Assembly (NCBI GenBank): GCA_036268055.1
Contig: DATAUW010000041.1
Location: 186,001 to 250,000, forward strand
From: Verrucomicrobiia bacterium
Lineage (GTDB): Bacteria > Verrucomicrobiota > Verrucomicrobiia > Limisphaerales > Pedosphaeraceae
DNA length: 64,000 nucleotides
Direction of reading: 5' to 3'
Position numbers and translations under genes: made by a program. The notes beneath the pieces were generated by a model. It ran no database searches and was not told the origin of the DNA. It was given only the letters and a program-made list of their open reading frames with translations. The number at the start of each line of letters is the position of its first letter. Within the stretch, counting starts at the first letter, position 1. Shown one piece after another: positions 1 through 64,000 of this stretch.

Positions 1-419
1 ATTTTCACGATGCGATCGCCGGGCTGGATGCCCGCCTTGTAACCTGGCGTGTCTTCCATCGGCGCGAGCACGGTCACATATTTTTCCTTCATCTCGACCA
101 TGATGCCCAGCCCACCGAATGCGCCCTGGGTGTCTTTCTGCAAATCCTCATACTTGGACGGTTCCATGAATTCGCTGTGCGGGTCGAGCGTATTAATCAT
201 TCCTTTCAACGCGCCATAGACGAGTTCCTGGTAAGTCAATTTTTTGCCGTCCACATAATCTTTGCGAACCTTCTCGAGCACGTAGGAAAAAAGTTGGAGA
301 CTGGGATAGGCCGAATCCTTTTCCGCCGCCCCGGCGGAACGCACGTAAATGCGCGCGCCAATCATCAGATTCGTTGCCAATAAAATTACAATCAGACCGT
401 AAATCAACCGTTTCTTCAT
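1..419 (-). CDS. C-terminal processing peptidase (S41 family), 5' part only
   Basis: This is the N-terminal 139 residues of a CtpA/Prc-type serine protease; the rest lies beyond the left edge of the window. The protein starts MKKRLIYG with an uncleaved-looking hydrophobic signal segment (about residues 4-22), so it is exported or membrane anchored. A helical region follows with the family-typical phrase NTLDPHSEFM (about residues 72-81), then the start of a PDZ domain (GGLGIMVE, later AGIQPGDRIVKI) that binds substrate C-termini. The catalytic Ser/Lys dyad is not in the visible part. ATG at 417-419 is chosen because the protein reads directly into the signal segment. It runs in the same direction as ispD, 110 bases downstream of that gene. 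Confidence 0.9.
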   Translation of the reverse strand, partial: MKKRLIYGLIVILLATNLMIGARIYVRSAGAAEKDSAYPSLQLFSYVLEKVRKDYVDGKKLTYQELVYGALKGMINTLDPHSEFMEPSKYEDLQKDTQGAFGGLGIMVEMKEKYVTVLAPMEDTPGYKAGIQPGDRIVK

Positions 420-529
420 AAAATTCGCAAATGCCTTCCGCACACAGTAAATCTCGCCCACCCAATTTGCAAACTCCTTATCCTTTCACGAATGTAATAG
501 ACCGCGCGCCACGCGGGTTGGCCACACGA

Positions 530-1210
530 TTACGCCGTCTTCAAAAGCAGTTCTATATAAGCCAAATCTGCGGGCACGGTCACTTTGGGATTTGGGCCAG
601 TCGTTGGCACGAGCCGGACTGGTTGCCCGATTAATTCGCACGCGGCGGTGTCATCGGTCACTTGTAATCCGCGTTCGCGAACCGCCGTCAATGCGCGTCG
701 AATGACTTCGATTTGGAATGTCTGCGGGGTTTGCACCGCCCAAAGCCGCGAGCGATCGAGCGTGCGGCTGATGACTTTTCCATCGGCACTTTCCTTGATG
801 GTATCGCTCACGGGCTGGCCGGTGACGGCTGCGCCCATTTCTCGCGCGGCGATAATCGTCGCTGTGATCAATGCCTCGCTCGTGCACGGACGTGCGCCGT
901 CCTGGATTGCTACGATTTTGGCTTGTGGTGAGACGGCTTGCAAACCATTCCAAACCGAGTCCTGCCGTTCCGCGCCGCCCGCGACGAATCGCAACGGCTT
1001 TCGCCAGCCATATTCTTTCGCCAAATCTTCAAATGCGCTTTGCATCCCTTCGCGCACGACAACCACCACTTCGTCCACTTCATGGGCGCGGACGAATCGT
1101 TCAATCGTATGCCCCACCACCGGCCGGCCGGCGACTTCCAAAAATAGTTTGTCAATATTCGGCCCCATGCGGGTGCCTTTGCCGGCGGCGACGATAATGG
1201 CGGATACCAT
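530..1210 (-). CDS. ispD: 2-C-methyl-D-erythritol 4-phosphate cytidylyltransferase
   Basis: IspD makes CDP-methylerythritol from CTP and MEP in the non-mevalonate isoprenoid pathway, in the cytoplasm. The 226-residue length is normal for the family. The nucleotide-binding loop AAGKGTRMG is at residues 8-16, followed by the conserved Lys at 21 (DKLFLEVAGRPV). Further family motifs are GGAERQDSVWNGL (about 78-90), QDGARP (about 103-108) and the C-terminal ITVPADL-like VTVPADL. No ispF lies next to it in the window. The start is the first ATG of the frame and reads directly into the conserved first beta strand. Confidence 0.95.
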   Translation of the reverse strand: MVSAIIVAAGKGTRMGPNIDKLFLEVAGRPVVGHTIERFVRAHEVDEVVVVVREGMQSAFEDLAKEYGWRKPLRFVAGGAERQDSVWNGLQAVSPQAKIVAIQDGARPCTSEALITATIIAAREMGAAVTGQPVSDTIKESADGKVISRTLDRSRLWAVQTPQTFQIEVIRRALTAVRERGLQVTDDTAACELIGQPVRLVPTTGPNPKVTVPADLAYIELLLKTA

Positions 1211-1274
1211 GCTGGTGATTTAGCGTCTCAAACGCGCGTCGTCGAATGAAATAAAAGGCCGAGGCTCGGCATCG

Positions 1275-1847
1275 CTAATGCAATAGCGGCAGCGGATTGG
1301 GTTCCCGCATGAGCTTCGCATCCAGATCGAGATAAAAATCCATGCGCTGCTCCGTTTCGCGGGGATCTACTTCCCGCGCCATTAATATATAGGTCGCGTA
1401 ATGATTGCCTTCCGATTCGACCAGGCTGGCGTAGAAATCGGCCAGCTTCGAATCTATCGGTTTGAGCGCGCTTGCGAGAAATTGAAATTTCTCACAACTG
1501 CGGCCTTCGATGAACGCGCAGCAAATCAAATGATCAATCACCTGATGGCGCTGGCCGTTACGCACCGAGCGCATCAAACCGGTGATCCAGGGACTTGGAA
1601 ACGGCTGCCCAAAAGAAATCCCCCGCTCTTTCAACAACGCGAGCACCAGTTGAAAATGCTGCAACTCCTCGATGGCAATCGCGTTCAACTCGCCGACGCG
1701 CGGATAAAGGTCGCGATACTTTTCAAGATTCAAAGCCGTCGTCGCTGCTTTGCGTTCCAGATGCGCGTGATCCACCAATACGGCCGGCAAGTTTGCCAGC
1801 ACCTTGGGCATCCAATCTGCGGGAACTTTTTCACGAAACAAAAGCAT
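1275..1847 (-). CDS. miaE: tRNA-(ms2io6A37) hydroxylase MiaE-like
   Basis: MiaE is a non-haem diiron monooxygenase of the ferritin-like fold that hydroxylates the isopentenyl group of ms2i6A37 in tRNAs reading U-starting codons. The 190-residue protein carries the family's metal-ligand phrases DHAHLERKAA (about residues 27-36), IEELQHFQLV (about 59-68), EGRSCEKFQFL (about 114-124) and ESEGNHY (about 144-150), which supply the paired Glu/His ligands. It stands alone between ispD on the same strand and the divergently transcribed chemosensory operon. Assignment is from these motifs and the length; catalytic activity is inferred from the family. Confidence 0.88.
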   Translation of the reverse strand: MLLFREKVPADWMPKVLANLPAVLVDHAHLERKAATTALNLEKYRDLYPRVGELNAIAIEELQHFQLVLALLKERGISFGQPFPSPWITGLMRSVRNGQRHQVIDHLICCAFIEGRSCEKFQFLASALKPIDSKLADFYASLVESEGNHYATYILMAREVDPRETEQRMDFYLDLDAKLMREPNPLPLLH

Positions 1848-1991
1848 GGGAGACTTTTAGCTTTCGCCTGCGTGGCCGCAAGCGCGAAAAATAAACCGCA
1901 AAGCAAAAGAAGTTTGAATGCGCGTGCGCATTGACATCGGGCAATATTGCGTCAAAGTTGGTGATTATACGATTTGCGGGAAGATGTACAT

Positions 1992-2420
1992 ATGTTGAAA
2001 CCTACTTTGCTCCTGGTTGAAGATGAGGAAGATGACGTCTTTTTTTTCAAGCGCACGCTTGAAAAATCCGGCGCTTCTTTTTCAATTCATCGCGCTTCCA
2101 ACGGGGCCGAGGCCATTGAATTTATCCGGAAGTGCGCCAGTACGGACTTGCTTCCGCAGATTATCTTTTTGGATTTGAAGATGCCGGTGTTGAATGGTTT
2201 CGATTTTCTCGACTGGCTGCAAAAACAGAATCTTGCTAGTGCCATCCCGACAGTTGTGTTAAGCGGTTCCGAGCAGCAAAAGGATATTGACCGCGCGCGT
2301 CAACTGGGGGCGACGGATTATTTGGTGAAACCCATCCGCGTTTTTGATCTCAATCGCGTTCTGCGGGACGTCCTCGGCTTCACCGGCGTCGTTCCTGTGA
2401 CAGCCGGAGTCAAGCCTTGA
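1992..2420 (+). CDS. Single-domain response regulator (Rcp1-like receiver)
   Basis: This is a stand-alone receiver domain of 142 residues. It begins MLKPTLLLVEDEEDDVFFFK, the acidic-pocket style of phytochrome-type (Rcp1-like) regulators. The phospho-accepting Asp is D61 (IIFLDLKMP), the conserved Ser is in VVLSGSEQQ, and the Lys is in YLVKPIRV. No output domain follows, so it probably acts by protein-protein contact or phosphotransfer. The ATG at 1992 is preferred over an in-frame TTG at 1974 because GGGAAG lies 8 bases before it. It is the first gene of the chemosensory operon, and its stop overlaps the cheA start (TTGA). The kinase at the other end of the operon is a plausible partner. Confidence 0.9.
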   Translation: MLKPTLLLVEDEEDDVFFFKRTLEKSGASFSIHRASNGAEAIEFIRKCASTDLLPQIIFLDLKMPVLNGFDFLDWLQKQNLASAIPTVVLSGSEQQKDIDRARQLGATDYLVKPIRVFDLNRVLRDVLGFTGVVPVTAGVKP

Positions 2421-4420
2421 ACAATCGGAACGCCACTGGCCTGGACGCGGAATTGCTCAACGATTTCTTTGCCGAGGCGGATGAGCATTTACTGGGCATT
2501 CGCCAGGCGTTGCTGCAACTGGAAGCTTCAGTAAACAAAGCCCAGCCAGACCCCAAGGTCGTCGAAAATCTCTTTCGCAATTTCCATTCTTTCAAAGGCA
2601 TCTCCGCCATCGTTGGCTTGGGCGCGGCGGAAGCCGTGGCGCATACCACGGAAGATTTTCTGCGCCTGATGCGCAGCGGCAAAACGCAGCTATCGGCGAA
2701 GGGTCTGGAAGTGCTTATGGCCGCGACGCAAAAGCTGGAGCAGTTGGTCGCCGCTTTTCGTCAGCAAAAACCCTTGCCAAGTTATGAATCGCTGCTGGCC
2801 GAATTGAAGCAGCAATGTGAAACGCCGTCTGATTCCGAACCGGTCACCAAATTGCCCACCGCGCCGATGGCGGCTTCGGATACGACCCTTTGGACCAGCG
2901 TGGACGAAGCACGGTCGCGCGGTTTGCAGCTTTGGAAATACGCCTTTACGCCTTCCAAAAAAATAAACGCGCAGGGTGTGAACGTGAACACGGTTCGCGA
3001 ACAACTTTTGAAAGTCGGCGAGATTCTCAAGTCAACGCCCATCATCAAGGCCCAGGGCGAAATTGTTTTTGAATTTTTGATCGCCGCGCGAAATGCGCCG
3101 ACGGACATCGCCGATTGGGAAACCCGGGGAGTCACGATTCAATTATTGCCGCAGGAGGAAACCGAAATCCCGGCGGCATCGCCGGAAGAGGAAACGCACA
3201 ATCCATTTCTCGCGCCATCCCACGTCGTGCGGGTGGACCTGAAAAAGCTCGATGAATTGATGCGCATCACGGGCGAGATGGTCATTCATCGCTCGCGATT
3301 GGAGACGCAGATCGCGCAATTAAATCGCGACTCCCGCCGCGTGGACCTGCGCGCGGTGCAGGAAGTCAGCGGCGGTCTGGGCCGTTCTTTGCGTGAATTG
3401 CGCGAGGCCATCACGCGAGTCCGTCTCGTGCCGGTCGCAGAAATTTTTGCGCGCATGCCTTTTGTGGTGCGCGACTTGGCGCGGCAATCCGATAAGAAAG
3501 TTCAGCTTAAACTCGAGGGCCAGGACACGGCGATGGATAAATATCTCATCGAACGGCTCAAGGATCCCCTGCTCCACCTGGTGAGAAATGCTTTCAGTCA
3601 CGGCGTTGAAACCACCGCCGAACGCGTGGCGATGGGAAAACCCGAAACCGCCGTCATCGAATTGCGCGCGTCGAATGCGGGCGATTCGGTCATCATCGAA
3701 GTGCGTGACGATGGCCAAGGCATCAATCCCAATGCCATTTTGCAACAGGCAAAAAAACTGGGACTGGAAATTCCGGAGGTGCTCGATAATGAAGCGATTC
3801 TCAAAATACTTTGCGCTTCCGGTTTCTCCACTCGCGACGACGCGGATCGCGCGGCTGGCCGCGGCGTCGGCATGGCCGTCGTCAATGCTACGGTTCGCGA
3901 ACTGGGAGGCAGTCTGACTTTGGAAAGCGAAGAAGGGCGTGGAACACGCTTCACTTTGCGGCTGCCTTTGACGCTCGCGATCGCGGAAACTCTAATCGTC
4001 GAGGCGGGGGGCCAGACCTGCGCCGTGCCGCAGAGTTCCGTTCGCGAAGTTTTGCACGTGCAGGATGAACAAATTAAAACCGTAAATGGAGTTGAGGCAA
4101 TTCCTTATCGCACAGCCGTGCTGCCGGTGATTCGATTGACTGGACTTTTCCGGCTCAAGAATGTATCAAAGCCCAAACACTGCTTGCTGGTTATCGAATC
4201 CGAGCGCGGCAGCATCGGGCTGCTTGCCGATCAAATTTTGGGGCAGCGTGAGGTTGTCGTTCGCGTTTTGCGGGATCCGCTGGTTCAAGTCAAAGGCATC
4301 AGCGGCGCGACGGAATTGGGCGACGGCAAACCGGTTTTAATCTTGGATGGCGCCGCGCTGACTTCCGGCAACGTCCGTCCGCCTGAGCGGTTTAACACGC
4401 CCGCTAAAACCAGCATGTGA
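2417..4420 (+). CDS. cheA: Chemotaxis histidine kinase CheA
   Basis: CheA autophosphorylates on its HPt domain under receptor control and passes phosphate to CheY and CheB. The 667 residues show, in order: HPt (about 8-115) with phospho-accepting H57 in NFHSFKG; a linker/P2-like region (about 150-250); a dimerisation helix pair (about 270-330, VDLKKLDELMRITGEMVIHR); an HHKIN ATPase domain with N-box LHLVRNAFSHGVE, G1 VRDDGQGIN and G2 GRGVGMAVV; and a C-terminal CheW-like domain from about residue 525. The start is a TTG overlapping the receiver's stop codon, which implies translational coupling. There is no receiver domain in the protein itself. Confidence 0.95.
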   Translation: MNNRNATGLDAELLNDFFAEADEHLLGIRQALLQLEASVNKAQPDPKVVENLFRNFHSFKGISAIVGLGAAEAVAHTTEDFLRLMRSGKTQLSAKGLEVLMAATQKLEQLVAAFRQQKPLPSYESLLAELKQQCETPSDSEPVTKLPTAPMAASDTTLWTSVDEARSRGLQLWKYAFTPSKKINAQGVNVNTVREQLLKVGEILKSTPIIKAQGEIVFEFLIAARNAPTDIADWETRGVTIQLLPQEETEIPAASPEEETHNPFLAPSHVVRVDLKKLDELMRITGEMVIHRSRLETQIAQLNRDSRRVDLRAVQEVSGGLGRSLRELREAITRVRLVPVAEIFARMPFVVRDLARQSDKKVQLKLEGQDTAMDKYLIERLKDPLLHLVRNAFSHGVETTAERVAMGKPETAVIELRASNAGDSVIIEVRDDGQGINPNAILQQAKKLGLEIPEVLDNEAILKILCASGFSTRDDADRAAGRGVGMAVVNATVRELGGSLTLESEEGRGTRFTLRLPLTLAIAETLIVEAGGQTCAVPQSSVREVLHVQDEQIKTVNGVEAIPYRTAVLPVIRLTGLFRLKNVSKPKHCLLVIESERGSIGLLADQILGQREVVVRVLRDPLVQVKGISGATELGDGKPVLILDGAALTSGNVRPPERFNTPAKTSM

Positions 4421-4435
4421 TAGCGCAATGATAAC

Positions 4436-4924
4436 ATGAGTGATAATGTCGAATCCTACGTCCTGTTTGAACTCGCGGATAATGTCTATGCGCTGCCCAG
4501 CCGCAATGTCCTGCATATCGAGATGTTCGAGCACGTGACGCTGGTTCCCAATGCCAATCCCGCGATAGACGGCGTCGTTTTTTCGCGCGGCCAAGTGATG
4601 CCCGCCTTGAACCTGCGCGTGCGTTTCGGCCTTCCACGCGAAAAAAATACGGTGCGGACGCGCATTATTTTTACCACGATTCATGATCGCGCGGTGGGAC
4701 TCATTGTGGATTCGGCGCGCGAATTTCGCTCCTTCCCGGCCAGCGAACTTCGTCCCGTTGAGGAAACCTTGACCGGAATCAACGACAAATATTTGCGGGC
4801 CGTGGTGAAGTTGCGCGAGCGCGTGGTTCTTATTTTGGACCTCGAGGCCGTGTTGAATTTGAATGATGTTCAACTCCCGTCCGAGGCTTTGACCCTGGTT
4901 GAAAATACGACTTCAAAAGTATAG
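4436..4924 (+). CDS. cheW: Chemotaxis adaptor CheW
   Basis: CheW bridges CheA to the tip of chemoreceptors. The 162 residues form one SH3-like CheW domain: [14 protein letters not shown] at the start, [24 protein letters not shown] in the first half (read as overlapping short motifs), and a [10 protein letters not shown] segment matching the usual VGLVVD strand. The gene sits 15 bases after cheA and 2 bases before the receptor gene, so the three are surely co-transcribed. An acidic [13 protein letters not shown] tail extends past the domain. Only one cheW is present, so it is the likely sole coupler for this array. Confidence 0.93.
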
Positions 4925-4926
4925 TT

Positions 4927-6984
4927 ATGCCTAGAAACAATTCTCCTTCCAAACTTCAAACCGCCAACGGAACTTCGCGCCAGACCGCCGATGCCGATCA
5001 TGTGCGCACCCTGCTCGCGAGCGTGACCAAAAGTTTGGATGCGCAAAACGCCGTCCTGGATGAGACCACCACTGAAACCAACGAACTGGCCCGCTCGCTG
5101 AAAGTCACCGCCACCCAGACGACCTCCGTGACCGGCTCGACCGAAGAAACGGCGTCGTCCATAAACGAAATCGCCGCCTCAGCGGAACAAATTTCCGCGA
5201 ATATTGCGCAAGTGGCAGCCAGCGCCACCGAGACCACCGCCGCCGCAAAACAACTGTCCGGATCGATTCAGGGCGTGGCCAAATCCGCGCAAGAGATGGT
5301 CACATCCGGCGAGGAAATTCGGACCGCTATGGAAGAAATCGCCGCGTCCGGCAAATCCATGCGGCGCGATTCCGAAGACCTCGCCGCGAGCATCGCCGAG
5401 AATGCCGCTGCCATCGAAGAGATGGGGCAATCCATCAAAACCGTTTCGCGCAGCAGCGAAGACCTTGCGGTTGCCGCCGAGGAGACTTCATCTTCCATCA
5501 ATGAAATGGCGGCTTCCATTGAAGAAGTCGGCGGCATGAGTGAAAGCCTCGCCACGTCGGTTGAAGAGACCAGCACGTCCATCGAGCAAATGGCCCGCCA
5601 GATTCAAGGCGTGGCGAAGAATGGCGAAGTCATCAAACAGGTCGCCGCTGATGCCGCTGCCAACGCCGCGCAAATGGAGCAAACCAGCGGTTCGGTCAAT
5701 TCATTGATCAAGCGCACCGAAGAAATTTCCCGCAAGGTTTCGCGGCAGGCTCAGGAAGGCGGCGAGACCGTGCAAAAATCCATCGAAGGCATCGCCCGGG
5801 TGGCGACTGCCATGACTCAGTCAACCACTGTCATGCGCGAACTCAACAAGCGCACTCGCGACATCACCGGAATTGTCAGCACGATCAATGTCATCGCCGA
5901 GCGCACCAATTTGCTTTCGCTCAACGCTTCCATTGAGGCGGCGCGCGCGGGCGAGGCTGGCCGCGGGTTCGCCGTGGTGGCGGAGGAGATTCGCAATCTG
6001 GCCGACCGTTGCGCCAAGGCCACCGCTGAAATCACCGAGATCGTGCGCGGTCTGGAAGACGCGACCCGCGAGGCGACCGAAGCCTCCAATGCGGGCGGCC
6101 GCATCGCCGAGGAAAGTAGCCGGCTTTCTCAAGTGGGACTGGACGGGTTGAAAACTATCTTGACAGGAATCACCGAAAGCTCCGCCTTGATTTCGCAAAT
6201 CAGCCGCGCGTCGGATGAGCAGAGTGTCGCCGTGAAAAAAGTAGGCGAGTCCATCGGATCGGTCACAACCCAGGTGCGGGAAATCGCCGTGAATACTTCC
6301 GAACAGGCGAAAGGCGCCGCGCAAATCGTCCAGGCCACCGCGCAAATCCGCAAGGGAGCCAAGGAAGTTTCTCAAGCCAACAGCGAGCAGGCGCGGGCCG
6401 CGCGTGAGATCATCAAAGCAGCGCAGACCACCACCAACGTGGCGTCCCAGGTCAAGCGCGCGATGGTGGAGCAAGCGGCCGGCGCCGGGCAAATCGTCAA
6501 GTCCATCGAAATGATGCGCAAGGGCGCGGCCTCGACAGTCCGTTCCGTCGCCGAGCAATCCACAGCGGTGGAACAAGTGGCAAAGGAAACCGTAAGGCTG
6601 ACCACGCAATTTTCCAGTGTGGCCAAGGCCATGACCGAATCGGCCAGAAATTGCCAGGAGATCACCGCGGCGGCGAGCGACCTTCAGCAACAGTCCGTGC
6701 AGGCCACGAAAGCGATGAAGGAACAGGCGCGGAACTTCAAGGGCGTGAGCACAGACGCGGCCAGCATCAGCAAGCAGATCAAACTGATTGCCGCCGCGAA
6801 TGTGGAAAATTCCAAATCCACCGTCACCATCCTCACCAAAATAGAAAAAGTCCGCGAACTGTCGAAAAAGAATGGCCAGGAGGTCCGCCAAATCTCGAAT
6901 GGAAACGGCAAAGGCAAAGGCGCGCCCGCGCCGCAAAGCCGCAAAGTGAAATCGCCGTCCGCAAAACCTGAAGGAAATGCCTGA
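4927..6984 (+). CDS. Soluble methyl-accepting chemotaxis protein
   Basis: This is a 685-residue chemoreceptor made almost entirely of Ala/Ser/Glu-rich heptads. The highly conserved hairpin tip lies near the middle (about residues 315-365: [20 protein letters not shown], then [15 protein letters not shown]), which is where CheA and CheW bind. No transmembrane segment and no recognisable ligand-binding domain are present, so the protein is cytoplasmic and very long on both sides of the tip. The N-terminal 60 residues are low-complexity and the C-terminus is Gly/Lys-rich ([12 protein letters not shown]). It lies 2 bases after cheW and 35 bases before cheR. Its architecture resembles cytoplasmic FrzCD-like receptors in lacking a membrane anchor; the signal sensed is unknown. 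Confidence 0.92.
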
Positions 6985-7019
6985 GCACTGGCTTCACACC
7001 GGATAAGAGTTTTGGGCAG

Positions 7020-7826
7020 TTGCGAGTGCCGGACGGGATTCCGGGCCTGTTGCGTGATTTGATTCATGAACGGACGGGAATCTTTTTTGACGACGCGCGC
7101 TTATCATTATTGATCGAGAAACTCACACCGCTCGCGCAAAGCCGTGGGAATGCGTCCTTCCTCGATTATTACTACGCTCTCAAAGACAATGACACCGCCG
7201 AATGGAGCCGCGCGTGGGAGGCCCTTTCGGTTCTGGAAACCTATTTCTGGCGCGAGGCTTCGCAACTCAACGCCCTCGCGGACTTGATCGTCCCGCAATG
7301 GTTCGCGAAACGCCCCGGGCCTTTTCGCATCTGGTCGGCCGCCTGCGCTTCGGGCGAAGAACCTTTTTCTATCGCAATCGCGCTGGCCGAGGCGGGTTTC
7401 GGTTCACACCCCATCGAGATCACCGGGAGCGATGCCAATCCCGCCGCGCTGCAAAAAGCCGCGACTGCAACCTATCGGGAAAAATCTTTTCGGACTCTTC
7501 CTCTGGCGCTGCGCCAGAAATATTTTGAGACGGTTCCCGGCGGATGGAAATTAACGCCGGAAATCACCCGCCGCGTTCGCTTCAAGCGCGCGAATCTTTT
7601 TGAATCTGCCGACCTCGCCTCCCTTGCCCGCGCGCATGTCATTTTTTGCCGGAATGTTTTCATTTATTTTTCGCCTCATGCCATCCGGCAAACTGTCGCC
7701 GGCATGGCACGGCGCATGCCCTCCGGCGGACATCTGTTCGTGGGCGCGGCGGAATCGCTTTTGAAAATGACCACGGATTTTGAACTGCGGGAAATCGGCG
7801 ATGCGCTGGCTTACGTGCGCATTTAA
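7020..7826 (+). CDS. cheR: Chemotaxis protein methyltransferase CheR
   Basis: CheR methylates glutamates of the receptor from S-adenosylmethionine to set adaptation. The 268-residue protein has the all-helical N-terminal domain (about 1-70, GIPGLLRDLIHERTGI) and the Rossmann domain with SAM loop WSAACASGEEPFS (about 105-117), acidic residues in ITGSDANPAAL, and the signature VIFCRNVFIYFS (about 215-226). No TPR extension is present. The only good in-frame start is TTG at 7020; no ATG or GTG occurs upstream in this frame after the receptor stop codon. It forms the adaptation pair with cheB, which starts 5 bases downstream. Confidence 0.93.
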   Translation: MRVPDGIPGLLRDLIHERTGIFFDDARLSLLIEKLTPLAQSRGNASFLDYYYALKDNDTAEWSRAWEALSVLETYFWREASQLNALADLIVPQWFAKRPGPFRIWSAACASGEEPFSIAIALAEAGFGSHPIEITGSDANPAALQKAATATYREKSFRTLPLALRQKYFETVPGGWKLTPEITRRVRFKRANLFESADLASLARAHVIFCRNVFIYFSPHAIRQTVAGMARRMPSGGHLFVGAAESLLKMTTDFELREIGDALAYVRI

Positions 7827-7831
7827 GCAGC

Positions 7832-8869
7832 ATGAGCATTATAAAAGTTCTTATCGTTGATGATTCAGCCTTCGTCCGCAAAGTCGTGCGCGAAATGCTT
7901 TCCCGCAGTCCGCAAATCGAAGTCGTGGGCGCGGCCAGAAATGGAGAAGACGCTCTTGAAATGGCGGAAGATTTGCGCCCGGATGTCATCACTTGCGACC
8001 TGAACATGCCCGAATTGGATGGCGTTGGCTTCGTTCGCAAACAGATGGCCAAACGCTCCGTGCCTATAGTTATTTTGACGGCATCGCCGGAAGACGGCGA
8101 GCGGGTGATGGAAGCGCTTGGGGCGGGCGCGGTGGATTTTCTTCAAAAGCCCTCCACTCTGGCCAATGACGATCTTTTTCTGATCCGGGATCAACTGATG
8201 GAGAAGGTGAAAGATGCCGCGCGCGCATCCGCGCGGGTGTTGCCGCTGTCGAAACCTGAAACTGTGCCGGAGCGTCCCCTGACCGTCCGCGCCAAGGCCA
8301 AATTTGACGTGGTCGTGCTGGGCACCTCGACTGGTGGCCCACAGGCACTGCGTTATTTAATTCCCCAATTTGCCGCCGGATTTCCGGTGCCGTTGATAAT
8401 GGTGTTGCACATGCCGGTGGGTTATACGGCGAGCTTTGCCGAAAAACTGGCGGAAATCTCTGCGCTTCCCGTGAAGGAAGCGAGCGACGGCGACATCATC
8501 AAAGCGGGCGAAGTATTGCTTGCCCCGGCTGGGCGCCATTTGAAACTCGAGCGTCATTCCAATCGCGAGGTATGCGTGCGGCTTTCACTCGAACCGGTGG
8601 ACAAACCCCATCGGCCGTCCGTGGATGTGCTTTTTCAATCCGCCGCGCAGGTTTATGGCGACCGAGTTTTGGGTGTGGTCATGACTGGCATGGGCGATGA
8701 CGGCAAAGCCGGATCCGCCTGGATAAAAGCCGAAGGCGGAATGGTTTTGACCGAGTCCGAAGAAACCTGCATTATTTACGGGATGCCTCGTTCCGTCGCC
8801 GAAGCGGGATTAAGCGATGCAGCGGTGCCGCTCACCTCACTGGCGAAGGAAATCAGCGAACGATTATGA
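7832..8869 (+). CDS. cheB: Chemotaxis methylesterase/glutamine deamidase CheB
   Basis: CheB removes receptor methyl groups when its receiver is phosphorylated by CheA. The 345-residue protein has a receiver domain (1-120; D10, D11, phospho-acceptor D56 in ITCDLNMPE) and a C-terminal methylesterase domain. The expected catalytic triad is visible: S166 in GTSTGGPQ, H193 in VLHMPVGY and D289 in TGMGDDG. Its length and order match canonical CheB. The last codons overlap the start of the next receiver gene (ATGA), so the two are translationally coupled. Confidence 0.95.
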   Translation: MSIIKVLIVDDSAFVRKVVREMLSRSPQIEVVGAARNGEDALEMAEDLRPDVITCDLNMPELDGVGFVRKQMAKRSVPIVILTASPEDGERVMEALGAGAVDFLQKPSTLANDDLFLIRDQLMEKVKDAARASARVLPLSKPETVPERPLTVRAKAKFDVVVLGTSTGGPQALRYLIPQFAAGFPVPLIMVLHMPVGYTASFAEKLAEISALPVKEASDGDIIKAGEVLLAPAGRHLKLERHSNREVCVRLSLEPVDKPHRPSVDVLFQSAAQVYGDRVLGVVMTGMGDDGKAGSAWIKAEGGMVLTESEETCIIYGMPRSVAEAGLSDAAVPLTSLAKEISERL

Positions 8870-9243
8870 AAAGCAAAATTTTGGTGGTGGACGATTCCAG
8901 TCTGGCGCGCCGCCTGACGCGCAGAATCCTGGAGGAATTGGGGTATGAAGTGGAAGAAGCGGCGGACGGCGCGGAAGCGCTGGAAAAATACGCGATCAAC
9001 GGCCACGATCTCGTCGTGCTCGATCTGGTCATGCACGGCATGTACGGCGTGGACGTGCTGCAAAAATTTCAGGAGTTAAATCCAAAGTTGCCGGTCATCA
9101 TCGCCACGGCGGATATCCAGCGCTCCACTCGCGACCAGGTGAAAAGCGCCGGTGCAGCCGCCATCATCAACAAACCTTTAGACAAAGATAGTTTATCCGA
9201 GATTCTCGACGTCGTGCTCGCGGGAGGAACCGTATGGAACTAA
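8866..9243 (+). CDS. cheY: CheY-like response regulator
   Basis: This is a 125-residue single receiver, the probable output of CheA. The acidic pair D9/D10 (ILVVDDSS), phospho-acceptor D53 (VVLDLVMHG), the conserved Thr in ATADIQRS and the Lys in INKPLDKD are all present. It overlaps cheB by four bases and cheC by ten. In the absence of flagellar genes in the window its target cannot be named. It is one of three receivers in the operon (with the first gene and CheB), a typical source of phosphate competition or sink behaviour. Confidence 0.9.
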   Translation: MKSKILVVDDSSLARRLTRRILEELGYEVEEAADGAEALEKYAINGHDLVVLDLVMHGMYGVDVLQKFQELNPKLPVIIATADIQRSTRDQVKSAGAAAIINKPLDKDSLSEILDVVLAGGTVWN

Positions 9244-9848
9244 CTTCCAGCCAGAAGGACGCGTTGACGGAACTGATCAATATCGGTTATGCCCGTGCCG
9301 CCGCCGCTCTCTCCGATCTGACGGGACATCGCATCACGCTTGAAGTTCCCGAAGTGGGCATTTATCTCATCCCGGAGATTTCCGAAAAGCTGACGGGAGT
9401 GATCAAGGGCGAAGTGGCGAGCGTCAATCAGGTGTTTTCGGGGCCAATCACCGGCAACGCCATATTGCTTTTGGATCGCGAAGCCGCCGTGCTTCTCAAT
9501 CAAGTGCTCACCGACCGGCCGGAGGTGAAGGGCTTCGATGGCGCCGCCCGCGAAGTCATCACGGAAGTCGGCAACATCGTCTTGAACGCCTGTCTTGGAG
9601 CGTTCGGCAATCTTTTGAAAGTGCAGGTGACTTTCACAGTTCCTTCGCTGCAAATCGAACTGATGGAAAAGGTGCTCAAATCCATTACCGTCTCTGACCG
9701 CAGCCTTGAATACGCCTTGCTGGTGCATACCAGTTTTCACATGCGCGTCCGCGATGTCAGCGGATATTTGGTCATCATTTTGGGCGTCACGTCGCTGGAG
9801 ACACTCCTCGATGAATTAAAAAAGTGGGAAGACCGCGAATTGAGCTAA
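9234..9848 (+). CDS. cheC: CheY-P phosphatase CheC family
   Basis: CheC-type proteins dephosphorylate CheY-P through paired helices with an E-x2-N signature. Both copies are visible in this 204-residue protein: TELINIGYARAAAAL near residues 9-23 and TEVGNIVLNACLGAFGN near 110-126, so both active sites look intact. The rest fits the alpha/beta CheC fold. The gene overlaps cheY by ten bases, which supports a role in switching that regulator off. No cheD, the usual CheC partner that deamidates receptors in Bacillus-type systems, is in the operon. Confidence 0.87.
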   Translation: MELTSSQKDALTELINIGYARAAAALSDLTGHRITLEVPEVGIYLIPEISEKLTGVIKGEVASVNQVFSGPITGNAILLLDREAAVLLNQVLTDRPEVKGFDGAAREVITEVGNIVLNACLGAFGNLLKVQVTFTVPSLQIELMEKVLKSITVSDRSLEYALLVHTSFHMRVRDVSGYLVIILGVTSLETLLDELKKWEDRELS

Positions 9849-9859
9849 TATACGTTTGA

Positions 9860-11629
9860 ATGTCGAGCCCGGAAGATAATCAAGCCTCAAAAAGAGAAAC
9901 TGCCCTGCTGGCGTGGATTCAGCAAACCGCTCCCTACGGCGTATTCACGCTGGACACCTCGTTTCGGGTTCAAAGTTGGAACGGCTGGATGGAAACGCAC
10001 AGTGGTATTCGCTCCGCCGAAATTATCGGCAAGGAAATTTTTACGCTCTTTCCTGATTTGCGCGATCGCAAACTGGTTTCACCTTTTGAACGCGCATTGA
10101 ACGGCGAGTCGAGCGTGCTTTCGACCGCGCTGCACCGGTATCTTCTGCCGTTTGCATCGCCCTTGCGCGAACTGGAAGGCCACATGCGCCAGACGGCGCG
10201 TATCACTCCGCTGGTGCTGGACCGCGCCGTGTGCGGCGTGGTGGTCGTGATCGAAGACGTGACTCAGCGGGAAAATCAGGCCGAGGCCTTGAGCCGCCAG
10301 CATCGCCGTGATGAAGTGCTGTCATGGGCTCTGGCACATCTCCTCAAGGCGGACGAACCCAAGAAAACCATCCGCCAGCTTTTCTTCAAAATCGCCGAGC
10401 ACCTGGACTTCGATACTTTTTTTCTTTATTTCCGCGATATGGCCACGGGAGCGCTCGGCTTGTATGCGGCGGGCGGCATCGCACCTGGACTGGAAAAAGA
10501 TTTTGCGGAATATCCGTTGCTCGCGGCCGTAGCCGACAAGCGTGAGATGGTTATTTTTGATGACGTTCAAAAACATTCGGAGCCCGAATATGCCATCTTG
10601 AAAAATGCGGGCATCGCCGCCGCCGTCGCCATTCCGCTTTTCGCCAATGATCACCCCATCGGCCTGCTTTGTTTCGCCACCTGGAGCCGCAAGACCATCG
10701 CCACTGACGAATCCGATTTGTTGACGACGATTGCCCAGTATCTCGCCACCGCGGTGGATCGGGAAAATACCAGTCTCGAATTGCAGCGCGCCAAAGAGCA
10801 ACTGTCCAACGACGCTCAACTTTTGGAACAAAAAGTCCAGGAACGCACGTCCCGTTTGCAGGAAACCATTTCTGAACTCGAAACTTTTTCCTACACGCTC
10901 GCGCACGATCTGAAAGCGCCCGTTCGCGGCATGGTCGGTTACTGCGAAGTTTTGCTGGAAGATTTTGCCGGCGTTCTCCCTCCTGATGCCAGCGCCATCA
11001 TCGAAAAATTAGCGCGCACTCCCAAACGCATGGAGGCGCTCATCCATGACTTGCTGCATTTTAGTGAAGTCTCGCGGCAGGAAGTCCTGCTGGGACCCGT
11101 CGAGGTTGCGCCGATCATTGAAAATGTGCTGGCCCTTCGCGTCCCGGCAATTAGACAAGCTGTCACCATCGTTTCGCCGCTTCATCCGGTGCGCGCGCAA
11201 AAAGCGCTGCTGCAACAGGTCCTCTCCAATCTCATAGACAATGCGGCCAAATTCGTAAGTCCGCAGGCTAAAACGAAGATCACCATTTTTTCTGAATTGA
11301 TGAGCGGGGTCACGCCCAGCACGCGGTCGCGTCCGTTATTATTCAATTCGGTTGAACCGGCGGCGCCTGACGCCGGCACACCGCCATTGGAAAACCAGGC
11401 GAGCCGCGTCCGCATTTGGGTCACCGATGAAGGCATCGGAATACCCGAGGAAGCGCACCAGAAAATTTTTGGGATCTTTGAACGCGGCGTCACTGCGGAA
11501 AGTTATGAAGGAACCGGCATGGGTCTGGCCATCGTTGCGCGAGCCATGCAACGGATGGGGGGAACCTGCGGCGTGGAATCCGAGTTGGGAAAAGGCAGCC
11601 GCTTTTGGATCGAACTTCCTGCCGTTTGA
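9860..11629 (+). CDS. PAS-GAF sensor histidine kinase
   Basis: This is a 589-residue soluble histidine kinase. A PAS domain lies at about 15-140 (TAPYGVFTLDTSFRVQSWNG), a GAF domain at about 150-305, a short coiled coil at about 305-340, then the HisKA dimerisation helix with phospho-accepting H349 in LAHDLKAPVRG. The ATPase domain has N-box LSNLIDNAAKFV, G1 VTDEGIGIPEE and G2 GTGMGLAIVARAM. No transmembrane helix is present. It sits 11 bases after cheC and ends the chemosensory operon. The HDLKAPVRG H-box style goes with phytochrome-like kinases that pair with Rcp1-type regulators, so the first gene of the operon is a candidate partner (inference). Confidence 0.9.
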   Translation: MSSPEDNQASKRETALLAWIQQTAPYGVFTLDTSFRVQSWNGWMETHSGIRSAEIIGKEIFTLFPDLRDRKLVSPFERALNGESSVLSTALHRYLLPFASPLRELEGHMRQTARITPLVLDRAVCGVVVVIEDVTQRENQAEALSRQHRRDEVLSWALAHLLKADEPKKTIRQLFFKIAEHLDFDTFFLYFRDMATGALGLYAAGGIAPGLEKDFAEYPLLAAVADKREMVIFDDVQKHSEPEYAILKNAGIAAAVAIPLFANDHPIGLLCFATWSRKTIATDESDLLTTIAQYLATAVDRENTSLELQRAKEQLSNDAQLLEQKVQERTSRLQETISELETFSYTLAHDLKAPVRGMVGYCEVLLEDFAGVLPPDASAIIEKLARTPKRMEALIHDLLHFSEVSRQEVLLGPVEVAPIIENVLALRVPAIRQAVTIVSPLHPVRAQKALLQQVLSNLIDNAAKFVSPQAKTKITIFSELMSGVTPSTRSRPLLFNSVEPAAPDAGTPPLENQASRVRIWVTDEGIGIPEEAHQKIFGIFERGVTAESYEGTGMGLAIVARAMQRMGGTCGVESELGKGSRFWIELPAV

Positions 11630-11646
11630 AACCAGCGGGACGGTAA

Positions 11647-12582
11647 TTAATGAGCAGCGGCGCGAGCCGGCAGCTTTCGATCAGCCGTGGCATCCACCAG
11701 TTGCGCTCCGGCGACGGGTTGCATCTTTGACCCGTATTTATTCGCGTAAACCCGCGTGAATTGCGCGCCAAAAAATAAGATCTGCGCCGAATAATATACC
11801 CACATCAGAATGATCACCAGCGAACCCGCCGCGCCGTAGGCCGAGGTGACACTGCTGCGGCCCAGATAAAGTCCCAGCACAAATTTGCCCAGATTGAAAA
11901 GCACCGCCGTGATGAAACCGCCCACCCACACGTCGCGCCACGCCATTTTCACATCCGGCAATACTTTGAAGATCATGGAAAAAAGCACGGTGATGACGCC
12001 GAGCGATACCACGAAGTTGACGGTGCTCCAAAAGAAATGTTCGCTGGGCATGAGTCCTTGCACATATTTTCCTACGCCCGCAAGTCCCGCGCTTAACACC
12101 AGCGAGACCAAAAGCAGAAATCCAATCCCGATCACCACGCCGAAGGACAGCAACCGGTCTTTGATGAATTGCCGGACGCCGTGGCCCGAGGCGCGTTTCA
12201 CTTGCCAAACGGTATTCAGCGCGTCTTGAAGTTCGACAAAGACTCCGGTCACACCCACGCCCAAGGTCACGATCGCAATCAATGTCGCCCAGCGTCCGGC
12301 GCTCGCCTGGTTGGATGCCGAAGTCACCATGGACTCAATCGCGGTCGCGCCCGCCTTTCCCAAAAGCTGTTGCACCTGCCCGAATAATTCATGCTGCGCC
12401 GCTTCCTGGCCAAACCAAATTCCCGCGACGCGCAGCACAATCAAAAACAGCGGCGCAATCGCGAAGACCGTGTAGTAGGCGAGCGAAGCGCCGAGGCGCG
12501 GAGTATTGATGCCCACCCACGCGGAGAAAGTTTCCTTGCATAGGCCAATAATGTCTCGAAATAGGTTTGTGCGCTTTTTCAT
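11647..12582 (-). CDS. YihY/BrkB-family membrane protein
   Basis: This is a 311-residue integral membrane protein of the YihY family, formerly and wrongly called ribonuclease BN. About six hydrophobic segments are visible, with the family phrases GASLAYYTVFAIAPLFLIV (about 28-46), GVFVELQDALNTVW (about 110-123) and a C-terminal LVIILMWVYYSAQILFFGAQF stretch ending in a short soluble tail. The transported or sensed substrate of this family is not established. It ends convergently 17 bases from the kinase gene, and its start is 3 bases from the end of the DUF421 gene, so the two membrane proteins are probably co-transcribed. Confidence 0.9.
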   Translation of the reverse strand: MKKRTNLFRDIIGLCKETFSAWVGINTPRLGASLAYYTVFAIAPLFLIVLRVAGIWFGQEAAQHELFGQVQQLLGKAGATAIESMVTSASNQASAGRWATLIAIVTLGVGVTGVFVELQDALNTVWQVKRASGHGVRQFIKDRLLSFGVVIGIGFLLLVSLVLSAGLAGVGKYVQGLMPSEHFFWSTVNFVVSLGVITVLFSMIFKVLPDVKMAWRDVWVGGFITAVLFNLGKFVLGLYLGRSSVTSAYGAAGSLVIILMWVYYSAQILFFGAQFTRVYANKYGSKMQPVAGAQLVDATADRKLPARAAAH

Positions 12583-12585
12583 GGT

Positions 12586-13104
12586 TCACGAAGTTTCTTT
12601 TACGACTGTGATTTGGCCGTCTCTCTCGAAATAAGCCGCCTTTACTTTTGACGGATCTTCAACATTGCCGTTGAGCCGCAGGTCTTCGAGCAAATCATGT
12701 TCGCTCAAATCATGTTTGCGCATCGCGTCGCGGTTTACTTCGCCATCCTTGATCAAAGGCACTGTATGACCTTTGACCAGGTTGCCGAACCAATGCGAAT
12801 CGCGTGATAAAAATGCGATGAACCGATGAAGCGTGATCAACACAAAACCTCCACCCAGCGTCGGGAAAAAAGCCACATTGCCGTTGATGGCACGCGCGAG
12901 CATGGACCCAAGTATGAATGCCAGGATCGCGTCGAACGCGGTTTTATTGGCGAGAAATCTTTTGTTGCCGATTCGCACAATGATCAGGGACGCCAGAAAA
13001 ACAATCACCGCGCGCAAGCCGATTTGGAAGAACGTAAGATTTTGGGGATTGGAGTTGAGTCCCAGCGCTGAATTAAAAGCATCGCAAAAATCTTTCATCG
13101 GCAT
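12586..13104 (-). CDS. DUF421 (YetF-like) membrane protein
   Basis: This is a 172-residue protein with about three N-terminal transmembrane helices (about 25-100) and a soluble C-terminal DUF421 domain with the typical pattern of a short basic linker and KHDLSEHDLLEDLRLNG (about 128-144). The first cytoplasmic turn VRIGNKRFLANKTAFD is characteristic of the family, as is the acidic C-terminal strand (YFERDGQITVV). The function of DUF421 proteins is unclear; the Bacillus YetF type is linked to spore or membrane processes. The gene is three bases upstream of the YihY-family gene and six bases downstream of the Rieske oxidoreductase gene. Confidence 0.87.
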   Translation of the reverse strand: MPMKDFCDAFNSALGLNSNPQNLTFFQIGLRAVIVFLASLIIVRIGNKRFLANKTAFDAILAFILGSMLARAINGNVAFFPTLGGGFVLITLHRFIAFLSRDSHWFGNLVKGHTVPLIKDGEVNRDAMRKHDLSEHDLLEDLRLNGNVEDPSKVKAAYFERDGQITVVKETS

Positions 13105-13110
13105 CGCGTA

Positions 13111-14634
13111 TTATTTTTTCGGTAGGCCGGCTTCGCCAAGCGGCTCTTCGGCGGGGCCGGAGAGCACTTCGCCGGTTGCGGCAAATCGGGAACCGTGACA
13201 CGGGCAATCCCAGGTTTTTTCCGCGTCGTTCCAGCGCACGATGCAACCGAGATGCGTGCATACCGGCGAGCGCAATGAAACCTTGCCGTGCTCGTCACGG
13301 AAGGCGGCCACTTTATGGCCGTCCAGTTCGAGAATTTTCCCCTGATTCCGTGCGAGACTTCTCAGGGATTTTCCCTCCGCTTTTCCCATCCAATCGCGCA
13401 AAAGATAATACGGATAATCTTTGTTCTCGCGCAAATAATCCCAGGCAGTGCGAACGATTTCCTTTCGATGAATGTCGAAAAGTTTCGCCCAGGGATTTTT
13501 TCGTTTGTGAAAAGCGTCCACCGCCATCATTGCGCCAAGCGTTCCAAACGTCATGCCATTACCGCCGAAACCGGTCGCGACAAATTGGCGGGTTGCGCTT
13601 TCGCCGATATAAGGAAGTCCGTCGGGGGTTTCGATCACCTGCCCCGACCAGCGCGCATCCACTTTTGCCGACGGGAAAAGTTGCTTCAAGGTCTTCTCCA
13701 GCCGGTCGTAGGCTTTGCCCGGATTATCTGACTGTCCGGTCTTATGATCTTCACCGCCGAAGATGGCGTAATCATTTCCACGCTGGCGATCAATGCGCAA
13801 ATAATGATAGGGCTTGGCGGTGTCCCAAAAAGAGGCCTCAGGTGCGCTGCCTGCGGGAATTTTCGCGCCAATGGCGTACGAGGTGTAGAGAAATAACTTC
13901 GTCTGAAATAAAGTGGCCGATGCCAGATTGGTTTTGCCCATCAGCGGCGTGTGCGTGGCAAGAAATACAAAGGAACATTTGATTTTGTATTTGCCGCTCT
14001 TGACGGTCGTGGGCTTCCCGGAGATTTCACCCGCTTCGCTTTTCTCGAAAACATAACTGCCCTTGCCGGGAATCGCGCGCAGCAACGCGGAAAGATATTT
14101 CAACGGATGAAACTTTGCCTGATGCGGAAACTGAACGCCCTCGCGATTCACCAGCGGCGCCGATTCCAGCCATTCCGCAGGAAAACCCAATTCATTTGCG
14201 AGATGCGCATCTTCGCGCAGCGTGGCGTGGTCATCCTTTTGCCCGCCGTCAATCGCCGCGTGGAGATAACCCGGCACCCATTTGAAATCACAGGCGATTT
14301 TTTCAGCCTGAATGTTCGAGAAGATTTGATCTATGGCTGCGCGTCCGGCATCCCAAACCAATTGAGAAATGTTTTTTCCAAATTTTTTGACCAACTCATG
14401 CAGCCGAGTATCCGTAACGCAAGTCAGATGAGCCGTCGTGTTGGCCGTGTCAAAACCGCCACAACGCCCGCGCTCAAGCAGCGCCACGGTGCAACCGGCT
14501 TTCTTAAAAAGATACGCCGCCGTCACGCCAGTGATGCCCGCGCCGACAATCACCACGTCCACGGCGCAATCTTTACTTATTTTTTTGAAACGCGGCAGTG
14601 AGACCGATTTAGTCCAATAAGAAGCTGTATCCAT
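13111..14634 (-). CDS. FAD-dependent oxidoreductase with C-terminal Rieske [2Fe-2S] domain
   Basis: This 507-residue fusion has a DAO-type FAD domain (about 1-385) with the dinucleotide loop [15 protein letters not shown] near residue 29, and a C-terminal Rieske domain (about 410-507). The cluster ligands are in CTHLGCIV and CPCHGSRF, a canonical C-x-H and C-x2-H pair. Members of this family occur widely in soil bacteria; the substrate is unknown, but the Rieske centre suggests electron transfer from the flavin to a respiratory or oxygenase partner. ATG at 14634 is preferred over one 45 bases upstream because it starts just before the FAD domain. A related enzyme without the Rieske part lies directly upstream. 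Confidence 0.92.
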
Positions 14635-14858
14635 ATTGATCCCGTCAGCCGGCAAGCGCGGTGAAATCCACCGAAGCATCGCCAGCGAGCCAAGAGCCTC
14701 CCTGTTTTAGCGAAAGGTGTGCCAACCGGTCACACAACCACCTTTGAGTTTTGTATGACAGCGTGCGAAAAATCACCACGGATTGGCCATAAAAAACTTC
14801 TTCGCCCCGGCAAATTGCGTCCACTCCTCGCGAAATGCGTGGAGATTTACGAAATCCG

Positions 14859-16061
14859 CTAACGCCCAAATTTGAAAAGATGCGCATCTGGATTTCGTCG
14901 CCCGAGAAAATCGTCCCGAATGATTTCGGCGGCAATGAGACTGTAAGTGATGCCATTGCCGCCGTAGCCCAAAGCGAAATAAGTGTGCGCCAAACCGGGA
15001 TTGGTTCCGATATAGGCAAGGCCATCCTTGGTGCCGCCAAAGGTTCCGGCCCACGAGTAAGCCACGTCCAGTGGAATCGCAGGAAAAAGGGCGTTGAACT
15101 TTTGCACGAGGGTCGCGGTTTTTCGCGGGATCAAGGCGTCCCGGAGCAAAGAGTTTGTGAAATTCACATCTTCGCCGCCGACGATGATCCGATTATCCGG
15201 CGTCGTTCGCAGATAAAGATACGGCGTGCCGGTTTCCCAAATCAAACTTCGCTCATGCCAGCGGGGAATTTTTTTCAACGGTTCACTAACCAGCGCATAA
15301 GTGCTTTTGAGCGAGCCGGCTTCACCCCGGACATACTTCATGGATTCAAATCCGCAGGCCAAAACCGCCCGGCGCGCCTTCACGATGAAGCCACGGTTGG
15401 TGGTGAGGCGAATACTCTGGCGGTCAGGCTCGAACTTGACGACCGGCGAACGATCAAAAGTGTTAAGGCCGCATTTTGCTCCTGCGGAAAGCAGTCCATG
15501 GGTCAGACGATGAGGATCTACCTCCCCAGCCAATCGCGAATATAAAGCGGCCGGGCGCGAAAATGGGAAATGCTTTTCGATCTCGGCGCGAGGCCAAAAT
15601 TCTAAATCGAACCCCAACTGGCGGCGAAGTTTAAATTCCTCCTTTAACTCGGAAATTTCTCCGATATTTCGCGCAAGAAACAAACTGGTTTTCTGTTCAT
15701 GGCCGCAGTTTATTTTTAATTTTTCCACCAGGCCGCGAAGCTTGCTAACGGACTGTCCGCAAAGCTCGTAACTTCTTTTGGCCTTTTTCGCGCCGATTTT
15801 TTTTACCAGTTCACGCAACGGGACATCCACCTCGTATTGCAACAACCCGGTGCTGCCGCTGGTGCTGCCGGTGCCGATGTCACGTTTGTCCAGCAAGACG
15901 GCATGGACGCCCGCCGCGGCCAAGTAATAGCCCACGAGCGCGCCGGTGATGCCTCCGCCCACCACCGCGACATCGCAAACCAAATCGCGATCCAGCGTCG
16001 GATAGCTTTTCGGAAGCCCGTTGATGATGCTCCACAGCGGATAGTCAGAAGTAAGTTCCAT
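14859..16061 (-). CDS. FAD-dependent oxidoreductase (DAO family) without Rieske domain
   Basis: This is a 400-residue flavoprotein of the D-amino-acid-oxidase/glycerol-3-phosphate-dehydrogenase-like group. The FAD loop VAVVGGGITGALVGYYLAAA is near residue 29. Further family phrases are GSTSGSTGLLQYEVD, PYLYLRTTPDNRIIVGGEDVNF and, near the C-terminus, YFALGYGGNGITYSLIAAEI, which closes the FAD site. Its layout matches the neighbouring Rieske fusion almost motif for motif, but it stops right after the FAD domain (DAHLFKFGR). A duplication in which one copy lost, or one gained, the Rieske domain is the simplest reading. Substrate unknown. Confidence 0.9.
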   Translation of the reverse strand: MELTSDYPLWSIINGLPKSYPTLDRDLVCDVAVVGGGITGALVGYYLAAAGVHAVLLDKRDIGTGSTSGSTGLLQYEVDVPLRELVKKIGAKKAKRSYELCGQSVSKLRGLVEKLKINCGHEQKTSLFLARNIGEISELKEEFKLRRQLGFDLEFWPRAEIEKHFPFSRPAALYSRLAGEVDPHRLTHGLLSAGAKCGLNTFDRSPVVKFEPDRQSIRLTTNRGFIVKARRAVLACGFESMKYVRGEAGSLKSTYALVSEPLKKIPRWHERSLIWETGTPYLYLRTTPDNRIIVGGEDVNFTNSLLRDALIPRKTATLVQKFNALFPAIPLDVAYSWAGTFGGTKDGLAYIGTNPGLAHTYFALGYGGNGITYSLIAAEIIRDDFLGRRNPDAHLFKFGR

Positions 16062-16212
16062 GCCCTTAATGCCCGGAAATTTTATTTTCTATACGGATTA
16101 AACCCTTCACACACACTTGTTCGCTGACCGTCATTTAGCAGGGCATGTGCCGGGTGACATTTTTGCCCCCGGCAACATTTGGAGAAATCTTTTTTTGCCT
16201 CATAATGAACTC

Positions 16213-16935
16213 ATGGAACTTCTGAAAATTGGCTGCTGCGGATTTCCTCTCCTTAAGATTCCCTACGGAAAACAATTTTCGGTGGTGGAAGTGCAGCAGA
16301 CATTTTATCAGCCGCCGATGCGCCAAAGCACGCTCGAAGGCTGGCGAAAACTTTTGCCCGCGCCATTTGAATTCACACTCAAAGCCTGGCAACTCATCAC
16401 GCACACGATGAAGAGTCCCACTTTTCGTCGCTTAAAGGTAAAACTCTCGCCGGAAGAACTCGAACAATGCGGCTCTTTCCAGTGGACGCCCATCGTGCAA
16501 CAAGCCTGGGAAAAGAGCCGGGCGTGCGCACAGGCACTGGACGCACGCCTAGTGCTGTTCCAGTGCCCCGCAAGCTTCACCGCCGAGCCGCACAATATCG
16601 AACGAATGCGGCGGTTCTTTCATTCGATCGAGCGCAGCGGACTAAAATTACTCTGGGAACCGCGAGGAAATTGGGGCCTGGATTTGATCGAAGAGCTATG
16701 TCGTGAATTGGATTTGGTGCATGCGGTGGACCCATTCGTATCGCAATCGGTGACAAAAGATTTCGTTTATTTCCGGTTGCACGGCGGAAAAGATTTCAGC
16801 CACGTATTCACAAGCGACGAGTTGACGGGCATGGTACGGCTAATTCCCAAAAAAGCGCCCGCCTATGTGATGTTTAACAATAGGAACATGCTTGAAGATG
16901 CGAAAACGTTTCAAAGACAAATACTTGCCACCTAA
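16213..16935 (+). CDS. DUF72 family protein
   Basis: This 240-residue protein starts MELLKIGCCGFP, the typical first strand (IGTSG/IGCCGF) of DUF72 TIM-barrel-like proteins. It contains the family phrases VEVQQTFYQPP, PFEFTLKAWQLITH, LWEPRGNW and FVYFRLHGG in the expected order. The family has no agreed biochemical function. The start was moved to ATG 16213 because upstream in-frame codons are unlike protein and the first family strand begins here. It precedes the hydrogenase region by about 290 bases of non-coding DNA. Confidence 0.86.
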   Translation: MELLKIGCCGFPLLKIPYGKQFSVVEVQQTFYQPPMRQSTLEGWRKLLPAPFEFTLKAWQLITHTMKSPTFRRLKVKLSPEELEQCGSFQWTPIVQQAWEKSRACAQALDARLVLFQCPASFTAEPHNIERMRRFFHSIERSGLKLLWEPRGNWGLDLIEELCRELDLVHAVDPFVSQSVTKDFVYFRLHGGKDFSHVFTSDELTGMVRLIPKKAPAYVMFNNRNMLEDAKTFQRQILAT

Positions 16936-17224
16936 TCTTTTTCCCGGGCAAATTTGATGCTTTCTCTATCCTTGATGTTTGCATTCTGCAAGAAAACTTA
17001 GTGCGCTTTTGCGAATTGCAACTGATTCATCCGTCTCGAAATTAATAAATCCAAGAAAAGGCCGGTAATCCATCATCCTATAGTTGGTATTTCCTAAGCT
17101 GTCTAAGCGACACTTAGCGACACAAATATTTGCGGTCAGGGCATTTTTCGAGGGGACCAAGCGGTTGAACAGTTTCAAAGGCTTTAAGCATAGAACCGTA
17201 AAATGAAAGAATAAAAATTATTTT
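16936..17224. other. Intergenic region upstream of the hydrogenase operon
   Basis: About 290 bases without a convincing gene. It is A/T-rich toward its right end. Short repeated GCGACACTTAGCGACAC occurs near 17107-17123, with two copies of GCGACAC. This is the likely home of the hydrogenase operon promoter, but no hexamer pair was clear enough to name. Confidence 0.4.
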
Positions 17225-17422
17225 ATGCAAAAAAAACATACCCCACCCCAACCGATTCATATTCCCGGCACATCGCGCGGAGAAGAAATGGCGATTCACA
17301 AAGGCAAGGAACCGGGCCGAGGAAAAGGGCCGGGCTATAGATCCGCCCGGGATTCGACAGGAATTTGTGCCAAGGAACGGGAGCCCATTATCGATGTGAT
17401 GGCGCATATTCCTCCCGCTTAG
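17225..17422 (+). CDS. Small basic protein of unknown function, upstream of hydrogenase operon
   Basis: This is a 65-residue open frame (or 44 residues from the internal ATG at 17288). It is rich in Gly, Arg, Lys and Pro, with segments HIPGTSRGEEMAIHKGKEPG, RSARDSTGICAKEREPI and a C-terminal DVMAHIPPA. The internal ATG at 17288 has GGAG five bases before it, while the ATG at 17225 has no visible ribosome-binding site, so the shorter form is possible. The composition is not that of a random frame and the motif-like RSARDSTGI suggests a conserved protein. There is no membrane segment. The gene ends 28 bases before the DUF5947 gene, so co-expression is likely. Function unknown. Confidence 0.6.
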   Translation: MQKKHTPPQPIHIPGTSRGEEMAIHKGKEPGRGKGPGYRSARDSTGICAKEREPIIDVMAHIPPA

Positions 17423-17450
17423 TTCACAATCGCCAAATAAAAAAATTGCG

Positions 17451-18107
17451 ATGTACTCCTCCCAATCCATCCAAAACGGGAATGCCGTCAATTTTTTGCG
17501 GCAAATGAGAAAACCGCCAGTGGTGGAGGAATTTTGCGAGTTTTGCAACGCCGCTATTCCCGCGATCCACCGGCATTTGCTAAAAACTGCAAACCGCGAA
17601 ATCATCTGCGCTTGCGATCCTTGCGCACTTCGTTTTCAAAATGTCGCCGGTGGCAATTTTCGATTGATTCCCCGCGATGCCTCGGCGTTGCCGAATTTCC
17701 AACTGTCGGACACGCAATGGAACAGCCTGGCTTTGCCGATCAACCTGACTTTTTTCTATCGCGATTCTGCCGCGGGGAAAATGGTGGCGATGTATCCGAG
17801 TCCGGCGGGTGCTACGGAATCGCTTTTGCCAGCGGAGAATTGGCTTGAATTGGAAACTCTCAGTCCTGAACTGGCGAAGATGCAACCGGACGTCGAAGCG
17901 CTTTTGATCAATCGGATTGGCTCGGCGCGGGAATATTACATCGTTCCCATTGACCTGTGTTATGAACTGGTCGGATTAATTCGGATGCACTGGCGCGGGT
18001 TGTCCGGCGGCGAAAAGGTTTGGCAGCAGATCGAGATGTTTTTCGCGAAGCTCGGTTTGCAATGCGGCCTTTCTGAACCGGATGCAAAGGAGGCTGTCCA
18101 TGCCTGA
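17451..18107 (+). CDS. DUF5947 family protein of the hydrogenase operon
   Basis: This 218-residue protein belongs, by its phrases, to DUF5947, found next to actinobacterial-type (group 1h) [NiFe]-hydrogenases. Visible hallmarks are EFCEFC (C29, C32), a following HRHLL, CACDPCALRF (C53, C55, C58), MYPSPAGATES, PDVEALLINR, VPIDLCYELVGLIRMHWRGL and SGGEKVW. The five clustered cysteines plus histidine could bind zinc or an Fe-S centre, but this has not been shown. Its stop overlaps the DUF6084 start by eight bases. Its role in hydrogenase assembly or electron transfer is inferred from conserved neighbourhood only. Confidence 0.85.
   Translation: MYSSQSIQNGNAVNFLRQMRKPPVVEEFCEFCNAAIPAIHRHLLKTANREIICACDPCALRFQNVAGGNFRLIPRDASALPNFQLSDTQWNSLALPINLTFFYRDSAAGKMVAMYPSPAGATESLLPAENWLELETLSPELAKMQPDVEALLINRIGSAREYYIVPIDLCYELVGLIRMHWRGLSGGEKVWQQIEMFFAKLGLQCGLSEPDAKEAVHA
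18087..18102 (+). promoter_or_regulatory. Strong Shine-Dalgarno deciding the DUF6084 start
   Basis: AAAGGAGG at 18087-18093 sits about seven bases before ATG 18100. It supports this start rather than the in-frame ATG at 18082 and lies inside the end of the DUF5947 gene. Confidence 0.75.
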
Positions 18108-18753
18108 CTTTGATTTCAAAGTGACAGGAGTCGAAGCGGCGAATCGCGGCATCGCGCCGTTGCTACATTTCAAACTGGAGATCGCGAATCATCCCGAAAC
18201 GGAAAAAATCCACACGGTAATATTGCAAACGCAAATCCAGATCGAGGCCCCCCGTCGTTCTTACAACGATGCCGAAAAAGAAAAGCTCGGCGAACTCTTT
18301 GGCACGCCCGACCGCTGGGGCCAAACCTTGCGCAATCGGTTGTGGGGAATCAGCAACACCAACGTGCGTGGATTTTCAGGCAGTACCGAGACGGTGCTGC
18401 CGATGCCTTGCACGTTTGACTTGAATGTGGCCGCCACAAAATATTTTCATGCGTTGGAAGGCGGCGCCATTCCCCTGCTCTTTTTGTTCAGCGGGACAGT
18501 CTTCTACGAAGCGGCGGATGGGCGTTTGCAAGTGCAACAAATTTCGTGGAATAAGGAATGCCATTTTCAAATGCCTTCGGAAACCTGGCGCGAAATGATG
18601 GACCGGCATTTTCCGAATAGTGCGTGGCTGTATCTGCATCGCGGCGTGTTCGACCAGCTCTATGCCTTCAAACGCAAACATGGATTTTCAAGCTGGGAGG
18701 AAACTATTTCTGGTTTGCTAAACGCGGAGGAAAAAGTCGAGGTGCCGGCATAA
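18100..18753 (+). CDS. DUF6084 family protein of the hydrogenase operon
   Basis: This 217-residue protein matches DUF6084, the usual neighbour of DUF5947 in group 1h hydrogenase operons. Family-like phrases are MPDFDFKVTGVEAANRGIAP, IQIEAPRRSYNDAEKEKL, GELFGTPDRWGQTLRN, PCTFDLNVAATKYFHAL and VPLLFLFSGTVFY-like IPLLFLFSGTVFY. Beta-rich, no signal peptide, no cysteine motif. It starts inside the end of the preceding gene with a strong ribosome-binding site, so both are made together. The family's job is unknown; conservation with the hydrogenase suggests an accessory or assembly factor. Confidence 0.85.
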   Translation: MPDFDFKVTGVEAANRGIAPLLHFKLEIANHPETEKIHTVILQTQIQIEAPRRSYNDAEKEKLGELFGTPDRWGQTLRNRLWGISNTNVRGFSGSTETVLPMPCTFDLNVAATKYFHALEGGAIPLLFLFSGTVFYEAADGRLQVQQISWNKECHFQMPSETWREMMDRHFPNSAWLYLHRGVFDQLYAFKRKHGFSSWEETISGLLNAEEKVEVPA

Positions 18754-18815
18754 ATTCCGCGTTGCGCGGCGACATTAAACCTTAAACCCGGTGACACCAT
18801 GAAAGGAATCAAACT

Positions 18816-18923
18816 ATGAATGCAGGATGGATCGTATTGGCAGTGATTGGAGCAATAATCCTTATTGGATTTATCATGATGTTTCCCGAAATTCGCCGTT
18901 ATCTCCACATTGACAGAATGTAA
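18816..18923 (+). CDS. DUF6893-like 35-residue membrane peptide of the hydrogenase operon
   Basis: This tiny gene encodes 35 residues: a hydrophobic helix (about residues 4-22, GWIVLAVIGAIILIGFIMMF) followed by PEIRRYLHIDRM. The tail P-[DE]-[ILM]-R-R-Y-L-x(3)-R-M is the hallmark I recall for the DUF6893 small proteins coded next to group 1h hydrogenases. AAGGA at 18803-18807 lies eight bases before the ATG, and the stop is 12 bases before the hydrogenase small-subunit start. A single-pass peptide with a basic tail could anchor the otherwise soluble hydrogenase to the membrane or to a quinone-reducing partner; that role is inference. Confidence 0.85.
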   Translation: MNAGWIVLAVIGAIILIGFIMMFPEIRRYLHIDRM

Positions 18924-18935
18924 GAAAGGCTCCCT

Positions 18936-20012
18936 ATGAAAATATCCACAGTTCCCGTCCAAGCCGATTACAAACCCGCCGTTAAGGAAATCCACGTTCT
19001 ATGGATGACGACTGGTTTGGGTTGTGACGGCGATTCGGTTTCTGTCACTGCGGCGTCGCTGCCCAGTATTGAAGACGTCGTGCTCGGCGCCATTCCCGGA
19101 TTGCCGAAGGTGCATTTGCACAATCCGGTGCTCGCCTACGAAGTGGGCGATGACTTCATGAAATGGTGGCATCTCGCCGCTGAGGGTAAGCTCGAACCGT
19201 TTGTGCTCGTGCTCGAAGGCTCGGTGCCGAATGAAAAAATTAAATCCGAAGGTTATTGGGCTGCAATGGGAACCGACGCCAAGACCGGCCAACCGATCAC
19301 CACAAATGAATGGGTGGACCGTCTCGCGCCCAAGGCCACTGCGATCGTTTGCGCGGGAACGTGCGCGACTTATGGGGGAATTCACGCGATGGAAGGTAAT
19401 CCTACAGGTGCGATGGGGCTTGCGGATTATTTGGGCTGGAATTGGAAATCCAAGGCGGGTTTGCCGATCGTGAATGTCCCCGGCTGTCCGGTGCAACCGG
19501 ACAATATGATGGAGACGCTTTTGTATTTGCTTTATCAGGTCGCCGGACTCGCCCCGATCATTCCGCTCGATGACCAACTCCGCCCGACGTGGCTGTTCGG
19601 CAAAACGGTGCATGAAGGCTGCGACCGCGCGGGATATTATGAGCAGGGCGACTTCGCGCACGAATACGGTTCGCCCAAATGTCTCGTGAAGATCGGCTGC
19701 TGGGGACCGGTCGTGAATTGCAACGTCACCAAGCGCGGATGGATGGATGGCGTGGGCGGCTGCCCCAATGTGGGTGGCATTTGCATCGGCTGTACGATGC
19801 CCGGGTTTCCGGACAAATTCATGCCGTTCATGGACGCGCCTCCCGGTTCGGCAGTTTCGTCGTTCGCCAGCGGCATCTACGGCGGAATCATCCGTAGTCT
19901 GCGCAGCATCACCAATCGCACCGTGAACAAAGAACCGAAATGGCGTCACGCCCATGCGGAACTTACCACCGGTTACGATCCAAAATATTACGGCGACGGT
20001 TCCACCAAATAA
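18936..20012 (+). CDS. hhyS: Group 1h-type [NiFe]-hydrogenase small subunit
   Basis: The small subunit carries the Fe-S relay from the active site to the electron acceptor. The 358-residue protein has no Tat signal, as expected for the actinobacterial-type, high-affinity group 1h enzymes. The proximal-cluster region reads TTGLGCDGDSVS: C30 is kept but the usual second Cys is replaced by Asp (D33), the 3Cys-1Asp ligation known from the Ralstonia actinobacterial-type hydrogenase. Other cluster motifs are CAGTCATYGG, NVPGCPVQPDN, and for the medial and distal clusters HEGCDRAGYY, KCLVKIGCWGP and GGCPNVGGICIGCTMPGFPD. GAAAGG lies upstream of ATG 18936. It is followed after 25 bases by the large subunit gene. 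Confidence 0.95.
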   Translation: MKISTVPVQADYKPAVKEIHVLWMTTGLGCDGDSVSVTAASLPSIEDVVLGAIPGLPKVHLHNPVLAYEVGDDFMKWWHLAAEGKLEPFVLVLEGSVPNEKIKSEGYWAAMGTDAKTGQPITTNEWVDRLAPKATAIVCAGTCATYGGIHAMEGNPTGAMGLADYLGWNWKSKAGLPIVNVPGCPVQPDNMMETLLYLLYQVAGLAPIIPLDDQLRPTWLFGKTVHEGCDRAGYYEQGDFAHEYGSPKCLVKIGCWGPVVNCNVTKRGWMDGVGGCPNVGGICIGCTMPGFPDKFMPFMDAPPGSAVSSFASGIYGGIIRSLRSITNRTVNKEPKWRHAHAELTTGYDPKYYGDGSTK

Positions 20013-20037
20013 TTTAATCAACCAACCAACAAATTTT

Positions 20038-21852
20038 ATGGCAGATGTATTAACGAATTCCAAAGCCGCTTCCAAAACCCCGCAGTCGGGCAAGCTCGTC
20101 GAAATGTCCTGGGACCCGATCACGCGCATCGTCGGCAGTCTCGGCATCTACACCAAAATTGATTTTGAGAAAAAGCGCGTTGCCGAGTGCTACAGCACTT
20201 CATCCATTTTTCGCGGCTACAGTATTTTCATGCAGAACAAGGACCCGCGCGATGCCCATTTTATCACTAGTCGCATCTGCGGCATTTGCGGTGATAATCA
20301 CGCCACCTGCTCCGTCTATGCGCAGAACATGGCGTATGGCATCAAGCCGCCGCCGCTGGCCGAATGGATCGTCAATCTCGGCGAAGCGGCCGAATACATG
20401 TTCGACCATAATATTTTTCAGGACAATTTGGTCGGCGTGGATTACTGCGAGTTAATGGTTAAGGAGACCAATCCCGGCGTTTGGGAAAAAGCGCTTAAGA
20501 CAGAAGCGCCCCACGCCAAGGAACACGGCTTCAAAACCATCGCGGACATAATGAAATCCTTGAACCCATTTGAGGGAGAATTCTATCGCGAAACCCTTCA
20601 AGTAAGCCGCATGACCCGCGAAATGTTTTGCCTGATGGAAGGCCGCCACGTTCATCCTTCCACGCTTTACCCCGGTGGCGTCGGCACCGTTCCGTCCATC
20701 CAGATCTTCACGGATTTTCTCGTGCGCCTGATGAAATACGTCGAGTTCATGAAGAAGGTCGTGCCATTGCATGATGACCTGTTCGATTTCTTTTACGAGG
20801 CGTTGCCGGGATACGAGCAAGTCGGGCAACGGCGTATTCTGCTTGGTTGCTGGGGTTCGTTCCAGGACCCCGATCATTGCGATTACACTTACAAAAACAT
20901 GGATGCCTGGGGCAAAAAAATGTTCGTCACTCCCGGCATCGTCGTGGATGGAAAATTGGTGACGACCAATCTCGTGGACATCAATCTCGGCATCCGCATT
21001 CTGCTCGGCTCGTCGTATTACGAAGACTGGGGCGACAATGGCGAAGTCTTTGTAAAAAACGATCCGCTCGGCAATCCCGTTGATCGGCGGCATCCGTGGA
21101 ACCAGACTACCATTCCCAAACCGCAGAAGCGTGACTTCGGCAAGAATTACACCTGGGTCATGTCCCCGCGCTGGTATGACAAGCGTACGGATGATTATCT
21201 CGCGCTCGACACTGGCGGCGGACCCATCGCCCGCCTCTGGGCGACCGCGCTCGCGAACATCGTGGACATCGGCTACGTAAAAGCCACCGGCAACAGCGTC
21301 AAAATCCGCTTGCCCAAAACCGCGCTCAAGGACGAAGCCGAATTTGAATGGAAAATTCCAAAATGGAGCAATGCCATCGAACGCAATCGCGCCCGCACTT
21401 ATTTTCAGGCCTACGCCGCCGGCGTGGCTCTCTACTGCTGCGAACAGGCGCTCAAGCTTGTTCACGCCGGCAAGACCGAGACGTTCACGCCGTTCAAAGT
21501 GCCCGACGAAGCGATCGGTTGCGGTTTTCATGAAGCCGTGCGCGGAGTGCTCTCTCATCATTTGGTGATCCGCAACAAAAAGATCGCCAACTATCATCCG
21601 TATCCACCCACGCCTTGGAACGCAAATCCTCGCGACATCTACGGCACGCCCGGGCCATACGAAGACGCTGTGCAAAACACTCCGCTCTTTGAAGAAAACG
21701 GACCCGATAAATTCAAGGGCATTGACATCATGCGCGCGGTTCGCAGTTTTGATCCCTGCCTCCCATGCGGCGTCCACATGTATCTTGGCGGCGGAAAAGT
21801 TCTGAAAGAGATGCACACGCCCACCGCGCTCCAGGGCTTGAGCAAAAAATAA
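20038..21852 (+). CDS. hhyL: Group 1h-type [NiFe]-hydrogenase large subunit
   Basis: The large subunit holds the NiFe(CN)2CO centre that splits H2. In this 604-residue protein the L1 motif is RICGICGDNHATC (C81, C84) and the L2 motif is DPCLPCGVH (C574, C577, H580). The 24 residues after H580 form the C-terminal peptide that a hydrogenase-specific endopeptidase removes after nickel insertion. No such protease or hypABCDEF gene is in the window, so maturation genes must be elsewhere. The first L1 residue of the RICGICGDNHATC type, with the soluble partner subunit, fits the group 1h enzymes that oxidise H2 at atmospheric levels. ATG 20038 was chosen over upstream in-frame codons that lie in the preceding gene. 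Confidence 0.95.
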   Translation: MADVLTNSKAASKTPQSGKLVEMSWDPITRIVGSLGIYTKIDFEKKRVAECYSTSSIFRGYSIFMQNKDPRDAHFITSRICGICGDNHATCSVYAQNMAYGIKPPPLAEWIVNLGEAAEYMFDHNIFQDNLVGVDYCELMVKETNPGVWEKALKTEAPHAKEHGFKTIADIMKSLNPFEGEFYRETLQVSRMTREMFCLMEGRHVHPSTLYPGGVGTVPSIQIFTDFLVRLMKYVEFMKKVVPLHDDLFDFFYEALPGYEQVGQRRILLGCWGSFQDPDHCDYTYKNMDAWGKKMFVTPGIVVDGKLVTTNLVDINLGIRILLGSSYYEDWGDNGEVFVKNDPLGNPVDRRHPWNQTTIPKPQKRDFGKNYTWVMSPRWYDKRTDDYLALDTGGGPIARLWATALANIVDIGYVKATGNSVKIRLPKTALKDEAEFEWKIPKWSNAIERNRARTYFQAYAAGVALYCCEQALKLVHAGKTETFTPFKVPDEAIGCGFHEAVRGVLSHHLVIRNKKIANYHPYPPTPWNANPRDIYGTPGPYEDAVQNTPLFEENGPDKFKGIDIMRAVRSFDPCLPCGVHMYLGGGKVLKEMHTPTALQGLSKK

Positions 21853-21873
21853 ACCACGGCCACCCATTAAATT

Positions 21874-22797
21874 ATGATGACCGCGCCACTCGCTGTTGCC
21901 ATCTCCGAAGAAACTTTTCAACCCACTCCGTTACCGGGAATCCATGAAACGCCCGCACTCAAAGGCAATGCGCGCGGCGATATCAACCAGCAGGGAAAAC
22001 ACATCCAGGAATTGGTCGAACGGATCAATGCCTTGCCGGATTTCGGCGCGCGAGAACTGGTGCAGGATTGTCTCCAGTCTGTGCTTGAACTTCACGGCGA
22101 TGGGCTCGCACGAATAATGCAACTGATCAAAAATTCCGGCGCGCCAGGCCGTGAAGTCAGCGAGGCGTTGCTGAATGACAAAATGGTGCGCGGACTTTTA
22201 TTGATTCACGGACTGCATCCGGTCTCGCTTGAGAACCGCTTAAAACAGGCGCTGGAAAAAGTGCGCCCCTACATGAAAAGCCACGGCGGCAATGTCGAAC
22301 TGATCGCGTTGGAAAACGATTTTGCAAAACTTCGCCTCAGCGGAAATTGCAAGGATTGTCCCTCATCCGCCGTGACAATGGAATTGGCCGTCCGCCAGGC
22401 CATCGAGGAAGCTTGTCCCGATTTGGTTGGATTTGAGATCGAAGGCGTGGTCGAGCAATCCACCGCGACAAATCATCTTCCCGCGAACGCGCCGAAGTGG
22501 ACACATCTCGAAGGAATGACTCCGCTCGCGGATGCAGAACTGCGTCCACTCACAGTGGCCGATGTGCCGGTCTTGATCGCGAAGGTTGGCAAAAATCTTT
22601 ACGCCTATCGCGATGAGTGTCCGATTTGCGAAACGAAGCTCAGCCTCGGCAAGTTGGAATCGAATATCCTCCATTGCCCTGCGGGCCATCGCTTCGACAT
22701 CTGCCGGGCGGGTGCTAGCGCGGATGGCGAGGCCAAACATCTACAACCGTTTCCTTTGTTGGCGACGGATGAAGTGATTAAAATATCTGTGAGGTAA
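21874..22797 (+). CDS. NifU-domain / Rieske-like fusion Fe-S protein of the hydrogenase operon
   Basis: This 307-residue protein has an N-terminal helical region (about 40-115), a NifU C-terminal-type domain (about 120-195, with C159 and C162 in GNCKDCPSS) and a Rieske-like domain (about 208-307). The Rieske-like metal site is unusual: C249 and C252 (DECPICETK) then C268 and H272 (HCPAGHRFD), so C-x2-C and C-x3-H instead of C-x-H and C-x2-H. Rieske-type proteins coded beside mycobacterial uptake hydrogenases (HucE, HhyE) are needed for electron transfer, and this protein is the likely counterpart. It lies 21 bases after the large subunit. Two ATGs in tandem make the exact start ambiguous by one codon. 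Confidence 0.88.
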   Translation: MMTAPLAVAISEETFQPTPLPGIHETPALKGNARGDINQQGKHIQELVERINALPDFGARELVQDCLQSVLELHGDGLARIMQLIKNSGAPGREVSEALLNDKMVRGLLLIHGLHPVSLENRLKQALEKVRPYMKSHGGNVELIALENDFAKLRLSGNCKDCPSSAVTMELAVRQAIEEACPDLVGFEIEGVVEQSTATNHLPANAPKWTHLEGMTPLADAELRPLTVADVPVLIAKVGKNLYAYRDECPICETKLSLGKLESNILHCPAGHRFDICRAGASADGEAKHLQPFPLLATDEVIKISVR

Positions 22798-22816
22798 ATT
22801 AAAAGAAGGCATTCGT

Positions 22817-23632
22817 ATGAGAGCAATTTGGACCGGCGCGATAAGTTTCGGACTCGTCTCGATACCCATCTCCCTTTATCCCGCGACGCGGCGGGAAGAC
22901 CTTTCATTTCGCCTGCTTCGCAAAAGCGATTTGAGCCCCGTCAATTATAAACGAGTGGCCGAGGCTGATGGAAAAGAGGTTCCTTGGGAACAGATCGTGA
23001 AGGGATACGAATACGAAAAAGGAAAATTCGTGGTGCTAAGCGACGAGGATTTTAAGCGGGTTGACATCGAAGCCACGCAGACCGTGGACATCATCGAATT
23101 TGTCAAACTGGCAGAAGTGGATCCCCTCTTATTTTCAAAACCGTATTACATGGAAGTGAGGAAAGGCGGTGACAAAGCTTATTCGCTTTTGCGCGAGTCA
23201 CTCCAGGCCACGCAAAAAATCGCCATCGCAAAAGTCGTCATCAAAACCCGGCAACATCTGGCGGCCATCAAACCTCAGGAACGCGGGCTCATGCTTGAAA
23301 TCATGCACTTCCCCGAAGAGCTTTTGGATGCCTCTGAATTCAAACAGCCCGGCAGGCAGGAAACCAGCAAAGGTGAAATGGGCATGGCGAAACAATTAAT
23401 TGAAAGCATGTCGAAGCCGTGGGACCCCGCTGCTTTTAAGGATGATTATCATTCGATGCTCAAAAAAGTGGTGGATGCAAAAGTTCATCACAAAGACAAT
23501 CAAAGGCCCGCTACGACAAAGCATGTCTCGCAATCCAAAGTCATTGATCTGGCGGCGGTGCTTCAGGAAAGCATCAAGCACGCAAAGGGCGGCAAAGTTT
23601 CCGGCGGCAGGAAATTAAAAAAAGCCGCGTGA
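22817..23632 (+). CDS. ku: Non-homologous end-joining protein Ku
   Basis: Bacterial Ku forms a ring-shaped homodimer on DNA double-strand ends and recruits LigD. The 271-residue protein opens with the typical MRAIWTGAISFGLVSIPISL and has RLLRKSDLSPVNYKRVAEADGKEVP (read as two adjoining motifs), the KGYEYEKGKFVVLSDED segment and a conserved C-terminal LLDASEF/MAKQLIESM core. The last 35 residues are Lys-rich (HAKGGKVSGGRKLKKAA), a common DNA-binding tail. It starts 19 bases after the hydrogenase-linked NifU-Rieske gene and is 6 bases before the ligD gene, so the end-joining cassette may be read from the hydrogenase promoter. Confidence 0.95.
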   Translation: MRAIWTGAISFGLVSIPISLYPATRREDLSFRLLRKSDLSPVNYKRVAEADGKEVPWEQIVKGYEYEKGKFVVLSDEDFKRVDIEATQTVDIIEFVKLAEVDPLLFSKPYYMEVRKGGDKAYSLLRESLQATQKIAIAKVVIKTRQHLAAIKPQERGLMLEIMHFPEELLDASEFKQPGRQETSKGEMGMAKQLIESMSKPWDPAAFKDDYHSMLKKVVDAKVHHKDNQRPATTKHVSQSKVIDLAAVLQESIKHAKGGKVSGGRKLKKAA

Positions 23633-23638
23633 TTCCGT

Positions 23639-25228
23639 ATGTCGCTTAAAGAATACAATCGAAAGCGTAACTTTAAAAAAACTGCGGAGCCCGCGGGAAA
23701 ACTCGCCAGCCAGGCTGGCCACCGGTTTGTCATTCAGAAACACGCGGCATCGAGACTTCATTACGACTTCCGGCTCGAACTGGATGGAACTTTGAAATCG
23801 TGGGCGGTTCCAAAAGGTGTCCCATTCGCCAAAGGTGAAAAGCGGCTCGCCGTCGAGGTGGAAGACCATCCCGTCTCGTACATAAATTTTGAAGGCTCGA
23901 TTCCCAAAGGGCAATATGGCGGAGGAACCGTCATGGTTTGGGACCAGGGAAATTATGAGCCGCTCAGCGAGCATCCGCGCAAGGACCTTGAGAGTGGAAA
24001 ATTACATTTTGTTTTGCACGGCACAAAACTCGAGGGCGAGTGGTATTTAGTCAGACTAAAAGATGGCAAAAACTGGCTTCTCGTCCGGGGCGGTAGCGAC
24101 ATGAAACCGGTTTCGCACAAACTGGATGACAGTTCGGCCATTTCCGGTCGCACGATGGAGGCGATTGGCAGAAACGGAAAAGTTTGGAACTCCAATCGAA
24201 ACGATTCGCCGCCGAAGGAATCGAAAGCGTCAAAGAAACCCTCCCCGAAAGCCAGCCATTTCCCCACATTTATTGAGCCGATGAAAGCCCGGCTGTCGGA
24301 AAGCCCGCAACCCGGAGACTGGCTTTACGAAATCAAACTCGATGGCTTCCGCGCGGTCGCGTTTAAAAATGGCGATGACGTAAAGCTCCTCTCGCGAAAC
24401 GAAAAAGATTTCAGCGCCAAGTTCCCTGATGTTTTTGAAGCTGTGAAAGCGTTGCCAACCGGTGACGCTATTTTGGACGGAGAAATCGTAGCTCTGGATC
24501 CAAAGGGACGTTCTTCGTTTCAGCTTTTGCAGGCTTACGATTTGGGGCAGGATAAGCCGCCCATCATTTATTATGTTTTTGATCTCCTCCGCTTTGAAGG
24601 CAAAGATTTGCAGAAGCTTCCCCTGACGGAACGAAAAGAACTTTTGGCACACGCACTCAAAGGCGCCCCTGCCCTCATACGCGAATCCGCTTCGCTCAAC
24701 GGAAACGTAAAAAAATTGTTAAAGCAGGCCCAAAAATTGGGAATTGAGGGACTCATTGGCAAACGGCCCGATTCCACCTACGAAGCCGGACGCCGAAGCG
24801 GCGACTGGATAAAATTAAAACTTCATCAGGAACAAGAGATGGTCATCGGGGGCTTCACGGAACCCGAAGGGGCCCGGCATTATTTTGGTTCGCTCGTTAT
24901 CGGATATTACGACAAAGGAACATTATTATGCTCCGGCAAAGTCGGAACCGGTTTCAACGACACGCTTTTGAAATCGCTCGCCGAGCAATTTAAATCCATC
25001 CCTTCCAAAGAATGCCCTTTCGCAAATTTGCCAGAAAAAAGTTCTGGTCGTTATGGTGCGGGAATTACAGTGGCGGAAATGAAAAGGTGTCGCTGGTTAA
25101 AACCTAAACTGGTCTGCCAGATAAAATTTTCTGAATGGACGCGCGACGGAAAATTGCGTCAGCCAGTTTTTCTTGGACTGCGCGAGGACAAATCCGCAAA
25201 AGAAGTGGTAAGGGAAAAAGCTTCATGA
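23639..25228 (+). CDS. ligD: ATP-dependent DNA ligase LigD (phosphoesterase and ligase domains)
   Basis: This 529-residue protein combines an N-terminal 3'-phosphoesterase domain (about 20-180; FVIQKHAASRLHYDFRLELD, WAVPKGVP, GTVMVWDQG) with an ATP-dependent ligase (about 205-525). The ligase nucleotidyl-accepting Lys is K233 in YEIKLDGFRA; later motifs include LDGEIVALD (motif III), EGLIGKRPDS (motif IV) and GDWIKLKLHQEQEMVIGG (motif V). The polymerase domain is missing here and is coded as a separate protein just downstream (ATGA overlap), so the three LigD activities are split in two. The enzyme trims 3' ends and seals Ku-bound breaks. Confidence 0.94.
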   Translation: MSLKEYNRKRNFKKTAEPAGKLASQAGHRFVIQKHAASRLHYDFRLELDGTLKSWAVPKGVPFAKGEKRLAVEVEDHPVSYINFEGSIPKGQYGGGTVMVWDQGNYEPLSEHPRKDLESGKLHFVLHGTKLEGEWYLVRLKDGKNWLLVRGGSDMKPVSHKLDDSSAISGRTMEAIGRNGKVWNSNRNDSPPKESKASKKPSPKASHFPTFIEPMKARLSESPQPGDWLYEIKLDGFRAVAFKNGDDVKLLSRNEKDFSAKFPDVFEAVKALPTGDAILDGEIVALDPKGRSSFQLLQAYDLGQDKPPIIYYVFDLLRFEGKDLQKLPLTERKELLAHALKGAPALIRESASLNGNVKKLLKQAQKLGIEGLIGKRPDSTYEAGRRSGDWIKLKLHQEQEMVIGGFTEPEGARHYFGSLVIGYYDKGTLLCSGKVGTGFNDTLLKSLAEQFKSIPSKECPFANLPEKSSGRYGAGITVAEMKRCRWLKPKLVCQIKFSEWTRDGKLRQPVFLGLREDKSAKEVVREKAS

Positions 25229-26148
25229 CGGCTCAAGCAACCGAACTCGAAGTAGGCGGCGTCGCGGTCAAGGTATCCAACCTCGATAAAGTTTTTTATC
25301 CCAAAACGGGATTCACCAAGGGTGAAGTGATTGATTACTACATCCGAATTTCCCATTACCTTCTGCCGCATTTAAAGAATAGACCTATCATGCTCAAGCG
25401 TTATCCGAACGGCGTGGAAGGTTTTTTCTTTTACGAAAAACGCTGTCCGTCCAGCCGGCCCAAATGGGTGCAAACCACGAAAGTTTCCAAATCCGATGGC
25501 GGGGACATTGATTATTGTGTGATGAACGACCTGCCGACGCTGGTGTGGGCGGCCAATCTGGCGGATTTGGAACTCCACACTTTTCTGCATAAGGCAACTA
25601 ACCTCGATCGCCCCACGGCACTTGCCTTTGACCTCGATCCCGGTCCGCCAGCCGATATTTTGACCTGCTGCAAAGTTGCGCTTCATTTAAAATCCATTTT
25701 TGATTCCTTGAAGCTTGAGAGCTTTCCCAAAACATCCGGTTCAAAAGGAATGCAGATTTACGTGCCGATCAATACCAATGTTTCCTACGAAAACACCAAA
25801 ACCTTCGCGCACGAACTCGCCCTGCTGATGGAACGGGAATTTCCCGACCTCGTCGTTTCGCAGATGAACAAAGCCCTCCGCAAGGGCAAGGTGTTCATGG
25901 ATTGGAGTCAAAACGATTCAAAAAAAACCACCGTAAATGTTTATTCTCTCCGGGCGAAGGAACACCCCACCGTTTCTACGCCGCTCCTATGGAACGAAAT
26001 CGAATCGGCGCTAAAAAAGAAAAAAGCGCTATCATTGATCTTTGAAGCCTCCGATGTTTTAAAACGAGTTGAAAAAAACGGAGACCTGTTTTCTCCCGTT
26101 TTGACCTTGAAACAAAAACTTCCCGCCGTTCGGTCGCTTGATAAATAA
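25225..26148 (+). CDS. LigD polymerase (primase-like) subunit, separate gene
   Basis: This 307-residue protein is the stand-alone LigD polymerase domain of the archaeo-eukaryotic primase superfamily. It fills or adds nucleotides at Ku-bound ends, often ribonucleotides. Catalytic and family phrases: LDKVFYPKTGFTKGEVIDYY (about 20-39), CVMNDLPTLVWAANLADLEL, the metal-binding FDLDPGPPAD (about 135-144), the KTSGSKGMQIYVP phosphate-binding loop and a third acidic site in VFMDWSQND. Its ATG overlaps the stop of the ligase gene (ATGA), so this is the true start. It closes the end-joining cassette; the downstream region is non-coding up to the tRNA gene. Confidence 0.94.
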   Translation: MTAQATELEVGGVAVKVSNLDKVFYPKTGFTKGEVIDYYIRISHYLLPHLKNRPIMLKRYPNGVEGFFFYEKRCPSSRPKWVQTTKVSKSDGGDIDYCVMNDLPTLVWAANLADLELHTFLHKATNLDRPTALAFDLDPGPPADILTCCKVALHLKSIFDSLKLESFPKTSGSKGMQIYVPINTNVSYENTKTFAHELALLMEREFPDLVVSQMNKALRKGKVFMDWSQNDSKKTTVNVYSLRAKEHPTVSTPLLWNEIESALKKKKALSLIFEASDVLKRVEKNGDLFSPVLTLKQKLPAVRSLDK

Positions 26149-26280
26149 ATAATGAAGGACGCGACGTATGGAGATAGTTGCGGGTAATTTGCCTAATACC
26201 AGAACATCCGCGTAGACGGTGCTACAGAAGAAATAAAAGCCACACGCAAAAGAAAATTTTTGGGCCCAGCAGATATGCAA

Positions 26281-26299
26281 GCCATTGATGATCAATGGC
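26281..26299. repeat. Perfect short palindrome at the 3' end of tRNA-Ser
   Basis: GCCATTGAT and ATCAATGGC flank a single central G, a 9-base-pair inverted repeat that abuts the tRNA 3' end. On the tRNA strand it could act as a processing or termination hairpin, but no U-run follows directly. Confidence 0.5.
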
Positions 26300-26384
26300 G
26301 GAGAGAGAGGGATTCGAACCCACGGTACTGTTTAGGTACTCACGCTTTCCAGGCGTGCGCCTTAAACCACTCAGCCATCTCTCC
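26299..26384 (-). tRNA. tRNA-Ser (anticodon GGA)
   Basis: Read on the minus strand, the gene has acceptor stem GGAGAGA pairing with TCTCTCC, discriminator G, the D-arm of class II tRNAs (GGCTGAGTGGTTTAAGGC), anticodon stem-loop CACGCCTGGAAAGCGTG with GGA in the loop, a long variable arm typical of serine (GAGTACCTAAACAGTAC) and T-arm GTGGGTTCGAATCCCTC. The 86-base length is normal for serine tRNA. The CCA tail is not encoded. The tRNA reads UCC and UCU codons. Confidence 0.96.
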
Positions 26385-26794
26385 GACAGATGGGTTAATG
26401 TGACGAATGTTTGGATTTGGCGCAATGTTTTTTCCGCAACCGGCGGTATATAACGCCATCTTAACACACTTCGGACTGCGCGCACCCCGTCCCCGTGAAT
26501 GGACTACGCGCTTCGTTCCAGAAAAAAAATTCCCCGCCACACGAACTTATCCGAACTTATCCGAACTTAAGCGAGCCAACGCGAACTTTTCCATCCTTTT
26601 GGCTCGCTTCGCAGTCGAACTTATCCGGACTCCCGATCCGTTCGGCAATTTTTGCCGGTCGTGCGACGCCCATGAAGGTTTTTGATGTCCTCTCTCCGAT
26701 TTCTCCTTTATGTCAAAGAACCGCCTCACTTAAGCACATCCGAAAGCCATTTGCAAATTGCTATATTCACTTGCCTTTGATACGAACAACTGCG
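26385..26794. other. Non-coding region with decamer repeats and a hairpin
   Basis: About 410 bases with no supported gene. It contains GAACTTATCC at 26543-26552, 26553-26562 and 26617-26626 and a perfect 11-base-pair inverted repeat (AAGCGAGCCAA 26569-26579 with TTGGCTCGCTT 26599-26609). Open frames crossing it look like translated repeats and are not called. Confidence 0.5.
26569..26609. repeat. Inverted repeat, 11 bp stem
   Basis: AAGCGAGCCAA at 26569-26579 is perfectly complementary to TTGGCTCGCTT at 26599-26609 with a 19-base loop. It is flanked on both sides by copies of GAACTTATCC. It may be a transcript hairpin or a dispersed repeat remnant. Confidence 0.55.
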
Positions 26795-27259
26795 ATGCAC
26801 GATCACGCGCAGAACTTCATGGCACTTCCTACGCGCGATGATATTAATGTTCACGACTCACTGGATGAGCGTTCCGCGTGTGAACATTTCTTCGGCAAGA
26901 CTTTGGAAGGCGCAGAGACTCTCTTCCGCGAGAATTCGCTTTATTATTAGGAAGACTTAAGGTTCATGGGGATTCGTGCTTTTCGATTCTATGTCCACGC
27001 CGCCATCAATTACATTCAGAGCGACGCGGCCAATGGCGATTCTGATTTCATAAATTGCTTCGCTGGCATCCTTGAACACCGTGCGGAGTATGAGGGTACA
27101 GAGTTGCGTCCAGTCGCCGGGCATCTGGCGATCATCTGTGGCTATGTCGTGGATCGCTATGATAAGTTCGACCTGGCTGCTGAGATTTACGGTGACGCCC
27201 GCCCTCGGTTTCAGGCGATGCAAAAGTTCTTTTTGCGGCTGGCTGGACAGAAAAAATGA
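26795..27259 (+). pseudogene. Small hypothetical gene interrupted by one in-frame TAG
   Basis: A single reading frame of 154 codons runs from ATG 26795 to the TGA before 27260, broken only by TAG at 26948-26950. The first half ends ACEHFFGKTLEGAETLFREN followed by SLYY; after the TAG it goes on EDLRFMGIRAFRFYVHAAIN and NYIQSDAANGDSDFINCFA without a shift. The two halves read as one smooth protein, and one base change from CAG (Gln) to TAG would explain the stop. I recall similar small proteins in related bacteria that run through this point, but I cannot check. Either the gene is newly inactivated, or the stop is read through, or the downstream part is re-initiated at ATG 26966. Function unknown; no signal peptide. 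Confidence 0.65.
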
Positions 27260-27338
27260 AGCTTGAAACGCCATTTTTCATAACTACTGAAATATTATCC
27301 TCAAACTGGGAAAAACGGCAGCGGTATATCCTCATCGC

Positions 27339-28061
27339 ATGACGCGAAGCCTGCTTCATCAAATTCACCGATGGTTCGCCGTTGGTATCTTCCTGGCTGA
27401 GGCACTGAGTTGCCCGGCACAAACTTGGATTCAATGGAAGACAGAAGCCGGCGGAAACAATCATTACTATGCGCTGACACCTATCGCCACTAATTGGACC
27501 GCCGCGCAAGCTCTGGCCGTTTCTTGGGGCGGCACCTTGGCGACGATCACCAGTTCCAACGAACAAGCGTTCATTAATAATACTTTTCTAACTGGAAAAT
27601 TCGAGCATCTGCCGCTTTGGATCGGACTTACCAGTCCGCTGCAAAAAGGTCTTTTCTCGGGAAAGCTGGGACCGATTGATTTGCAGATCGGCATCCATTC
27701 CCAAGCGAACTTCCGCTGGGTAACCGGCGAACCATTTTCGTTCAGTAACTGGAAGCCCGGCGAACCGAGCAATACCCCACCGGGCGAAAATTACGTAGTG
27801 ATCAACTGGGAAAATTCGGACACGCCACCTCGCGGCGTCAAAGGCGATTGGAATGACACTCCCGTCAATGGCACTTCCGGCTACGGTGGAAAAACCGATG
27901 GCCCGTATTTCGGTTTGGTCGAACGCGAGACAGATCCAAGCCAGCCGCCGCCTTGGGTTGGTAAAAAAGCCGCGTTTTATTTGGCCGCCATCTTGGCTTT
28001 GATAATCGCCATTCTTATCTATTTCTCCCGCCCAAAACGGCGCGCATCATCCTCGCCCTGA
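27339..28061 (+). CDS. Exported C-type-lectin-like domain protein with C-terminal membrane anchor
   Basis: This 240-residue protein has an N-terminal signal segment (about 10-27, ending CPAQTW), a C-type lectin-like domain (about 30-195) and a C-terminal transmembrane helix (about 212-230, FYLAAILALIIAILIYF) followed by a basic stop-transfer tail. The lectin-like fold is shown by WTAAQALAVSWGGTLATITS, LPLWIGLTSP, FRWVTGEPFSFSNWKPGEPS and GDWNDTPVNG. Such domains bind sugars or proteins at the cell surface; which ligand is not visible. It stands alone between the interrupted small gene and a convergent amidohydrolase. Confidence 0.82.
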   Translation: MTRSLLHQIHRWFAVGIFLAEALSCPAQTWIQWKTEAGGNNHYYALTPIATNWTAAQALAVSWGGTLATITSSNEQAFINNTFLTGKFEHLPLWIGLTSPLQKGLFSGKLGPIDLQIGIHSQANFRWVTGEPFSFSNWKPGEPSNTPPGENYVVINWENSDTPPRGVKGDWNDTPVNGTSGYGGKTDGPYFGLVERETDPSQPPPWVGKKAAFYLAAILALIIAILIYFSRPKRRASSSP

Positions 28062-28093
28062 TTTGACCAGACACGCACCATTGCCAGCGGCCC

Positions 28094-29677
28094 TCACTCT
28101 TTATTCGCTACGTGACGCAAAGCCATTCCCGGCATGGCGCCCGTGTCCTCGTCATTACTGATGACCTCCATACCGTTGACCAACACATAGGGAATGCCCG
28201 TGGGATAATGATGCGGATCTTTATAGGTCGCGTGGTCCTGGACTTTATCAGGATCAAAAATCGTTATGTCCGCCCAGTTGCCTTCGCGTATTTGCCCGCG
28301 ATCTTTAAAACGAAATGTCTGCGCGGGCAACGTGGTCATCCGCCGAATGGCATCCTCCAAATGGAGGACATGCAGATCACGCACGTAACGCGCCAGGATG
28401 CGGGCGTTGTTCCCGTAGCCACGCGGATGCGGCACACCGACGCCGAATTCGCGCAAGCCGCTGTCGCAGGCGATCATCGTGTTCGGACTTTGCAGAAAAT
28501 GTTGCAAGTCATCTTCGTTCATTCCGTGAAAAACCCCCTGCGCGCCGCCGTGCGCTTCGATGTCCAAAATCGTTTCGATCTGATCATCGAGCGATTCCGC
28601 GCCGCGCCGAAGCTTGGCTGCTTCAACGATGTTCAAGCCATTCAGATTCGTGTCATGCGCATAATAAGCGACAACCGCGTACTCATAATTCGTCCGCGCA
28701 TTCCCCGCCAAATGCTTTTTCATTTCCTCGACGATGCCCGCTTTCAATTCGGGATTGCCGACGCGTTCCAAAAACTTTTTGTGTCCGCCTTCGCGCGCCG
28801 TATCGGGCACTAATTGGCTGATGCCTGTGCTCGAAGCGGTATAGGCGTATTGATCTTGCGTGATGTCGAGTCCTTCGGCGCGCGCGGCGGCGATGGCTTC
28901 GAGCACCTTGTCGGTCTGATGCCACGAAGCGTTGCCGGAAAGTTTGATGTGCGAAATCTCGGCACGAATATGCGCCTCGCGCGCGATGCGAAATAGCTCG
29001 TTAAGCGAATCAAAAATGTTCGTTCCCTCATCGCGCATGTGGCTCGTGTAAATACCGTCGTAAGCCGACACCACCTTCGCCAACTCCACAATTTCCTCGG
29101 TCTTCGCAAATGTCCCGGGCAAATAAATGAGTCCGGTGGACATGCCGACCGCGCCATCCTTCATCGCCTGTTCGACCATCGCTTTCATCTGGTCTATCTC
29201 AGAAGCATTCGGCGGACGCATAAAAGAACCGCCCATTACCTTTCCGCGCACCGTGCCGTGGCCGATGAGTGAAGCCACATTCACCGCGACATGTTTGGCT
29301 TCGATGTCACTGAACAATTTACCGATGTTGTCCGCCGATCCGCCGCAATTTCCTACCACAATCGTCGTCACGCCCATGCGCACAAAATTTTCCGCGCGCG
29401 GCATTTCGGCCACGTCGTCCGCATGCGTGTGAACGTCAATGAATCCCGGCGCAACAATCAACCCCTTGGCATCAATCTCTTTTTTTGCATCGCCAGTGAT
29501 TCGTCCGATTGCGGCAATGCGGCCATTGGTTATCCCAACATCGGCAAAGAAAGCCGGATTGCCCGTGCCATCAATTACACGTCCATGACGGATGACCACA
29601 TCATAGCTTTCCGCGGTCGCGAGCATGGGAAGCAGCACAGCCGCAAAAGTGAAAATCAACCGGAAGCAATACTTCAT
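28094..29677 (-). CDS. Exported N-acyl-D-amino-acid deacylase-like amidohydrolase
   Basis: This is a 527-residue enzyme of the D-aminoacylase/amidohydrolase superfamily that cleaves N-acyl-D-amino acids or related amides. A signal peptide (about 1-22, LPMLATAES) sends it out of the cytoplasm. Metal-binding phrases are GFIDVHTHADD (about 76-86), VVGNCGGS (with the Cys typical of D-aminoacylases), EISHIKLSG and the C-terminal CDSGLREFG / HPRGYGNNARIL. The last domain carries the composite beta-sandwich phrases GNWADITIFDPDKVQD. It is a single gene, convergent with the lectin-like gene. A role in recycling peptidoglycan-derived or plant-derived D-amino acids is possible but not shown. Confidence 0.9.
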   Translation of the reverse strand: MKYCFRLIFTFAAVLLPMLATAESYDVVIRHGRVIDGTGNPAFFADVGITNGRIAAIGRITGDAKKEIDAKGLIVAPGFIDVHTHADDVAEMPRAENFVRMGVTTIVVGNCGGSADNIGKLFSDIEAKHVAVNVASLIGHGTVRGKVMGGSFMRPPNASEIDQMKAMVEQAMKDGAVGMSTGLIYLPGTFAKTEEIVELAKVVSAYDGIYTSHMRDEGTNIFDSLNELFRIAREAHIRAEISHIKLSGNASWHQTDKVLEAIAAARAEGLDITQDQYAYTASSTGISQLVPDTAREGGHKKFLERVGNPELKAGIVEEMKKHLAGNARTNYEYAVVAYYAHDTNLNGLNIVEAAKLRRGAESLDDQIETILDIEAHGGAQGVFHGMNEDDLQHFLQSPNTMIACDSGLREFGVGVPHPRGYGNNARILARYVRDLHVLHLEDAIRRMTTLPAQTFRFKDRGQIREGNWADITIFDPDKVQDHATYKDPHHYPTGIPYVLVNGMEVISNDEDTGAMPGMALRHVANKE

Positions 29678-29745
29678 CGCGAAACGATACCAAGGTCTTG
29701 CATGGACACCAGCCGATTAATAACTAGTAACTCGTTGCGAGTAAC

Positions 29746-30222
29746 TCACTCCCCTGCCCTGAATAACTCCGAGATACGATACGCAAACGACGGCAGCAAG
29801 GCTTCCGTCAACACGTCCTGGAGCGCCAGGATTTGTTTCAACACCATTCCATGCTCGCCGCCGTGGTATATCTCCACGTTGTCATAACGCGGGTCCACCA
29901 TCCACAAACGCGGCAAGCCGGTTTCTTCATAAATCGCTTTCTTGAGAACGGTGTCGGCATGATGGTCGCCGGAATTGATGACCTCGGCCGCGAGCCAAAG
30001 TTTATTCGTCGCCGTCGTGACCAGCGCAAGGTCGGGGCGCAACTTCGTGCCGCGTGTAACTTCCACCAGCGAGCGCATCGGCAATAATTTTGCGACCATC
30101 GCATCGGTGAGATTCGCCGCCATGCGCTCATGGAGACGCTCGCAGATTTGCTCGTGGCGAGACCCGGGCGGGAGACGCAAAGACAATTCGCCGTCCAGGA
30201 TTTCCTCGTAGGGGTCGCTCAT
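29746..30222 (-). CDS. Uma2-family (DUF820) restriction-fold nuclease-like protein
   Basis: This 158-residue protein has the PD-(D/E)xK fold pattern of the Uma2 family: LPPGSRHEQICERLHERMAA, then LRPDLALVTT (PD), LAAEVINSGDHHADTVLKKAIYEETG (E-x-K after the family D) and LWMVDPRYDNVEIYHGG. Such genes are abundant in cyanobacteria and other environmental bacteria; their role is unproven. Its ATG overlaps the uvrA stop codon (ATGA), so it is the second gene of a uvrA operon, an unusual partner that might hint at a DNA-repair link. Confidence 0.85.
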   Translation of the reverse strand: MSDPYEEILDGELSLRLPPGSRHEQICERLHERMAANLTDAMVAKLLPMRSLVEVTRGTKLRPDLALVTTATNKLWLAAEVINSGDHHADTVLKKAIYEETGLPRLWMVDPRYDNVEIYHGGEHGMVLKQILALQDVLTEALLPSFAYRISELFRAGE

Positions 30223-32924
30223 GTTCCGGACAGGAAGCTACGCAGAAACCGCCCGGTATGCGAGCGTTTGTTGCGCGCCACTTCCTCCGGCGTGCCTTCG
30301 GCCACGATATTTCCACCGGCCGCGCCGCCTTCCGGTCCCAGATCAATCACCCAATCTGCTTCCGCGATCAAATCCAGATTATGCTCGATCACAATGACCG
30401 AATGTCCCGCATCCACGAGCCTTTGCAACACTTCCACCAGCCGCCGCACGTCGGCGATGTGCAAACCAATCGTCGGCTCCTCCAGGATGAATAAATTATG
30501 CTTCGGGAATCGCTCAAATAAATCCGGCTCGCGCAAGCCCGAAAGCAAATGCGACACCAACTTGACCCGCTGCGCTTCGCCGCCACTAAGTGTGGGACTG
30601 GTCTGACCGAGTTTTAAATATCCCAAGCCGGTGTCACACAACGCCTGCAAGGGACGCTTGAGTTTCGCGAACGCGGAGAAAAATTCGAGCGCCTCATCCA
30701 CCGATAACTCCAGCACTTCGGCGATATTTTTTCCCGAGAATTGGATGTCGAGCGTTTCGCGGTTAAAGCGTGAGCCATTGCACACCTCGCAACGCACGAA
30801 CGCCGGCGGCAGAAAATTCATTTCCAGTTTGATCGTGCCCGCGCCTTCGCATTGCGGACAACGCCCCTGCGCGCTGTTGAAGGAAAATCGGCTCGGCGAA
30901 TATCCCCGCAAACGCGCCTCGGGAATTTGCGCGAAGAGCTGGCGAATTACGTCGAAAAAACCGACATAGGTCGCGGGAATAGAGCGCGGCGTGCGGCCAA
31001 TCGGCGATTGATCCACTTCATAAACCGCCTGAATATGTTCCTGGCCGGAAAGATTGGGACTCGCGTTTTTTGATTTGCGATTTTTTACCGCGGTCTGCAC
31101 GGCAGGCAACAAACATTCGCGAATCAAGGTGCTCTTGCCCGAACCGCTCACGCCGGTAACGACCACCAGCCGGTTCAACGGGAATTGAACCGTAAGATTT
31201 TTTAAGTTGTTCGTGCTGGCATTTCGCAAAGTCAGCCACTGGTTTGGACTCGCCGCTTCAGGAAGCGTTTCCAGCGCGCGTTTCGCCTTGCGGCTTTTCA
31301 AAATGGAATCGCCACCGTCGGAATCCGCCGTAACCGGGCGGCGTTTTCCGCGGGCAGGAAAACTTTTCTTCGCGCGCAACGATTGGCCGGTGATGGAATC
31401 CGGATGCCGCATCAGCTCGGCCAGCGTGCCGCTGGCGACAACCGTGCCGCCGTTCACTCCCGCGCCCGGTCCGAGATCAATGATGTAATCGGCGCGGCGC
31501 ATGGTTTCCTCGTCGTGCTCCACCACGACCACCGAATTGCCGCGCTCCTTCAACGATTGCAAGGCGCTGAGCAGTTGTTCGTTGTCACGCGCGTGCAAGC
31601 CAATCGTCGGTTCGTCGAGCACATACAAAACACCGCTGAGATTTGAGCCTAACTGGGCTGCGAGGCGGATGCGCTGCGTCTCGCCGCCAGAAAGCGTCGG
31701 CATGCTGCGGCCCATTTGGAGATAGCCCAGGCCGACCTCGCCGAGAAATTTCAAACGCTCGCCGATCTCCGGCAAAATATCACGCGCGACAACTGCCGAC
31801 CGTCCCGTGAATTTTAATTTCGCAAAAAATTCTCGCGCGGCAGAAACCGGCATCGTGGAAAAATCGTCTATGTTCGGCATCACCTTCGGGCTGATGACCA
31901 ATCGCACCGCGCGCGCCACGGGATTCAAGCGCGCGCCCTGGCAATCCGGGCAAAGTTCGCGTTTGCCCTCCTGCCATTCGTACCACGATTCCTCGATGGC
32001 ATCCGCGCGCGCGCCGCGTTCGACATCCGGCAGATAAAATAATTCGCCAAAGCCGCGGCACTTCGGACACCAGCCTTGCGACGAATTGTAACTAAACATT
32101 TTCGGGTCGAGCGTCTCGAACGACCGGCTGCACTTCGGGCAGGCGCGCTCAGTGGAATGCACGGAAACCTTGCCGTGATTGTCGAGCGCAAACACCGTGC
32201 CGCGCCCAAGTTTCAAAGCTTCATCAATCAACAGTTGAGGAGATTTTTCGCCATTGGCCTTTTTGTCGAGGACGCCGACGACGATCTCAACATCATGTTC
32301 CCGAAAACGGTCCAATCGCAGGCGTTCGCCCGTCGAATAAATTTTCCCGTCCGCGCGCACTTCGGCGTAGCCATGTTTAGCGGCCCATTCCGCGACATCG
32401 GTATGGAAACCTTTGCGATTGCGCACCACCGGCGCGAGCAGCAAAAGATCGCCGCGCTTTTTTATTTCCTGCTTGAGATGCGCGCCCAGTTGATCGCGCG
32501 TTTGCGCTTCAACCGGGAGATTGCAGTCCGGGCAATATTGCGTGCCAAGGCGGGCGAACAGCAAACGGATGAAATGATAAATTTCCGTGACGGTCGCCAC
32601 CGTGCTCTTGCCACCGCCGCGCGTGTTGCGCTGCTCGATGCTGACGGTCGGCGGAATGCCGGTGATCAAGTCCACGTCCGGCCGCGCGAGTTGCTCCACG
32701 AATTGGCGCGCATAAACATTCATGGAATCCAGGAAGCGCCGCTGGCCCTCGGCAAAAAGCAGGTCGAACGCCAGCGTGCTTTTCCCCGAACCGCTCACGC
32801 CGGTGATGACGACGAATTGATTGCGGGGAATGTCGAGCGAGAGATTTTTTAAATTATGCTCGCGCGCGCCGTGGATGCGGATGGCTTCGCCGGTCTCGGA
32901 AAAATCGCTGGAATCTTTAAACAC
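30219..32924 (-). CDS. uvrA: Excinuclease ABC subunit A
   Basis: UvrA finds bulky DNA lesions and loads UvrB in nucleotide excision repair. The 901-residue protein has two ABC ATPase halves: Walker A GVSGSGKSTLAFD (about 39-51) and GVSGSGKSTLIRE in the second half, signatures LSGGETQRIRLA and LSGGEAQRVKLV, and four-cysteine zinc modules (CPKCSRSF..CPKCRGFG and CPQCEGAG..CEVCNGSR). The first Walker B is the usual VLYVLDEPT; the second reads LFILEEPT, where Asp is replaced by Glu. The length is slightly short of typical UvrA (about 940). folB lies 47 bases upstream on the same strand. Confidence 0.94.
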   Translation of the reverse strand: MFKDSSDFSETGEAIRIHGAREHNLKNLSLDIPRNQFVVITGVSGSGKSTLAFDLLFAEGQRRFLDSMNVYARQFVEQLARPDVDLITGIPPTVSIEQRNTRGGGKSTVATVTEIYHFIRLLFARLGTQYCPDCNLPVEAQTRDQLGAHLKQEIKKRGDLLLLAPVVRNRKGFHTDVAEWAAKHGYAEVRADGKIYSTGERLRLDRFREHDVEIVVGVLDKKANGEKSPQLLIDEALKLGRGTVFALDNHGKVSVHSTERACPKCSRSFETLDPKMFSYNSSQGWCPKCRGFGELFYLPDVERGARADAIEESWYEWQEGKRELCPDCQGARLNPVARAVRLVISPKVMPNIDDFSTMPVSAAREFFAKLKFTGRSAVVARDILPEIGERLKFLGEVGLGYLQMGRSMPTLSGGETQRIRLAAQLGSNLSGVLYVLDEPTIGLHARDNEQLLSALQSLKERGNSVVVVEHDEETMRRADYIIDLGPGAGVNGGTVVASGTLAELMRHPDSITGQSLRAKKSFPARGKRRPVTADSDGGDSILKSRKAKRALETLPEAASPNQWLTLRNASTNNLKNLTVQFPLNRLVVVTGVSGSGKSTLIRECLLPAVQTAVKNRKSKNASPNLSGQEHIQAVYEVDQSPIGRTPRSIPATYVGFFDVIRQLFAQIPEARLRGYSPSRFSFNSAQGRCPQCEGAGTIKLEMNFLPPAFVRCEVCNGSRFNRETLDIQFSGKNIAEVLELSVDEALEFFSAFAKLKRPLQALCDTGLGYLKLGQTSPTLSGGEAQRVKLVSHLLSGLREPDLFERFPKHNLFILEEPTIGLHIADVRRLVEVLQRLVDAGHSVIVIEHNLDLIAEADWVIDLGPEGGAAGGNIVAEGTPEEVARNKRSHTGRFLRSFLSGT

Positions 32925-32971
32925 ATCGGCAAAATAACACCGGCGCGTTATTCCGCAAACGTCTTTACGAA

Positions 32972-33328
32972 TCAGAATGCCTGGCGCTGTCCCGTCCAGA
33001 TGACGGACACGTAACGCGCCTGGGGGATGGGAAATTTTTTGATCTCCACGAACACGGCATCAGGGGAAAATTTTGTCAGCACGAGATGGCCGAGGCCGGC
33101 GGCGATTTTCTCAATCAATTTCCATTCGCGCCCGACACCATATTTTTTGATTTCCTGGATAACTTCGGCATAGTCAATCGTTCGGTCGGGACGGTCCGAT
33201 TGGGCGGCGCGCGAAATGTCGTAGGACATATCCACGCTCATCAGCAGCCGCTGTGGATTGATGCGTTCCTCGTCCGGCACACCCACGTGCCAAAAAACTT
33301 CCAGATCAACAATGGTGATATTAGACAT
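32972..33328 (-). CDS. folB: Dihydroneopterin aldolase FolB
   Basis: FolB converts 7,8-dihydroneopterin to 6-hydroxymethyl-7,8-dihydropterin in folate synthesis. This 118-residue protein has the T-fold patterns ITIVDLEVFWHVGVPDEERI (about 4-23), LMSVDMSYD (about 29-37), DRTIDYAEVIQEI (about 48-60) and the C-terminal VFVEIKKFPIPQARYVSV. The length is that of a single-domain FolB. The catalytic Glu (of DEERINPQ) and Lys/Pro of the C-terminal strand (KKFPIP) are in place. It is next to uvrA, and no other folate gene is nearby. Confidence 0.88.
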   Translation of the reverse strand: MSNITIVDLEVFWHVGVPDEERINPQRLLMSVDMSYDISRAAQSDRPDRTIDYAEVIQEIKKYGVGREWKLIEKIAAGLGHLVLTKFSPDAVFVEIKKFPIPQARYVSVIWTGQRQAF

Positions 33329-33516
33329 GCCTTAAAATCATGGGGAAAACTTACGAAAGACGCTTCCTGGCTCTGATACGCAGACACGAACCGCTGGCAA
33401 CATTTTCCATTCTTTCATTTGTGAAACAGGATTGTCACACGCATACGATGATTGTCGAGCCGGAATTTGATTGGTTTCGATGGAAGATACCATTCGGACA
33501 AAATTTTGGGCACCCA
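33329..33516. other. Intergenic region upstream of folB
   Basis: About 190 bases between the folB start and a minus-strand terminator. No gene or clear regulatory site was seen. Confidence 0.3.
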
Positions 33517-33556
33517 CTAAAAACAAAAAGGCACTGGCCGTTAAACCAGTGCCTTT
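33517..33556 (-). terminator. Rho-independent terminator after the PEP-CTERM tail remnant
   Basis: On the minus strand, AAAGGCACTGG (33556-33546) pairs perfectly with CCAGTGCCTTT (33537-33527) around an eight-base loop and is followed by TTTTTGTTTTTAG. This is a canonical intrinsic terminator. It lies about 20 bases beyond the stop codon of the truncated PEP-CTERM frame. Confidence 0.85.
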
Positions 33557-33575
33557 CGGAACAAGCTAAAAAAGC

Positions 33576-33690
33576 TTACGCTTTGAATTTGCGGCGGACG
33601 AGTGCGAGACCGGCCAGCGCAGCGCCGAGCAGCGGCATCGTGGAGGTCGCGTCCGGAGCAGCGCCGACATCAACGCTGATGGATTCAAAA
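33576..33690 (-). pseudogene. Remnant of a PEP-CTERM (VPDSG-like) protein, C-terminal sorting tail only
   Basis: The frame ending at 33576 encodes SVDVGAAPDATSTMPLLGAA followed by LAGLALVRRKFKA. This is a C-terminal exosortase sorting signal of the VPDSG/PEP-CTERM kind: a short motif, a hydrophobic helix and a basic end. It resembles the tail of the intact neighbour at 37241 (GAPDATGWSAEITAALGLIG, then FARRKFRK). Upstream the frame has no plausible exported domain and no signal peptide; the sequence between 33690 and the DUF4185 gene is A/T-rich and unlike protein. The terminator after the stop is intact, so this looks like a decayed gene whose 5' part was deleted. Confidence 0.6.
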
Positions 33691-33813
33691 CTACGGGCAA
33701 ATAACCGTAAATAAAGGTGTTGAAGCATTTTTTTAGACGCCAAAAAATGTGTAAAGCAGTCTGACGTTTTTTGCAAATGTAGAATGAAGTCGCTTCTTCC
33801 CGCCAGGAATCCA

Positions 33814-34992
33814 TCAAGGAATCGCATCGAACTTAACGCGCACAAATTTCGGGAAATAGATCCGGGCGTCATTGACCATTTTACCAAAATCTGAGGAATT
33901 ACAGACGTAACTCACAATTAATTCATCATCCGCCCGGGAAAGCTCCGGGTGCGCCTTCGCCGCGTAACAAAAGTAAGTCTTGTCCCATCCCGTCTCGGGC
34001 GTGCGGTAAATAACCGTTGGTTCGCTCCAGGGACCGACCGGACTTACGGCACTGCGCAGCATGATTTTTTCAGACAAGCCGTTCTCCGTGTAAACCAGAA
34101 CGTAGCGCTTGAATCGCGGTAGATACGAAACCGAAAGTTCCGCTCCGAGATGATCGGCCAGCCGCGAAGCCTGATGAAAATCCGATTGCCATTTTCCATC
34201 GGCGTAAAATTCCCAGGCCGAAAAATTTTCCAATGAGCCTTCTTTCACACGGCCCACGAGCAAATAACGGTTATGCGCCTTTCGGTCGAACTCAAGACCA
34301 TAGATATATATGAAGCCGTCCGCGCGCACCATCGGCATGCCGAAAACTTTTTCGCTTCCACCTTTGTCATACTCGGCCCACGGAATTTTAATCTGTTCAA
34401 TTCGCCATTCCGAAGGTTGGGCGCTGACGTTGGTAATTTTGGCCATCGTCATTCCCGACGCTTTAAAACCCCACACCGAATTATCACCCGGCCGATTGAT
34501 GATGCGGCTCGCAAAAAGATAAAGCCCGTCGTCCGTCTGAATGCCGCCATGCGTCAGCCAAAAATAGCCGACGTGATCCGCCGTCTCGATAAATGCGGCG
34601 GGCAAGTAACCATGAAGACCATGAAAAAAATTTACGCGCGCCGTTTCGGGATTCAATCCCTCCTGAATCGCGATCGTGTTATGCACCATCTTCGACTCTC
34701 CGCTGCGGCGTCCCTCGCAGATCGAACCGATCCACGAATCACCGAACAGCCACAGCACATTGCCATCGCGCAACGGCACCGACGCCGCCACATCCCCGCC
34801 CACCCAGTCACTTTCCTGGTAAAACAGGCGATTGTAATCCTGCGCTGGTTCCACGGTGAAAGAAATATTTGAGCGCGGTGTTTCAGCGATCGGCGGCTGG
34901 GCCACTTGAGCCGTGACGATACAATCAAAACTAAAAATCAGCGCCGCCGAAAAACATCCACGAATATTTCGCGCCCAAAAATTATTTTTCAT
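33814..34992 (-). CDS. Exported DUF4185 / beta-propeller-like protein
   Basis: This 392-residue protein has a signal segment (about 10-30, [16 protein letters not shown]) and repeats of the DUF4185 beta-propeller type: [59 protein letters not shown] and [20 protein letters not shown]. These proteins are relatives of five-bladed propeller glycosidases and may act on polysaccharide, but activity is unknown. GGAGG five bases before ATG 34992 decides this start over one four codons upstream. It overlaps the end of the dehydratase gene by 11 bases, so the two form an operon. Confidence 0.8.
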
Positions 34993-36970
34993 CTGCGCCT
35001 CCATTTTTTTCGCGGCTGTTTAATCCTGCTTCAATAACTTCAACGATTCGTTCCGCGTCGAACACGCATCCACCCCACGTGCCGCCGCTGGCGCTTTGCA
35101 ACGCCGCCCAAATGCGCGTGTCGTCCGGCAATTTCGCGTTTGGCGCCAGGCCCGGATGCGCCGGCCGCTCGGACAGAATTTTAGCGCCTTCTTCCGGCGA
35201 AAATTTTCTTTCGCCATCGCCGATCAAATCAACGCTCGCGCTCAAATTATTTCGATCCACCAAAATTCGGATGACATCGCCATCGCGGACTTTGCCGATC
35301 GGCCCACCCGCGAGCGCCTCGGGTCCAATGTGGCCGATGCACGCGCCCGTGGAAACCCCGGAAAACCGCGCGTCCGTAAGCAGCGCGACGTGTTTGCCGA
35401 ACGGCAAATATTTCAACGCCGAAGTCACTTGATATGTTTCCTCCATGCCCGTGCCCATCGGGCCGATGCCCGCCAGCACCATCACATCGCCAGCTTGGAT
35501 GCGATTCTGTTTGATGGCCGCAATCGCCGCCGCCTCGCTCGTGAACACACGCGCGAGTCCTTCCTTGCGATAAACTCCATCGGCATCCACGACGGAAGGA
35601 TCAATCGCCGCGCTTTTGATCACGGAGCCATCAGGCGCAAGATTGCCGCGAGGAAAAGCCATCGTGCTCGTGAGCCCGCGCGCGCGCGCCTTTTCTGGCG
35701 GCAGAATAACCTCGTCGGCGTCCACGCCGTCCTGCTCGCGCAAGCGTTCGCGAAAACGCTGGCGGCGCTCAGAAGTTTCCCACGCGGCCAGCACTTCGCC
35801 AAGCGTGCTTCCACTCACTGTCAGCACACTCGTATCGAGCAGATTCATCCGGTTCAAGTGCAACATGACTTCAGGCACGCCACCCGCGAGAAAAACTCGC
35901 ACCGTCGGATGATGCACCGGCCCATTGGGCAGCACGCTCACAAGGCGCGGCGTGCGCCGATTCACTTCTACCCAATCCTCGACCGTTGGACGACGTAAAC
36001 CCGCCGCGTGCGCTATCGCCGGAATGTGCAGCAATAAATTCGTCGAACCGCCAAACGCCGCGTGCACCACCATCGCATTGCGAATGCTCGCGTCATTCAG
36101 AACATCGCCAAGTTTGATACCACGACGCTCCATTTCAACCAACGCTTGCGCCGAGCGAGTCGCCATTTCAAGCCACACCGCCTGGCCCGATGGCGCAAGC
36201 GCGGTGTGCGGCAGCGAAAGTCCCAATGCTTCTCCGACGACTTGCGATGTCGCGGCCGTTCCCAGAAATTGACAACCACCACCCGGCGAACCACATGCGC
36301 GACAACCGAGATCAGCGGCTTCTTCCAACGAAATCATTCCGTGCGCAAATCGCGCGCCCAGAGTTTGCACCGCGCCCGCGTCTTCACCGTTCGCGGGTGG
36401 AAGCGTCACGCCGCCCGGAACGAGAATGCCCGCGAGTTCGCGCATTCCCGCAAGGGCCATCATCATCGCCGGCAAACCTTTGTCGCACGTGGCGACGCCC
36501 ATCACGCCGCAACGCATAGGCAGCGAGCGGGCGAGCCGCCGAAAAATTTGCGCGGCGTCATTGCGATACGGCAAGCTGTCGAACATGCCGGTCGTGCCCT
36601 GCGTGCGGCCATCACATGGGTCGGAACAATACGCGGCGAAAGGAATCGTTCGCAGCCGCCGCAATTCCCGCGCCGCCGCTTCCACCAGCAAACCAATCTC
36701 CCAATGCCCCGTGTGATACCCCAGCGCGATCGGTTTGCCATCCGGCGCGCGCAGGCCGCCTTGCGTGCTGAGAATCAAAAATTGTTTGCGTCCGAATTCC
36801 GCCGGGTCCCAACCCATGCCGGCATTTTGCGTCAACCCAAATAAATTTCCGCTCGGCTGGCTGAGCAGCATGTCCGCATCGAGCGGCAACGCACCCGCCG
36901 GACCGCTGGCCCGCGTCTGCACGTCGTAAATGTGCGGAGCGGCCGGGGGAAAAAGCGGACTTGTGTTCAT
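34982..36970 (-). CDS. yjhG: IlvD/Edd-family sugar-acid dehydratase (YjhG/YagF type)
   Basis: This 662-residue enzyme closely follows E. coli YjhG, a D-xylonate dehydratase: [20 protein letters not shown] near the N-terminus, [91 protein letters not shown] and [20 protein letters not shown]. The conserved cysteines of the Fe-S cluster (in DPCDG, TCDKG and the CxxC region) are present. The likely product is a 2-keto-3-deoxy sugar acid, so it feeds pentose or uronate degradation. ATG 36970 starts 19 residues into the longer frame and best matches the family start. Confidence 0.9.
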
Positions 36971-37060
36971 CTGAAAGATTGAACCACCGCCGGCGCGGGA
37001 GACAAAGTAAATTTGCGGAGCGCACACATAGGGCGCATCCGCCTTTTCCCGGAGAGCATA

Positions 37061-37172
37061 CGCGCCCTCGCGTGTGCTGACGGGCGCCCTCGCCCGTCAG
37101 TCCGGTTGAGGTAATCATTGGCATAGGAAAAGATGTGGCCTGCGAGGGCCAGCCACTGCACGCGAGGGCGCG
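37061..37172. repeat. Nested inverted repeats between the dehydratase and a PEP-CTERM gene
   Basis: CGCGCCCTCGCGTG at 37061-37074 is perfectly complementary to CACGCGAGGGCGCG at 37159-37172. Between them CTGACGGGCG CCCT CGCCCGTCAG (37077-37100) forms a perfect 10-base-pair hairpin with a 4-base loop. This is a palindromic repeat unit of the REP type rather than part of a gene. Confidence 0.7.
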
Positions 37173-37187
37173 TGCGCACTCCGGTCA

Positions 37188-37224
37188 AAACAAAAAACCC
37201 CGGAAGCTCGCGGCCTCCGGGGTT
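37188..37224 (-). terminator. Rho-independent terminator of the PEP-CTERM gene
   Basis: On the minus strand, AACCCCGGA (37224-37216) pairs with TCCGGGGTT (37204-37196) and is followed by TTTTTTGTTTTG. It lies about 17 bases after the stop codon of the PEP-CTERM gene at 37241, of the same design as the one at 33517. Confidence 0.85.
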
Positions 37225-37240
37225 CTGTTATACAAATCAA

Positions 37241-37930
37241 TTATTTGCGAAATTTGCGGCGGGCGAAACCGATCAGACCGAGCGCCGCCGTGATTTCAGC
37301 CGACCAGCCAGTCGCGTCGGGAGCGCCGGCGTTCGGATTCCCGTTATCTTCCACGTCGAAATTATCCACGATGAACTGGTTATCGTTGTTACCAGACTCG
37401 GGCGTTTCCTGGATCTCCAGGCGAAGCGTATCGCCCGTGCCCGTGAAGCCCGCGCTCACGCTTTGCACAGTGAGGTCCGGCACAGCCGTGGGATCATAAA
37501 GGCCATTGAACAAAACCGCCGAAGTCGTCTGATCTGTGACCGTGATATGCAGGAAGCTTCCCGGAGCATCAACCTGCCAGGTTTCCCAGTTGAACGTCAA
37601 ATTATACAGATTGCCGAGCGCGCTGGTAAAATCCTGATACAACTGGGCATTGTGACCATTGAAGCCTTCGCTGTCCGTGTTCACGCTGTAAACCCCGCTG
37701 ATGGTAGGATACGCATTGGCGACGGACGAATGCAAAGTCACTTCCGTTCCCGGCGTAATCGTCCATCCCGGAATGTCATTCTGTCCGGACAGGAACGTGG
37801 CGCCGTTCGCTGGGTTCGCATTAGGCTCCGCCTCAAAGCCGCCATTTACGAGCACATCCGCGCGCGCAGCGGAAATGGTCAATGCCGAGGTGATTACCGC
37901 GGCCACAATTTGAAGTTTTCGTGTAGTCAT
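37241..37930 (-). CDS. PEP-CTERM sorted exported protein
   Basis: This 229-residue protein has a signal peptide (about 1-23, MTTRKLQIVAAVITSALTIS then AARA), a beta-sandwich of the choice-of-anchor/DUF642-like type (VLVNGGFEAEPNANPANGAT at the start, TLRLEIQETPESGNNDNQFI near the end), and a C-terminal exosortase tail (GAPDATGWSAEITAALGLIG, then FARRKFRK). It would be exported, cleaved and anchored or released at the cell surface. The start is the ATG beginning the signal peptide; the upstream in-frame extension is A/T-rich and unlike protein. It has its own terminator, so it is likely monocistronic. Ligand or role unknown. Confidence 0.8.
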   Translation of the reverse strand: MTTRKLQIVAAVITSALTISAARADVLVNGGFEAEPNANPANGATFLSGQNDIPGWTITPGTEVTLHSSVANAYPTISGVYSVNTDSEGFNGHNAQLYQDFTSALGNLYNLTFNWETWQVDAPGSFLHITVTDQTTSAVLFNGLYDPTAVPDLTVQSVSAGFTGTGDTLRLEIQETPESGNNDNQFIVDNFDVEDNGNPNAGAPDATGWSAEITAALGLIGFARRKFRK

Positions 37931-38271
37931 GTGGAATGTGTTAGTTGTTCTTGCCCGTGATTTTCCCCCAAACAACAGCGGGATTAGAATACAGAAAGCA
38001 GCCGCCATGCCTAAAATTCGCCAAAATATATGTAAATATAAACCATTTATAATTAACACTTTGTAAATTTTAACCCTCATATTCTCACAATAGCGAAGAT
38101 AAAAAAATCGTAAACAAAGCCGACGCGGTATTTTCTCATTCGCGATTATCTTTTTCATCCCCAATATCTTACAAATAATCTGCGACCTGTCGCCAATCTT
38201 AACAAGACCGCCCAGGTCCGTAGCCCATTTTTCTCCTCGCTACACTCACAAGAATTTGCCACAACTCCCTT

Positions 38272-39300
38272 ATGACTTTTGAATCAAATATTTCCGCATC
38301 ACAGCGTCAAACATCGTCACAAACCAGCATGCTAAAAAATATCATGTCTCTCGGCGCGATTGCCTGCGCGATTTTGCTCCACCCCTTGCATGCCAACGCC
38401 GAATGGCCCGCCCGCATCTTCGCGCCATATATGTATCTGGGCTCCGGCGATAAATTCCAACTCACCGCCTGCGACGATGCCTGTGGTCAAAAATTTTATA
38501 CCCTCGCTTTTATCACTTCCGACAAAACCAACAATCCCGCCTGGGACGGCCGCATCGGCATGGACCAAAATCGTTACGCCGACCAGATCGCCGGCATCCG
38601 CAGCCGCGGCGGCGATGTCATCCTCTCCTTTGGCGGCGAGGCCGGCCGGGAATTGGCCATCGCGGAAACCAACGCCACCACCTTGCAGGAAAAATATCAG
38701 GCCGTCATTGATCAATACAAACTGACCTGGCTCGATTTCGACATCGAAGGCAAGGCGCTCAGAAACACCGCCGCCAACCAGCGTCGCAACGCCGCGCTCG
38801 CCAAAATCCAGGCCGCGAATCCCAAAATAATTATCTCCTACACCTTGCCCGTGGATCCCAACGGCATCTCCGAAGCCTCCCAGCGAATGCTCGCCGACGC
38901 AAAAATCCAAAACGTAAAAGTCCACTCCGCCGACCTCATGATCATGGATTATGGCTCCCACTTTTCCGCCGAAAAAAGGATGAGCGACGTTTCCATCGCC
39001 AGCGCCATCAAAGCGCACGAACAATGCGCGGTCATTGATCCCTCCATTCAAATCGGCCTGTGCGCCATGATCGGCAAAAACGACGAACCCGGCGAACTCT
39101 TCTCGCTCGATGACGCCACCGCCCTGATGACCTGGGCCAAAACCCAACCGTGGGTTTGCAGCGTATCCTTCTGGTCCATCAATCGCGACACCGGCAACAA
39201 ACCCACCGTCGGCAAACGCGGCAGCAGCAACATCAACAGCGGCATCGAACAAAACCCCTGGGCCTTCAGCAAAATTTTCCAAACCTTCGCGCAACCATAA
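38272..39300 (+). CDS. Exported GH18 chitinase-like glycoside hydrolase
   Basis: This 342-residue protein has an N-terminal region with a hydrophobic signal segment (about 21-44, MLKNIMSLGAIACAILLHPL) and a single TIM-barrel of glycoside hydrolase family 18. The catalytic motif D-x-D-x-E is in TWLDFDIEG (about residues 151-159); the strand before it (GGDVILSFGGEAG) and YTLPV / MIMDYG match the rest of the barrel. No carbohydrate-binding module is present. The likely substrate is chitin or another N-acetylglucosamine polymer. Either the ATG at 38272 or the one at 38329, which begins the signal peptide directly, may be the start; neither has a clear ribosome-binding site. Confidence 0.86.
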   Translation: MTFESNISASQRQTSSQTSMLKNIMSLGAIACAILLHPLHANAEWPARIFAPYMYLGSGDKFQLTACDDACGQKFYTLAFITSDKTNNPAWDGRIGMDQNRYADQIAGIRSRGGDVILSFGGEAGRELAIAETNATTLQEKYQAVIDQYKLTWLDFDIEGKALRNTAANQRRNAALAKIQAANPKIIISYTLPVDPNGISEASQRMLADAKIQNVKVHSADLMIMDYGSHFSAEKRMSDVSIASAIKAHEQCAVIDPSIQIGLCAMIGKNDEPGELFSLDDATALMTWAKTQPWVCSVSFWSINRDTGNKPTVGKRGSSNINSGIEQNPWAFSKIFQTFAQP

Positions 39301-39826
39301 AAATTTGACTCAACAATCATAACGGCAAGGTCTCATCTCCTTTCCGCAAAGCCCCGCAGGGACAACCGATATCCTAACGCAAGGTAGGGCTGCGCTGCCG
39401 CGCAGCCGTCCGAAGTCCCGCAGGGACGACAGACCTTAGCCCAGCAATTTATTGCTGGGTCTCAAGCCGATTTCAAACCAAGTCCCGTCAGCAACGAAAG
39501 AATTTAGCAATCTAACAAGTGCGCTCCCTTGTTAATGCCCATCGCCAACCCAACTCACTCCGACCCTCTCTCCCCACGACCACGTAGGGAGCCGGAGAGA
39601 GGGGCGTCTTATCCAATAACCATCGCATAAAATACCAAGGCAAAGGCGAAGCCTCCGGTCCATCCCCCGCGTGCATCAAATATTCTCCTACATTTTATTT
39701 AAGATGGAGTTTACAGGGGAGGCCCAAACTGTTAATTGTGATTCGAACACCAGAGCTAAAAAGTCGTCTGCGACTTTACGTCCCCTGATTTGCCGGAATT
39801 CCGGCGTGCGGATTGAAATAAATATT
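39301..39826. other. Non-coding region with palindromic repeats, upstream of the Gfo/Idh/MocA gene
   Basis: About 525 bases. The left part holds three hairpin-forming repeats (see 39351-39459). The rest, including an in-frame upstream extension of the oxidoreductase gene, lacks coding character. The promoter of the oxidoreductase gene should lie in the right part, but no convincing hexamers were found. Confidence 0.4.
39351..39459. repeat. Dispersed palindromic repeat block (GTCCCGCAGGGAC family)
   Basis: The block has GCCCCGCAGGGACAACCGAT (39351-39370), GGCTGCGC TGCC GCGCAGCC (39388-39407, perfect 8-bp hairpin), AGTCCCGCAGGGACGACAGA continued to GACCTT (39414-39437) and CCCAGCAA TTTA TTGCTGGG (39440-39459, perfect 8-bp hairpin). 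The central unit recurs at 52376-52399 with one mismatch in 24 bases. This is REP-like DNA; no tyrosine-transposase (RAYT) gene is in the window. Confidence 0.65.
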
Positions 39827-41236
39827 ATGAATGACTCTGCTTTTAAGACCAAGGTGACCCGTCGGAAATTCCTCGCTGCTGCGGGCGCGGCGATAGCAAT
39901 GCCGACCATTATCCCATTGAGCGCGCTCGGACGCGGCGGGAAAACGGCGCCGTCAGAACGCGTGACGGTAGGTGTGGTGGGCTGGGGATGGCAGGGACCG
40001 GACGATACGCGCGCCTGCCTGCCTTTGCCGAATTGCCAGGTGGTCGCGGCGTGCGATTTGGACACGGACCATCTGAAGGACGCCCTGGACACGATGAACG
40101 GGTTTTACCACAACAAAGATTGCAAAGGGTATCATGATTTTCGCGAAATGATGGCGCGTCCGGACATTGACGCGGTAATACTCGCGGTGCCCGACCATTG
40201 GCATGCGTTGGTGGCGATCGAAGCGGCGAATCACAAGAAAGACATTTACGGCGAGAAACCCTTGGCGAAGACGATCACGGAACAGCAGGCGATCGTGCAC
40301 GCGGTGGAGCGAAATAATCGCATCTGGCAGACGGGTTCGTGGCAGCGTTCGGTCGCGAATTTTCACAAGGCGGCGGAGATCGTGCGCAATGGTTACATCG
40401 GCGAGATCACGCACGTGGAAGTGGGCTTGCCTTCGGGACACGCCGACTTTATGAAGACGGGCCAATACACGACGCCCTCGGCGCCGCCGCCGGAATTAGA
40501 TTATGAAACCTGGATCGGCCCTGCGAAGATGATGCCGTACATCCGCGCGCGCATCCATCGCAACTGGCGGTGGAATTATAATACAGGCGGCGGACAGCTT
40601 ATGGATTGGATCGGGCATCATTGCGATATCGCGCATTGGGGGATGGACGCGGACAATTCGGGGCCGTACGAAGTGGAGGGTCATGGGGATTTTCCGCCCG
40701 AGGATGCCGTGTGGAACACCTGTACTAAATATCGCATCGAATTGAAGTATCCAAAAAATATCACCATGACCATCGCCGGCGGTTATCCGGAAATCCGCAG
40801 CGGCACGAAGTGGATTGGCACAGAAGGTTGGGTATGGGTAGATCGCAGCGGATTCGAGGGATCGAAACCGGAATGGAATGATTACAAGGAATTGCCGGAG
40901 GAAATGCGCAAGGTGAAGTTGTATTCGTCGAGCAATCACCGGAAAAATTTCATTGATTGTGTGATATCCCGCCAACCGACGATCACGCCGGTGCAGACCG
41001 CCCATCATTCGGCAATACCCGGCCACCTCGGCTTGATCTCGATGCTCGTCGGGCGAAAATTGCGCTGGGATGTGGCAAGCGAGCGCATCCTGGATGATCA
41101 CGAGGCGACCCGGCTGATGGGCCGCCCCTATCGTGCGCCATGGAAACTTCCCGGAAACGGGCCAACTCATCTCGCGCTCTCGCCGAAGCAGATGGCAGAG
41201 AAGGCGCGCGGAAATTTCACCGGCATTTCTGATTGA
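39827..41236 (+). CDS. Tat-exported Gfo/Idh/MocA family oxidoreductase
   Basis: This 469-residue NAD(P)-dependent enzyme has a twin-arginine signal (VTRRKFLAAAGAAIAMPTII, residues about 9-28), so it is folded before export. The Rossmann domain follows (RVTVGVVGWGWQG), then VPDHWHALVAIEAANHKKDI and the family Lys in YGEKPLAK, then WRWNYNTGGGQLMDWIGHHC with likely catalytic His residues. Exported members of this family are numerous in Planctomycetes and Verrucomicrobia and act on sugars or inositols, though most are untested. The start at 39827 is where the Tat motif begins; it has no strong ribosome-binding site. It is followed 39 bases later by a PEP-CTERM gene. Confidence 0.88.
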   Translation: MNDSAFKTKVTRRKFLAAAGAAIAMPTIIPLSALGRGGKTAPSERVTVGVVGWGWQGPDDTRACLPLPNCQVVAACDLDTDHLKDALDTMNGFYHNKDCKGYHDFREMMARPDIDAVILAVPDHWHALVAIEAANHKKDIYGEKPLAKTITEQQAIVHAVERNNRIWQTGSWQRSVANFHKAAEIVRNGYIGEITHVEVGLPSGHADFMKTGQYTTPSAPPPELDYETWIGPAKMMPYIRARIHRNWRWNYNTGGGQLMDWIGHHCDIAHWGMDADNSGPYEVEGHGDFPPEDAVWNTCTKYRIELKYPKNITMTIAGGYPEIRSGTKWIGTEGWVWVDRSGFEGSKPEWNDYKELPEEMRKVKLYSSSNHRKNFIDCVISRQPTITPVQTAHHSAIPGHLGLISMLVGRKLRWDVASERILDDHEATRLMGRPYRAPWKLPGNGPTHLALSPKQMAEKARGNFTGISD

Positions 41237-41275
41237 CAAATGAACCTGGCCTGACGCACCATAACCTGCGTGAAT

Positions 41276-41998
41276 ATGCTTAAAACATTAAAGGGTGGCT
41301 CGGTTGTAGTGGCGCTTTTGGGAGGCATGGCTTTTTCGGCTTCCGCACAAGTAACGGGTCTTTACGACCTGAATATTTTCATCGGCAATAATCTGATCGC
41401 GAACCAGCTCACGACGGGCGGCTCAGATACGCTCGATACGGTCTTGTTCAACGGCGTGGCCAATGGCTCGACCTTTCAGAGTTATAATACCGCTACCGGC
41501 CAGCTCTCGACGGCGTCGGTTTTTAATTCCACAACGGAAACCTGGAGCATTGATTATCCTTTCGCCCCGAATGGCCTGGGCGGCGTTTTCGATTCACCAA
41601 CTGCGGGAACAGTTCGCTTCAGCGGTAATATCGTAAACATTGATAACCAGGATAATTATTCCTTCAATCCGCCAGTCAATGGCCCGGGAACTTATTTGCT
41701 GGCAATGGCGGCTCCGCTCGGAAGCGACAGTGGCAACGGAACCTTTCAGCAGATCGTCGGCCGCAATCCGGTCGCCGGTGAGTCGGTGCAAACCTACGGT
41801 CCCCAGGGTGCGATGATCACCACGACTTTTAACGGCTCGACTTGGGACAATGGCACGCCAGGATTGGCAGTCGGTCAGGCGGCGTATTTCACGCTCGGTG
41901 CAGCCACTCCCGAACCTTCGACGTATGCGTTGTTCGCGATGGGCGCTGGCTTGCTGGTTTTCACACGCCGGTTTTCATTGTCCCGCTCGCGGTCGTAA
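41276..41998 (+). CDS. PEP-CTERM sorted exported protein
   Basis: This 240-residue protein has a signal peptide (about 1-25, GGSVVVALLGGMAFSASAQ), an Asn/Thr/Gly-rich extracellular region with no named domain, and a classic PEP-CTERM tail: TPEPSTYALFAMGAGLLVFT then RRFSLSRSRS. Sorting by an exosortase coded elsewhere is expected. A GTG two codons upstream (41270) is an alternative start. A strong terminator follows 32 bases after the stop codon. Function unknown. Confidence 0.85.
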   Translation: MLKTLKGGSVVVALLGGMAFSASAQVTGLYDLNIFIGNNLIANQLTTGGSDTLDTVLFNGVANGSTFQSYNTATGQLSTASVFNSTTETWSIDYPFAPNGLGGVFDSPTAGTVRFSGNIVNIDNQDNYSFNPPVNGPGTYLLAMAAPLGSDSGNGTFQQIVGRNPVAGESVQTYGPQGAMITTTFNGSTWDNGTPGLAVGQAAYFTLGAATPEPSTYALFAMGAGLLVFTRRFSLSRSRS

Positions 41999-42030
41999 AT
42001 CGCGGTTGCGACGACAAGAGTTTCTCTTTC

Positions 42031-42068
42031 AAAAAATCATGCGCTCTAAAGGTGCATGATTTTTTTTG
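42031..42068 (+). terminator. Rho-independent terminator after the PEP-CTERM gene
   Basis: AAAAAATCATGC (42031-42042) pairs with GCATGATTTTTT (42054-42065) around an 11-base loop and continues into TT. The A-tract/U-tract symmetry could let it work for the convergent LacI-type gene as well, which ends at 42099. Confidence 0.8.
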
Positions 42069-42098
42069 TCCGCAGACATTGATCTCCGGCACGCAGCG

Positions 42099-43115
42099 TC
42101 AACTGCCGGCGGGCGGCGCAGCGGTGCTTTGGCGGGTGATGATCTCGGCGCGGATACGTTTATTCTCGGGCCGTTCGTGCTTGAGGAGTTTTAGCATGGC
42201 ATCCATCGCGGCATTGCCGAGGCGATGTTTGGGCTGCCGAAGCGTGGTGAGGGGCACGCGGAAATATTCGCTGGTCAAAATATTTCCAAAGCCAATCACG
42301 GAGAGTTGTTCAGGAATCTTGATGCCTTGATTGAGAAAAGTGTTCGCGCAACCGATGGCGACGAGGTCGTTGACGGCCTGGATTGCGGTTGCCTGAGTGG
42401 ATTCATTGACGAATTGAAGCGCGGCTTTCGCACCGTCTTCAATCGTGTTGCCAGCTTGGAAAATAAGGCGGTCCTCGACTTCAAGATTCGCTTCACGCAG
42501 CGCGCGGCAATAGCCTTCATAGCGTTCGCGCGACCACGGCGCGGAAGTGGGCCCGCTGAAGTACGCGATGTGCTTGTGGCCGAGTTGAAGGAGATGCTGC
42601 GTGGCCGTGTAACTGGCGTGTTGGTCGTCGCCCTCGACGTTCACGAATTGCCGGCAGAAAGGAGCGCTATGCCCGAGAATCACAACCGGCGTGCCGCGCG
42701 TCTGAAGCGTTTGATAAATCGGCGCATCCGGACGCATGCGATAGACGGGCGAAATGAATAAGCCATCCACGCGCCGCGAAAGCAATCGCTGGATCGAAGT
42801 CTCTTCGCGTTCCTCTTGGTTGAGCGTATGCGCAAGAATAATTTCGTAACCGATTTCATGCGCGCGCTCCTCGATGGCAAGCAGCACGCGCGCAAACATC
42901 GGGTCGGTGATCGAAGGAATGATGACGCCGAGAAAACGGCTGGTGCGGCTGCGAAGCGTCTGCGCATTCGAGTCGGGCACGTAACCCATTTGTTGCGCGA
43001 GAACCTTGATGCGCGCCTTGGTGGCCGCCGAAATGTCCGGGGCATTGCGCATCACCTTCGAGACGGTCATGACCGAGACACCCGCTCGCACCGCGATGTC
43101 CTTGAGGCGAATCAT
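42099..43115 (-). CDS. LacI-family transcriptional regulator
   Basis: This 338-residue regulator has the LacI DNA-binding helix-turn-helix at the N-terminus (IRLKDIAVRAGVSVMTVSKV, residues 2-21, and the hinge TLRSRTSR) and a periplasmic-binding-protein-like sensor domain (about 60-330; FLGVIIPSITDPMFARVL, DGLFISPVYR, TAIQAVNDLVAIGCANTFLN, LSVIGFGNI). It binds a sugar or sugar derivative. It is not next to its likely targets in one operon, but it is the only regulator in the carbohydrate region (34-43 kb), so the oxidoreductase, GH18 or dehydratase genes are candidates (inference). No operator was identified. Confidence 0.92.
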   Translation of the reverse strand: MIRLKDIAVRAGVSVMTVSKVMRNAPDISAATKARIKVLAQQMGYVPDSNAQTLRSRTSRFLGVIIPSITDPMFARVLLAIEERAHEIGYEIILAHTLNQEEREETSIQRLLSRRVDGLFISPVYRMRPDAPIYQTLQTRGTPVVILGHSAPFCRQFVNVEGDDQHASYTATQHLLQLGHKHIAYFSGPTSAPWSRERYEGYCRALREANLEVEDRLIFQAGNTIEDGAKAALQFVNESTQATAIQAVNDLVAIGCANTFLNQGIKIPEQLSVIGFGNILTSEYFRVPLTTLRQPKHRLGNAAMDAMLKLLKHERPENKRIRAEIITRQSTAAPPAGS

Positions 43116-43151
43116 GGAAGAAAAATTGCGGCCGCGAAAATTATGGCTGGC

Positions 43152-44033
43152 TCAAACATTGGCGCCGCTCCAATGAAGTTTGCCGCGCAAAGTCTCGAAG
43201 AACGAACTGCCCTTGAGCCGCACGAGCCGGATGGAATGGCCGCTCCGGCAAATCGTGAGCAGGTCGCTCGCCGCCAGATCGCTGAGGCGCTGGCCATCGG
43301 CGCTCAGCATCGTCGCGGGATGCGGACTGATGATTTTCACCTGGATGCGCGAATTAAGGCCGACGATAACCGAGCGATTCGAAAGCGTGTGCGGACAAAT
43401 CGGCGTGATTTCAAAAACGTCCGCCTGCGGATGCACCACCGCGCCACCGGCGGAAAGTGAATACGCAGTCGAGCCCGTCGGCGAACTGATGATCAAACCG
43501 TCGCAGCGATAGCGTGTCAGTGGCACATCATCCACGCTGACTTCGAGAATGATGAGGCGGGAATCCACGCGGCTGATGACAAAATCATTGAGGGCCGGTT
43601 GATAGACATTTCGGCCATTGCATTTTCCCGAGACCTGGATGAGCGCGCGTTCGTCGAGAGTGAATTCGCCATTCCAGACCTGGCGCAACGCCTTGGGCAT
43701 CTCCCGCGACGAAACGGCCGTGAGAAAACCCAGGCCGCCAATGTTCACGCCCATGATCGGCGTCCGCGAACCGGCCACTTCACTGGCGACTTGCAGCATC
43801 GTGCCGTCACCGCCGAAAACCAGGAGCAGATCAACCGCGTCACAAAGTTCGGCGGCGGTGGAGATGATGTTGGTTTTAAAACCGGCAACGTCCGCCGTCG
43901 AAGCATCGCAATAAACGCGCCGCCCCGTCCGCGCGATTAGTTTTGCGGCGGCAGTGACGACAGCATGGGCGGAAACTTTTCCAGAGTTTCCGATGAGCCC
44001 GACTCGTTTGATCCCTTTAGCCAGTTTTTTCAA
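43152..44033 (-). CDS. nadK: NAD kinase
   Basis: NadK phosphorylates NAD to NADP using ATP or polyphosphate. The 293-residue protein has the catalytic GGDGTMLQVAS motif (about 74-84), the NE-like LNDFVISR segment and the substrate loop SPTGSTAYSLSAGG (about 178-191), plus RSVIVG and LSADGQ. N-terminal KRVGLIGNSGKV starts the Rossmann-like domain. The gene's start overlaps the end of tlyA by 17 bases, the common nadK-tlyA pairing, so they are co-transcribed. Confidence 0.94.
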   Translation of the reverse strand: MKKLAKGIKRVGLIGNSGKVSAHAVVTAAAKLIARTGRRVYCDASTADVAGFKTNIISTAAELCDAVDLLLVFGGDGTMLQVASEVAGSRTPIMGVNIGGLGFLTAVSSREMPKALRQVWNGEFTLDERALIQVSGKCNGRNVYQPALNDFVISRVDSRLIILEVSVDDVPLTRYRCDGLIISSPTGSTAYSLSAGGAVVHPQADVFEITPICPHTLSNRSVIVGLNSRIQVKIISPHPATMLSADGQRLSDLAASDLLTICRSGHSIRLVRLKGSSFFETLRGKLHWSGANV

Positions 44034-44757
44034 TCAAAGCAAAAAATTCCCGGTTACCCGCCGGACCGAGCAACGGCGACGCCGTCGTTCCGAGCCACGC
44101 CAATCCCGCCTGGGCGCCGACAAAGTCCTCAATCTCGCGCAACACGCGCGCATGAATGGCGGGATCGGTGATGACACCTTTGCCTTTATCCGCCTCGGCT
44201 TTGCCGGCCTCGAACTGCGGTTTGATCAACGCCACGATTCTACCTGATGCGCGAAGTAATGCAACCGCTACGGGAAGAATCCGGCTGAGCGAAATAAACG
44301 AGCAGTCAATCACCACCAAATCCATCGGCGCGGGAAAACGCGCGAGCGTCAAATCGCGGGCATTGGTTTTTTCCATCACGGCCACGCGCGGATCGTTGCG
44401 CAATTTCCAGGCAAGCTGGCCGTGGCCGACATCCACCGCAAAAACTTTCGCCGCCCCGTGTTGCAGCAGACAATCGGTGAAGCCACCCGTCGAAGCGCCG
44501 AGGTCGGCCACGGTTTGGCCCGCAACGTCCAAATGAAAATGCTCCAGCGCATGTTCCAGTTTGAGCCCGCCGCGGCTGACGTATTTTTCAACCGCGGTCA
44601 GTTCAAGGTTGTCTTGCGGAGTGACACGGTCGCTGGGTTTGCGAGCGGGTTGATGATTGATGATGACCTGCCCCGCCATGATGGCACGGCGCGCTTTCTC
44701 ACGGCTTTCACACAAGCCGCGTTCGACCAACGCTTGATCCAGGCGATTGCCAGCCAT
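44017..44757 (-). CDS. tlyA: TlyA-family rRNA 2'-O-methyltransferase
   Basis: TlyA methylates ribose positions of 16S and 23S rRNA in related bacteria. The 246-residue protein has an N-terminal S4 RNA-binding domain (about 3-62; RLDQALVERGLCESREKARR, RAIMAGQVIIN) and an FtsJ-type methyltransferase domain (about 63-240): SAM loop VADLGASTGGFTDCLLQHGA, VFAVDVGHGQLAW, and catalytic-like PMDLVVIDCSFISL and ALIKPQFEAGK. A GTG-free ATG at 44757 is the first residue before the S4 domain. The gene often carries the old name hemolysin A. It is the upstream partner of nadK. Confidence 0.92.
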   Translation of the reverse strand: MAGNRLDQALVERGLCESREKARRAIMAGQVIINHQPARKPSDRVTPQDNLELTAVEKYVSRGGLKLEHALEHFHLDVAGQTVADLGASTGGFTDCLLQHGAAKVFAVDVGHGQLAWKLRNDPRVAVMEKTNARDLTLARFPAPMDLVVIDCSFISLSRILPVAVALLRASGRIVALIKPQFEAGKAEADKGKGVITDPAIHARVLREIEDFVGAQAGLAWLGTTASPLLGPAGNREFFALIEKTG

Positions 44758-44840
44758 GTGATCGAAAGTATGGCGCGTTTTGCGCTCGGAAACAATGCGA
44801 GTTTTTGACGCGAGGCGCCCGCGAGGCGCGAATGAATTAA

Positions 44841-45308
44841 TTATTTAGCGGCCGCGTAGAGACTGGCTTGGGCTTCGCGATAACTGGTGAGGAAAAAGTC
44901 GTTGTCGGCGACGGATTTTTCGATGAGTTGCTTGAGCAGGAAAAGTTCGGACGAGTTGATGACCGACGTGACGCTATATTTAAACGCCTGCAACGGAGTG
45001 AACGTCTGGAACGACGAACCCAGGAGAATCACAGCCGAATGGCGGCGCTGATTCATCGCCATGTTTTGCATCGTGTGGAGCGTGGTATTTTCCTCAATGG
45101 AGTTTGCCGCGAAAAGTTCCTCGATGATGACGACCTGATAACGGATCTGCGTAAAGCGAATAAGAAAATCGCTGTGCGTCGCGGCGGTGTGGACCTTGTA
45201 GCCGAGTTCCTGCAGCGCGGCCTTCGCCATTTCCAGCCATTCAGGCGTGGAAAAAGCGAGCAGCGCGGGTTTGTCCGCTGCGCTGATAAAATCAAATTCG
45301 TCGCCCAT
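44841..45308 (-). CDS. Receiver-like protein lacking the phospho-acceptor Asp, next to pilT genes
   Basis: This 155-residue protein has the alternating strand-helix pattern of a receiver domain: PALLAFSTPEWLEMAKAALQ (first strand and helix), GYKVHTAAT, then YQVVIIEELFAA, where the phospho-acceptor Asp of receivers would stand but is Glu (E63/E64), and SAVILLGSS for the fourth strand. The first acidic pair is also missing. It is therefore a probable pseudoreceiver that cannot be phosphorylated. It is 3 bases downstream of a PilT-type ATPase gene, suggesting a binding or regulatory role at the pilus motor. I do not recognise a named family. Confidence 0.7.
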   Translation of the reverse strand: MGDEFDFISAADKPALLAFSTPEWLEMAKAALQELGYKVHTAATHSDFLIRFTQIRYQVVIIEELFAANSIEENTTLHTMQNMAMNQRRHSAVILLGSSFQTFTPLQAFKYSVTSVINSSELFLLKQLIEKSVADNDFFLTSYREAQASLYAAAK

Positions 45309-45311
45309 AAA

Positions 45312-46517
45312 TTACTTGAGTTTAAGAGTCGTGGGCATCGGCGGCGCGCCATTTCCGCTGCCGTTGCCGTTAAGTTTCATGCGGAGCCCGGCCATGTGAG
45401 AAGTGCTTTCGCCGCGGGATTTTTTCATGTTATCAATCGCGCGCGTCACCGGACCGCGTTTTGAGCAGTAGAGCATGGCGCTCTCTTCGGTGATGATGCC
45501 TTGTTCAAACGCTTCCACTGCCGAAAGGTCAAACGTGCGCCAGCCGAACGATTGGCTCGACTCAATGATCTCGTAAAATGTTTTTCCCTCGCTCTCGCCC
45601 TGCACGATGGTTTCCTTCGTGCGCAAATTCGAGCCCATGATTTCCAGCATGGCGTGGCGTCCGCCGCCGATTTTGGGAACGAGACGCTGGCTGACGACCC
45701 AGCGCAAGGTATCGGACAGGCGCAAACGAATCTGCTCCTGTTCCTCGGTTTCAAACATGCCGAGAATACGATTGATCGTTTGCCCGGCGTCAACCGTGTG
45801 GAGCGTGCTGAGAACCAAATGGCCCGTTTCCGCGGCGCTGAGCGCAATCTTCACCGTTTCGCGGTCACGCATTTCGCCGACGAGAATTACTTTCGGCGCC
45901 TGGCGCAACGCGGCGCGCAGGCCGTTCGCAAAAGTGTCGAAATCCGTGCCCAACTCGCGCTGATTAAAAGTAGCTTTGTGATGCGGATGAACGAATTCAA
46001 CCGGGTCTTCCAGCGTGATAATGTGAATCGCTTTCGTGCGATTAAATTCGTTGAGCACCGCGGCGAGCGTGGTGGATTTGCCCGAACCAGTTGCGCCGGT
46101 GACCAGCACAAGCCCGGTTTTTTCGCGTGGAATGCTATTGATGATTTCCGGCAATCTGAGGCCTTCGAGCGAAGGAATTTTCGTATTCAGTTTGCGCAAG
46201 ACGATGGAGTAATTGCCGCGCTGGGAAAAAATATTGATACGAAAACGCGCCTTGTCCATCACCGTGTAAGCGGAATCGCAGGAGCCGGTGCGCAGGAGAT
46301 CCTTGATATGCCACTGATTTTCACCAATCAAATTCAGCGCGATCAATTCGGTCTGGTAAGGCGTCAGTTTTTCGATGGGCGGCTCGGAAGTGACGGGCAC
46401 AAGTTCGCCCGATGACTCCACTTGAAGCGGCTTATCAACCGTAAAGATGAGATCGGACACCTCGGGGGCGGAGTCCAGCATCGTGGAAAGAATGTGGTCC
46501 AATTCGGGCCGGCGCAT
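45312..46517 (-). CDS. PilT/PilU-type twitching motility ATPase
   Basis: This 401-residue ATPase powers type IV pilus retraction or a related secretion motor. N-terminal PAS-like region (about 1-110), then Walker A VTGATGSGKSTTLAAVL (about 140-156), Asp box HIITLEDPVEFVH, Walker B KVILVGEMRDRETV and His box TGHLVLSTLHT. The C-terminus is Gly/Asn-rich (NGNGSGNGAPP). It has an extra C-terminal stretch compared with the neighbouring PilT, more like PilU or a specialised paralogue. It lies 3 bases after the second pilT-like gene, so the pair and the pseudoreceiver form one operon. No pilin or PilB/PilC gene is in the window. Confidence 0.92.
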   Translation of the reverse strand: MRRPELDHILSTMLDSAPEVSDLIFTVDKPLQVESSGELVPVTSEPPIEKLTPYQTELIALNLIGENQWHIKDLLRTGSCDSAYTVMDKARFRINIFSQRGNYSIVLRKLNTKIPSLEGLRLPEIINSIPREKTGLVLVTGATGSGKSTTLAAVLNEFNRTKAIHIITLEDPVEFVHPHHKATFNQRELGTDFDTFANGLRAALRQAPKVILVGEMRDRETVKIALSAAETGHLVLSTLHTVDAGQTINRILGMFETEEQEQIRLRLSDTLRWVVSQRLVPKIGGGRHAMLEIMGSNLRTKETIVQGESEGKTFYEIIESSQSFGWRTFDLSAVEAFEQGIITEESAMLYCSKRGPVTRAIDNMKKSRGESTSHMAGLRMKLNGNGSGNGAPPMPTTLKLK

Positions 46518-46520
46518 ATT

Positions 46521-47615
46521 TTAGGTTTCGTCCTCGTCGGGCGGGTTGGCGAGAAAGGTGCGAAATTTCTTTTTATCCAAACACTTTTCGTAGGCTTCCT
46601 CAGGCGAAATGCGCTTCATGCGCAAGTGTTCCATGATGGCGTCGTCGAGCGGCTGATTGCCGTGCTTCTTGCCGACCTGGATCATGCCGGGGATTTGATG
46701 CGTCTTGCCTTCGCGCACGAGGTTAGCGATGGCCGTGGTGAAGATAAGAATTTCCAGCGCGGCGACGCGGCCTTTTTTATCAATGCGCTTGAAAAGATTC
46801 TGGGCGACGATGCCCTTGAGCGCCTCGGAAAGCGTGGCGCGAACTTTGTTCTGCTGCTCGGCTGGGAAAACGTCAATGATACGATCCACCGTCTTGCCGG
46901 CGCTCTGCGTGTGCAACGTGCCGAAGACCAAGTGACCCGTGCTCGCAGCCGTAATCGCAAGCTCGATGGTTTCCAAATCGCGCAACTCACCGACGAGAAT
47001 GACATCGGGATCCTCACGCAACGCACCGCGCAACGCCGCAGAGAAGGAACGGGTATGCACGCCGACTTCGCGATGATTGATCAGCGAGTTTTTGCTTTCA
47101 TGCACGAATTCGATTGGGTCTTCGACCGTGATGATGTGGTCGCGGCGATTTTTATTCGCATAGTCCACCATCGCGGCGAGCGTCGTGGATTTGCCCGAGC
47201 CTGTCGGGCCGGTCACGACGACGAGCCCCTTGTGAAGCATTGAAAGTTTTTTGAGCACCGGCGGAAGCGGCGCATCGAACTTTTCAAAATCCTCGAACGA
47301 AAGAACGCGACTGGGGATCTGGCGGAACACCGCCGAGACGCCGTTTTTTTGATTGAAAAAGTTCGCACGGAAACGGGAAATGTTTGGGATTTCATAACCG
47401 AAATCCACGTCGCCGGTTTCTTCAAAAAGTTTGATCTTATATTCGGGCGCGATTTCGTAGAGCATCATCTTCAGGGCATCGCTTTCAAGCGGGGGATAAT
47501 CCACGCGATGAAGTTCGCCATTGATGCGGAGCATGGGCGGGTTGCCCGCGGACAAGTGCAAGTCCGAAGCTTTTTGCTCGAACATTAAATTGAAGAAGGC
47601 GTCTATTTTGGCCAT
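46521..47615 (-). CDS. pilT: PilT-type twitching motility ATPase
   Basis: This 364-residue protein starts MAKIDAFFNLMFEQKASDLH, the N-terminal phrase of PilT. Walker A is VTGPTGSGKSTTLAAMV (about 126-142), followed by HIITVEDPIEFVHESK, DVILVGELRDLETIELA and TGHLVFGTLHTQSAGKTVDR. The length fits the PilT family. PilT hexamers hydrolyse ATP to pull pili in, driving twitching and DNA uptake. Codons upstream of ATG 47615 lie in a divergent region and are not coding. The chemosensory operon at 2-11.6 kb could act on this motor (inference). Confidence 0.93.
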   Translation of the reverse strand: MAKIDAFFNLMFEQKASDLHLSAGNPPMLRINGELHRVDYPPLESDALKMMLYEIAPEYKIKLFEETGDVDFGYEIPNISRFRANFFNQKNGVSAVFRQIPSRVLSFEDFEKFDAPLPPVLKKLSMLHKGLVVVTGPTGSGKSTTLAAMVDYANKNRRDHIITVEDPIEFVHESKNSLINHREVGVHTRSFSAALRGALREDPDVILVGELRDLETIELAITAASTGHLVFGTLHTQSAGKTVDRIIDVFPAEQQNKVRATLSEALKGIVAQNLFKRIDKKGRVAALEILIFTTAIANLVREGKTHQIPGMIQVGKKHGNQPLDDAIMEHLRMKRISPEEAYEKCLDKKKFRTFLANPPDEDET

Positions 47616-47669
47616 ATAACGGCAGGTAATTGAGCACATGTCATGCCCAATACGGTATAAAATGATCAA

Positions 47670-48746
47670 ATGAGCGAGATGCGCGAAATCATTAAGGCAG
47701 AGGCGGAAAACGCGGGAGCCATTTCTTTCGCCCGGTTCATGGAATTGGCGCTCTATTGTCCAAATTTTGGATACTACGAACAGACGGGCGTCTCGCCGGG
47801 GCAGTCCGGGGATTTTTACACCAGCGTCAGCGTGGGAGAACTCTTCGGGGAATTGCTCGCGATGCAGTTCGCCGAATGGCTCGAAATGCTGCCCGCGCCC
47901 CGGCAAATCGTGGAAGCGGGCGCGCATGACGGACGGCTCGCTTTAGACATTTTGCAATGGCTGAAAAAAGAGAAACCGGAACTGGCGGAGACTGTCGAAT
48001 ATTGGATTTTGGAACCCTCAAAACGGCGACAGGAAACGCAGATAAAAATGCTCGCAGAATTTGAAAAAAAAGTTCGGTGGTTCGACGCGTGGGAAGAACT
48101 TCCGCCGAGCGGAGTGACGGGAATTATTTTCGCGAATGAATTGCTGGATGCGATGCCCGTGCACCGGCTGGGCTGGGATGCGACGAAAAAGAAATGGTTT
48201 GAGTGGGGTGTCCGCTGGGAAGGACAAGACTTTAGTTGGACGCGAATGGAATTAAGGCCGGAGCTTGCGCCGAAAAATCTACCACCGGAGTTACTGGAAG
48301 TGTTGCCGGACGAATTCACGACAGAAATTTGCCCGGCAGCAAAAAGCTGGTGGCAACAGGCCGCGGGCGCGTTGAAGACTGGCAAACTGCTCACGTTCGA
48401 CTATGGATTAAGCGCAGAACAATTTTTCACGCCCGAACGAAAAGATGGGACGTTACGGGCATATCATCAACATCGGCAAAATAATGACTTACTCGCGCGA
48501 CCGGGAGAGCAGGATTTGACGGCGCAAGTGAATTTCTCGGAGATTTGCGCCGCCGGCAAGGCGGAAGGTTTGAAGACGGAAGCGTGGACGTCGCAAGGAA
48601 GATTCTTAACCGCGCTCGTTCAACGGTTGATCGCGGAAAAACGAACATCGGAAGAATGGATTACAACACGTGCGCGACAGTTCCAAACCTTAACGCATCC
48701 ACAACATCTAGGCCGGTCGTTCCAGATATTGGTTCAAGGACGATAA
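47670..48746 (+). CDS. MidA/NDUFAF7-family protein arginine methyltransferase-like
   Basis: This 358-residue SAM-dependent methyltransferase (DUF185) resembles MidA/NDUFAF7, which in mitochondria methylates a complex I subunit. Motifs: ISFARFMELALYCPNFGYYE (about 18-37), SGDFYTSVSVGELFGELLA (about 46-64), EAGAHDGRLALDIL for the SAM site, FANELLDAMPVHR (about 153-165) and LLTFDYGLSAEQFF. A bacterial role in complex I assembly is possible; no nuo genes lie nearby. It is divergent from the pilT operon with 54 bases between, and convergent with rsmE. Confidence 0.88.
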   Translation: MSEMREIIKAEAENAGAISFARFMELALYCPNFGYYEQTGVSPGQSGDFYTSVSVGELFGELLAMQFAEWLEMLPAPRQIVEAGAHDGRLALDILQWLKKEKPELAETVEYWILEPSKRRQETQIKMLAEFEKKVRWFDAWEELPPSGVTGIIFANELLDAMPVHRLGWDATKKKWFEWGVRWEGQDFSWTRMELRPELAPKNLPPELLEVLPDEFTTEICPAAKSWWQQAAGALKTGKLLTFDYGLSAEQFFTPERKDGTLRAYHQHRQNNDLLARPGEQDLTAQVNFSEICAAGKAEGLKTEAWTSQGRFLTALVQRLIAEKRTSEEWITTRARQFQTLTHPQHLGRSFQILVQGR

Positions 48747-48794
48747 AATCTAGTAAATGGAGGATTTAGATTTTTCATCTCTCGGTTAATTCCC

Positions 48795-48826
48795 CCTCTG
48801 CGCCTCTGCGTCTCCGCGCCTCTGCG
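48795..48826. repeat. Four tandem octamers, CCTCTGCG type
   Basis: Consecutive units CCTCTGCG, CCTCTGCG, TCTCCGCG and CCTCTGCG run without spacing and end in TTAAAAAAG. A two-unit degenerate version (CCTCTGCG ACTCCGCG, then TCAAC) lies at 60340-60355. Both are between genes. Confidence 0.75.
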
Positions 48827-48832
48827 TTAAAA

Positions 48833-48867
48833 AAGAAAGCACAGCAGCCGCTAAATAATCAGCGGCT
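48833..48867 (-). terminator. Possible terminator hairpin overlapping the rsmE stop
   Basis: AGCCGCT (48846-48852) and AGCGGCT (48861-48867) form a perfect 7-bp hairpin around an 8-base loop that includes the rsmE stop codon. On the minus strand it is followed after about 8 bases by TTTCTTTTTT. The U-run is displaced, so termination is only likely. Confidence 0.5.
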
Positions 48868-49620
48868 ATCGTATCTGGATTGCAACTCGTAATTGAGAAT
48901 CGAGAGCGAATAGATCGCGGCAGTCTCACTTCGCAATACCAAACGACCAAGCGTGATAGGCAACGCACCGGCGGATTTTACCGCGCTCATTTCGGCAGGA
49001 GTAAAATCGCCTTCGGGGCCGACCCAGACGCAAACGCTTTTCGGAAGGCGTTGTTTCTCGCGATAGAACGTCTGAAAATATTCGCGGGGATGGCGGCAAT
49101 CGCTTTGCAATGAAGCGACCAGCGGGAGTTCAAATTTTTCGTTGCGCGCGAGATATTCTTTGGGCGTGACGGGCGTTTCGATTTCCGGCAGCCACGCGGA
49201 GCCGCATTGCTTGATGGCTTCGATGGCGGTGTGACGCCATTTTTCCGCCTTGGACGCGGCGGACTCGTCGTCAAGTTGCGTCACCACGCGGTCGGACAAC
49301 AGCGGCACGATGCGATGCGCGCCCAGTTCCGTCGCCTTCTGGATAATGCTCTCGATGATCTTGCCCTTGGGAATCGCCTGTAACAACGTGATTTGATACG
49401 GCAACGGCGGGACTTGGTTGCGCTGAACGACAGTGACTTTTAAATGGCCGTGATCAGGCCGTTGAACTTCGCAAAGAAGTTCCTGTCCCGCGCCGTCGAG
49501 AACCATCAGTCGTTCGCCGTGGCGGACGCGCAAAACATTCAGCGCGTGATGCGCCTCGGCTTCCGTGAGAACGAGTGTGCTGTCCTGGCATTGCGCGGGC
49601 GGCAAATAAAAACGGTGCAT
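48859..49620 (-). CDS. rsmE: 16S rRNA m3U1498 methyltransferase RsmE
   Basis: RsmE methylates U1498 of 16S rRNA from SAM using a knotted SPOUT fold. The 253-residue protein has an N-terminal PUA-like beta domain (MHRFYLPPAQCQDSTLVLTE, about 1-20, and HALNVLRVRHGERL), then the knot motifs QAIPKGKIIESIIQKATELG, EAIKQCGSAWLPEI, CVWVGPEGDFTPAEM and LGRLVLRSETAAIYSL. These match the family order. It lies 15 bases after dnaJ, so dnaJ, rsmE and grpE form one operon, a common arrangement. Confidence 0.94.
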   Translation of the reverse strand: MHRFYLPPAQCQDSTLVLTEAEAHHALNVLRVRHGERLMVLDGAGQELLCEVQRPDHGHLKVTVVQRNQVPPLPYQITLLQAIPKGKIIESIIQKATELGAHRIVPLLSDRVVTQLDDESAASKAEKWRHTAIEAIKQCGSAWLPEIETPVTPKEYLARNEKFELPLVASLQSDCRHPREYFQTFYREKQRLPKSVCVWVGPEGDFTPAEMSAVKSAGALPITLGRLVLRSETAAIYSLSILNYELQSRYDSR

Positions 49621-49635
49621 GCAAAATTGCGCGAA

Positions 49636-50766
49636 TCAACTGAACAGGTTCTTGGCCTTCTCGAAGAAACTTTTCGTGAGCGGGTTCACGCGTTCGTCGC
49701 ACAGCTCGGCAAACTCCTGCAACTTGGCTTTTTGCGCCGCGTTCAAGTGACTGGGAACTTCCACGTTGACGCGCACGTGCAAATCACCCGTGCCGTAGCC
49801 CTGAATATTTTTGATGCCTTTGCCTTTGAGCCGGAACGTCGTGCCGGGCTGCGTGCCCGCCGGAATTTTTATTTGCGCCTTGTCGCCGAGCGTCGGAACT
49901 TCAATTTCCGCGCCTAAAGCCGCTTGCACAAAACTGACCGGCACTTCGCAGATTAGATCATCACCTTCACGCTGGAAAATATCGTGCGGCTTGACGTGCA
50001 GGACGACGTAAAGATCGCCCGCCGGACCGCCGCGCAAACCCGCCTCGCCATTGCCCGACGACCGCAGCCGCGAACCGGTGTCAACGCCCGCCGGAATGCG
50101 CAATTTGATTTTGGAAGTCCGTTCGAGCCGCCCCGCGCCATGACAATTCTTGCACGGCTTCTCGATCACTTTGCCCATGCCTTCGCAGCGCGGACAGGTT
50201 TGGGCGATGCTGAAGATGCCGCGCGAACTGATGACCTGGCCGCGGCCGCTGCACGTCGGGCAAATTTTGCTTTTGGAACCCGCTTCCGCGCCCGAGCCCT
50301 GGCAAACCTCGCACCGATCCTGTTTGTTGACAGAAATCTCTTTTTCGCAGCCGTGCGCGGCTTCTTCAAAAGTGATCTCCATGTCATAACGCAAATCGGA
50401 ACCGCGTTGGGGCTGCGAAGGGTCGGCGCGTCCCCCGCCGAAAAGTTCGTCAAAAATATTTCCGCTGCCGCCGAACACCTCGCGAAAAATATCCGCGGGA
50501 TCGTGGAACCCACCGCCGCCGCGTCCGCCGCGCATGCGTGGATCAAAAGCCGCGTGGCCGTATTGATCGTACGCAGCGCGTTTTTGCGGGTCGCTCAACG
50601 CTTCGTACGCCTCACTGAGTTCCTTGAATTTTTCCTCGGCCACTTTATCGCCCGGATTTTTGTCGGGATGATATTTAATCGCGAGTTTGCGGTAGGATTT
50701 TTTGAGATGCTCAGTCTCAACCGTGCGCTCGACTTCAAGGATTTCGTAGTAATCGCGTTTGGCCAT
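49636..50766 (-). CDS. dnaJ: Chaperone DnaJ
   Basis: DnaJ (Hsp40) delivers substrates to DnaK and stimulates its ATPase. The 376-residue protein has the J domain (about 1-70; HPD in AIKYHPDKNPGD), a Gly-rich linker with GGRGGGGFHDP (about 78-90), and four CxxCxGxG zinc-finger repeats (CEVCQGSG, CPTCSGRG, CPRCEGMG, CKNCHGAG). The C-terminal substrate domains are complete. The start is the ATG of MAKRDYYEILEVE. It lies 5 bases after grpE; dnaK itself is not in the window. No CIRCE element was seen upstream of grpE. Confidence 0.96.
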   Translation of the reverse strand: MAKRDYYEILEVERTVETEHLKKSYRKLAIKYHPDKNPGDKVAEEKFKELSEAYEALSDPQKRAAYDQYGHAAFDPRMRGGRGGGGFHDPADIFREVFGGSGNIFDELFGGGRADPSQPQRGSDLRYDMEITFEEAAHGCEKEISVNKQDRCEVCQGSGAEAGSKSKICPTCSGRGQVISSRGIFSIAQTCPRCEGMGKVIEKPCKNCHGAGRLERTSKIKLRIPAGVDTGSRLRSSGNGEAGLRGGPAGDLYVVLHVKPHDIFQREGDDLICEVPVSFVQAALGAEIEVPTLGDKAQIKIPAGTQPGTTFRLKGKGIKNIQGYGTGDLHVRVNVEVPSHLNAAQKAKLQEFAELCDERVNPLTKSFFEKAKNLFS

Positions 50767-50771
50767 GGATA

Positions 50772-51329
50772 TTAAGCGGCAGGTTTTTTGGCGACGACCA
50801 CGGTGGCCGGACGGATAAGCCGGTCGCGCAATTTATACCCCTTGCGCAACTGCTGTAAAACATTGCCCTCAGCCGTCTCGCTGGTTTCCTGTTGGGAAAC
50901 CGCTTCGTGCCAGTTCGGGTCGAAGGGCTTGCCAGCGGCATCCACTTCTTCCAAACCCGACTCGACCAGCGCACTGCGAAGCTGCTGGGAAATCATGGCG
51001 ACGCCCGTTTGGAGCGATTGCGCATTGGCGCCCGGCTGGCTGGCGGCGGTGAGCGCCATGTCAAAATTATCAATCACGGGAATCAGCTTTTTCATCAGCG
51101 ATTCATTGGCGAACTTGATCGCTTCCTCGCGTTCGCGGGCGGCGCGCTTCTTGTAATTGTCAAAGTCCGCGGTGATGCGCAGCACCCGCTCCCAATTCTC
51201 ATCGGCCTTGGCGGCGCGGGTCTTTAGGTTTTCGATTTGCTCAGCCATCAAAGGCTCAAGCGTTTCGATTTTCGGCTCAGCCGTTTCCGCGGCAGTTTCT
51301 GTATCTGATTTAGTATTGGTCTTAGACAT
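50772..51329 (-). CDS. grpE: Nucleotide exchange factor GrpE
   Basis: GrpE releases ADP from DnaK. The 185-residue protein has an N-terminal coiled coil (about 25-85; EQIENLKTRAAKADENWERV), the central RITADFDNYKKRAAREREEA (about 50-69) and the beta-domain signature FDPNWHEAVSQQET with GNVLQQLRKGYKLRDRLIRP. ATG 51329 is preferred because upstream codons read as low-complexity, non-protein sequence. It is the first gene of the grpE-dnaJ-rsmE operon. Confidence 0.93.
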   Translation of the reverse strand: MSKTNTKSDTETAAETAEPKIETLEPLMAEQIENLKTRAAKADENWERVLRITADFDNYKKRAAREREEAIKFANESLMKKLIPVIDNFDMALTAASQPGANAQSLQTGVAMISQQLRSALVESGLEEVDAAGKPFDPNWHEAVSQQETSETAEGNVLQQLRKGYKLRDRLIRPATVVVAKKPAA

Positions 51330-51485
51330 CTTGTGAATCCATTTGGGTAATCCCATGAAATCCCGATAGCGTAACCGTAATCGAAGTTGCGGTTGTGGGC
51401 AACTGTGTTGTGCGCTTGAATGCCCTCCACTCAAAACTTGAATCTCTCCCGCCTTCCTCTACCATCCCCTCAACCCAATCAATCT

Positions 51486-52283
51486 ATGAAACGACTCCTC
51501 CTTTTTACCATTGCCAGCCTCATCACCATCAACCTGGCCACCGCCCAGGACTGGGCCAAAGCCCGCCTCGAAAAATCCCCGCGCCACGGCGAGTGGGTCA
51601 AAGTCACCCATGACAAACGCGACGTGAATTCCTTCATCACCTATCCCGAAGTCAAAGACAAAGCCACCGCCGTCGTCGTCATCCACGAAATTTTCGGTCT
51701 CAGCGATTGGGCCCGCAGCGTCACCGATGAATTCGCCGAAGCCGGCTACATCGCCATCGCTCCCGACCTTCTCTCCGGCGTCGGTCCCAACGGCGGCGGA
51801 ACCGATGCCCTCGGCGGCGCGGACGGTGCCCGCAAAGCCATTCCTTCCCTTCCCGCCGACCAGATCACCGCCGATCTCAATGCCGTCGTTGATTACGTTT
51901 CCAAACTCCCCTCCTGCAACGGCAAAGTCATCGTTGTTGGCTTCTGCTGGGGCGGCGGCCAATCCTTCCGTTACGCCACGAACAATAAAGACCTCAAAGC
52001 CGCGCTCGTCTTCTACGGCACACCTCCCGACAAAGACTCGATCGTCCGCATCAACTGTCCCGTGTACGGCTTCTACGGAGGCAACGACAACCGCGTCACC
52101 TCCACCGTCGTAAAAGCCACTGAAGAAATGAAAGCCGCCGGCAAAATCTACGATCCCACCATCTACAACGGCGCCGGCCACGGCTTCATGCGTGCCGGCG
52201 AAGCACCCGACGCCAGCCCCGATAACAAAACCGCCCACGACTCCGCCTGGAAACGAATCAAAGAGATCCTCGCCAAAATTTAA
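51486..52283 (+). CDS. Exported dienelactone hydrolase-family protein
   Basis: This 265-residue alpha/beta hydrolase starts with a signal peptide (about 1-20, MKRLLLFTIASLITINLATA). The catalytic Cys nucleophile is in VVGFCWGGGQ (about residue 160), the oxyanion region in VIHEIFGLSDWARSV, and the closing His in NGAGHGFMR. Asp of the triad is likely in YGGNDNRV. The family hydrolyses cyclic esters such as dienelactone, but exported members often have other ester or lactone substrates. ATG 51486 starts the signal peptide. It is divergent from grpE and followed by a non-coding repeat region. Confidence 0.87.
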   Translation: MKRLLLFTIASLITINLATAQDWAKARLEKSPRHGEWVKVTHDKRDVNSFITYPEVKDKATAVVVIHEIFGLSDWARSVTDEFAEAGYIAIAPDLLSGVGPNGGGTDALGGADGARKAIPSLPADQITADLNAVVDYVSKLPSCNGKVIVVGFCWGGGQSFRYATNNKDLKAALVFYGTPPDKDSIVRINCPVYGFYGGNDNRVTSTVVKATEEMKAAGKIYDPTIYNGAGHGFMRAGEAPDASPDNKTAHDSAWKRIKEILAKI

Positions 52284-52762
52284 CCCCGCGAAGACATCTG
52301 ATATTGCCGACGCAGTATCACTTGCATGGACGACAAATATCCCAGTGCGTGATAGGCGCACTGCCGCGCCGCCGCAGTCCCGCAGGGACGACCGACCTTT
52401 CACATCAATTTTCCCCAGCAACCACACCTGCAAAGACTTCTCATTAACCCCCAACTTCAGTTGGCGGAACCCTCGTCAAAACTACTCACCTCTATATCGA
52501 GCGAAGCGAGGCGAACCCAGGCGAGCATCATCTTATCACCCCCACGAGTTCACCCTATCAAAAATTTCCTTCGGCAATTTATCGAGTTGGACTCTTTTAC
52601 ACCAATTCCCGTCAGTGACAACTGAATCGTAAATCATAAATTTTATTTCATGAAGATCCAGCCAACTTCGCGTCTAGTCCAAAAATTCCGACCAATTTCT
52701 CCCTCGCGATTGACCGGTTGAAATGAATATGCAACTCTCTCCACGAACAACCGGATACTGAC
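52284..52762. other. Non-coding region with a dispersed repeat copy
   Basis: About 480 bases without a gene. It contains the second copy of the GTCCCGCAGGGAC repeat (52376-52399) and, further on, a CCCGTCAG stretch also seen near 39483-39490. No promoter for the downstream nucleotidyltransferase was clear. Confidence 0.45.
52376..52399. repeat. Second copy of the GTCCCGCAGGGAC dispersed repeat
   Basis: AGTCCCGCAGGGACGACCGA followed by CCTT matches 39414-39437 in 23 of 24 positions. The core GTCCC GCA GGGAC is a perfect palindrome with a 3-base loop. Confidence 0.7.
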
Positions 52763-53599
52763 GTGGACATTAAAAAAGCCATCATCACCGCGGCGGGAAA
52801 AAATCAGCCCACCCTGCCCTTGCAAACGCTCGTGGATCGCGACGGCACGCAGAAAACCGCCCTGACCATCATCCTCGAAGAAGTGCTCAAGGCGGGCATC
52901 GAAGAAATTTGTGTGGTGGTACGCCCCGGCGATCAGGCCGCTTATCGCGCGGCGGGCGCTCATGCCGGTCGCGTGCAATTCATTGAGCAAACGAAATCAC
53001 CGGGTTACGGACAGGCAATCCATAGCGCGGTGGAATTCGCGGCAGGCGAACCCTTTTTGCATTTAGTCGGCGATCATCTTTACGTGAGCCGCGATCTAAA
53101 AAACTGTGCCCAACAATTAGTGGATGTGGCGCAGGCAGAAGCGTGTTCCGTTTCCGCTGTCCAAGCCACACACGAAAGTAAACTCCCATTTTTCGGCGCG
53201 GTCGGTGGCCGTCTGGTCGCAGGACGGCATCGCTTGTATGAAATTGAAAGCGTCCTTGAAAAACCAACGCCTACCGAGGCGGAACAAAAATTGATCGTCC
53301 CGGGTTTGCGCGCGGGCCGGTATCTCTGTTTCTTCGGCATGCACGTGCTCACGCCCGCCGTGATGGATCTGATCGGCGAATTGATCGCGGAAGCCAAAGG
53401 TGGCGTGGCGCTTTCGGACGCGTTGAGCAAACTCGTAAACAAGGAGCGCTATCTCGCGCTCGAATTGCGTGGCCGCCGTTACGACATCGGCGTGCGCTAC
53501 GGACTGCTGACCGCGCAACTCGCGCTCGCATTCGACGGCAAGGACCGCGATGAAGTTTTATCCACTCTCGTCGAGCTAATGGCTTCGAGGGAAGAATGA
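52763..53599 (+). CDS. Sugar-1-phosphate nucleotidyltransferase-like protein with altered signature loop
   Basis: This 278-residue protein has the GT-A-like fold of GalU/glucose-1-phosphate nucleotidyltransferases: [20 protein letters not shown] at the N-terminus, [46 protein letters not shown] for the metal-binding Asp region, and [20 protein letters not shown]. The normal GxGTRxxP loop that holds the NTP is replaced by KNQPTLP with no Arg, so activity is doubtful or altered. The start is GTG 52763. It lies 43 bases upstream of the large GHMP-UDPGP fusion gene, so the two probably work together. Confidence 0.8.
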
Positions 53600-53642
53600 T
53601 TTTTCACATGCCGCGAAACCGTTGCAGCAACTCCCGCGAAGC

Positions 53643-56600
53643 ATGACCGGCAGATTGCGTCACATCATCACGGCGTCCGACTCTGCGGCGCGCAATCAAT
53701 CGCTCGACGCGTTCGCGCGGGCCGCGTCGCTGGCCGAATTACTCGCCGAATGCGACGACCTCGAAAACTTCCGCCAGCACAGCGAAAATCTTTACGAGCG
53801 CGTGCGCGCGCTTTTTTTTCTTTACGCAATCCACCGGTTTCATTTGCCATCGAAGGCCGGGATGAAGCAGCGCGGTCACGTGCCGTTCAAAGGCTACGGA
53901 CATTTATTGCAGCGAAGATTCGAGGAAGCGCTGGAAGTTTTTTTAGCGGCGCAGGTATCGGACGGGCCGAGCGATGGAATTTCGAGCGCGCTGGCGGGAG
54001 CCTATTACCGATTGGGAATTCAAACGCTTGCCGACCAGGTGCGGCGAAGTGTGCGCTCCGTCCGCGGCAACCAATGGATGTTCCGCATGGGACATCCCGC
54101 AGACCAGCCGCTGCGCATCCGCGCCGAGTTGACGCAAAAAGGAAGCGATGGCAGTTATCCCATTTTGCGCGAGCGCACGCCGGTGCGGATGGACCTCACC
54201 CACAGCGCGTGGAGCGATATTTTTTTTCTGGGAATGGATTTTCCAGAAGGCGCGCAAGTGCTGAATGTTTCCGTGGATTTGGGTGTGAAGGGGCGTCACG
54301 CAAAACCCGAACCGCCCATCGAAGTTTACTTGCGCGTGATTGACGAACCGGTGCTGCGGCTCACGAGCGTGGACCTGGACGCGACCGCGGACATCACGAC
54401 ACTGAGCGATGTTTTCGATTTCGCGAAAGATTATTTGGGCTTGCTGAAAGCAGCGGTGGTCGCGGCGGGAATTGTGCCGCCGGGCATCGAAGGCTCGGGA
54501 CAAAATCTGGAGGACTTGCTGGCACGACTGGCCGGACCGGGACGCGGCTTGGAACTCGTGAGCAACGTCAACGCCATTCCCAAAGGTTCGCGTCTCGCCG
54601 TCTCGACCAATTTATTGGCCGCGCTGATTTCGGTGTGCATGCGCGCGACCGGCCAGGCGAAATCATTGGCGGGTTCGTTGCAGGAAACGGAACGGCGGCT
54701 GGTTTTGGCTCGCGCAATTCTCGGCGAATGGCTGGGCGGCTCCGGCGGTGGTTGGCAGGACTCGGGCGGCGTGTGGCCGGGAATGAAATTGATCCAGGGC
54801 GCATTCGCGGGCGAAGGCGATCCCGAATTCGGTTTGAGCCGCGGGCGGCTGATGCCAACCCATCGCGTCATCGGCACGGAGGAAATTTCGGCGGAGACGC
54901 GTCAGAAATTACAGGACAGCCTGGTGCTGGTGCATGGCGGCATGGCGCAAAACGTCGGGCCCATTTTGGAAATGGTGACGGAAAAATATTTGCTGCGCTC
55001 GGAAGCCGAATGGAAAGCGCGGCGGGAAGCCTTGGGAATTTTGGAGGAAATGCTGGCGGCGCTGCGCGAAGGCGATGTCCGGCGCGTGGGCGCGGTCACG
55101 TCGCGAAATTTCGCGGGCCCGATCCAAACGATCATTCCGTGGGCAAGCACCTATTACACGGAAACATTGATTGCGCGCGCGAAGGAATCGTTCGGCAAAG
55201 ATTTTTGGGGCTTCTGGATGCTCGGCGGAATGTCCGGCGGCGGCATGGGCTTCATCGTGTCGCCTGAAAAAAAGCAGGCGGCGCAAACGGGCTTGCAGGA
55301 GATCATGAGCCGGACCAAACGCGAACTGCAAGGCGCGCTGCCATTCGCGATGGAGCCGGTCGTCTATGATTTTGCCATCAACGAACGCGGCACCTGGGCG
55401 GACTTGCTGGCCGGCGATGAAGCCTTGCTGCCGCAAAGTTATTATGCGCTGATCGTGCCGCAATTATTACGGATGGACTTAAGAAAGCTGCCGCCTTTGC
55501 GCCGTGCGGAACTGGATAAATTCACCCAGGCGAGCCGGAAAAATCCCGCCCTCAGCGGCGTCGCGCAAAATATTTTCGACCGGCTGTTGCCGCGCACACG
55601 GCAGGAATCGGCCGGAGAAAACCTCGCGGAATTACTCGAACAAAATGCCTTTGACCGGGCGCAACACGAGCAGATTCGCGCCGACTTGAAAGACGGAAGA
55701 ATCGGCCTCGCGCAAAATCGTTTGCCCGCCAGTACGAAGATCGAAGACGTGTTGCCCGAGGACGTGACCGATGCATCCGCCGGATTGCCGTTCGAATATT
55801 CTGAAATCGGACGCGCGGCATTGAAGCGCGGAGAAGTTGCCGTGGTATCGCTCGCGGGCGGCGTCGGCAGCCGGTGGACACAAGGCGCGGGCGTAGTGAA
55901 GGCGCTGCATCCGTTCGCAAAATTGGGCGGAAAACACCGCACATTCCTCGAAGTGCATCTGGCCAAGAGCCGCCGCGTAAATCGCGACCTGGCCGTGGCG
56001 TTGCCGCACGTGGTCACGACCAGTTATTTGACCCACGGAGTCATCGAATCGTTTTTGGCGCGGCAGGAAAATTATCATTACGACGGCCCGCTGCTGCTCT
56101 CGCAAGGAAAAGCGATCGGTTTGCGCATGGTTCCGATGGTGCGCGATTTGAGATTTTTGTGGGAAGAGATGCCGCATCAATTACTCGACGAACAGGCACA
56201 AAAAATGCGCGAGAGCGGTCACGCGGCGCTGATCAACTGGGCTCAGGCGGCGGAGGGAAGCGATTACACCGACAACGTGGCATCCCAATGCCTGCATCCG
56301 GTGGGACATTGGTATGAGATTTCAAACCTGTTGCGGAACGGAACCTTGTCGCGATTGCTGCGCGAACGTCTAAACCTGAAATATTTGTTGCTGCATAATA
56401 TTGATACCCTCGGCGTGGACGTGGACGCAGCATTGCTGGGCTTGCACATCAAACAAGATGCGGGACTTTCGTTTGAGGTCATCACGCGGCGGATTGAAGA
56501 TCGCGGCGGCGGACTCGCGCGCGTGAATGGCAAGGTGCGCATTCTCGAAGGTCTCGCGATGCCCCGCGAAGAGGACGAATTTTTTCTGTCGTATTACAAT

Positions 56601-56954
56601 ACGCTGACGACGTGGATCAGTGTGGAAAAATTACTGGCCGTATTCGACCTGACCATAGGCGACCTGGAAAATGCCGAACGCGTGTCCGCCGCCATCCGCC
56701 AACTGGCCGCGCGCATGCCCACTTATATCACGCTCAAAGACGTCAAAAAACGCTGGGGTCAGGGACAAGAGGATATTTTCCCGGTGGCGCAATTCGAAAA
56801 ATTGTGGGGCGACATGAGCGCGCTGCCCGAGTTGGAATGCAAATATGTGGTCGTCTCCCGCGCGCGCGGCCAGCAACTCAAGGAACAGGCGCAGTTGGAC
56901 GGGTGGCTCCGCGATGGCTCGGCGAAAGCCGTTGAAGCAGGAGCCCTGTTTTAG
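53643..56954 (+). CDS. Bifunctional sugar kinase (GHMP) / UDPGP-type nucleotidyltransferase fusion
   Basis: This 1103-residue protein joins two enzymes of sugar-nucleotide salvage. After a helical N-terminal part (1-170) comes a GHMP-kinase-like part (about 175-560): [14 protein letters not shown] (about 178), [19 protein letters not shown] (about 309-327), GGWQDSGG (about 369) and the closing [12 protein letters not shown] (about 526-537), which resemble fucokinase-type GHMP enzymes. From about 720 a UDPGP-family nucleotidyltransferase follows: [12 protein letters not shown] (about 735), [31 protein letters not shown] and [12 protein letters not shown]. This is the opposite domain order to the fucokinase/GDP-fucose pyrophosphorylase FKP. 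Start ATG 53643 or TTG 53622. Kinase motif residues depart from consensus in places, so substrate and activity are open. Confidence 0.82.
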
Positions 56955-57108
56955 CTGCGTGTGAGTTCACCACATTTCAAAATTCGTGTTCTATCTGTGA
57001 ATAAACTTCGCCACGATGCGGGTTGCGATGTTTGCCCCTAACAGATTGGCATCTCATCCAAAATAAGGATTCTCGACTATCCCGCCAAAACCATGTATGG
57101 TGCAAGGT

Positions 57109-57348
57109 ATGACAGTCACAATGGAAGTTGGAACCGGGCAACTAGCCGACCTGATAAAGCAGGTTCAGGCGGGTGATGAAGTTTTGCTGACGCAGAACGC
57201 CAAGCCGGTGGCCAAACTAGTGGCCGCACATGAAAAACCCGCCGCGTCCCGTAAGGCGGTTCCCATCCGCTCAATTTCCGGTCATCGGGTATTGATTCCC
57301 AATGTTTCACAAGAAGAACTGGCTGAAGAAATGTTCAACCGGCCATGA
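57109..57348 (+). CDS. VapB/Phd-like antitoxin
   Basis: This antitoxin has about 79 residues from ATG 57109 (83 from an ATG at 57097). The N-terminal part MTVTMEVGTGQLADLIKQVQ and VLLTQNAKPVAKLVA is the Phd/YefM DNA-binding fold. The C-terminal part binds the toxin. Its stop overlaps the toxin ATG (ATGA), so the two are translationally coupled. No ribosome-binding site clearly decides between the two starts; the shorter matches the usual MTV start of the family. Confidence 0.85.
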   Translation: MTVTMEVGTGQLADLIKQVQAGDEVLLTQNAKPVAKLVAAHEKPAASRKAVPIRSISGHRVLIPNVSQEELAEEMFNRP

Positions 57349-57773
57349 TTGGTTTGGACTGCAATATTTTGGTCCAACTTGCTTTCGCCGAACATCCGGC
57401 CAATACGAAATCTCAGGCGATGGTGAAAGCAGAAATCGAGAGCGGCGCAGACTTGGTTTTCCCATCGCTCGTCATCACTGAATTCCTTCATATTGCGACG
57501 GACGGACGCAGGTTTTCACCTCCGTTCAGCATGACCGAAGCCGTGGCGTGGATTCAGGAATTTATGACCAATCCGGCTGTCCGTTTGCTTGAGCCAACAC
57601 AAGCAAGTCTGAATCAAACGCTGCAATGGATTAAACAATTCAATTTAGGCCGCAAACGCGTCCTTGATACACATCTTGCCGCCATTCTGCACACGCACGG
57701 TGTTCGCCGTTTGTTGACTTCCAATCCTTCCGACTTCACCGTGTTTGGCGTTTTGGAAACCGTCACGCCTTAG
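57345..57773 (+). CDS. PIN-domain toxin (VapC family)
   Basis: This 142-residue PIN ribonuclease toxin has the acidic active-site residues expected: D5 in IGLDCNI, Glu in VITEFLHIATDG, Asp in RVLDTHLAAIL and a final Asp in SNPSDFTVF. Such toxins cut tRNA or other RNA when not bound by antitoxin. It is coupled to the Phd-type antitoxin by a four-base overlap, so the pair is a complete toxin-antitoxin module. It sits between large, unrelated genes, as mobile toxin-antitoxin loci often do, without direct repeats I could see. Confidence 0.9.
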   Translation: MIGLDCNILVQLAFAEHPANTKSQAMVKAEIESGADLVFPSLVITEFLHIATDGRRFSPPFSMTEAVAWIQEFMTNPAVRLLEPTQASLNQTLQWIKQFNLGRKRVLDTHLAAILHTHGVRRLLTSNPSDFTVFGVLETVTP

Positions 57774-57916
57774 TTTAAATCAATGGCGAATTAGTCTTGC
57801 TCTGAATCGAGTTTATAGACTCTGTTCCGTATGTGGCTGACTCACTCCCTTCTTTCCGTAAAAATCCTCGTTCCTCCACAGTGACATTCCCTCAACTCTC
57901 CATTATATTTCCGTCC

Positions 57917-59458
57917 ATGACCCGGCCGCGCCACAAAGCCATCTTAATTTTTTTTATCGCCATCTGCGCGGTCTTCTCCGCGTCCGCCGATGACGACACC
58001 GATGCCCTTACTCACCAGCATTGGTACGAAGCCCGTACCCAGCATTTCAATCTCTACAGTTGCGGCCCCACCCAGGAAGTTTACAAAGCCATTGCCCGCC
58101 TCGAACAATTCCGCGACGCCTACGGCCTCCTCGCCGGCGCGCAAGTCCTCACCTCGCCGCCCATCACCGTCATCGCTTTTCCCGATCACGCGTCCATGCG
58201 CCCGTTCCTGCCGCAATACCAGGGCCAGGCCGAAAGTCTCTCCGGGTTTTTCAAGCGCAGCAGCGATGAAAATCTCATCGTCCTCGAACTCGCCGGCACC
58301 AATTCCGAATCGCTTGACACTGTCTATCACGAATTCACGCATCTGCTCCTTCGCCGCAATGACGACATCTGGCCCGTCTGGCTCGAGGAAGGCATGGCCG
58401 AAATTTATTCGACCTTCGAAGCCGCCGGACGCACGGTTCGTTTCGGCAAGCCCATCGAACATCATCTTTGGATTCTGCATCACGAGCCACTCATGCCTTT
58501 GAAAGACTTGCTCGCCGTCACGCACACCTCGCCCCAATACAATGAGCAAAGTTATCAAGGCATGTTCTACGCCGAATCCTGGCTGCTCACGCATTATTTG
58601 ATGAATGGCGATAATCCTATTATCAAAGCGCGATTTCGCGATTACACTCCCCTGCTTCGCCGCGGCCAATCCACCATCGAGGCTTTTACCAACGCCCTCC
58701 GCTTGCCGTTGCCCGCCATCGAGGCCGATTTCCATCGCTACCTTGAGCGTGGCCGATTCGATCCTGTGATCGCACCCGTGTCCATGGATTTGTCCGCGCC
58801 CCGGCAAGTCGCCACCCGCCCCATTGGCCGCGTAGAAACCTGTTTTCGTCTCGGCGATGAATTACTGCGCATCAATCGCGCCGACGCCGCCGAACCGTTT
58901 TTTGCCGAAGCCGAAAAAATCGCGCCCAACAGTCCCCTGCCCTACGAAGGCCTCGGCATGCTCGCCTTGCAACGCGAACATTCCGACGAGGCATTGCGCG
59001 ATTTGAAAACCGCCGTTGACAAAGGTTCCACAAGTTTTCTCGCCCATTACCTTTACGCAGAAACGAAATTCCACGCGCAGGGCGATGGCCAGGGCCGCTA
59101 CACCCGTCTTGATCCCACGATTGCCACCGAAATTCACAACGAATTGCAACGCTCCATCGAACTCATGCCCACCTTTGGCCCGTCGCACGAACTGATGGGA
59201 TTTTTTGAATTGGTCCAGGGCGATGAGCTTGCCGATGCCCAGCAACAATTACTTCGCGCCATCCAGCTTGAGCCCGAAAATCAATGGTATCTGATCTCGC
59301 TCGCCCAGGTGCAACTCCGCAGCCGCGATCTCGATGCCGCGCGCCGCACGCTCGAACCCTTGCGGCTCGCCACCACGGAACCCAAACTCCGCGAACGCGC
59401 CGAGGAAGAAGTCACCGAGATAGACCGCTTCCAGAAGCGGCTCAACAGCGGCAGGTAA
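57917..59458 (+). CDS. Exported DUF1570/peptidase MA-like protein with TPR repeats
   Basis: This 513-residue protein has a signal peptide (about 1-24, KAILIFFIAICAVFSASAD). A metallopeptidase-like domain follows with HEFTHLLLRR (HExxH zinc motif, about 139-148) and the downstream WLEEGMAEIY Glu region. The C-terminal half (about 305-510) has TPR-like helical pairs such as GDELLRINRADAAEPFFAEA and LQLEPENQWYLISLAQVQL-type repeats (AIQLEPENQWYLISLAQVQL). Such proteins are abundant in Verrucomicrobia and Planctomycetes and may act on exported or surface proteins. Codons before 57917 lie in another unlikely stretch, so the start is set at the signal peptide. It ends 2 bases from the convergent lipoprotein gene. 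Confidence 0.82.
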   Translation: MTRPRHKAILIFFIAICAVFSASADDDTDALTHQHWYEARTQHFNLYSCGPTQEVYKAIARLEQFRDAYGLLAGAQVLTSPPITVIAFPDHASMRPFLPQYQGQAESLSGFFKRSSDENLIVLELAGTNSESLDTVYHEFTHLLLRRNDDIWPVWLEEGMAEIYSTFEAAGRTVRFGKPIEHHLWILHHEPLMPLKDLLAVTHTSPQYNEQSYQGMFYAESWLLTHYLMNGDNPIIKARFRDYTPLLRRGQSTIEAFTNALRLPLPAIEADFHRYLERGRFDPVIAPVSMDLSAPRQVATRPIGRVETCFRLGDELLRINRADAAEPFFAEAEKIAPNSPLPYEGLGMLALQREHSDEALRDLKTAVDKGSTSFLAHYLYAETKFHAQGDGQGRYTRLDPTIATEIHNELQRSIELMPTFGPSHELMGFFELVQGDELADAQQQLLRAIQLEPENQWYLISLAQVQLRSRDLDAARRTLEPLRLATTEPKLRERAEEEVTEIDRFQKRLNSGR

Positions 59459-59460
59459 TC

Positions 59461-60237
59461 TCAGTAACTGTAATTGTTTCCCGACTTGGGATCGATCTTT
59501 CGGTCGCTGCCCGAGGAAATTTTCGATTTCGATTTCCGCGCGAACAATTCCCCCACCATCGAATCCGCGCTCGCGTATTTGGTGAAACCTTCGGGCGGCA
59601 GGAACAGTTTCCGCTCCAAATCTTCGGAGCGCATCGCCATCAAATCCAGCGTGAACATCACCGGCGACTTCACTGTGCGGATCCGCACTGGGAACGCGTT
59701 CACATCCGACGCCTGCCACACCGCGAAAGTCGTCGTCGTTCCATCGTCGCATGTCACCGCCACTTCCACCTCGTGCCCCGGATGCCCATTCACTACCTCG
59801 CCCGGCGCGCCCGCCGTCTGCGACATCATCTGCACTCGCGTTACATGCGTCGGCGAAGCGATCGGCGCGTAACCTTGCAACGCCTCGCTCAAAACGAAAC
59901 CCGTCTCCTCTTTCACGTCCCAAAGAAACGTGCTGTCGCTATTCTTCGCCGTGAACAACATATGCTGCTCCCGCACCAATAATTGACCGGTCGTCGTCAC
60001 GGTGTTCGATACCCCAGGCTGCTCAATCGTCAGTCTCGCGCTGTAACCATTCGCATTCGTCAACAACGCCGCCGCCGGTCCCACCATGAACAGGGGAATT
60101 TTCGCGGCCTGCATCTCGTGATTGAATTCAAAATTTGAAACCTGATGGCGGCGGCCAAAACAACCCGCCAAAAAAATCACTCCCACAGCCAGCAGCATTG
60201 CCGCGCCAAATTTAAAATGTTCTCGATCAACTTTCAT
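59461..60237 (-). CDS. Putative lipoprotein of unknown function
   Basis: This 258-residue protein has a signal peptide with a lipobox (LAVGVIFLAGCFGRRHQ; Cys at about 26), so it is a membrane-anchored lipoprotein. The mature part has no recognised domain but is mostly beta (ARLTIEQPGVSNTVTTTGQL, LLVREQHMLFTAKNSDSTFL, KSPVMFTLDLMAMRSEDLER), with a basic C-terminus. It resembles families of LolA-like or DUF4412-like beta proteins only in outline, so I do not name it. It is convergent with the DUF1570 gene and starts about 200 bases from the end of the ABC permease gene. Confidence 0.75.
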   Translation of the reverse strand: MKVDREHFKFGAAMLLAVGVIFLAGCFGRRHQVSNFEFNHEMQAAKIPLFMVGPAAALLTNANGYSARLTIEQPGVSNTVTTTGQLLVREQHMLFTAKNSDSTFLWDVKEETGFVLSEALQGYAPIASPTHVTRVQMMSQTAGAPGEVVNGHPGHEVEVAVTCDDGTTTTFAVWQASDVNAFPVRIRTVKSPVMFTLDLMAMRSEDLERKLFLPPEGFTKYASADSMVGELFARKSKSKISSGSDRKIDPKSGNNYSY

Positions 60238-60433
60238 CGCCCAAAGCTACTCACCCCACAAGACACCGGTCAAGCCTGCGCAAATCCATCCGCCCGTTCT
60301 ACATTCATTCCAATCAATCCGTTTTTTCGATTTTATCCTCCTCTGCGACTCCGCGTCAACTTTTCGCCCAAACCCACCGCTCTCGATTCATCATCCCCAA
60401 TTCCACACTCCACACTCCGCATTCCGCACTTTC
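60238..60433. other. Intergenic region with a degenerate octamer repeat
   Basis: About 200 bases between the ABC permease stop and the lipoprotein start. It contains CCTCTGCG ACTCCGCG TCAAC at 60340-60359, a short version of the tandem octamers at 48795. Otherwise nothing was recognised. Confidence 0.4.
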
Positions 60434-63019
60434 TCAGCCCCCGCGCAACACCGCCAACGGCGGCTGCTTCAACAACCCGCGGCTCATTAACAACCCTGTC
60501 ACCACCGTCAATGTCGGCACGATGGCCATCGCCACCACCAGCGGCAAAATCTCCGGTACAAAATTCATCTTGAACACGAACCAGCACAACGCCCACGCCG
60601 CGCCCAGCGCCAGCACCACCCCAGTCAACGCCGCCAGTGTTCCCAAAGCCGCGTACTCGACCAATAAAATTTGCAAAATCTGTTTTCGCGATGCCCCCAG
60701 CGTCCGCAACAAAACACTCTCCTGCATACGTTGATATCGTCCCGTCAACAATGCCCCCACCAGCACCAGCAAACCCGTCGCCACCGTGAACATCGCCATG
60801 AACCGCACCGCCAAAGAAATCTTGCTCACGATGGCATCCACCGTTTTCAACACCAGCGCTAAGTCAATCGTCGAAACATTTGGATATTGCCGCACCAGCG
60901 CCCGCTGCAATTTGGCCGAATCGTCCGGCGTCGAAATATGCGTCACCAGCACATACATCGCCGGCGCCTCTTCCAATGCGCCCTGCGGAAATACCACGAA
61001 AAAATTCGGCTGCACACGGCGCCAATCTACCTCCCGCAAACTCGCCACTCGCGTCAAAATCGGTACGCCTTGAACGTCGAAAACAATTTCATCGCCCACG
61101 CCGACGTGTAATTCCTTCGCCAGATCATTCTCAACCGAAATCGGCGCTGGATTCGTCCCGCCCAATGCCTGCGGTTCCCATTTGCCCGCCGTGATTTTTT
61201 CTCCGTCGCGCAAGTGATCGCTATACGTGCTCCGATATTCATGCCGCAACGTCCAGTGCGGCACGCGATTTCCCCGGTCTCTGCGCCCGCGCCGTTCCCC
61301 CGGTTCCCCATGATCTTCCTTCTCGCTCAGCATCGCCTCGACCGACTTTCCTTTCACCGATTCCAGCCGCATCGTCACGATCGGCGCTTCATCCAAAATC
61401 GGAAAATGAAATGACTCCACGAGTTTCGCCACGCCGCCAATCTGGTCAGGCTGGATGTCGAAGAAGATCGTATTCGCCTGGTTGGTCCCGCTCGACGTCA
61501 CCAGTTGCGTCAACAACGTGCGCTGCACCAAATACAAACTCACCATCAAAAAAGTTCCCACGCCCAGCGCTAATAATAACAGCAGCGTGCGATTATTTGG
61601 CCGATGCAGATTCGTCACACCCTGCCGCAACGCGAATGGCAAATTTCGCAGCGTCAATTTTCGCGTCAAAAAAATCAGCAGCGACGCTATTCCCGTCAAC
61701 ACCCCGAACGCCACGCCCAGGCCCGCAGGAAACCCGATTCCGATTCGCCAGTCATGGCTCTGCGCAAATGCAAATGCCGCAATTCCCAAAATCAACACCA
61801 CACTCACCACCCACCGCAGCGGATCTCTCCGCGCCTTTGCCGATTCGTACGACGCCCGGATCGCCGCCAGCGGGGATACTCGCCGCACCGTCAACATCGG
61901 CAGCAACGCAAATAAAACACTGATCAAAAATCCTACCCCGACCGCTCGCGCCACCGCCCACCACGACGTATGAAATTGAAAATCAAATGGAATCAAATCC
62001 GCCAGCACGCCTGGCAGCGCAAATTGAATCACGATTCCCAACGCCGCGCCGACCAGCGCCCCGAACATCCCCAGCGCCATTCCTTGCGCGAGATAAATCG
62101 CAAATGTCTGACCCACCGAACAGCCAAGGCATCGCAACAACGCCACCGTTACGAGCTTTTCCTTCACATGCACATGAATCGCACTCGCCACGCCCACGCC
62201 GCCGAGTAACAGTGCAATAAATCCCACGAGATTCAGGAAGTGATACAGGTTCTCCATTGCCCTTCCCAAATCGCGCTTGCTGTCCGCAACGGTGTGATGG
62301 CTGATGCGCAGCTTGTCGAGTTCCGGCTTGATGCGTTCGACCAGATTCGAGACATCCGTTTCCGGCGAGAATTTAAAATAGACGTTGTAATTCACCAGGC
62401 TCCCCGGCTTCAACAAATCCGTCTTCGCCAAATCCTCCAGCGGAATATAAACTCGCGGCGCGACCGCCGAGAGCGCCACATTTTCACCCGGAACTTTTTT
62501 CAACTCACCGACAATGGGCGTCGTCAAGCCACCCAGCTTCACCTGGTCGCCGACTTTTGCGTTGAATTGCTTTAGCAATCCTTCGTCCAGCAGCGCGCCG
62601 CCATGTCGAAAAATTTCTGCTCCATTCGTCGGATCTGTCTCCAACTTCCCATAAAAAGGAAAACCTCCGCCGAGCGCGCGCAGTTGCACCAGCCGCGTAC
62701 CTTCGCCGCGCGGAAAATAAATCATCGTGGAGAACATCGTCTCGCGCGACTGTTCCCCGCCTTGCGTCCGCATCAACTCCTCCGCGTCCGGTGTAAACGC
62801 CTCGCGCGAACTCAGCACCAGGTCCGCACCCACCAAACTCTTCGCCTGCTCCTCAATCGCGCGTTCCAAATTGCTTCCCAGCGACCCAATCGCCGTCAGC
62901 GCCGCGATGCCCAGTACAATCGAGCACGAAAATAACAACAGCCGCTTCCGGCTCGCACGGCTGTCCCGCCACGCCATCTGCCACGTCCACTTTGAAAAAA
63001 ATGATTTCAGGATTTCCAT
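60434..63019 (-). CDS. ABC transporter permease, FtsX/MacB-like (YbbP type)
   Basis: This 861-residue protein is the membrane part of a YbbAP/MacB-like exporter. It has an N-terminal helix (about 20-45, LLFSCSIVLGIAALTAIGSL), a large periplasmic domain (about 50-250; MFSTMIYFPRGEGTRLVQLR), a central membrane part (about 250-440), a second periplasmic domain and a C-terminal FtsX domain (about 730-860; LRTLGASRKQILQILLVEYA, ALAGVVLALGAAWALCWFVF). Ten or so membrane helices are likely. The usual role is export of lipoproteins, peptides or hydrophobic compounds, or outer-membrane maintenance. It lies 9 bases after the ATPase gene. Confidence 0.9.
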   Translation of the reverse strand: MEILKSFFSKWTWQMAWRDSRASRKRLLLFSCSIVLGIAALTAIGSLGSNLERAIEEQAKSLVGADLVLSSREAFTPDAEELMRTQGGEQSRETMFSTMIYFPRGEGTRLVQLRALGGGFPFYGKLETDPTNGAEIFRHGGALLDEGLLKQFNAKVGDQVKLGGLTTPIVGELKKVPGENVALSAVAPRVYIPLEDLAKTDLLKPGSLVNYNVYFKFSPETDVSNLVERIKPELDKLRISHHTVADSKRDLGRAMENLYHFLNLVGFIALLLGGVGVASAIHVHVKEKLVTVALLRCLGCSVGQTFAIYLAQGMALGMFGALVGAALGIVIQFALPGVLADLIPFDFQFHTSWWAVARAVGVGFLISVLFALLPMLTVRRVSPLAAIRASYESAKARRDPLRWVVSVVLILGIAAFAFAQSHDWRIGIGFPAGLGVAFGVLTGIASLLIFLTRKLTLRNLPFALRQGVTNLHRPNNRTLLLLLALGVGTFLMVSLYLVQRTLLTQLVTSSGTNQANTIFFDIQPDQIGGVAKLVESFHFPILDEAPIVTMRLESVKGKSVEAMLSEKEDHGEPGERRGRRDRGNRVPHWTLRHEYRSTYSDHLRDGEKITAGKWEPQALGGTNPAPISVENDLAKELHVGVGDEIVFDVQGVPILTRVASLREVDWRRVQPNFFVVFPQGALEEAPAMYVLVTHISTPDDSAKLQRALVRQYPNVSTIDLALVLKTVDAIVSKISLAVRFMAMFTVATGLLVLVGALLTGRYQRMQESVLLRTLGASRKQILQILLVEYAALGTLAALTGVVLALGAAWALCWFVFKMNFVPEILPLVVAMAIVPTLTVVTGLLMSRGLLKQPPLAVLRGG

Positions 63020-63028
63020 CGCGAAATT

Positions 63029-63706
63029 TTACCCTTCCACGACCACGCCGCCCTTGAGCCGGATGATGCGCTGCGTCCGCTTGGCCAATTCCGTATCATG
63101 TGTCACCAAAACCAGCGTCGTGCCCAATTCCGCGTTTAACGCAAACAGTCGCTCGATGACCACGTGCCCCGTCTCTGCGTCCAGGTTTCCCGTTGGCTCA
63201 TCCGCAAAAAGAATTTTTGGACGATTGATAAACGCCCGCGCCAGCGCCACGCGCTGCTGTTCACCGCCGGAAAGTTGCAGCGGATAATGCGTGAGCCGCT
63301 CGCCCAAACCCACGCGCGCCAATAATTCCACCGCCTCGCTCCGCACCTGTTTCCCGCCGCGCAATTCCACGGGAACCATCACATTCTCCACGGCGGTGAG
63401 CGTCGGAATCAGTTGAAAATTTTGAAAAACGAATCCCACACTTTCATTGCGCACGCGCGCCCGGCCGTCTTCATCCAGCGCACCCAGCGATACGCCATTA
63501 AGCAGCACTTCACCCGTCGTTGGCTGATCGAGCCCCGCGCACAAACCCAGCAGCGTGGTCTTGCCGCTGCCGGACGGCCCGAGGATCGCGCAAGTCGAAC
63601 CCGCCGCGAGCGAAAAGTTGATGTCCTTGACCACCGTCAACGTCGCCGCGCCATTGGGATAGCTCTTCGACAGTTGCCGCACCTCGAGTATGGGATTGGA
63701 ACTCAC
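63029..63706 (-). CDS. ABC transporter ATP-binding protein (YbbA/LolD type)
   Basis: This 225-residue ATPase (from GTG 63706) powers the adjacent permease. Walker A is LGPSGSGKTTLLGL (about 44-57), Q-loop VGFVFQNFQLIPTLTAVENV, signature QLSGGEQQRVALARAF, Walker B ILFADEPTGNLD and H-loop TLVLVTHDTELA. The length is that of MacB/LolD-type ATPases. Longer frames upstream would add 69 codons of unlikely protein, so the GTG start near SSNPILEVRQLSKSY is used. The two genes form an operon read toward the left edge. Confidence 0.9.
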   Translation of the reverse strand: MSSNPILEVRQLSKSYPNGAATLTVVKDINFSLAAGSTCAILGPSGSGKTTLLGLCAGLDQPTTGEVLLNGVSLGALDEDGRARVRNESVGFVFQNFQLIPTLTAVENVMVPVELRGGKQVRSEAVELLARVGLGERLTHYPLQLSGGEQQRVALARAFINRPKILFADEPTGNLDAETGHVVIERLFALNAELGTTLVLVTHDTELAKRTQRIIRLKGGVVVEG

Positions 63707-63764
63707 TGCTTTCTTATTCCACGATTGCGAAGTTCCGTCAACGCAACCCGCCTCCCAACGGGCC

Positions 63765-63781
63765 GCGGGTCTGCGACCCGC
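63765..63781. repeat. Short palindrome GCGGGTC TGC GACCCGC
   Basis: A perfect 7-bp hairpin with a 3-base loop lies in the region between two divergent genes. Similar palindromes are seen at other intergenic sites in this window, but the sequence is not the same as the GTCCCGCAGGGAC family. Confidence 0.5.
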
Positions 63782-63901
63782 AGCAATAGGAATCAAGATC
63801 GCCGCTCTAGTTTTATTCAACCATTCGATAACTGCTAGCGCATCCCTTCCACCTATATTAACTTCTCTCAGCGCGATCGCTTCAAAACGATTCGCCTGCC
63901 A

Positions 63902-64000
63902 ATGAACAACCAAAGATTTTTCGCCCTGCTCCTATTATTGATAGCAGTCATCGTGCTTCCTCAAAAAACCTTCGCCGCCGACTCGGCTCCAAAATCCATC
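63902..64000 (+). CDS. N-terminal part of an exported protein
   Basis: The frame starts MNNQRFFALLLLLIAVIVLP and goes on QKTFAADSAPKSI to the right edge (33 codons shown). This is a signal peptide: a short basic N-terminus, a hydrophobic stretch and an AxA-like cleavage site (FAADSA). The rest lies outside the window, so function is unknown. It is divergent from the ABC transporter operon. Confidence 0.7.
   Translation, partial: MNNQRFFALLLLLIAVIVLPQKTFAADSAPKSI

Follow-up and report, generated by a model that had tools for sequence, protein, structure and literature searches.

What holds a group 1h [NiFe] hydrogenase at the cell membrane? A large share of the H2 removed from the atmosphere is attributed to enzymes of this group. 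Several papers describe the enzyme as behaving like a membrane-associated one, with a drop in affinity once it is off the membrane. Hyd-1h lies on the cytoplasmic side, without a signal peptide or anchor (PMC5364354), and an anchor-type protein was not detected in the hhy operon of M. smegmatis (PMC6883350). In Methylacidiphilum SolV, Hyd-1h lacks both a helix and a signal peptide, and even so its activity is mostly in the membrane fraction; its affinity is lower once it is isolated from the membrane, and the authors invoke a partner yet to be found (PMC7174314). The C. necator H16 enzyme is cited in PMC7174314 as cytoplasmic and of low affinity. Throughout papers from 2019 to 2026 the membrane anchor of the group 1h enzyme is given as not known, still so in a paper of July 2026 (PMC13332983).

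The DNA analysed here, a 64,000-nucleotide stretch from a Verrucomicrobiia bacterium (the window), carries a group 1h operon in which a very small open reading frame (ORF) precedes the small-subunit gene. An earlier reading of the letters (the original prediction) had proposed that this ORF encodes a membrane anchor or docking peptide for the hydrogenase.

A 35-residue gene directly upstream of hhyS

The neighbours of the peptide gene are those for the group 1h small and large subunits, DUF5947, DUF6084 and a NifU-type partner (Table 1). The best PDB match of the hhyS product was C. necator HofK (5aa5), a group 1h "actinobacterial-type" hydrogenase (E=3e-187). For hhyL, the first plausible ATG is at 20038, in an ORF open from 19954.

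Table 1. Features of the peptide gene and the surrounding hhy operon in the window
Feature	Position	Strand	Evidence or remark
DUF5947 protein of hhy operon	17451..18107	+	Pfam PF19372, E=9e-69
DUF6084 protein of hhy operon	18082..18753	+	Pfam PF19562, E=3e-84; ORF overlaps DUF5947
Shine-Dalgarno-like AGGA	18804..18807	+	8 nt 5' of peptide ATG, read directly
Single-helix membrane peptide, DUF6893-type, 35 residues	18816..18923 (stop codon included)	+	Pfam PF21833, own profile, 92 homologues
Hydrophobic helix region, about residues 4-23	18825..18884	+	Sequence, AlphaFold2, hydropathy
Conserved C-terminal tail PEIRRYLHIDRM, predicted cytoplasmic	18885..18920	+	Tail statistics, n=92 homologues
hhyS, group 1h [NiFe] hydrogenase small subunit	18936..20012	+	Pfam NiFe_hyd_SSU_C, Oxidored_q6
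hhyL, group 1h [NiFe] hydrogenase large subunit	20038..21852	+	Pfam PF00374, E=1.6e-61
HhyE-like NifU + Rieske-type protein, putative electron acceptor	21874..22797	+	Pfam NifU E=5e-18, Rieske E=8e-5

The ORF at 18816-18923 translates as MNAGWIVLAVIGAIILIGFIMMFPEIRRYLHIDRM followed by the stop codon, that is, a single hydrophobic helix and then the tail FPEIRRYLHIDRM. A gap of 12 nt separates its stop from the hhyS ATG (18936). The tiny gene with a good ribosome-binding site, 12 bases from the small-subunit start, had thus been predicted with exact coordinates and translation, and both the hydrophobic helix and the tail are present as described, the tail being positively charged and conserved.

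Searched with a profile of its own homologues, the 5.1 Mb genome gave the peptide as its single match (E=1.6e-12). The original prediction had also named DUF6893 as the family and suggested an HMM search with it. Against this model (PF21833) the window peptide scored 24.0 bits (E=4e-5), 0.6 bit short of the curated cut-off of 24.6, with an alignment covering model positions 3-32 of 32; among its homologues, 31 of 34 sampled matched at E<=0.01 (best E=1.1e-12). The peptide very likely belongs to DUF6893.

AlphaFold2 modelled the peptide alone as one continuous helix (residues 3-32, mean pLDDT 90), which says little beyond the helix itself; the structure-prediction input omitted ten rows, one of them from a plasmid record. 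A PDB sequence search with the peptide gave no match (best E=1.4), an Rfam scan of the operon gave none either, and in a promoter/terminator scan the signals were no commoner than in shuffles.

Directly 3' of the hydrogenase genes, at 22817-26148, lie genes for Ku and for DNA ligase D, the latter divided between two ORFs, one for the phosphoesterase-ligase and one for the primase-polymerase.

The C-terminal tail is conserved across six phyla

Searches were seeded with Verrucomicrobiota peptides encoded upstream of hhyS and were followed by profile searches of 80 hhy loci and of whole genomes. We obtained 92 distinct homologues from Verrucomicrobiota, Planctomycetota, Acidobacteriota, Chloroflexota, Actinomycetota and Pseudomonadota (alpha- and betaproteobacteria). 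The original prediction depended on homologues existing in other group 1h operons, and these were found across phyla.

The tail consensus of the 92 sequences is P-[DE]-x-x-R-Y-[LIM]-[RK]-[IML]-x-x-M. Counted over all of them, P was present at -11 in 75, D/E at -10 in 83, R at -7 in 92, Y at -6 in 90 and M at 0 in 91; since the profile used to gather the members itself covers the tail, these frequencies are somewhat too favourable, but the pattern still holds across phyla. The C-terminal Met is immediately followed by the stop codon, with TAA, TAG and TGA used in comparable numbers. The helix sequence, on the other side, is variable and only its hydrophobicity is kept, the best 18-residue stretch averaging a hydropathy of 2.27 over the family. 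These data show that the tail is the constrained part of the peptide. The combination of a near-invariant tail and a merely hydrophobic helix suggests that one part sits in the membrane and the other binds a protein.

For 82 of the 92 homologues, a start preceded by a Shine-Dalgarno-like motif of at least 4 bases could be chosen. In most close pairs dN was below dS, clearly so in Paraburkholderia, Thermogemmatispora and Edaphobacter and less clearly in Actinomadura, and the peptide gene is under purifying selection in close pairs. Taken together, the peptide ORF is confirmed as a real gene, far beyond chance.

Several variants of the locus were also seen. In some Acidobacteriota, which have a canonical peptide elsewhere too, longer proteins stand at the usual peptide position (L122 1562-1888; L040 9147-9374; L063 12648-12971; L037 12702-12977), each with one hydrophobic helix and at least one tail-like motif, e.g. 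SHPAIRKSLKSGLESVLPDVQNRLGLGTVSALVPDIQRYLKLRSM. Locus L030 (5595-5953) has two tandem peptide genes in overlapping stop-to-stop frames upstream of hhyS. In L003 (1260-1383), a T-run near the peptide start is one T shorter than in its close relative L004, which shifts the N-terminal frame; this is either a sequencing error or a different start.

The gene position varies and annotation misses the gene

In Verrucomicrobiota the peptide gene lies directly upstream of hhyS. The same holds for the Methylacidiphilum-like loci L003 and L004 (likely SolV relatives; small subunit 71% identical), where it is just upstream of hhyS. In some Acidobacteriota with a tandem pair of hhyS genes it is directly 5' of the first one. 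Most other phyla have the peptide about 6-8 kb (typically about 6.7-7.3 kb) downstream from where hhyS starts, next to the maturation protease, and the usual order is hhyS-hhyL-nifU-DUF5947-DUF6084-hypothetical-protease-peptide-hyp genes, with local variants. The constant place next to hhyS that had been claimed therefore holds for Verrucomicrobiota and some acidobacterial tandem operons and fails for most phyla; a fixed position between DUF6084 and hhyS is ruled out by this downstream, protease-side location. When a search was confined to 1.2 kb of DNA 5' of hhyS, Verrucomicrobiota alone gave the peptide, which is an artefact of where that search looked, because the peptide is downstream in most other phyla.

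On C. necator plasmid pHG1, the protease and hypF genes are 166 bases apart and the peptide gene fills this space, at 66753-66854; a perfect AGGAGG stands upstream, and the gene table lists nothing there. The peptide is also missing from the gene tables of the M. intracellulare, Methylocystis parvus and Kitasatospora plasmids, the plasmid gene table being incomplete. Unlisted in 4 of the 4 plasmids examined, it bears out the expectation that gene finders miss such genes.

A different annotation problem concerns the enzyme: at L108 3971-5026, L109 4004-5059 and L110 3959-5038, the group 1h small subunit is annotated as "hydrogenase expression protein HypE". This label on plasmid group 1h small subunits is a misnomer that conceals the enzyme.

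Peptide presence is tied to group 1h operons

An association of the peptide with group 1h hydrogenases had been claimed, and whole-genome counts sustain it. Among 289 Verrucomicrobiota genomes, the peptide (E<=0.001) was found in 3/3 with the group 1h small subunit vs 0/286 without it. In Acidobacteriota (149 genomes), it was found in 6/7 with the enzyme vs 0/142 without, a count that leaves out two matches of E=0.003-0.007 inside ORFs of about 700 residues. For the 246 Actinomycetota genomes, the corresponding numbers at E<=0.001 were 17/27 and 4/219. The pooled Fisher test, which ignores relatedness, gave P=3e-34 for the association of peptide and hhy.

Two of the four matches in Actinomycetota without the enzyme are inside long unrelated ORFs; the others are G554, where the remainder of the hhy operon is present at a contig edge, and G533. 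The matches in G360 and G439 (Actinomycetota) and in G611 and G665 (Acidobacteriota), all inside ORFs of 436-711 residues, were treated as chance. Among the ten enzyme-bearing Actinomycetota that gave no match, inspection showed a clear copy in G346 and a divergent form in G466 and G509, and in G565, G522 and G380 the contigs stop short of the expected peptide position. In G520, G462 and G438, the peptide is apparently absent from an operon region that the contigs do cover, and it is probably absent from G441 too.

Fifty genomes were chosen for having hhyS: 49 had a match, and in 46 a match lay no more than 12 kb from hhyS and on its strand, a few matches being weak and the weakest, e.g. L056, possibly due to chance. 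Peptide presence is thus tied to group 1h operons, a strong association that is short of universal. No paper in the literature library searched names DUF6893; previously without a functional description, the family can now be linked with group 1h hydrogenases across six phyla.

Three further arrangements were noted in these genomes. In G533 (L174 7780-8342) the genes for peptide, protease and Hyp proteins are all retained while hhyS is undetected genome-wide; this may be a relic operon. Several Acidobacteriota (G299:C3, G297:C26, G592:C2, G667:C8) carry a pair of group 1h small-subunit genes separated by 3.6-5 kb, whose products are about 80% and 70% identical to that of the window's hhyS. At L178 (7215-8756) there is a related but distinct hydrogenase without the peptide, its small subunit being about 53% identical; about five single-helix proteins of ~100 residues each are encoded between its small- and large-subunit genes and may form an anchor set.

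A candidate membrane-docking subunit and its alternatives

Taking into account the near-invariant tail and the co-occurrence in at least six phyla, we regard the peptide as the best candidate for the part that attaches the group 1h hydrogenase to the cell membrane. It is probably a single-helix structural or assembly subunit that docks the enzyme there. What follows on its topology, its binding partner, the anchoring itself and a possible influence on H2 affinity is inferred. The helix would lie in the cytoplasmic membrane, with N-out/C-in as the most likely orientation. In 70 of the 92 homologues there is more positive charge on the C-terminal than on the N-terminal side, which favours a cytoplasmic tail, on the same side as the enzyme. 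The short basic tail, ending in Met at the stop codon, would dock onto cytoplasmic HhyS/HhyL or HhyE, and the docked tail would keep the enzyme, which itself has neither a Tat signal nor an anchor, at the membrane and close to the quinone pool. A free-form hydrophobic helix with an invariant basic tail fits what is expected of a membrane-docking peptide.

Some evidence counts against docking or is neutral. The few divergent hhy operons in which we found no peptide (G520, G462, G438 and probably G441) are counter to it. C. necator H16 has the peptide together with an enzyme described as cytoplasmic and of low affinity, so the peptide alone guarantees neither membrane association nor high affinity. 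AlphaFold2 was run on the natural L032 peptide, HhyS and HhyL as one frame read through the stop codons; the model was poor (mean pLDDT 51, tail below 50), and no docking inference is drawn from it.

The position of the gene, mostly beside the maturation protease and away from the structural genes, is equally suited to a membrane-tethered maturation or assembly factor, which would aid the protease, the Hyp proteins or HhyE and stay outside the mature complex. This usual place, directly by the protease gene and among or before the hyp genes in most phyla, leaves room for an assembly role, and in G533, where hhyS is undetected, the peptide has likewise stayed with the protease and hyp genes. We nevertheless consider such a factor unlikely: in Verrucomicrobiota and some Acidobacteriota the peptide gene is just 5' of hhyS and away from the maturation genes, maturation of the NiFe centre takes place in the cytosol with no known requirement for a membrane helix, and related hydrogenases with the same Hyp set exist without the peptide (L178).

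We also wondered whether several helices could surround the hydrogenase oligomer and guide menaquinone to the electron exit, as a minimal counterpart of the HucM stalk. HucM is a hydrophobic tube joining Huc to the membrane (PMC10017518), and the literature gives Hhy no HucM-like subunit; the tandem pair of L030 and the L122-type proteins with several tail-like motifs hint at multivalency. A 35-residue peptide is, however, too short for a stalk, and a separate electron acceptor, HhyE, has already been proposed (PMC6883350), which makes quinone delivery decidedly improbable. Finally, an ORF arisen by chance, or one for a toxin, leader peptide or other unrelated membrane-active product merely sitting in the operon, might be suspected from the very short ORF and a single-sequence Pfam match that is weak and just below the curated cut-off, but is rejected as extremely improbable by the homologues in six phyla, the near-invariant tail with all three stop codons after the same C-terminal Met, dN below dS in most close pairs and the tie to hhy, and a leader or attenuator function gives no account of a conserved C-terminal tail at differing gene positions.

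Returning to membrane docking, a bolder version, which we put forward tentatively, is that DUF6893 might be the missing membrane subunit of group 1h enzymes in general, its tail a universal docking motif that, by placing the enzyme at the quinone pool, gives the membrane-bound form its high H2 affinity. A peptide that tracks the enzyme in six phyla makes the open anchor question experimentally approachable. It is also relevant to the heterologous production of oxygen-insensitive group 1h enzymes, if constructs omit the peptide gene.

Comparison with known systems

The window peptide shares with Pfam DUF6893 its length (the model has 32 positions), the hydrophobic helix and the C-terminal tail P-[DE]-x-x-R-Y-[LI]-[KR]-[IM]-x-x-M; it differs in its score, 24.0 against the family cut-off of 24.6. 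Anchors of group 1d enzymes, which are periplasmic and Tat-exported, are a large haem cytochrome b (HyaC/HoxZ-type) or a C-terminal helix of the small subunit, whereas the group 1h subunits include neither cytochrome b nor a fused C-terminal helix (PMC5364354, PMC6883350). HucM of the group 2a hydrogenase Huc is alike in being an accessory subunit that links an atmospheric-H2 hydrogenase to the membrane (PMC10017518). It has about 190 residues and forms a tetrameric coiled-coil stalk plus scaffold, whereas the peptide has one helix and a 12-residue tail; with 35 residues and a single helix it lacks the long oligomerising coiled coil of the HucM type, and homology is not claimed.

Respiratory enzymes have tiny hydrophobic single-helix accessory subunits of the CydX, CcoQ and KdpF type, which are operon-encoded and often unannotated. 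The peptide resembles them in all of these respects: tiny, hydrophobic, encoded in an operon and often left out of the annotation. Subunits of that type bind within integral membrane complexes, whereas the peptide is proposed to have a soluble-type partner and carries a conserved extramembrane tail.
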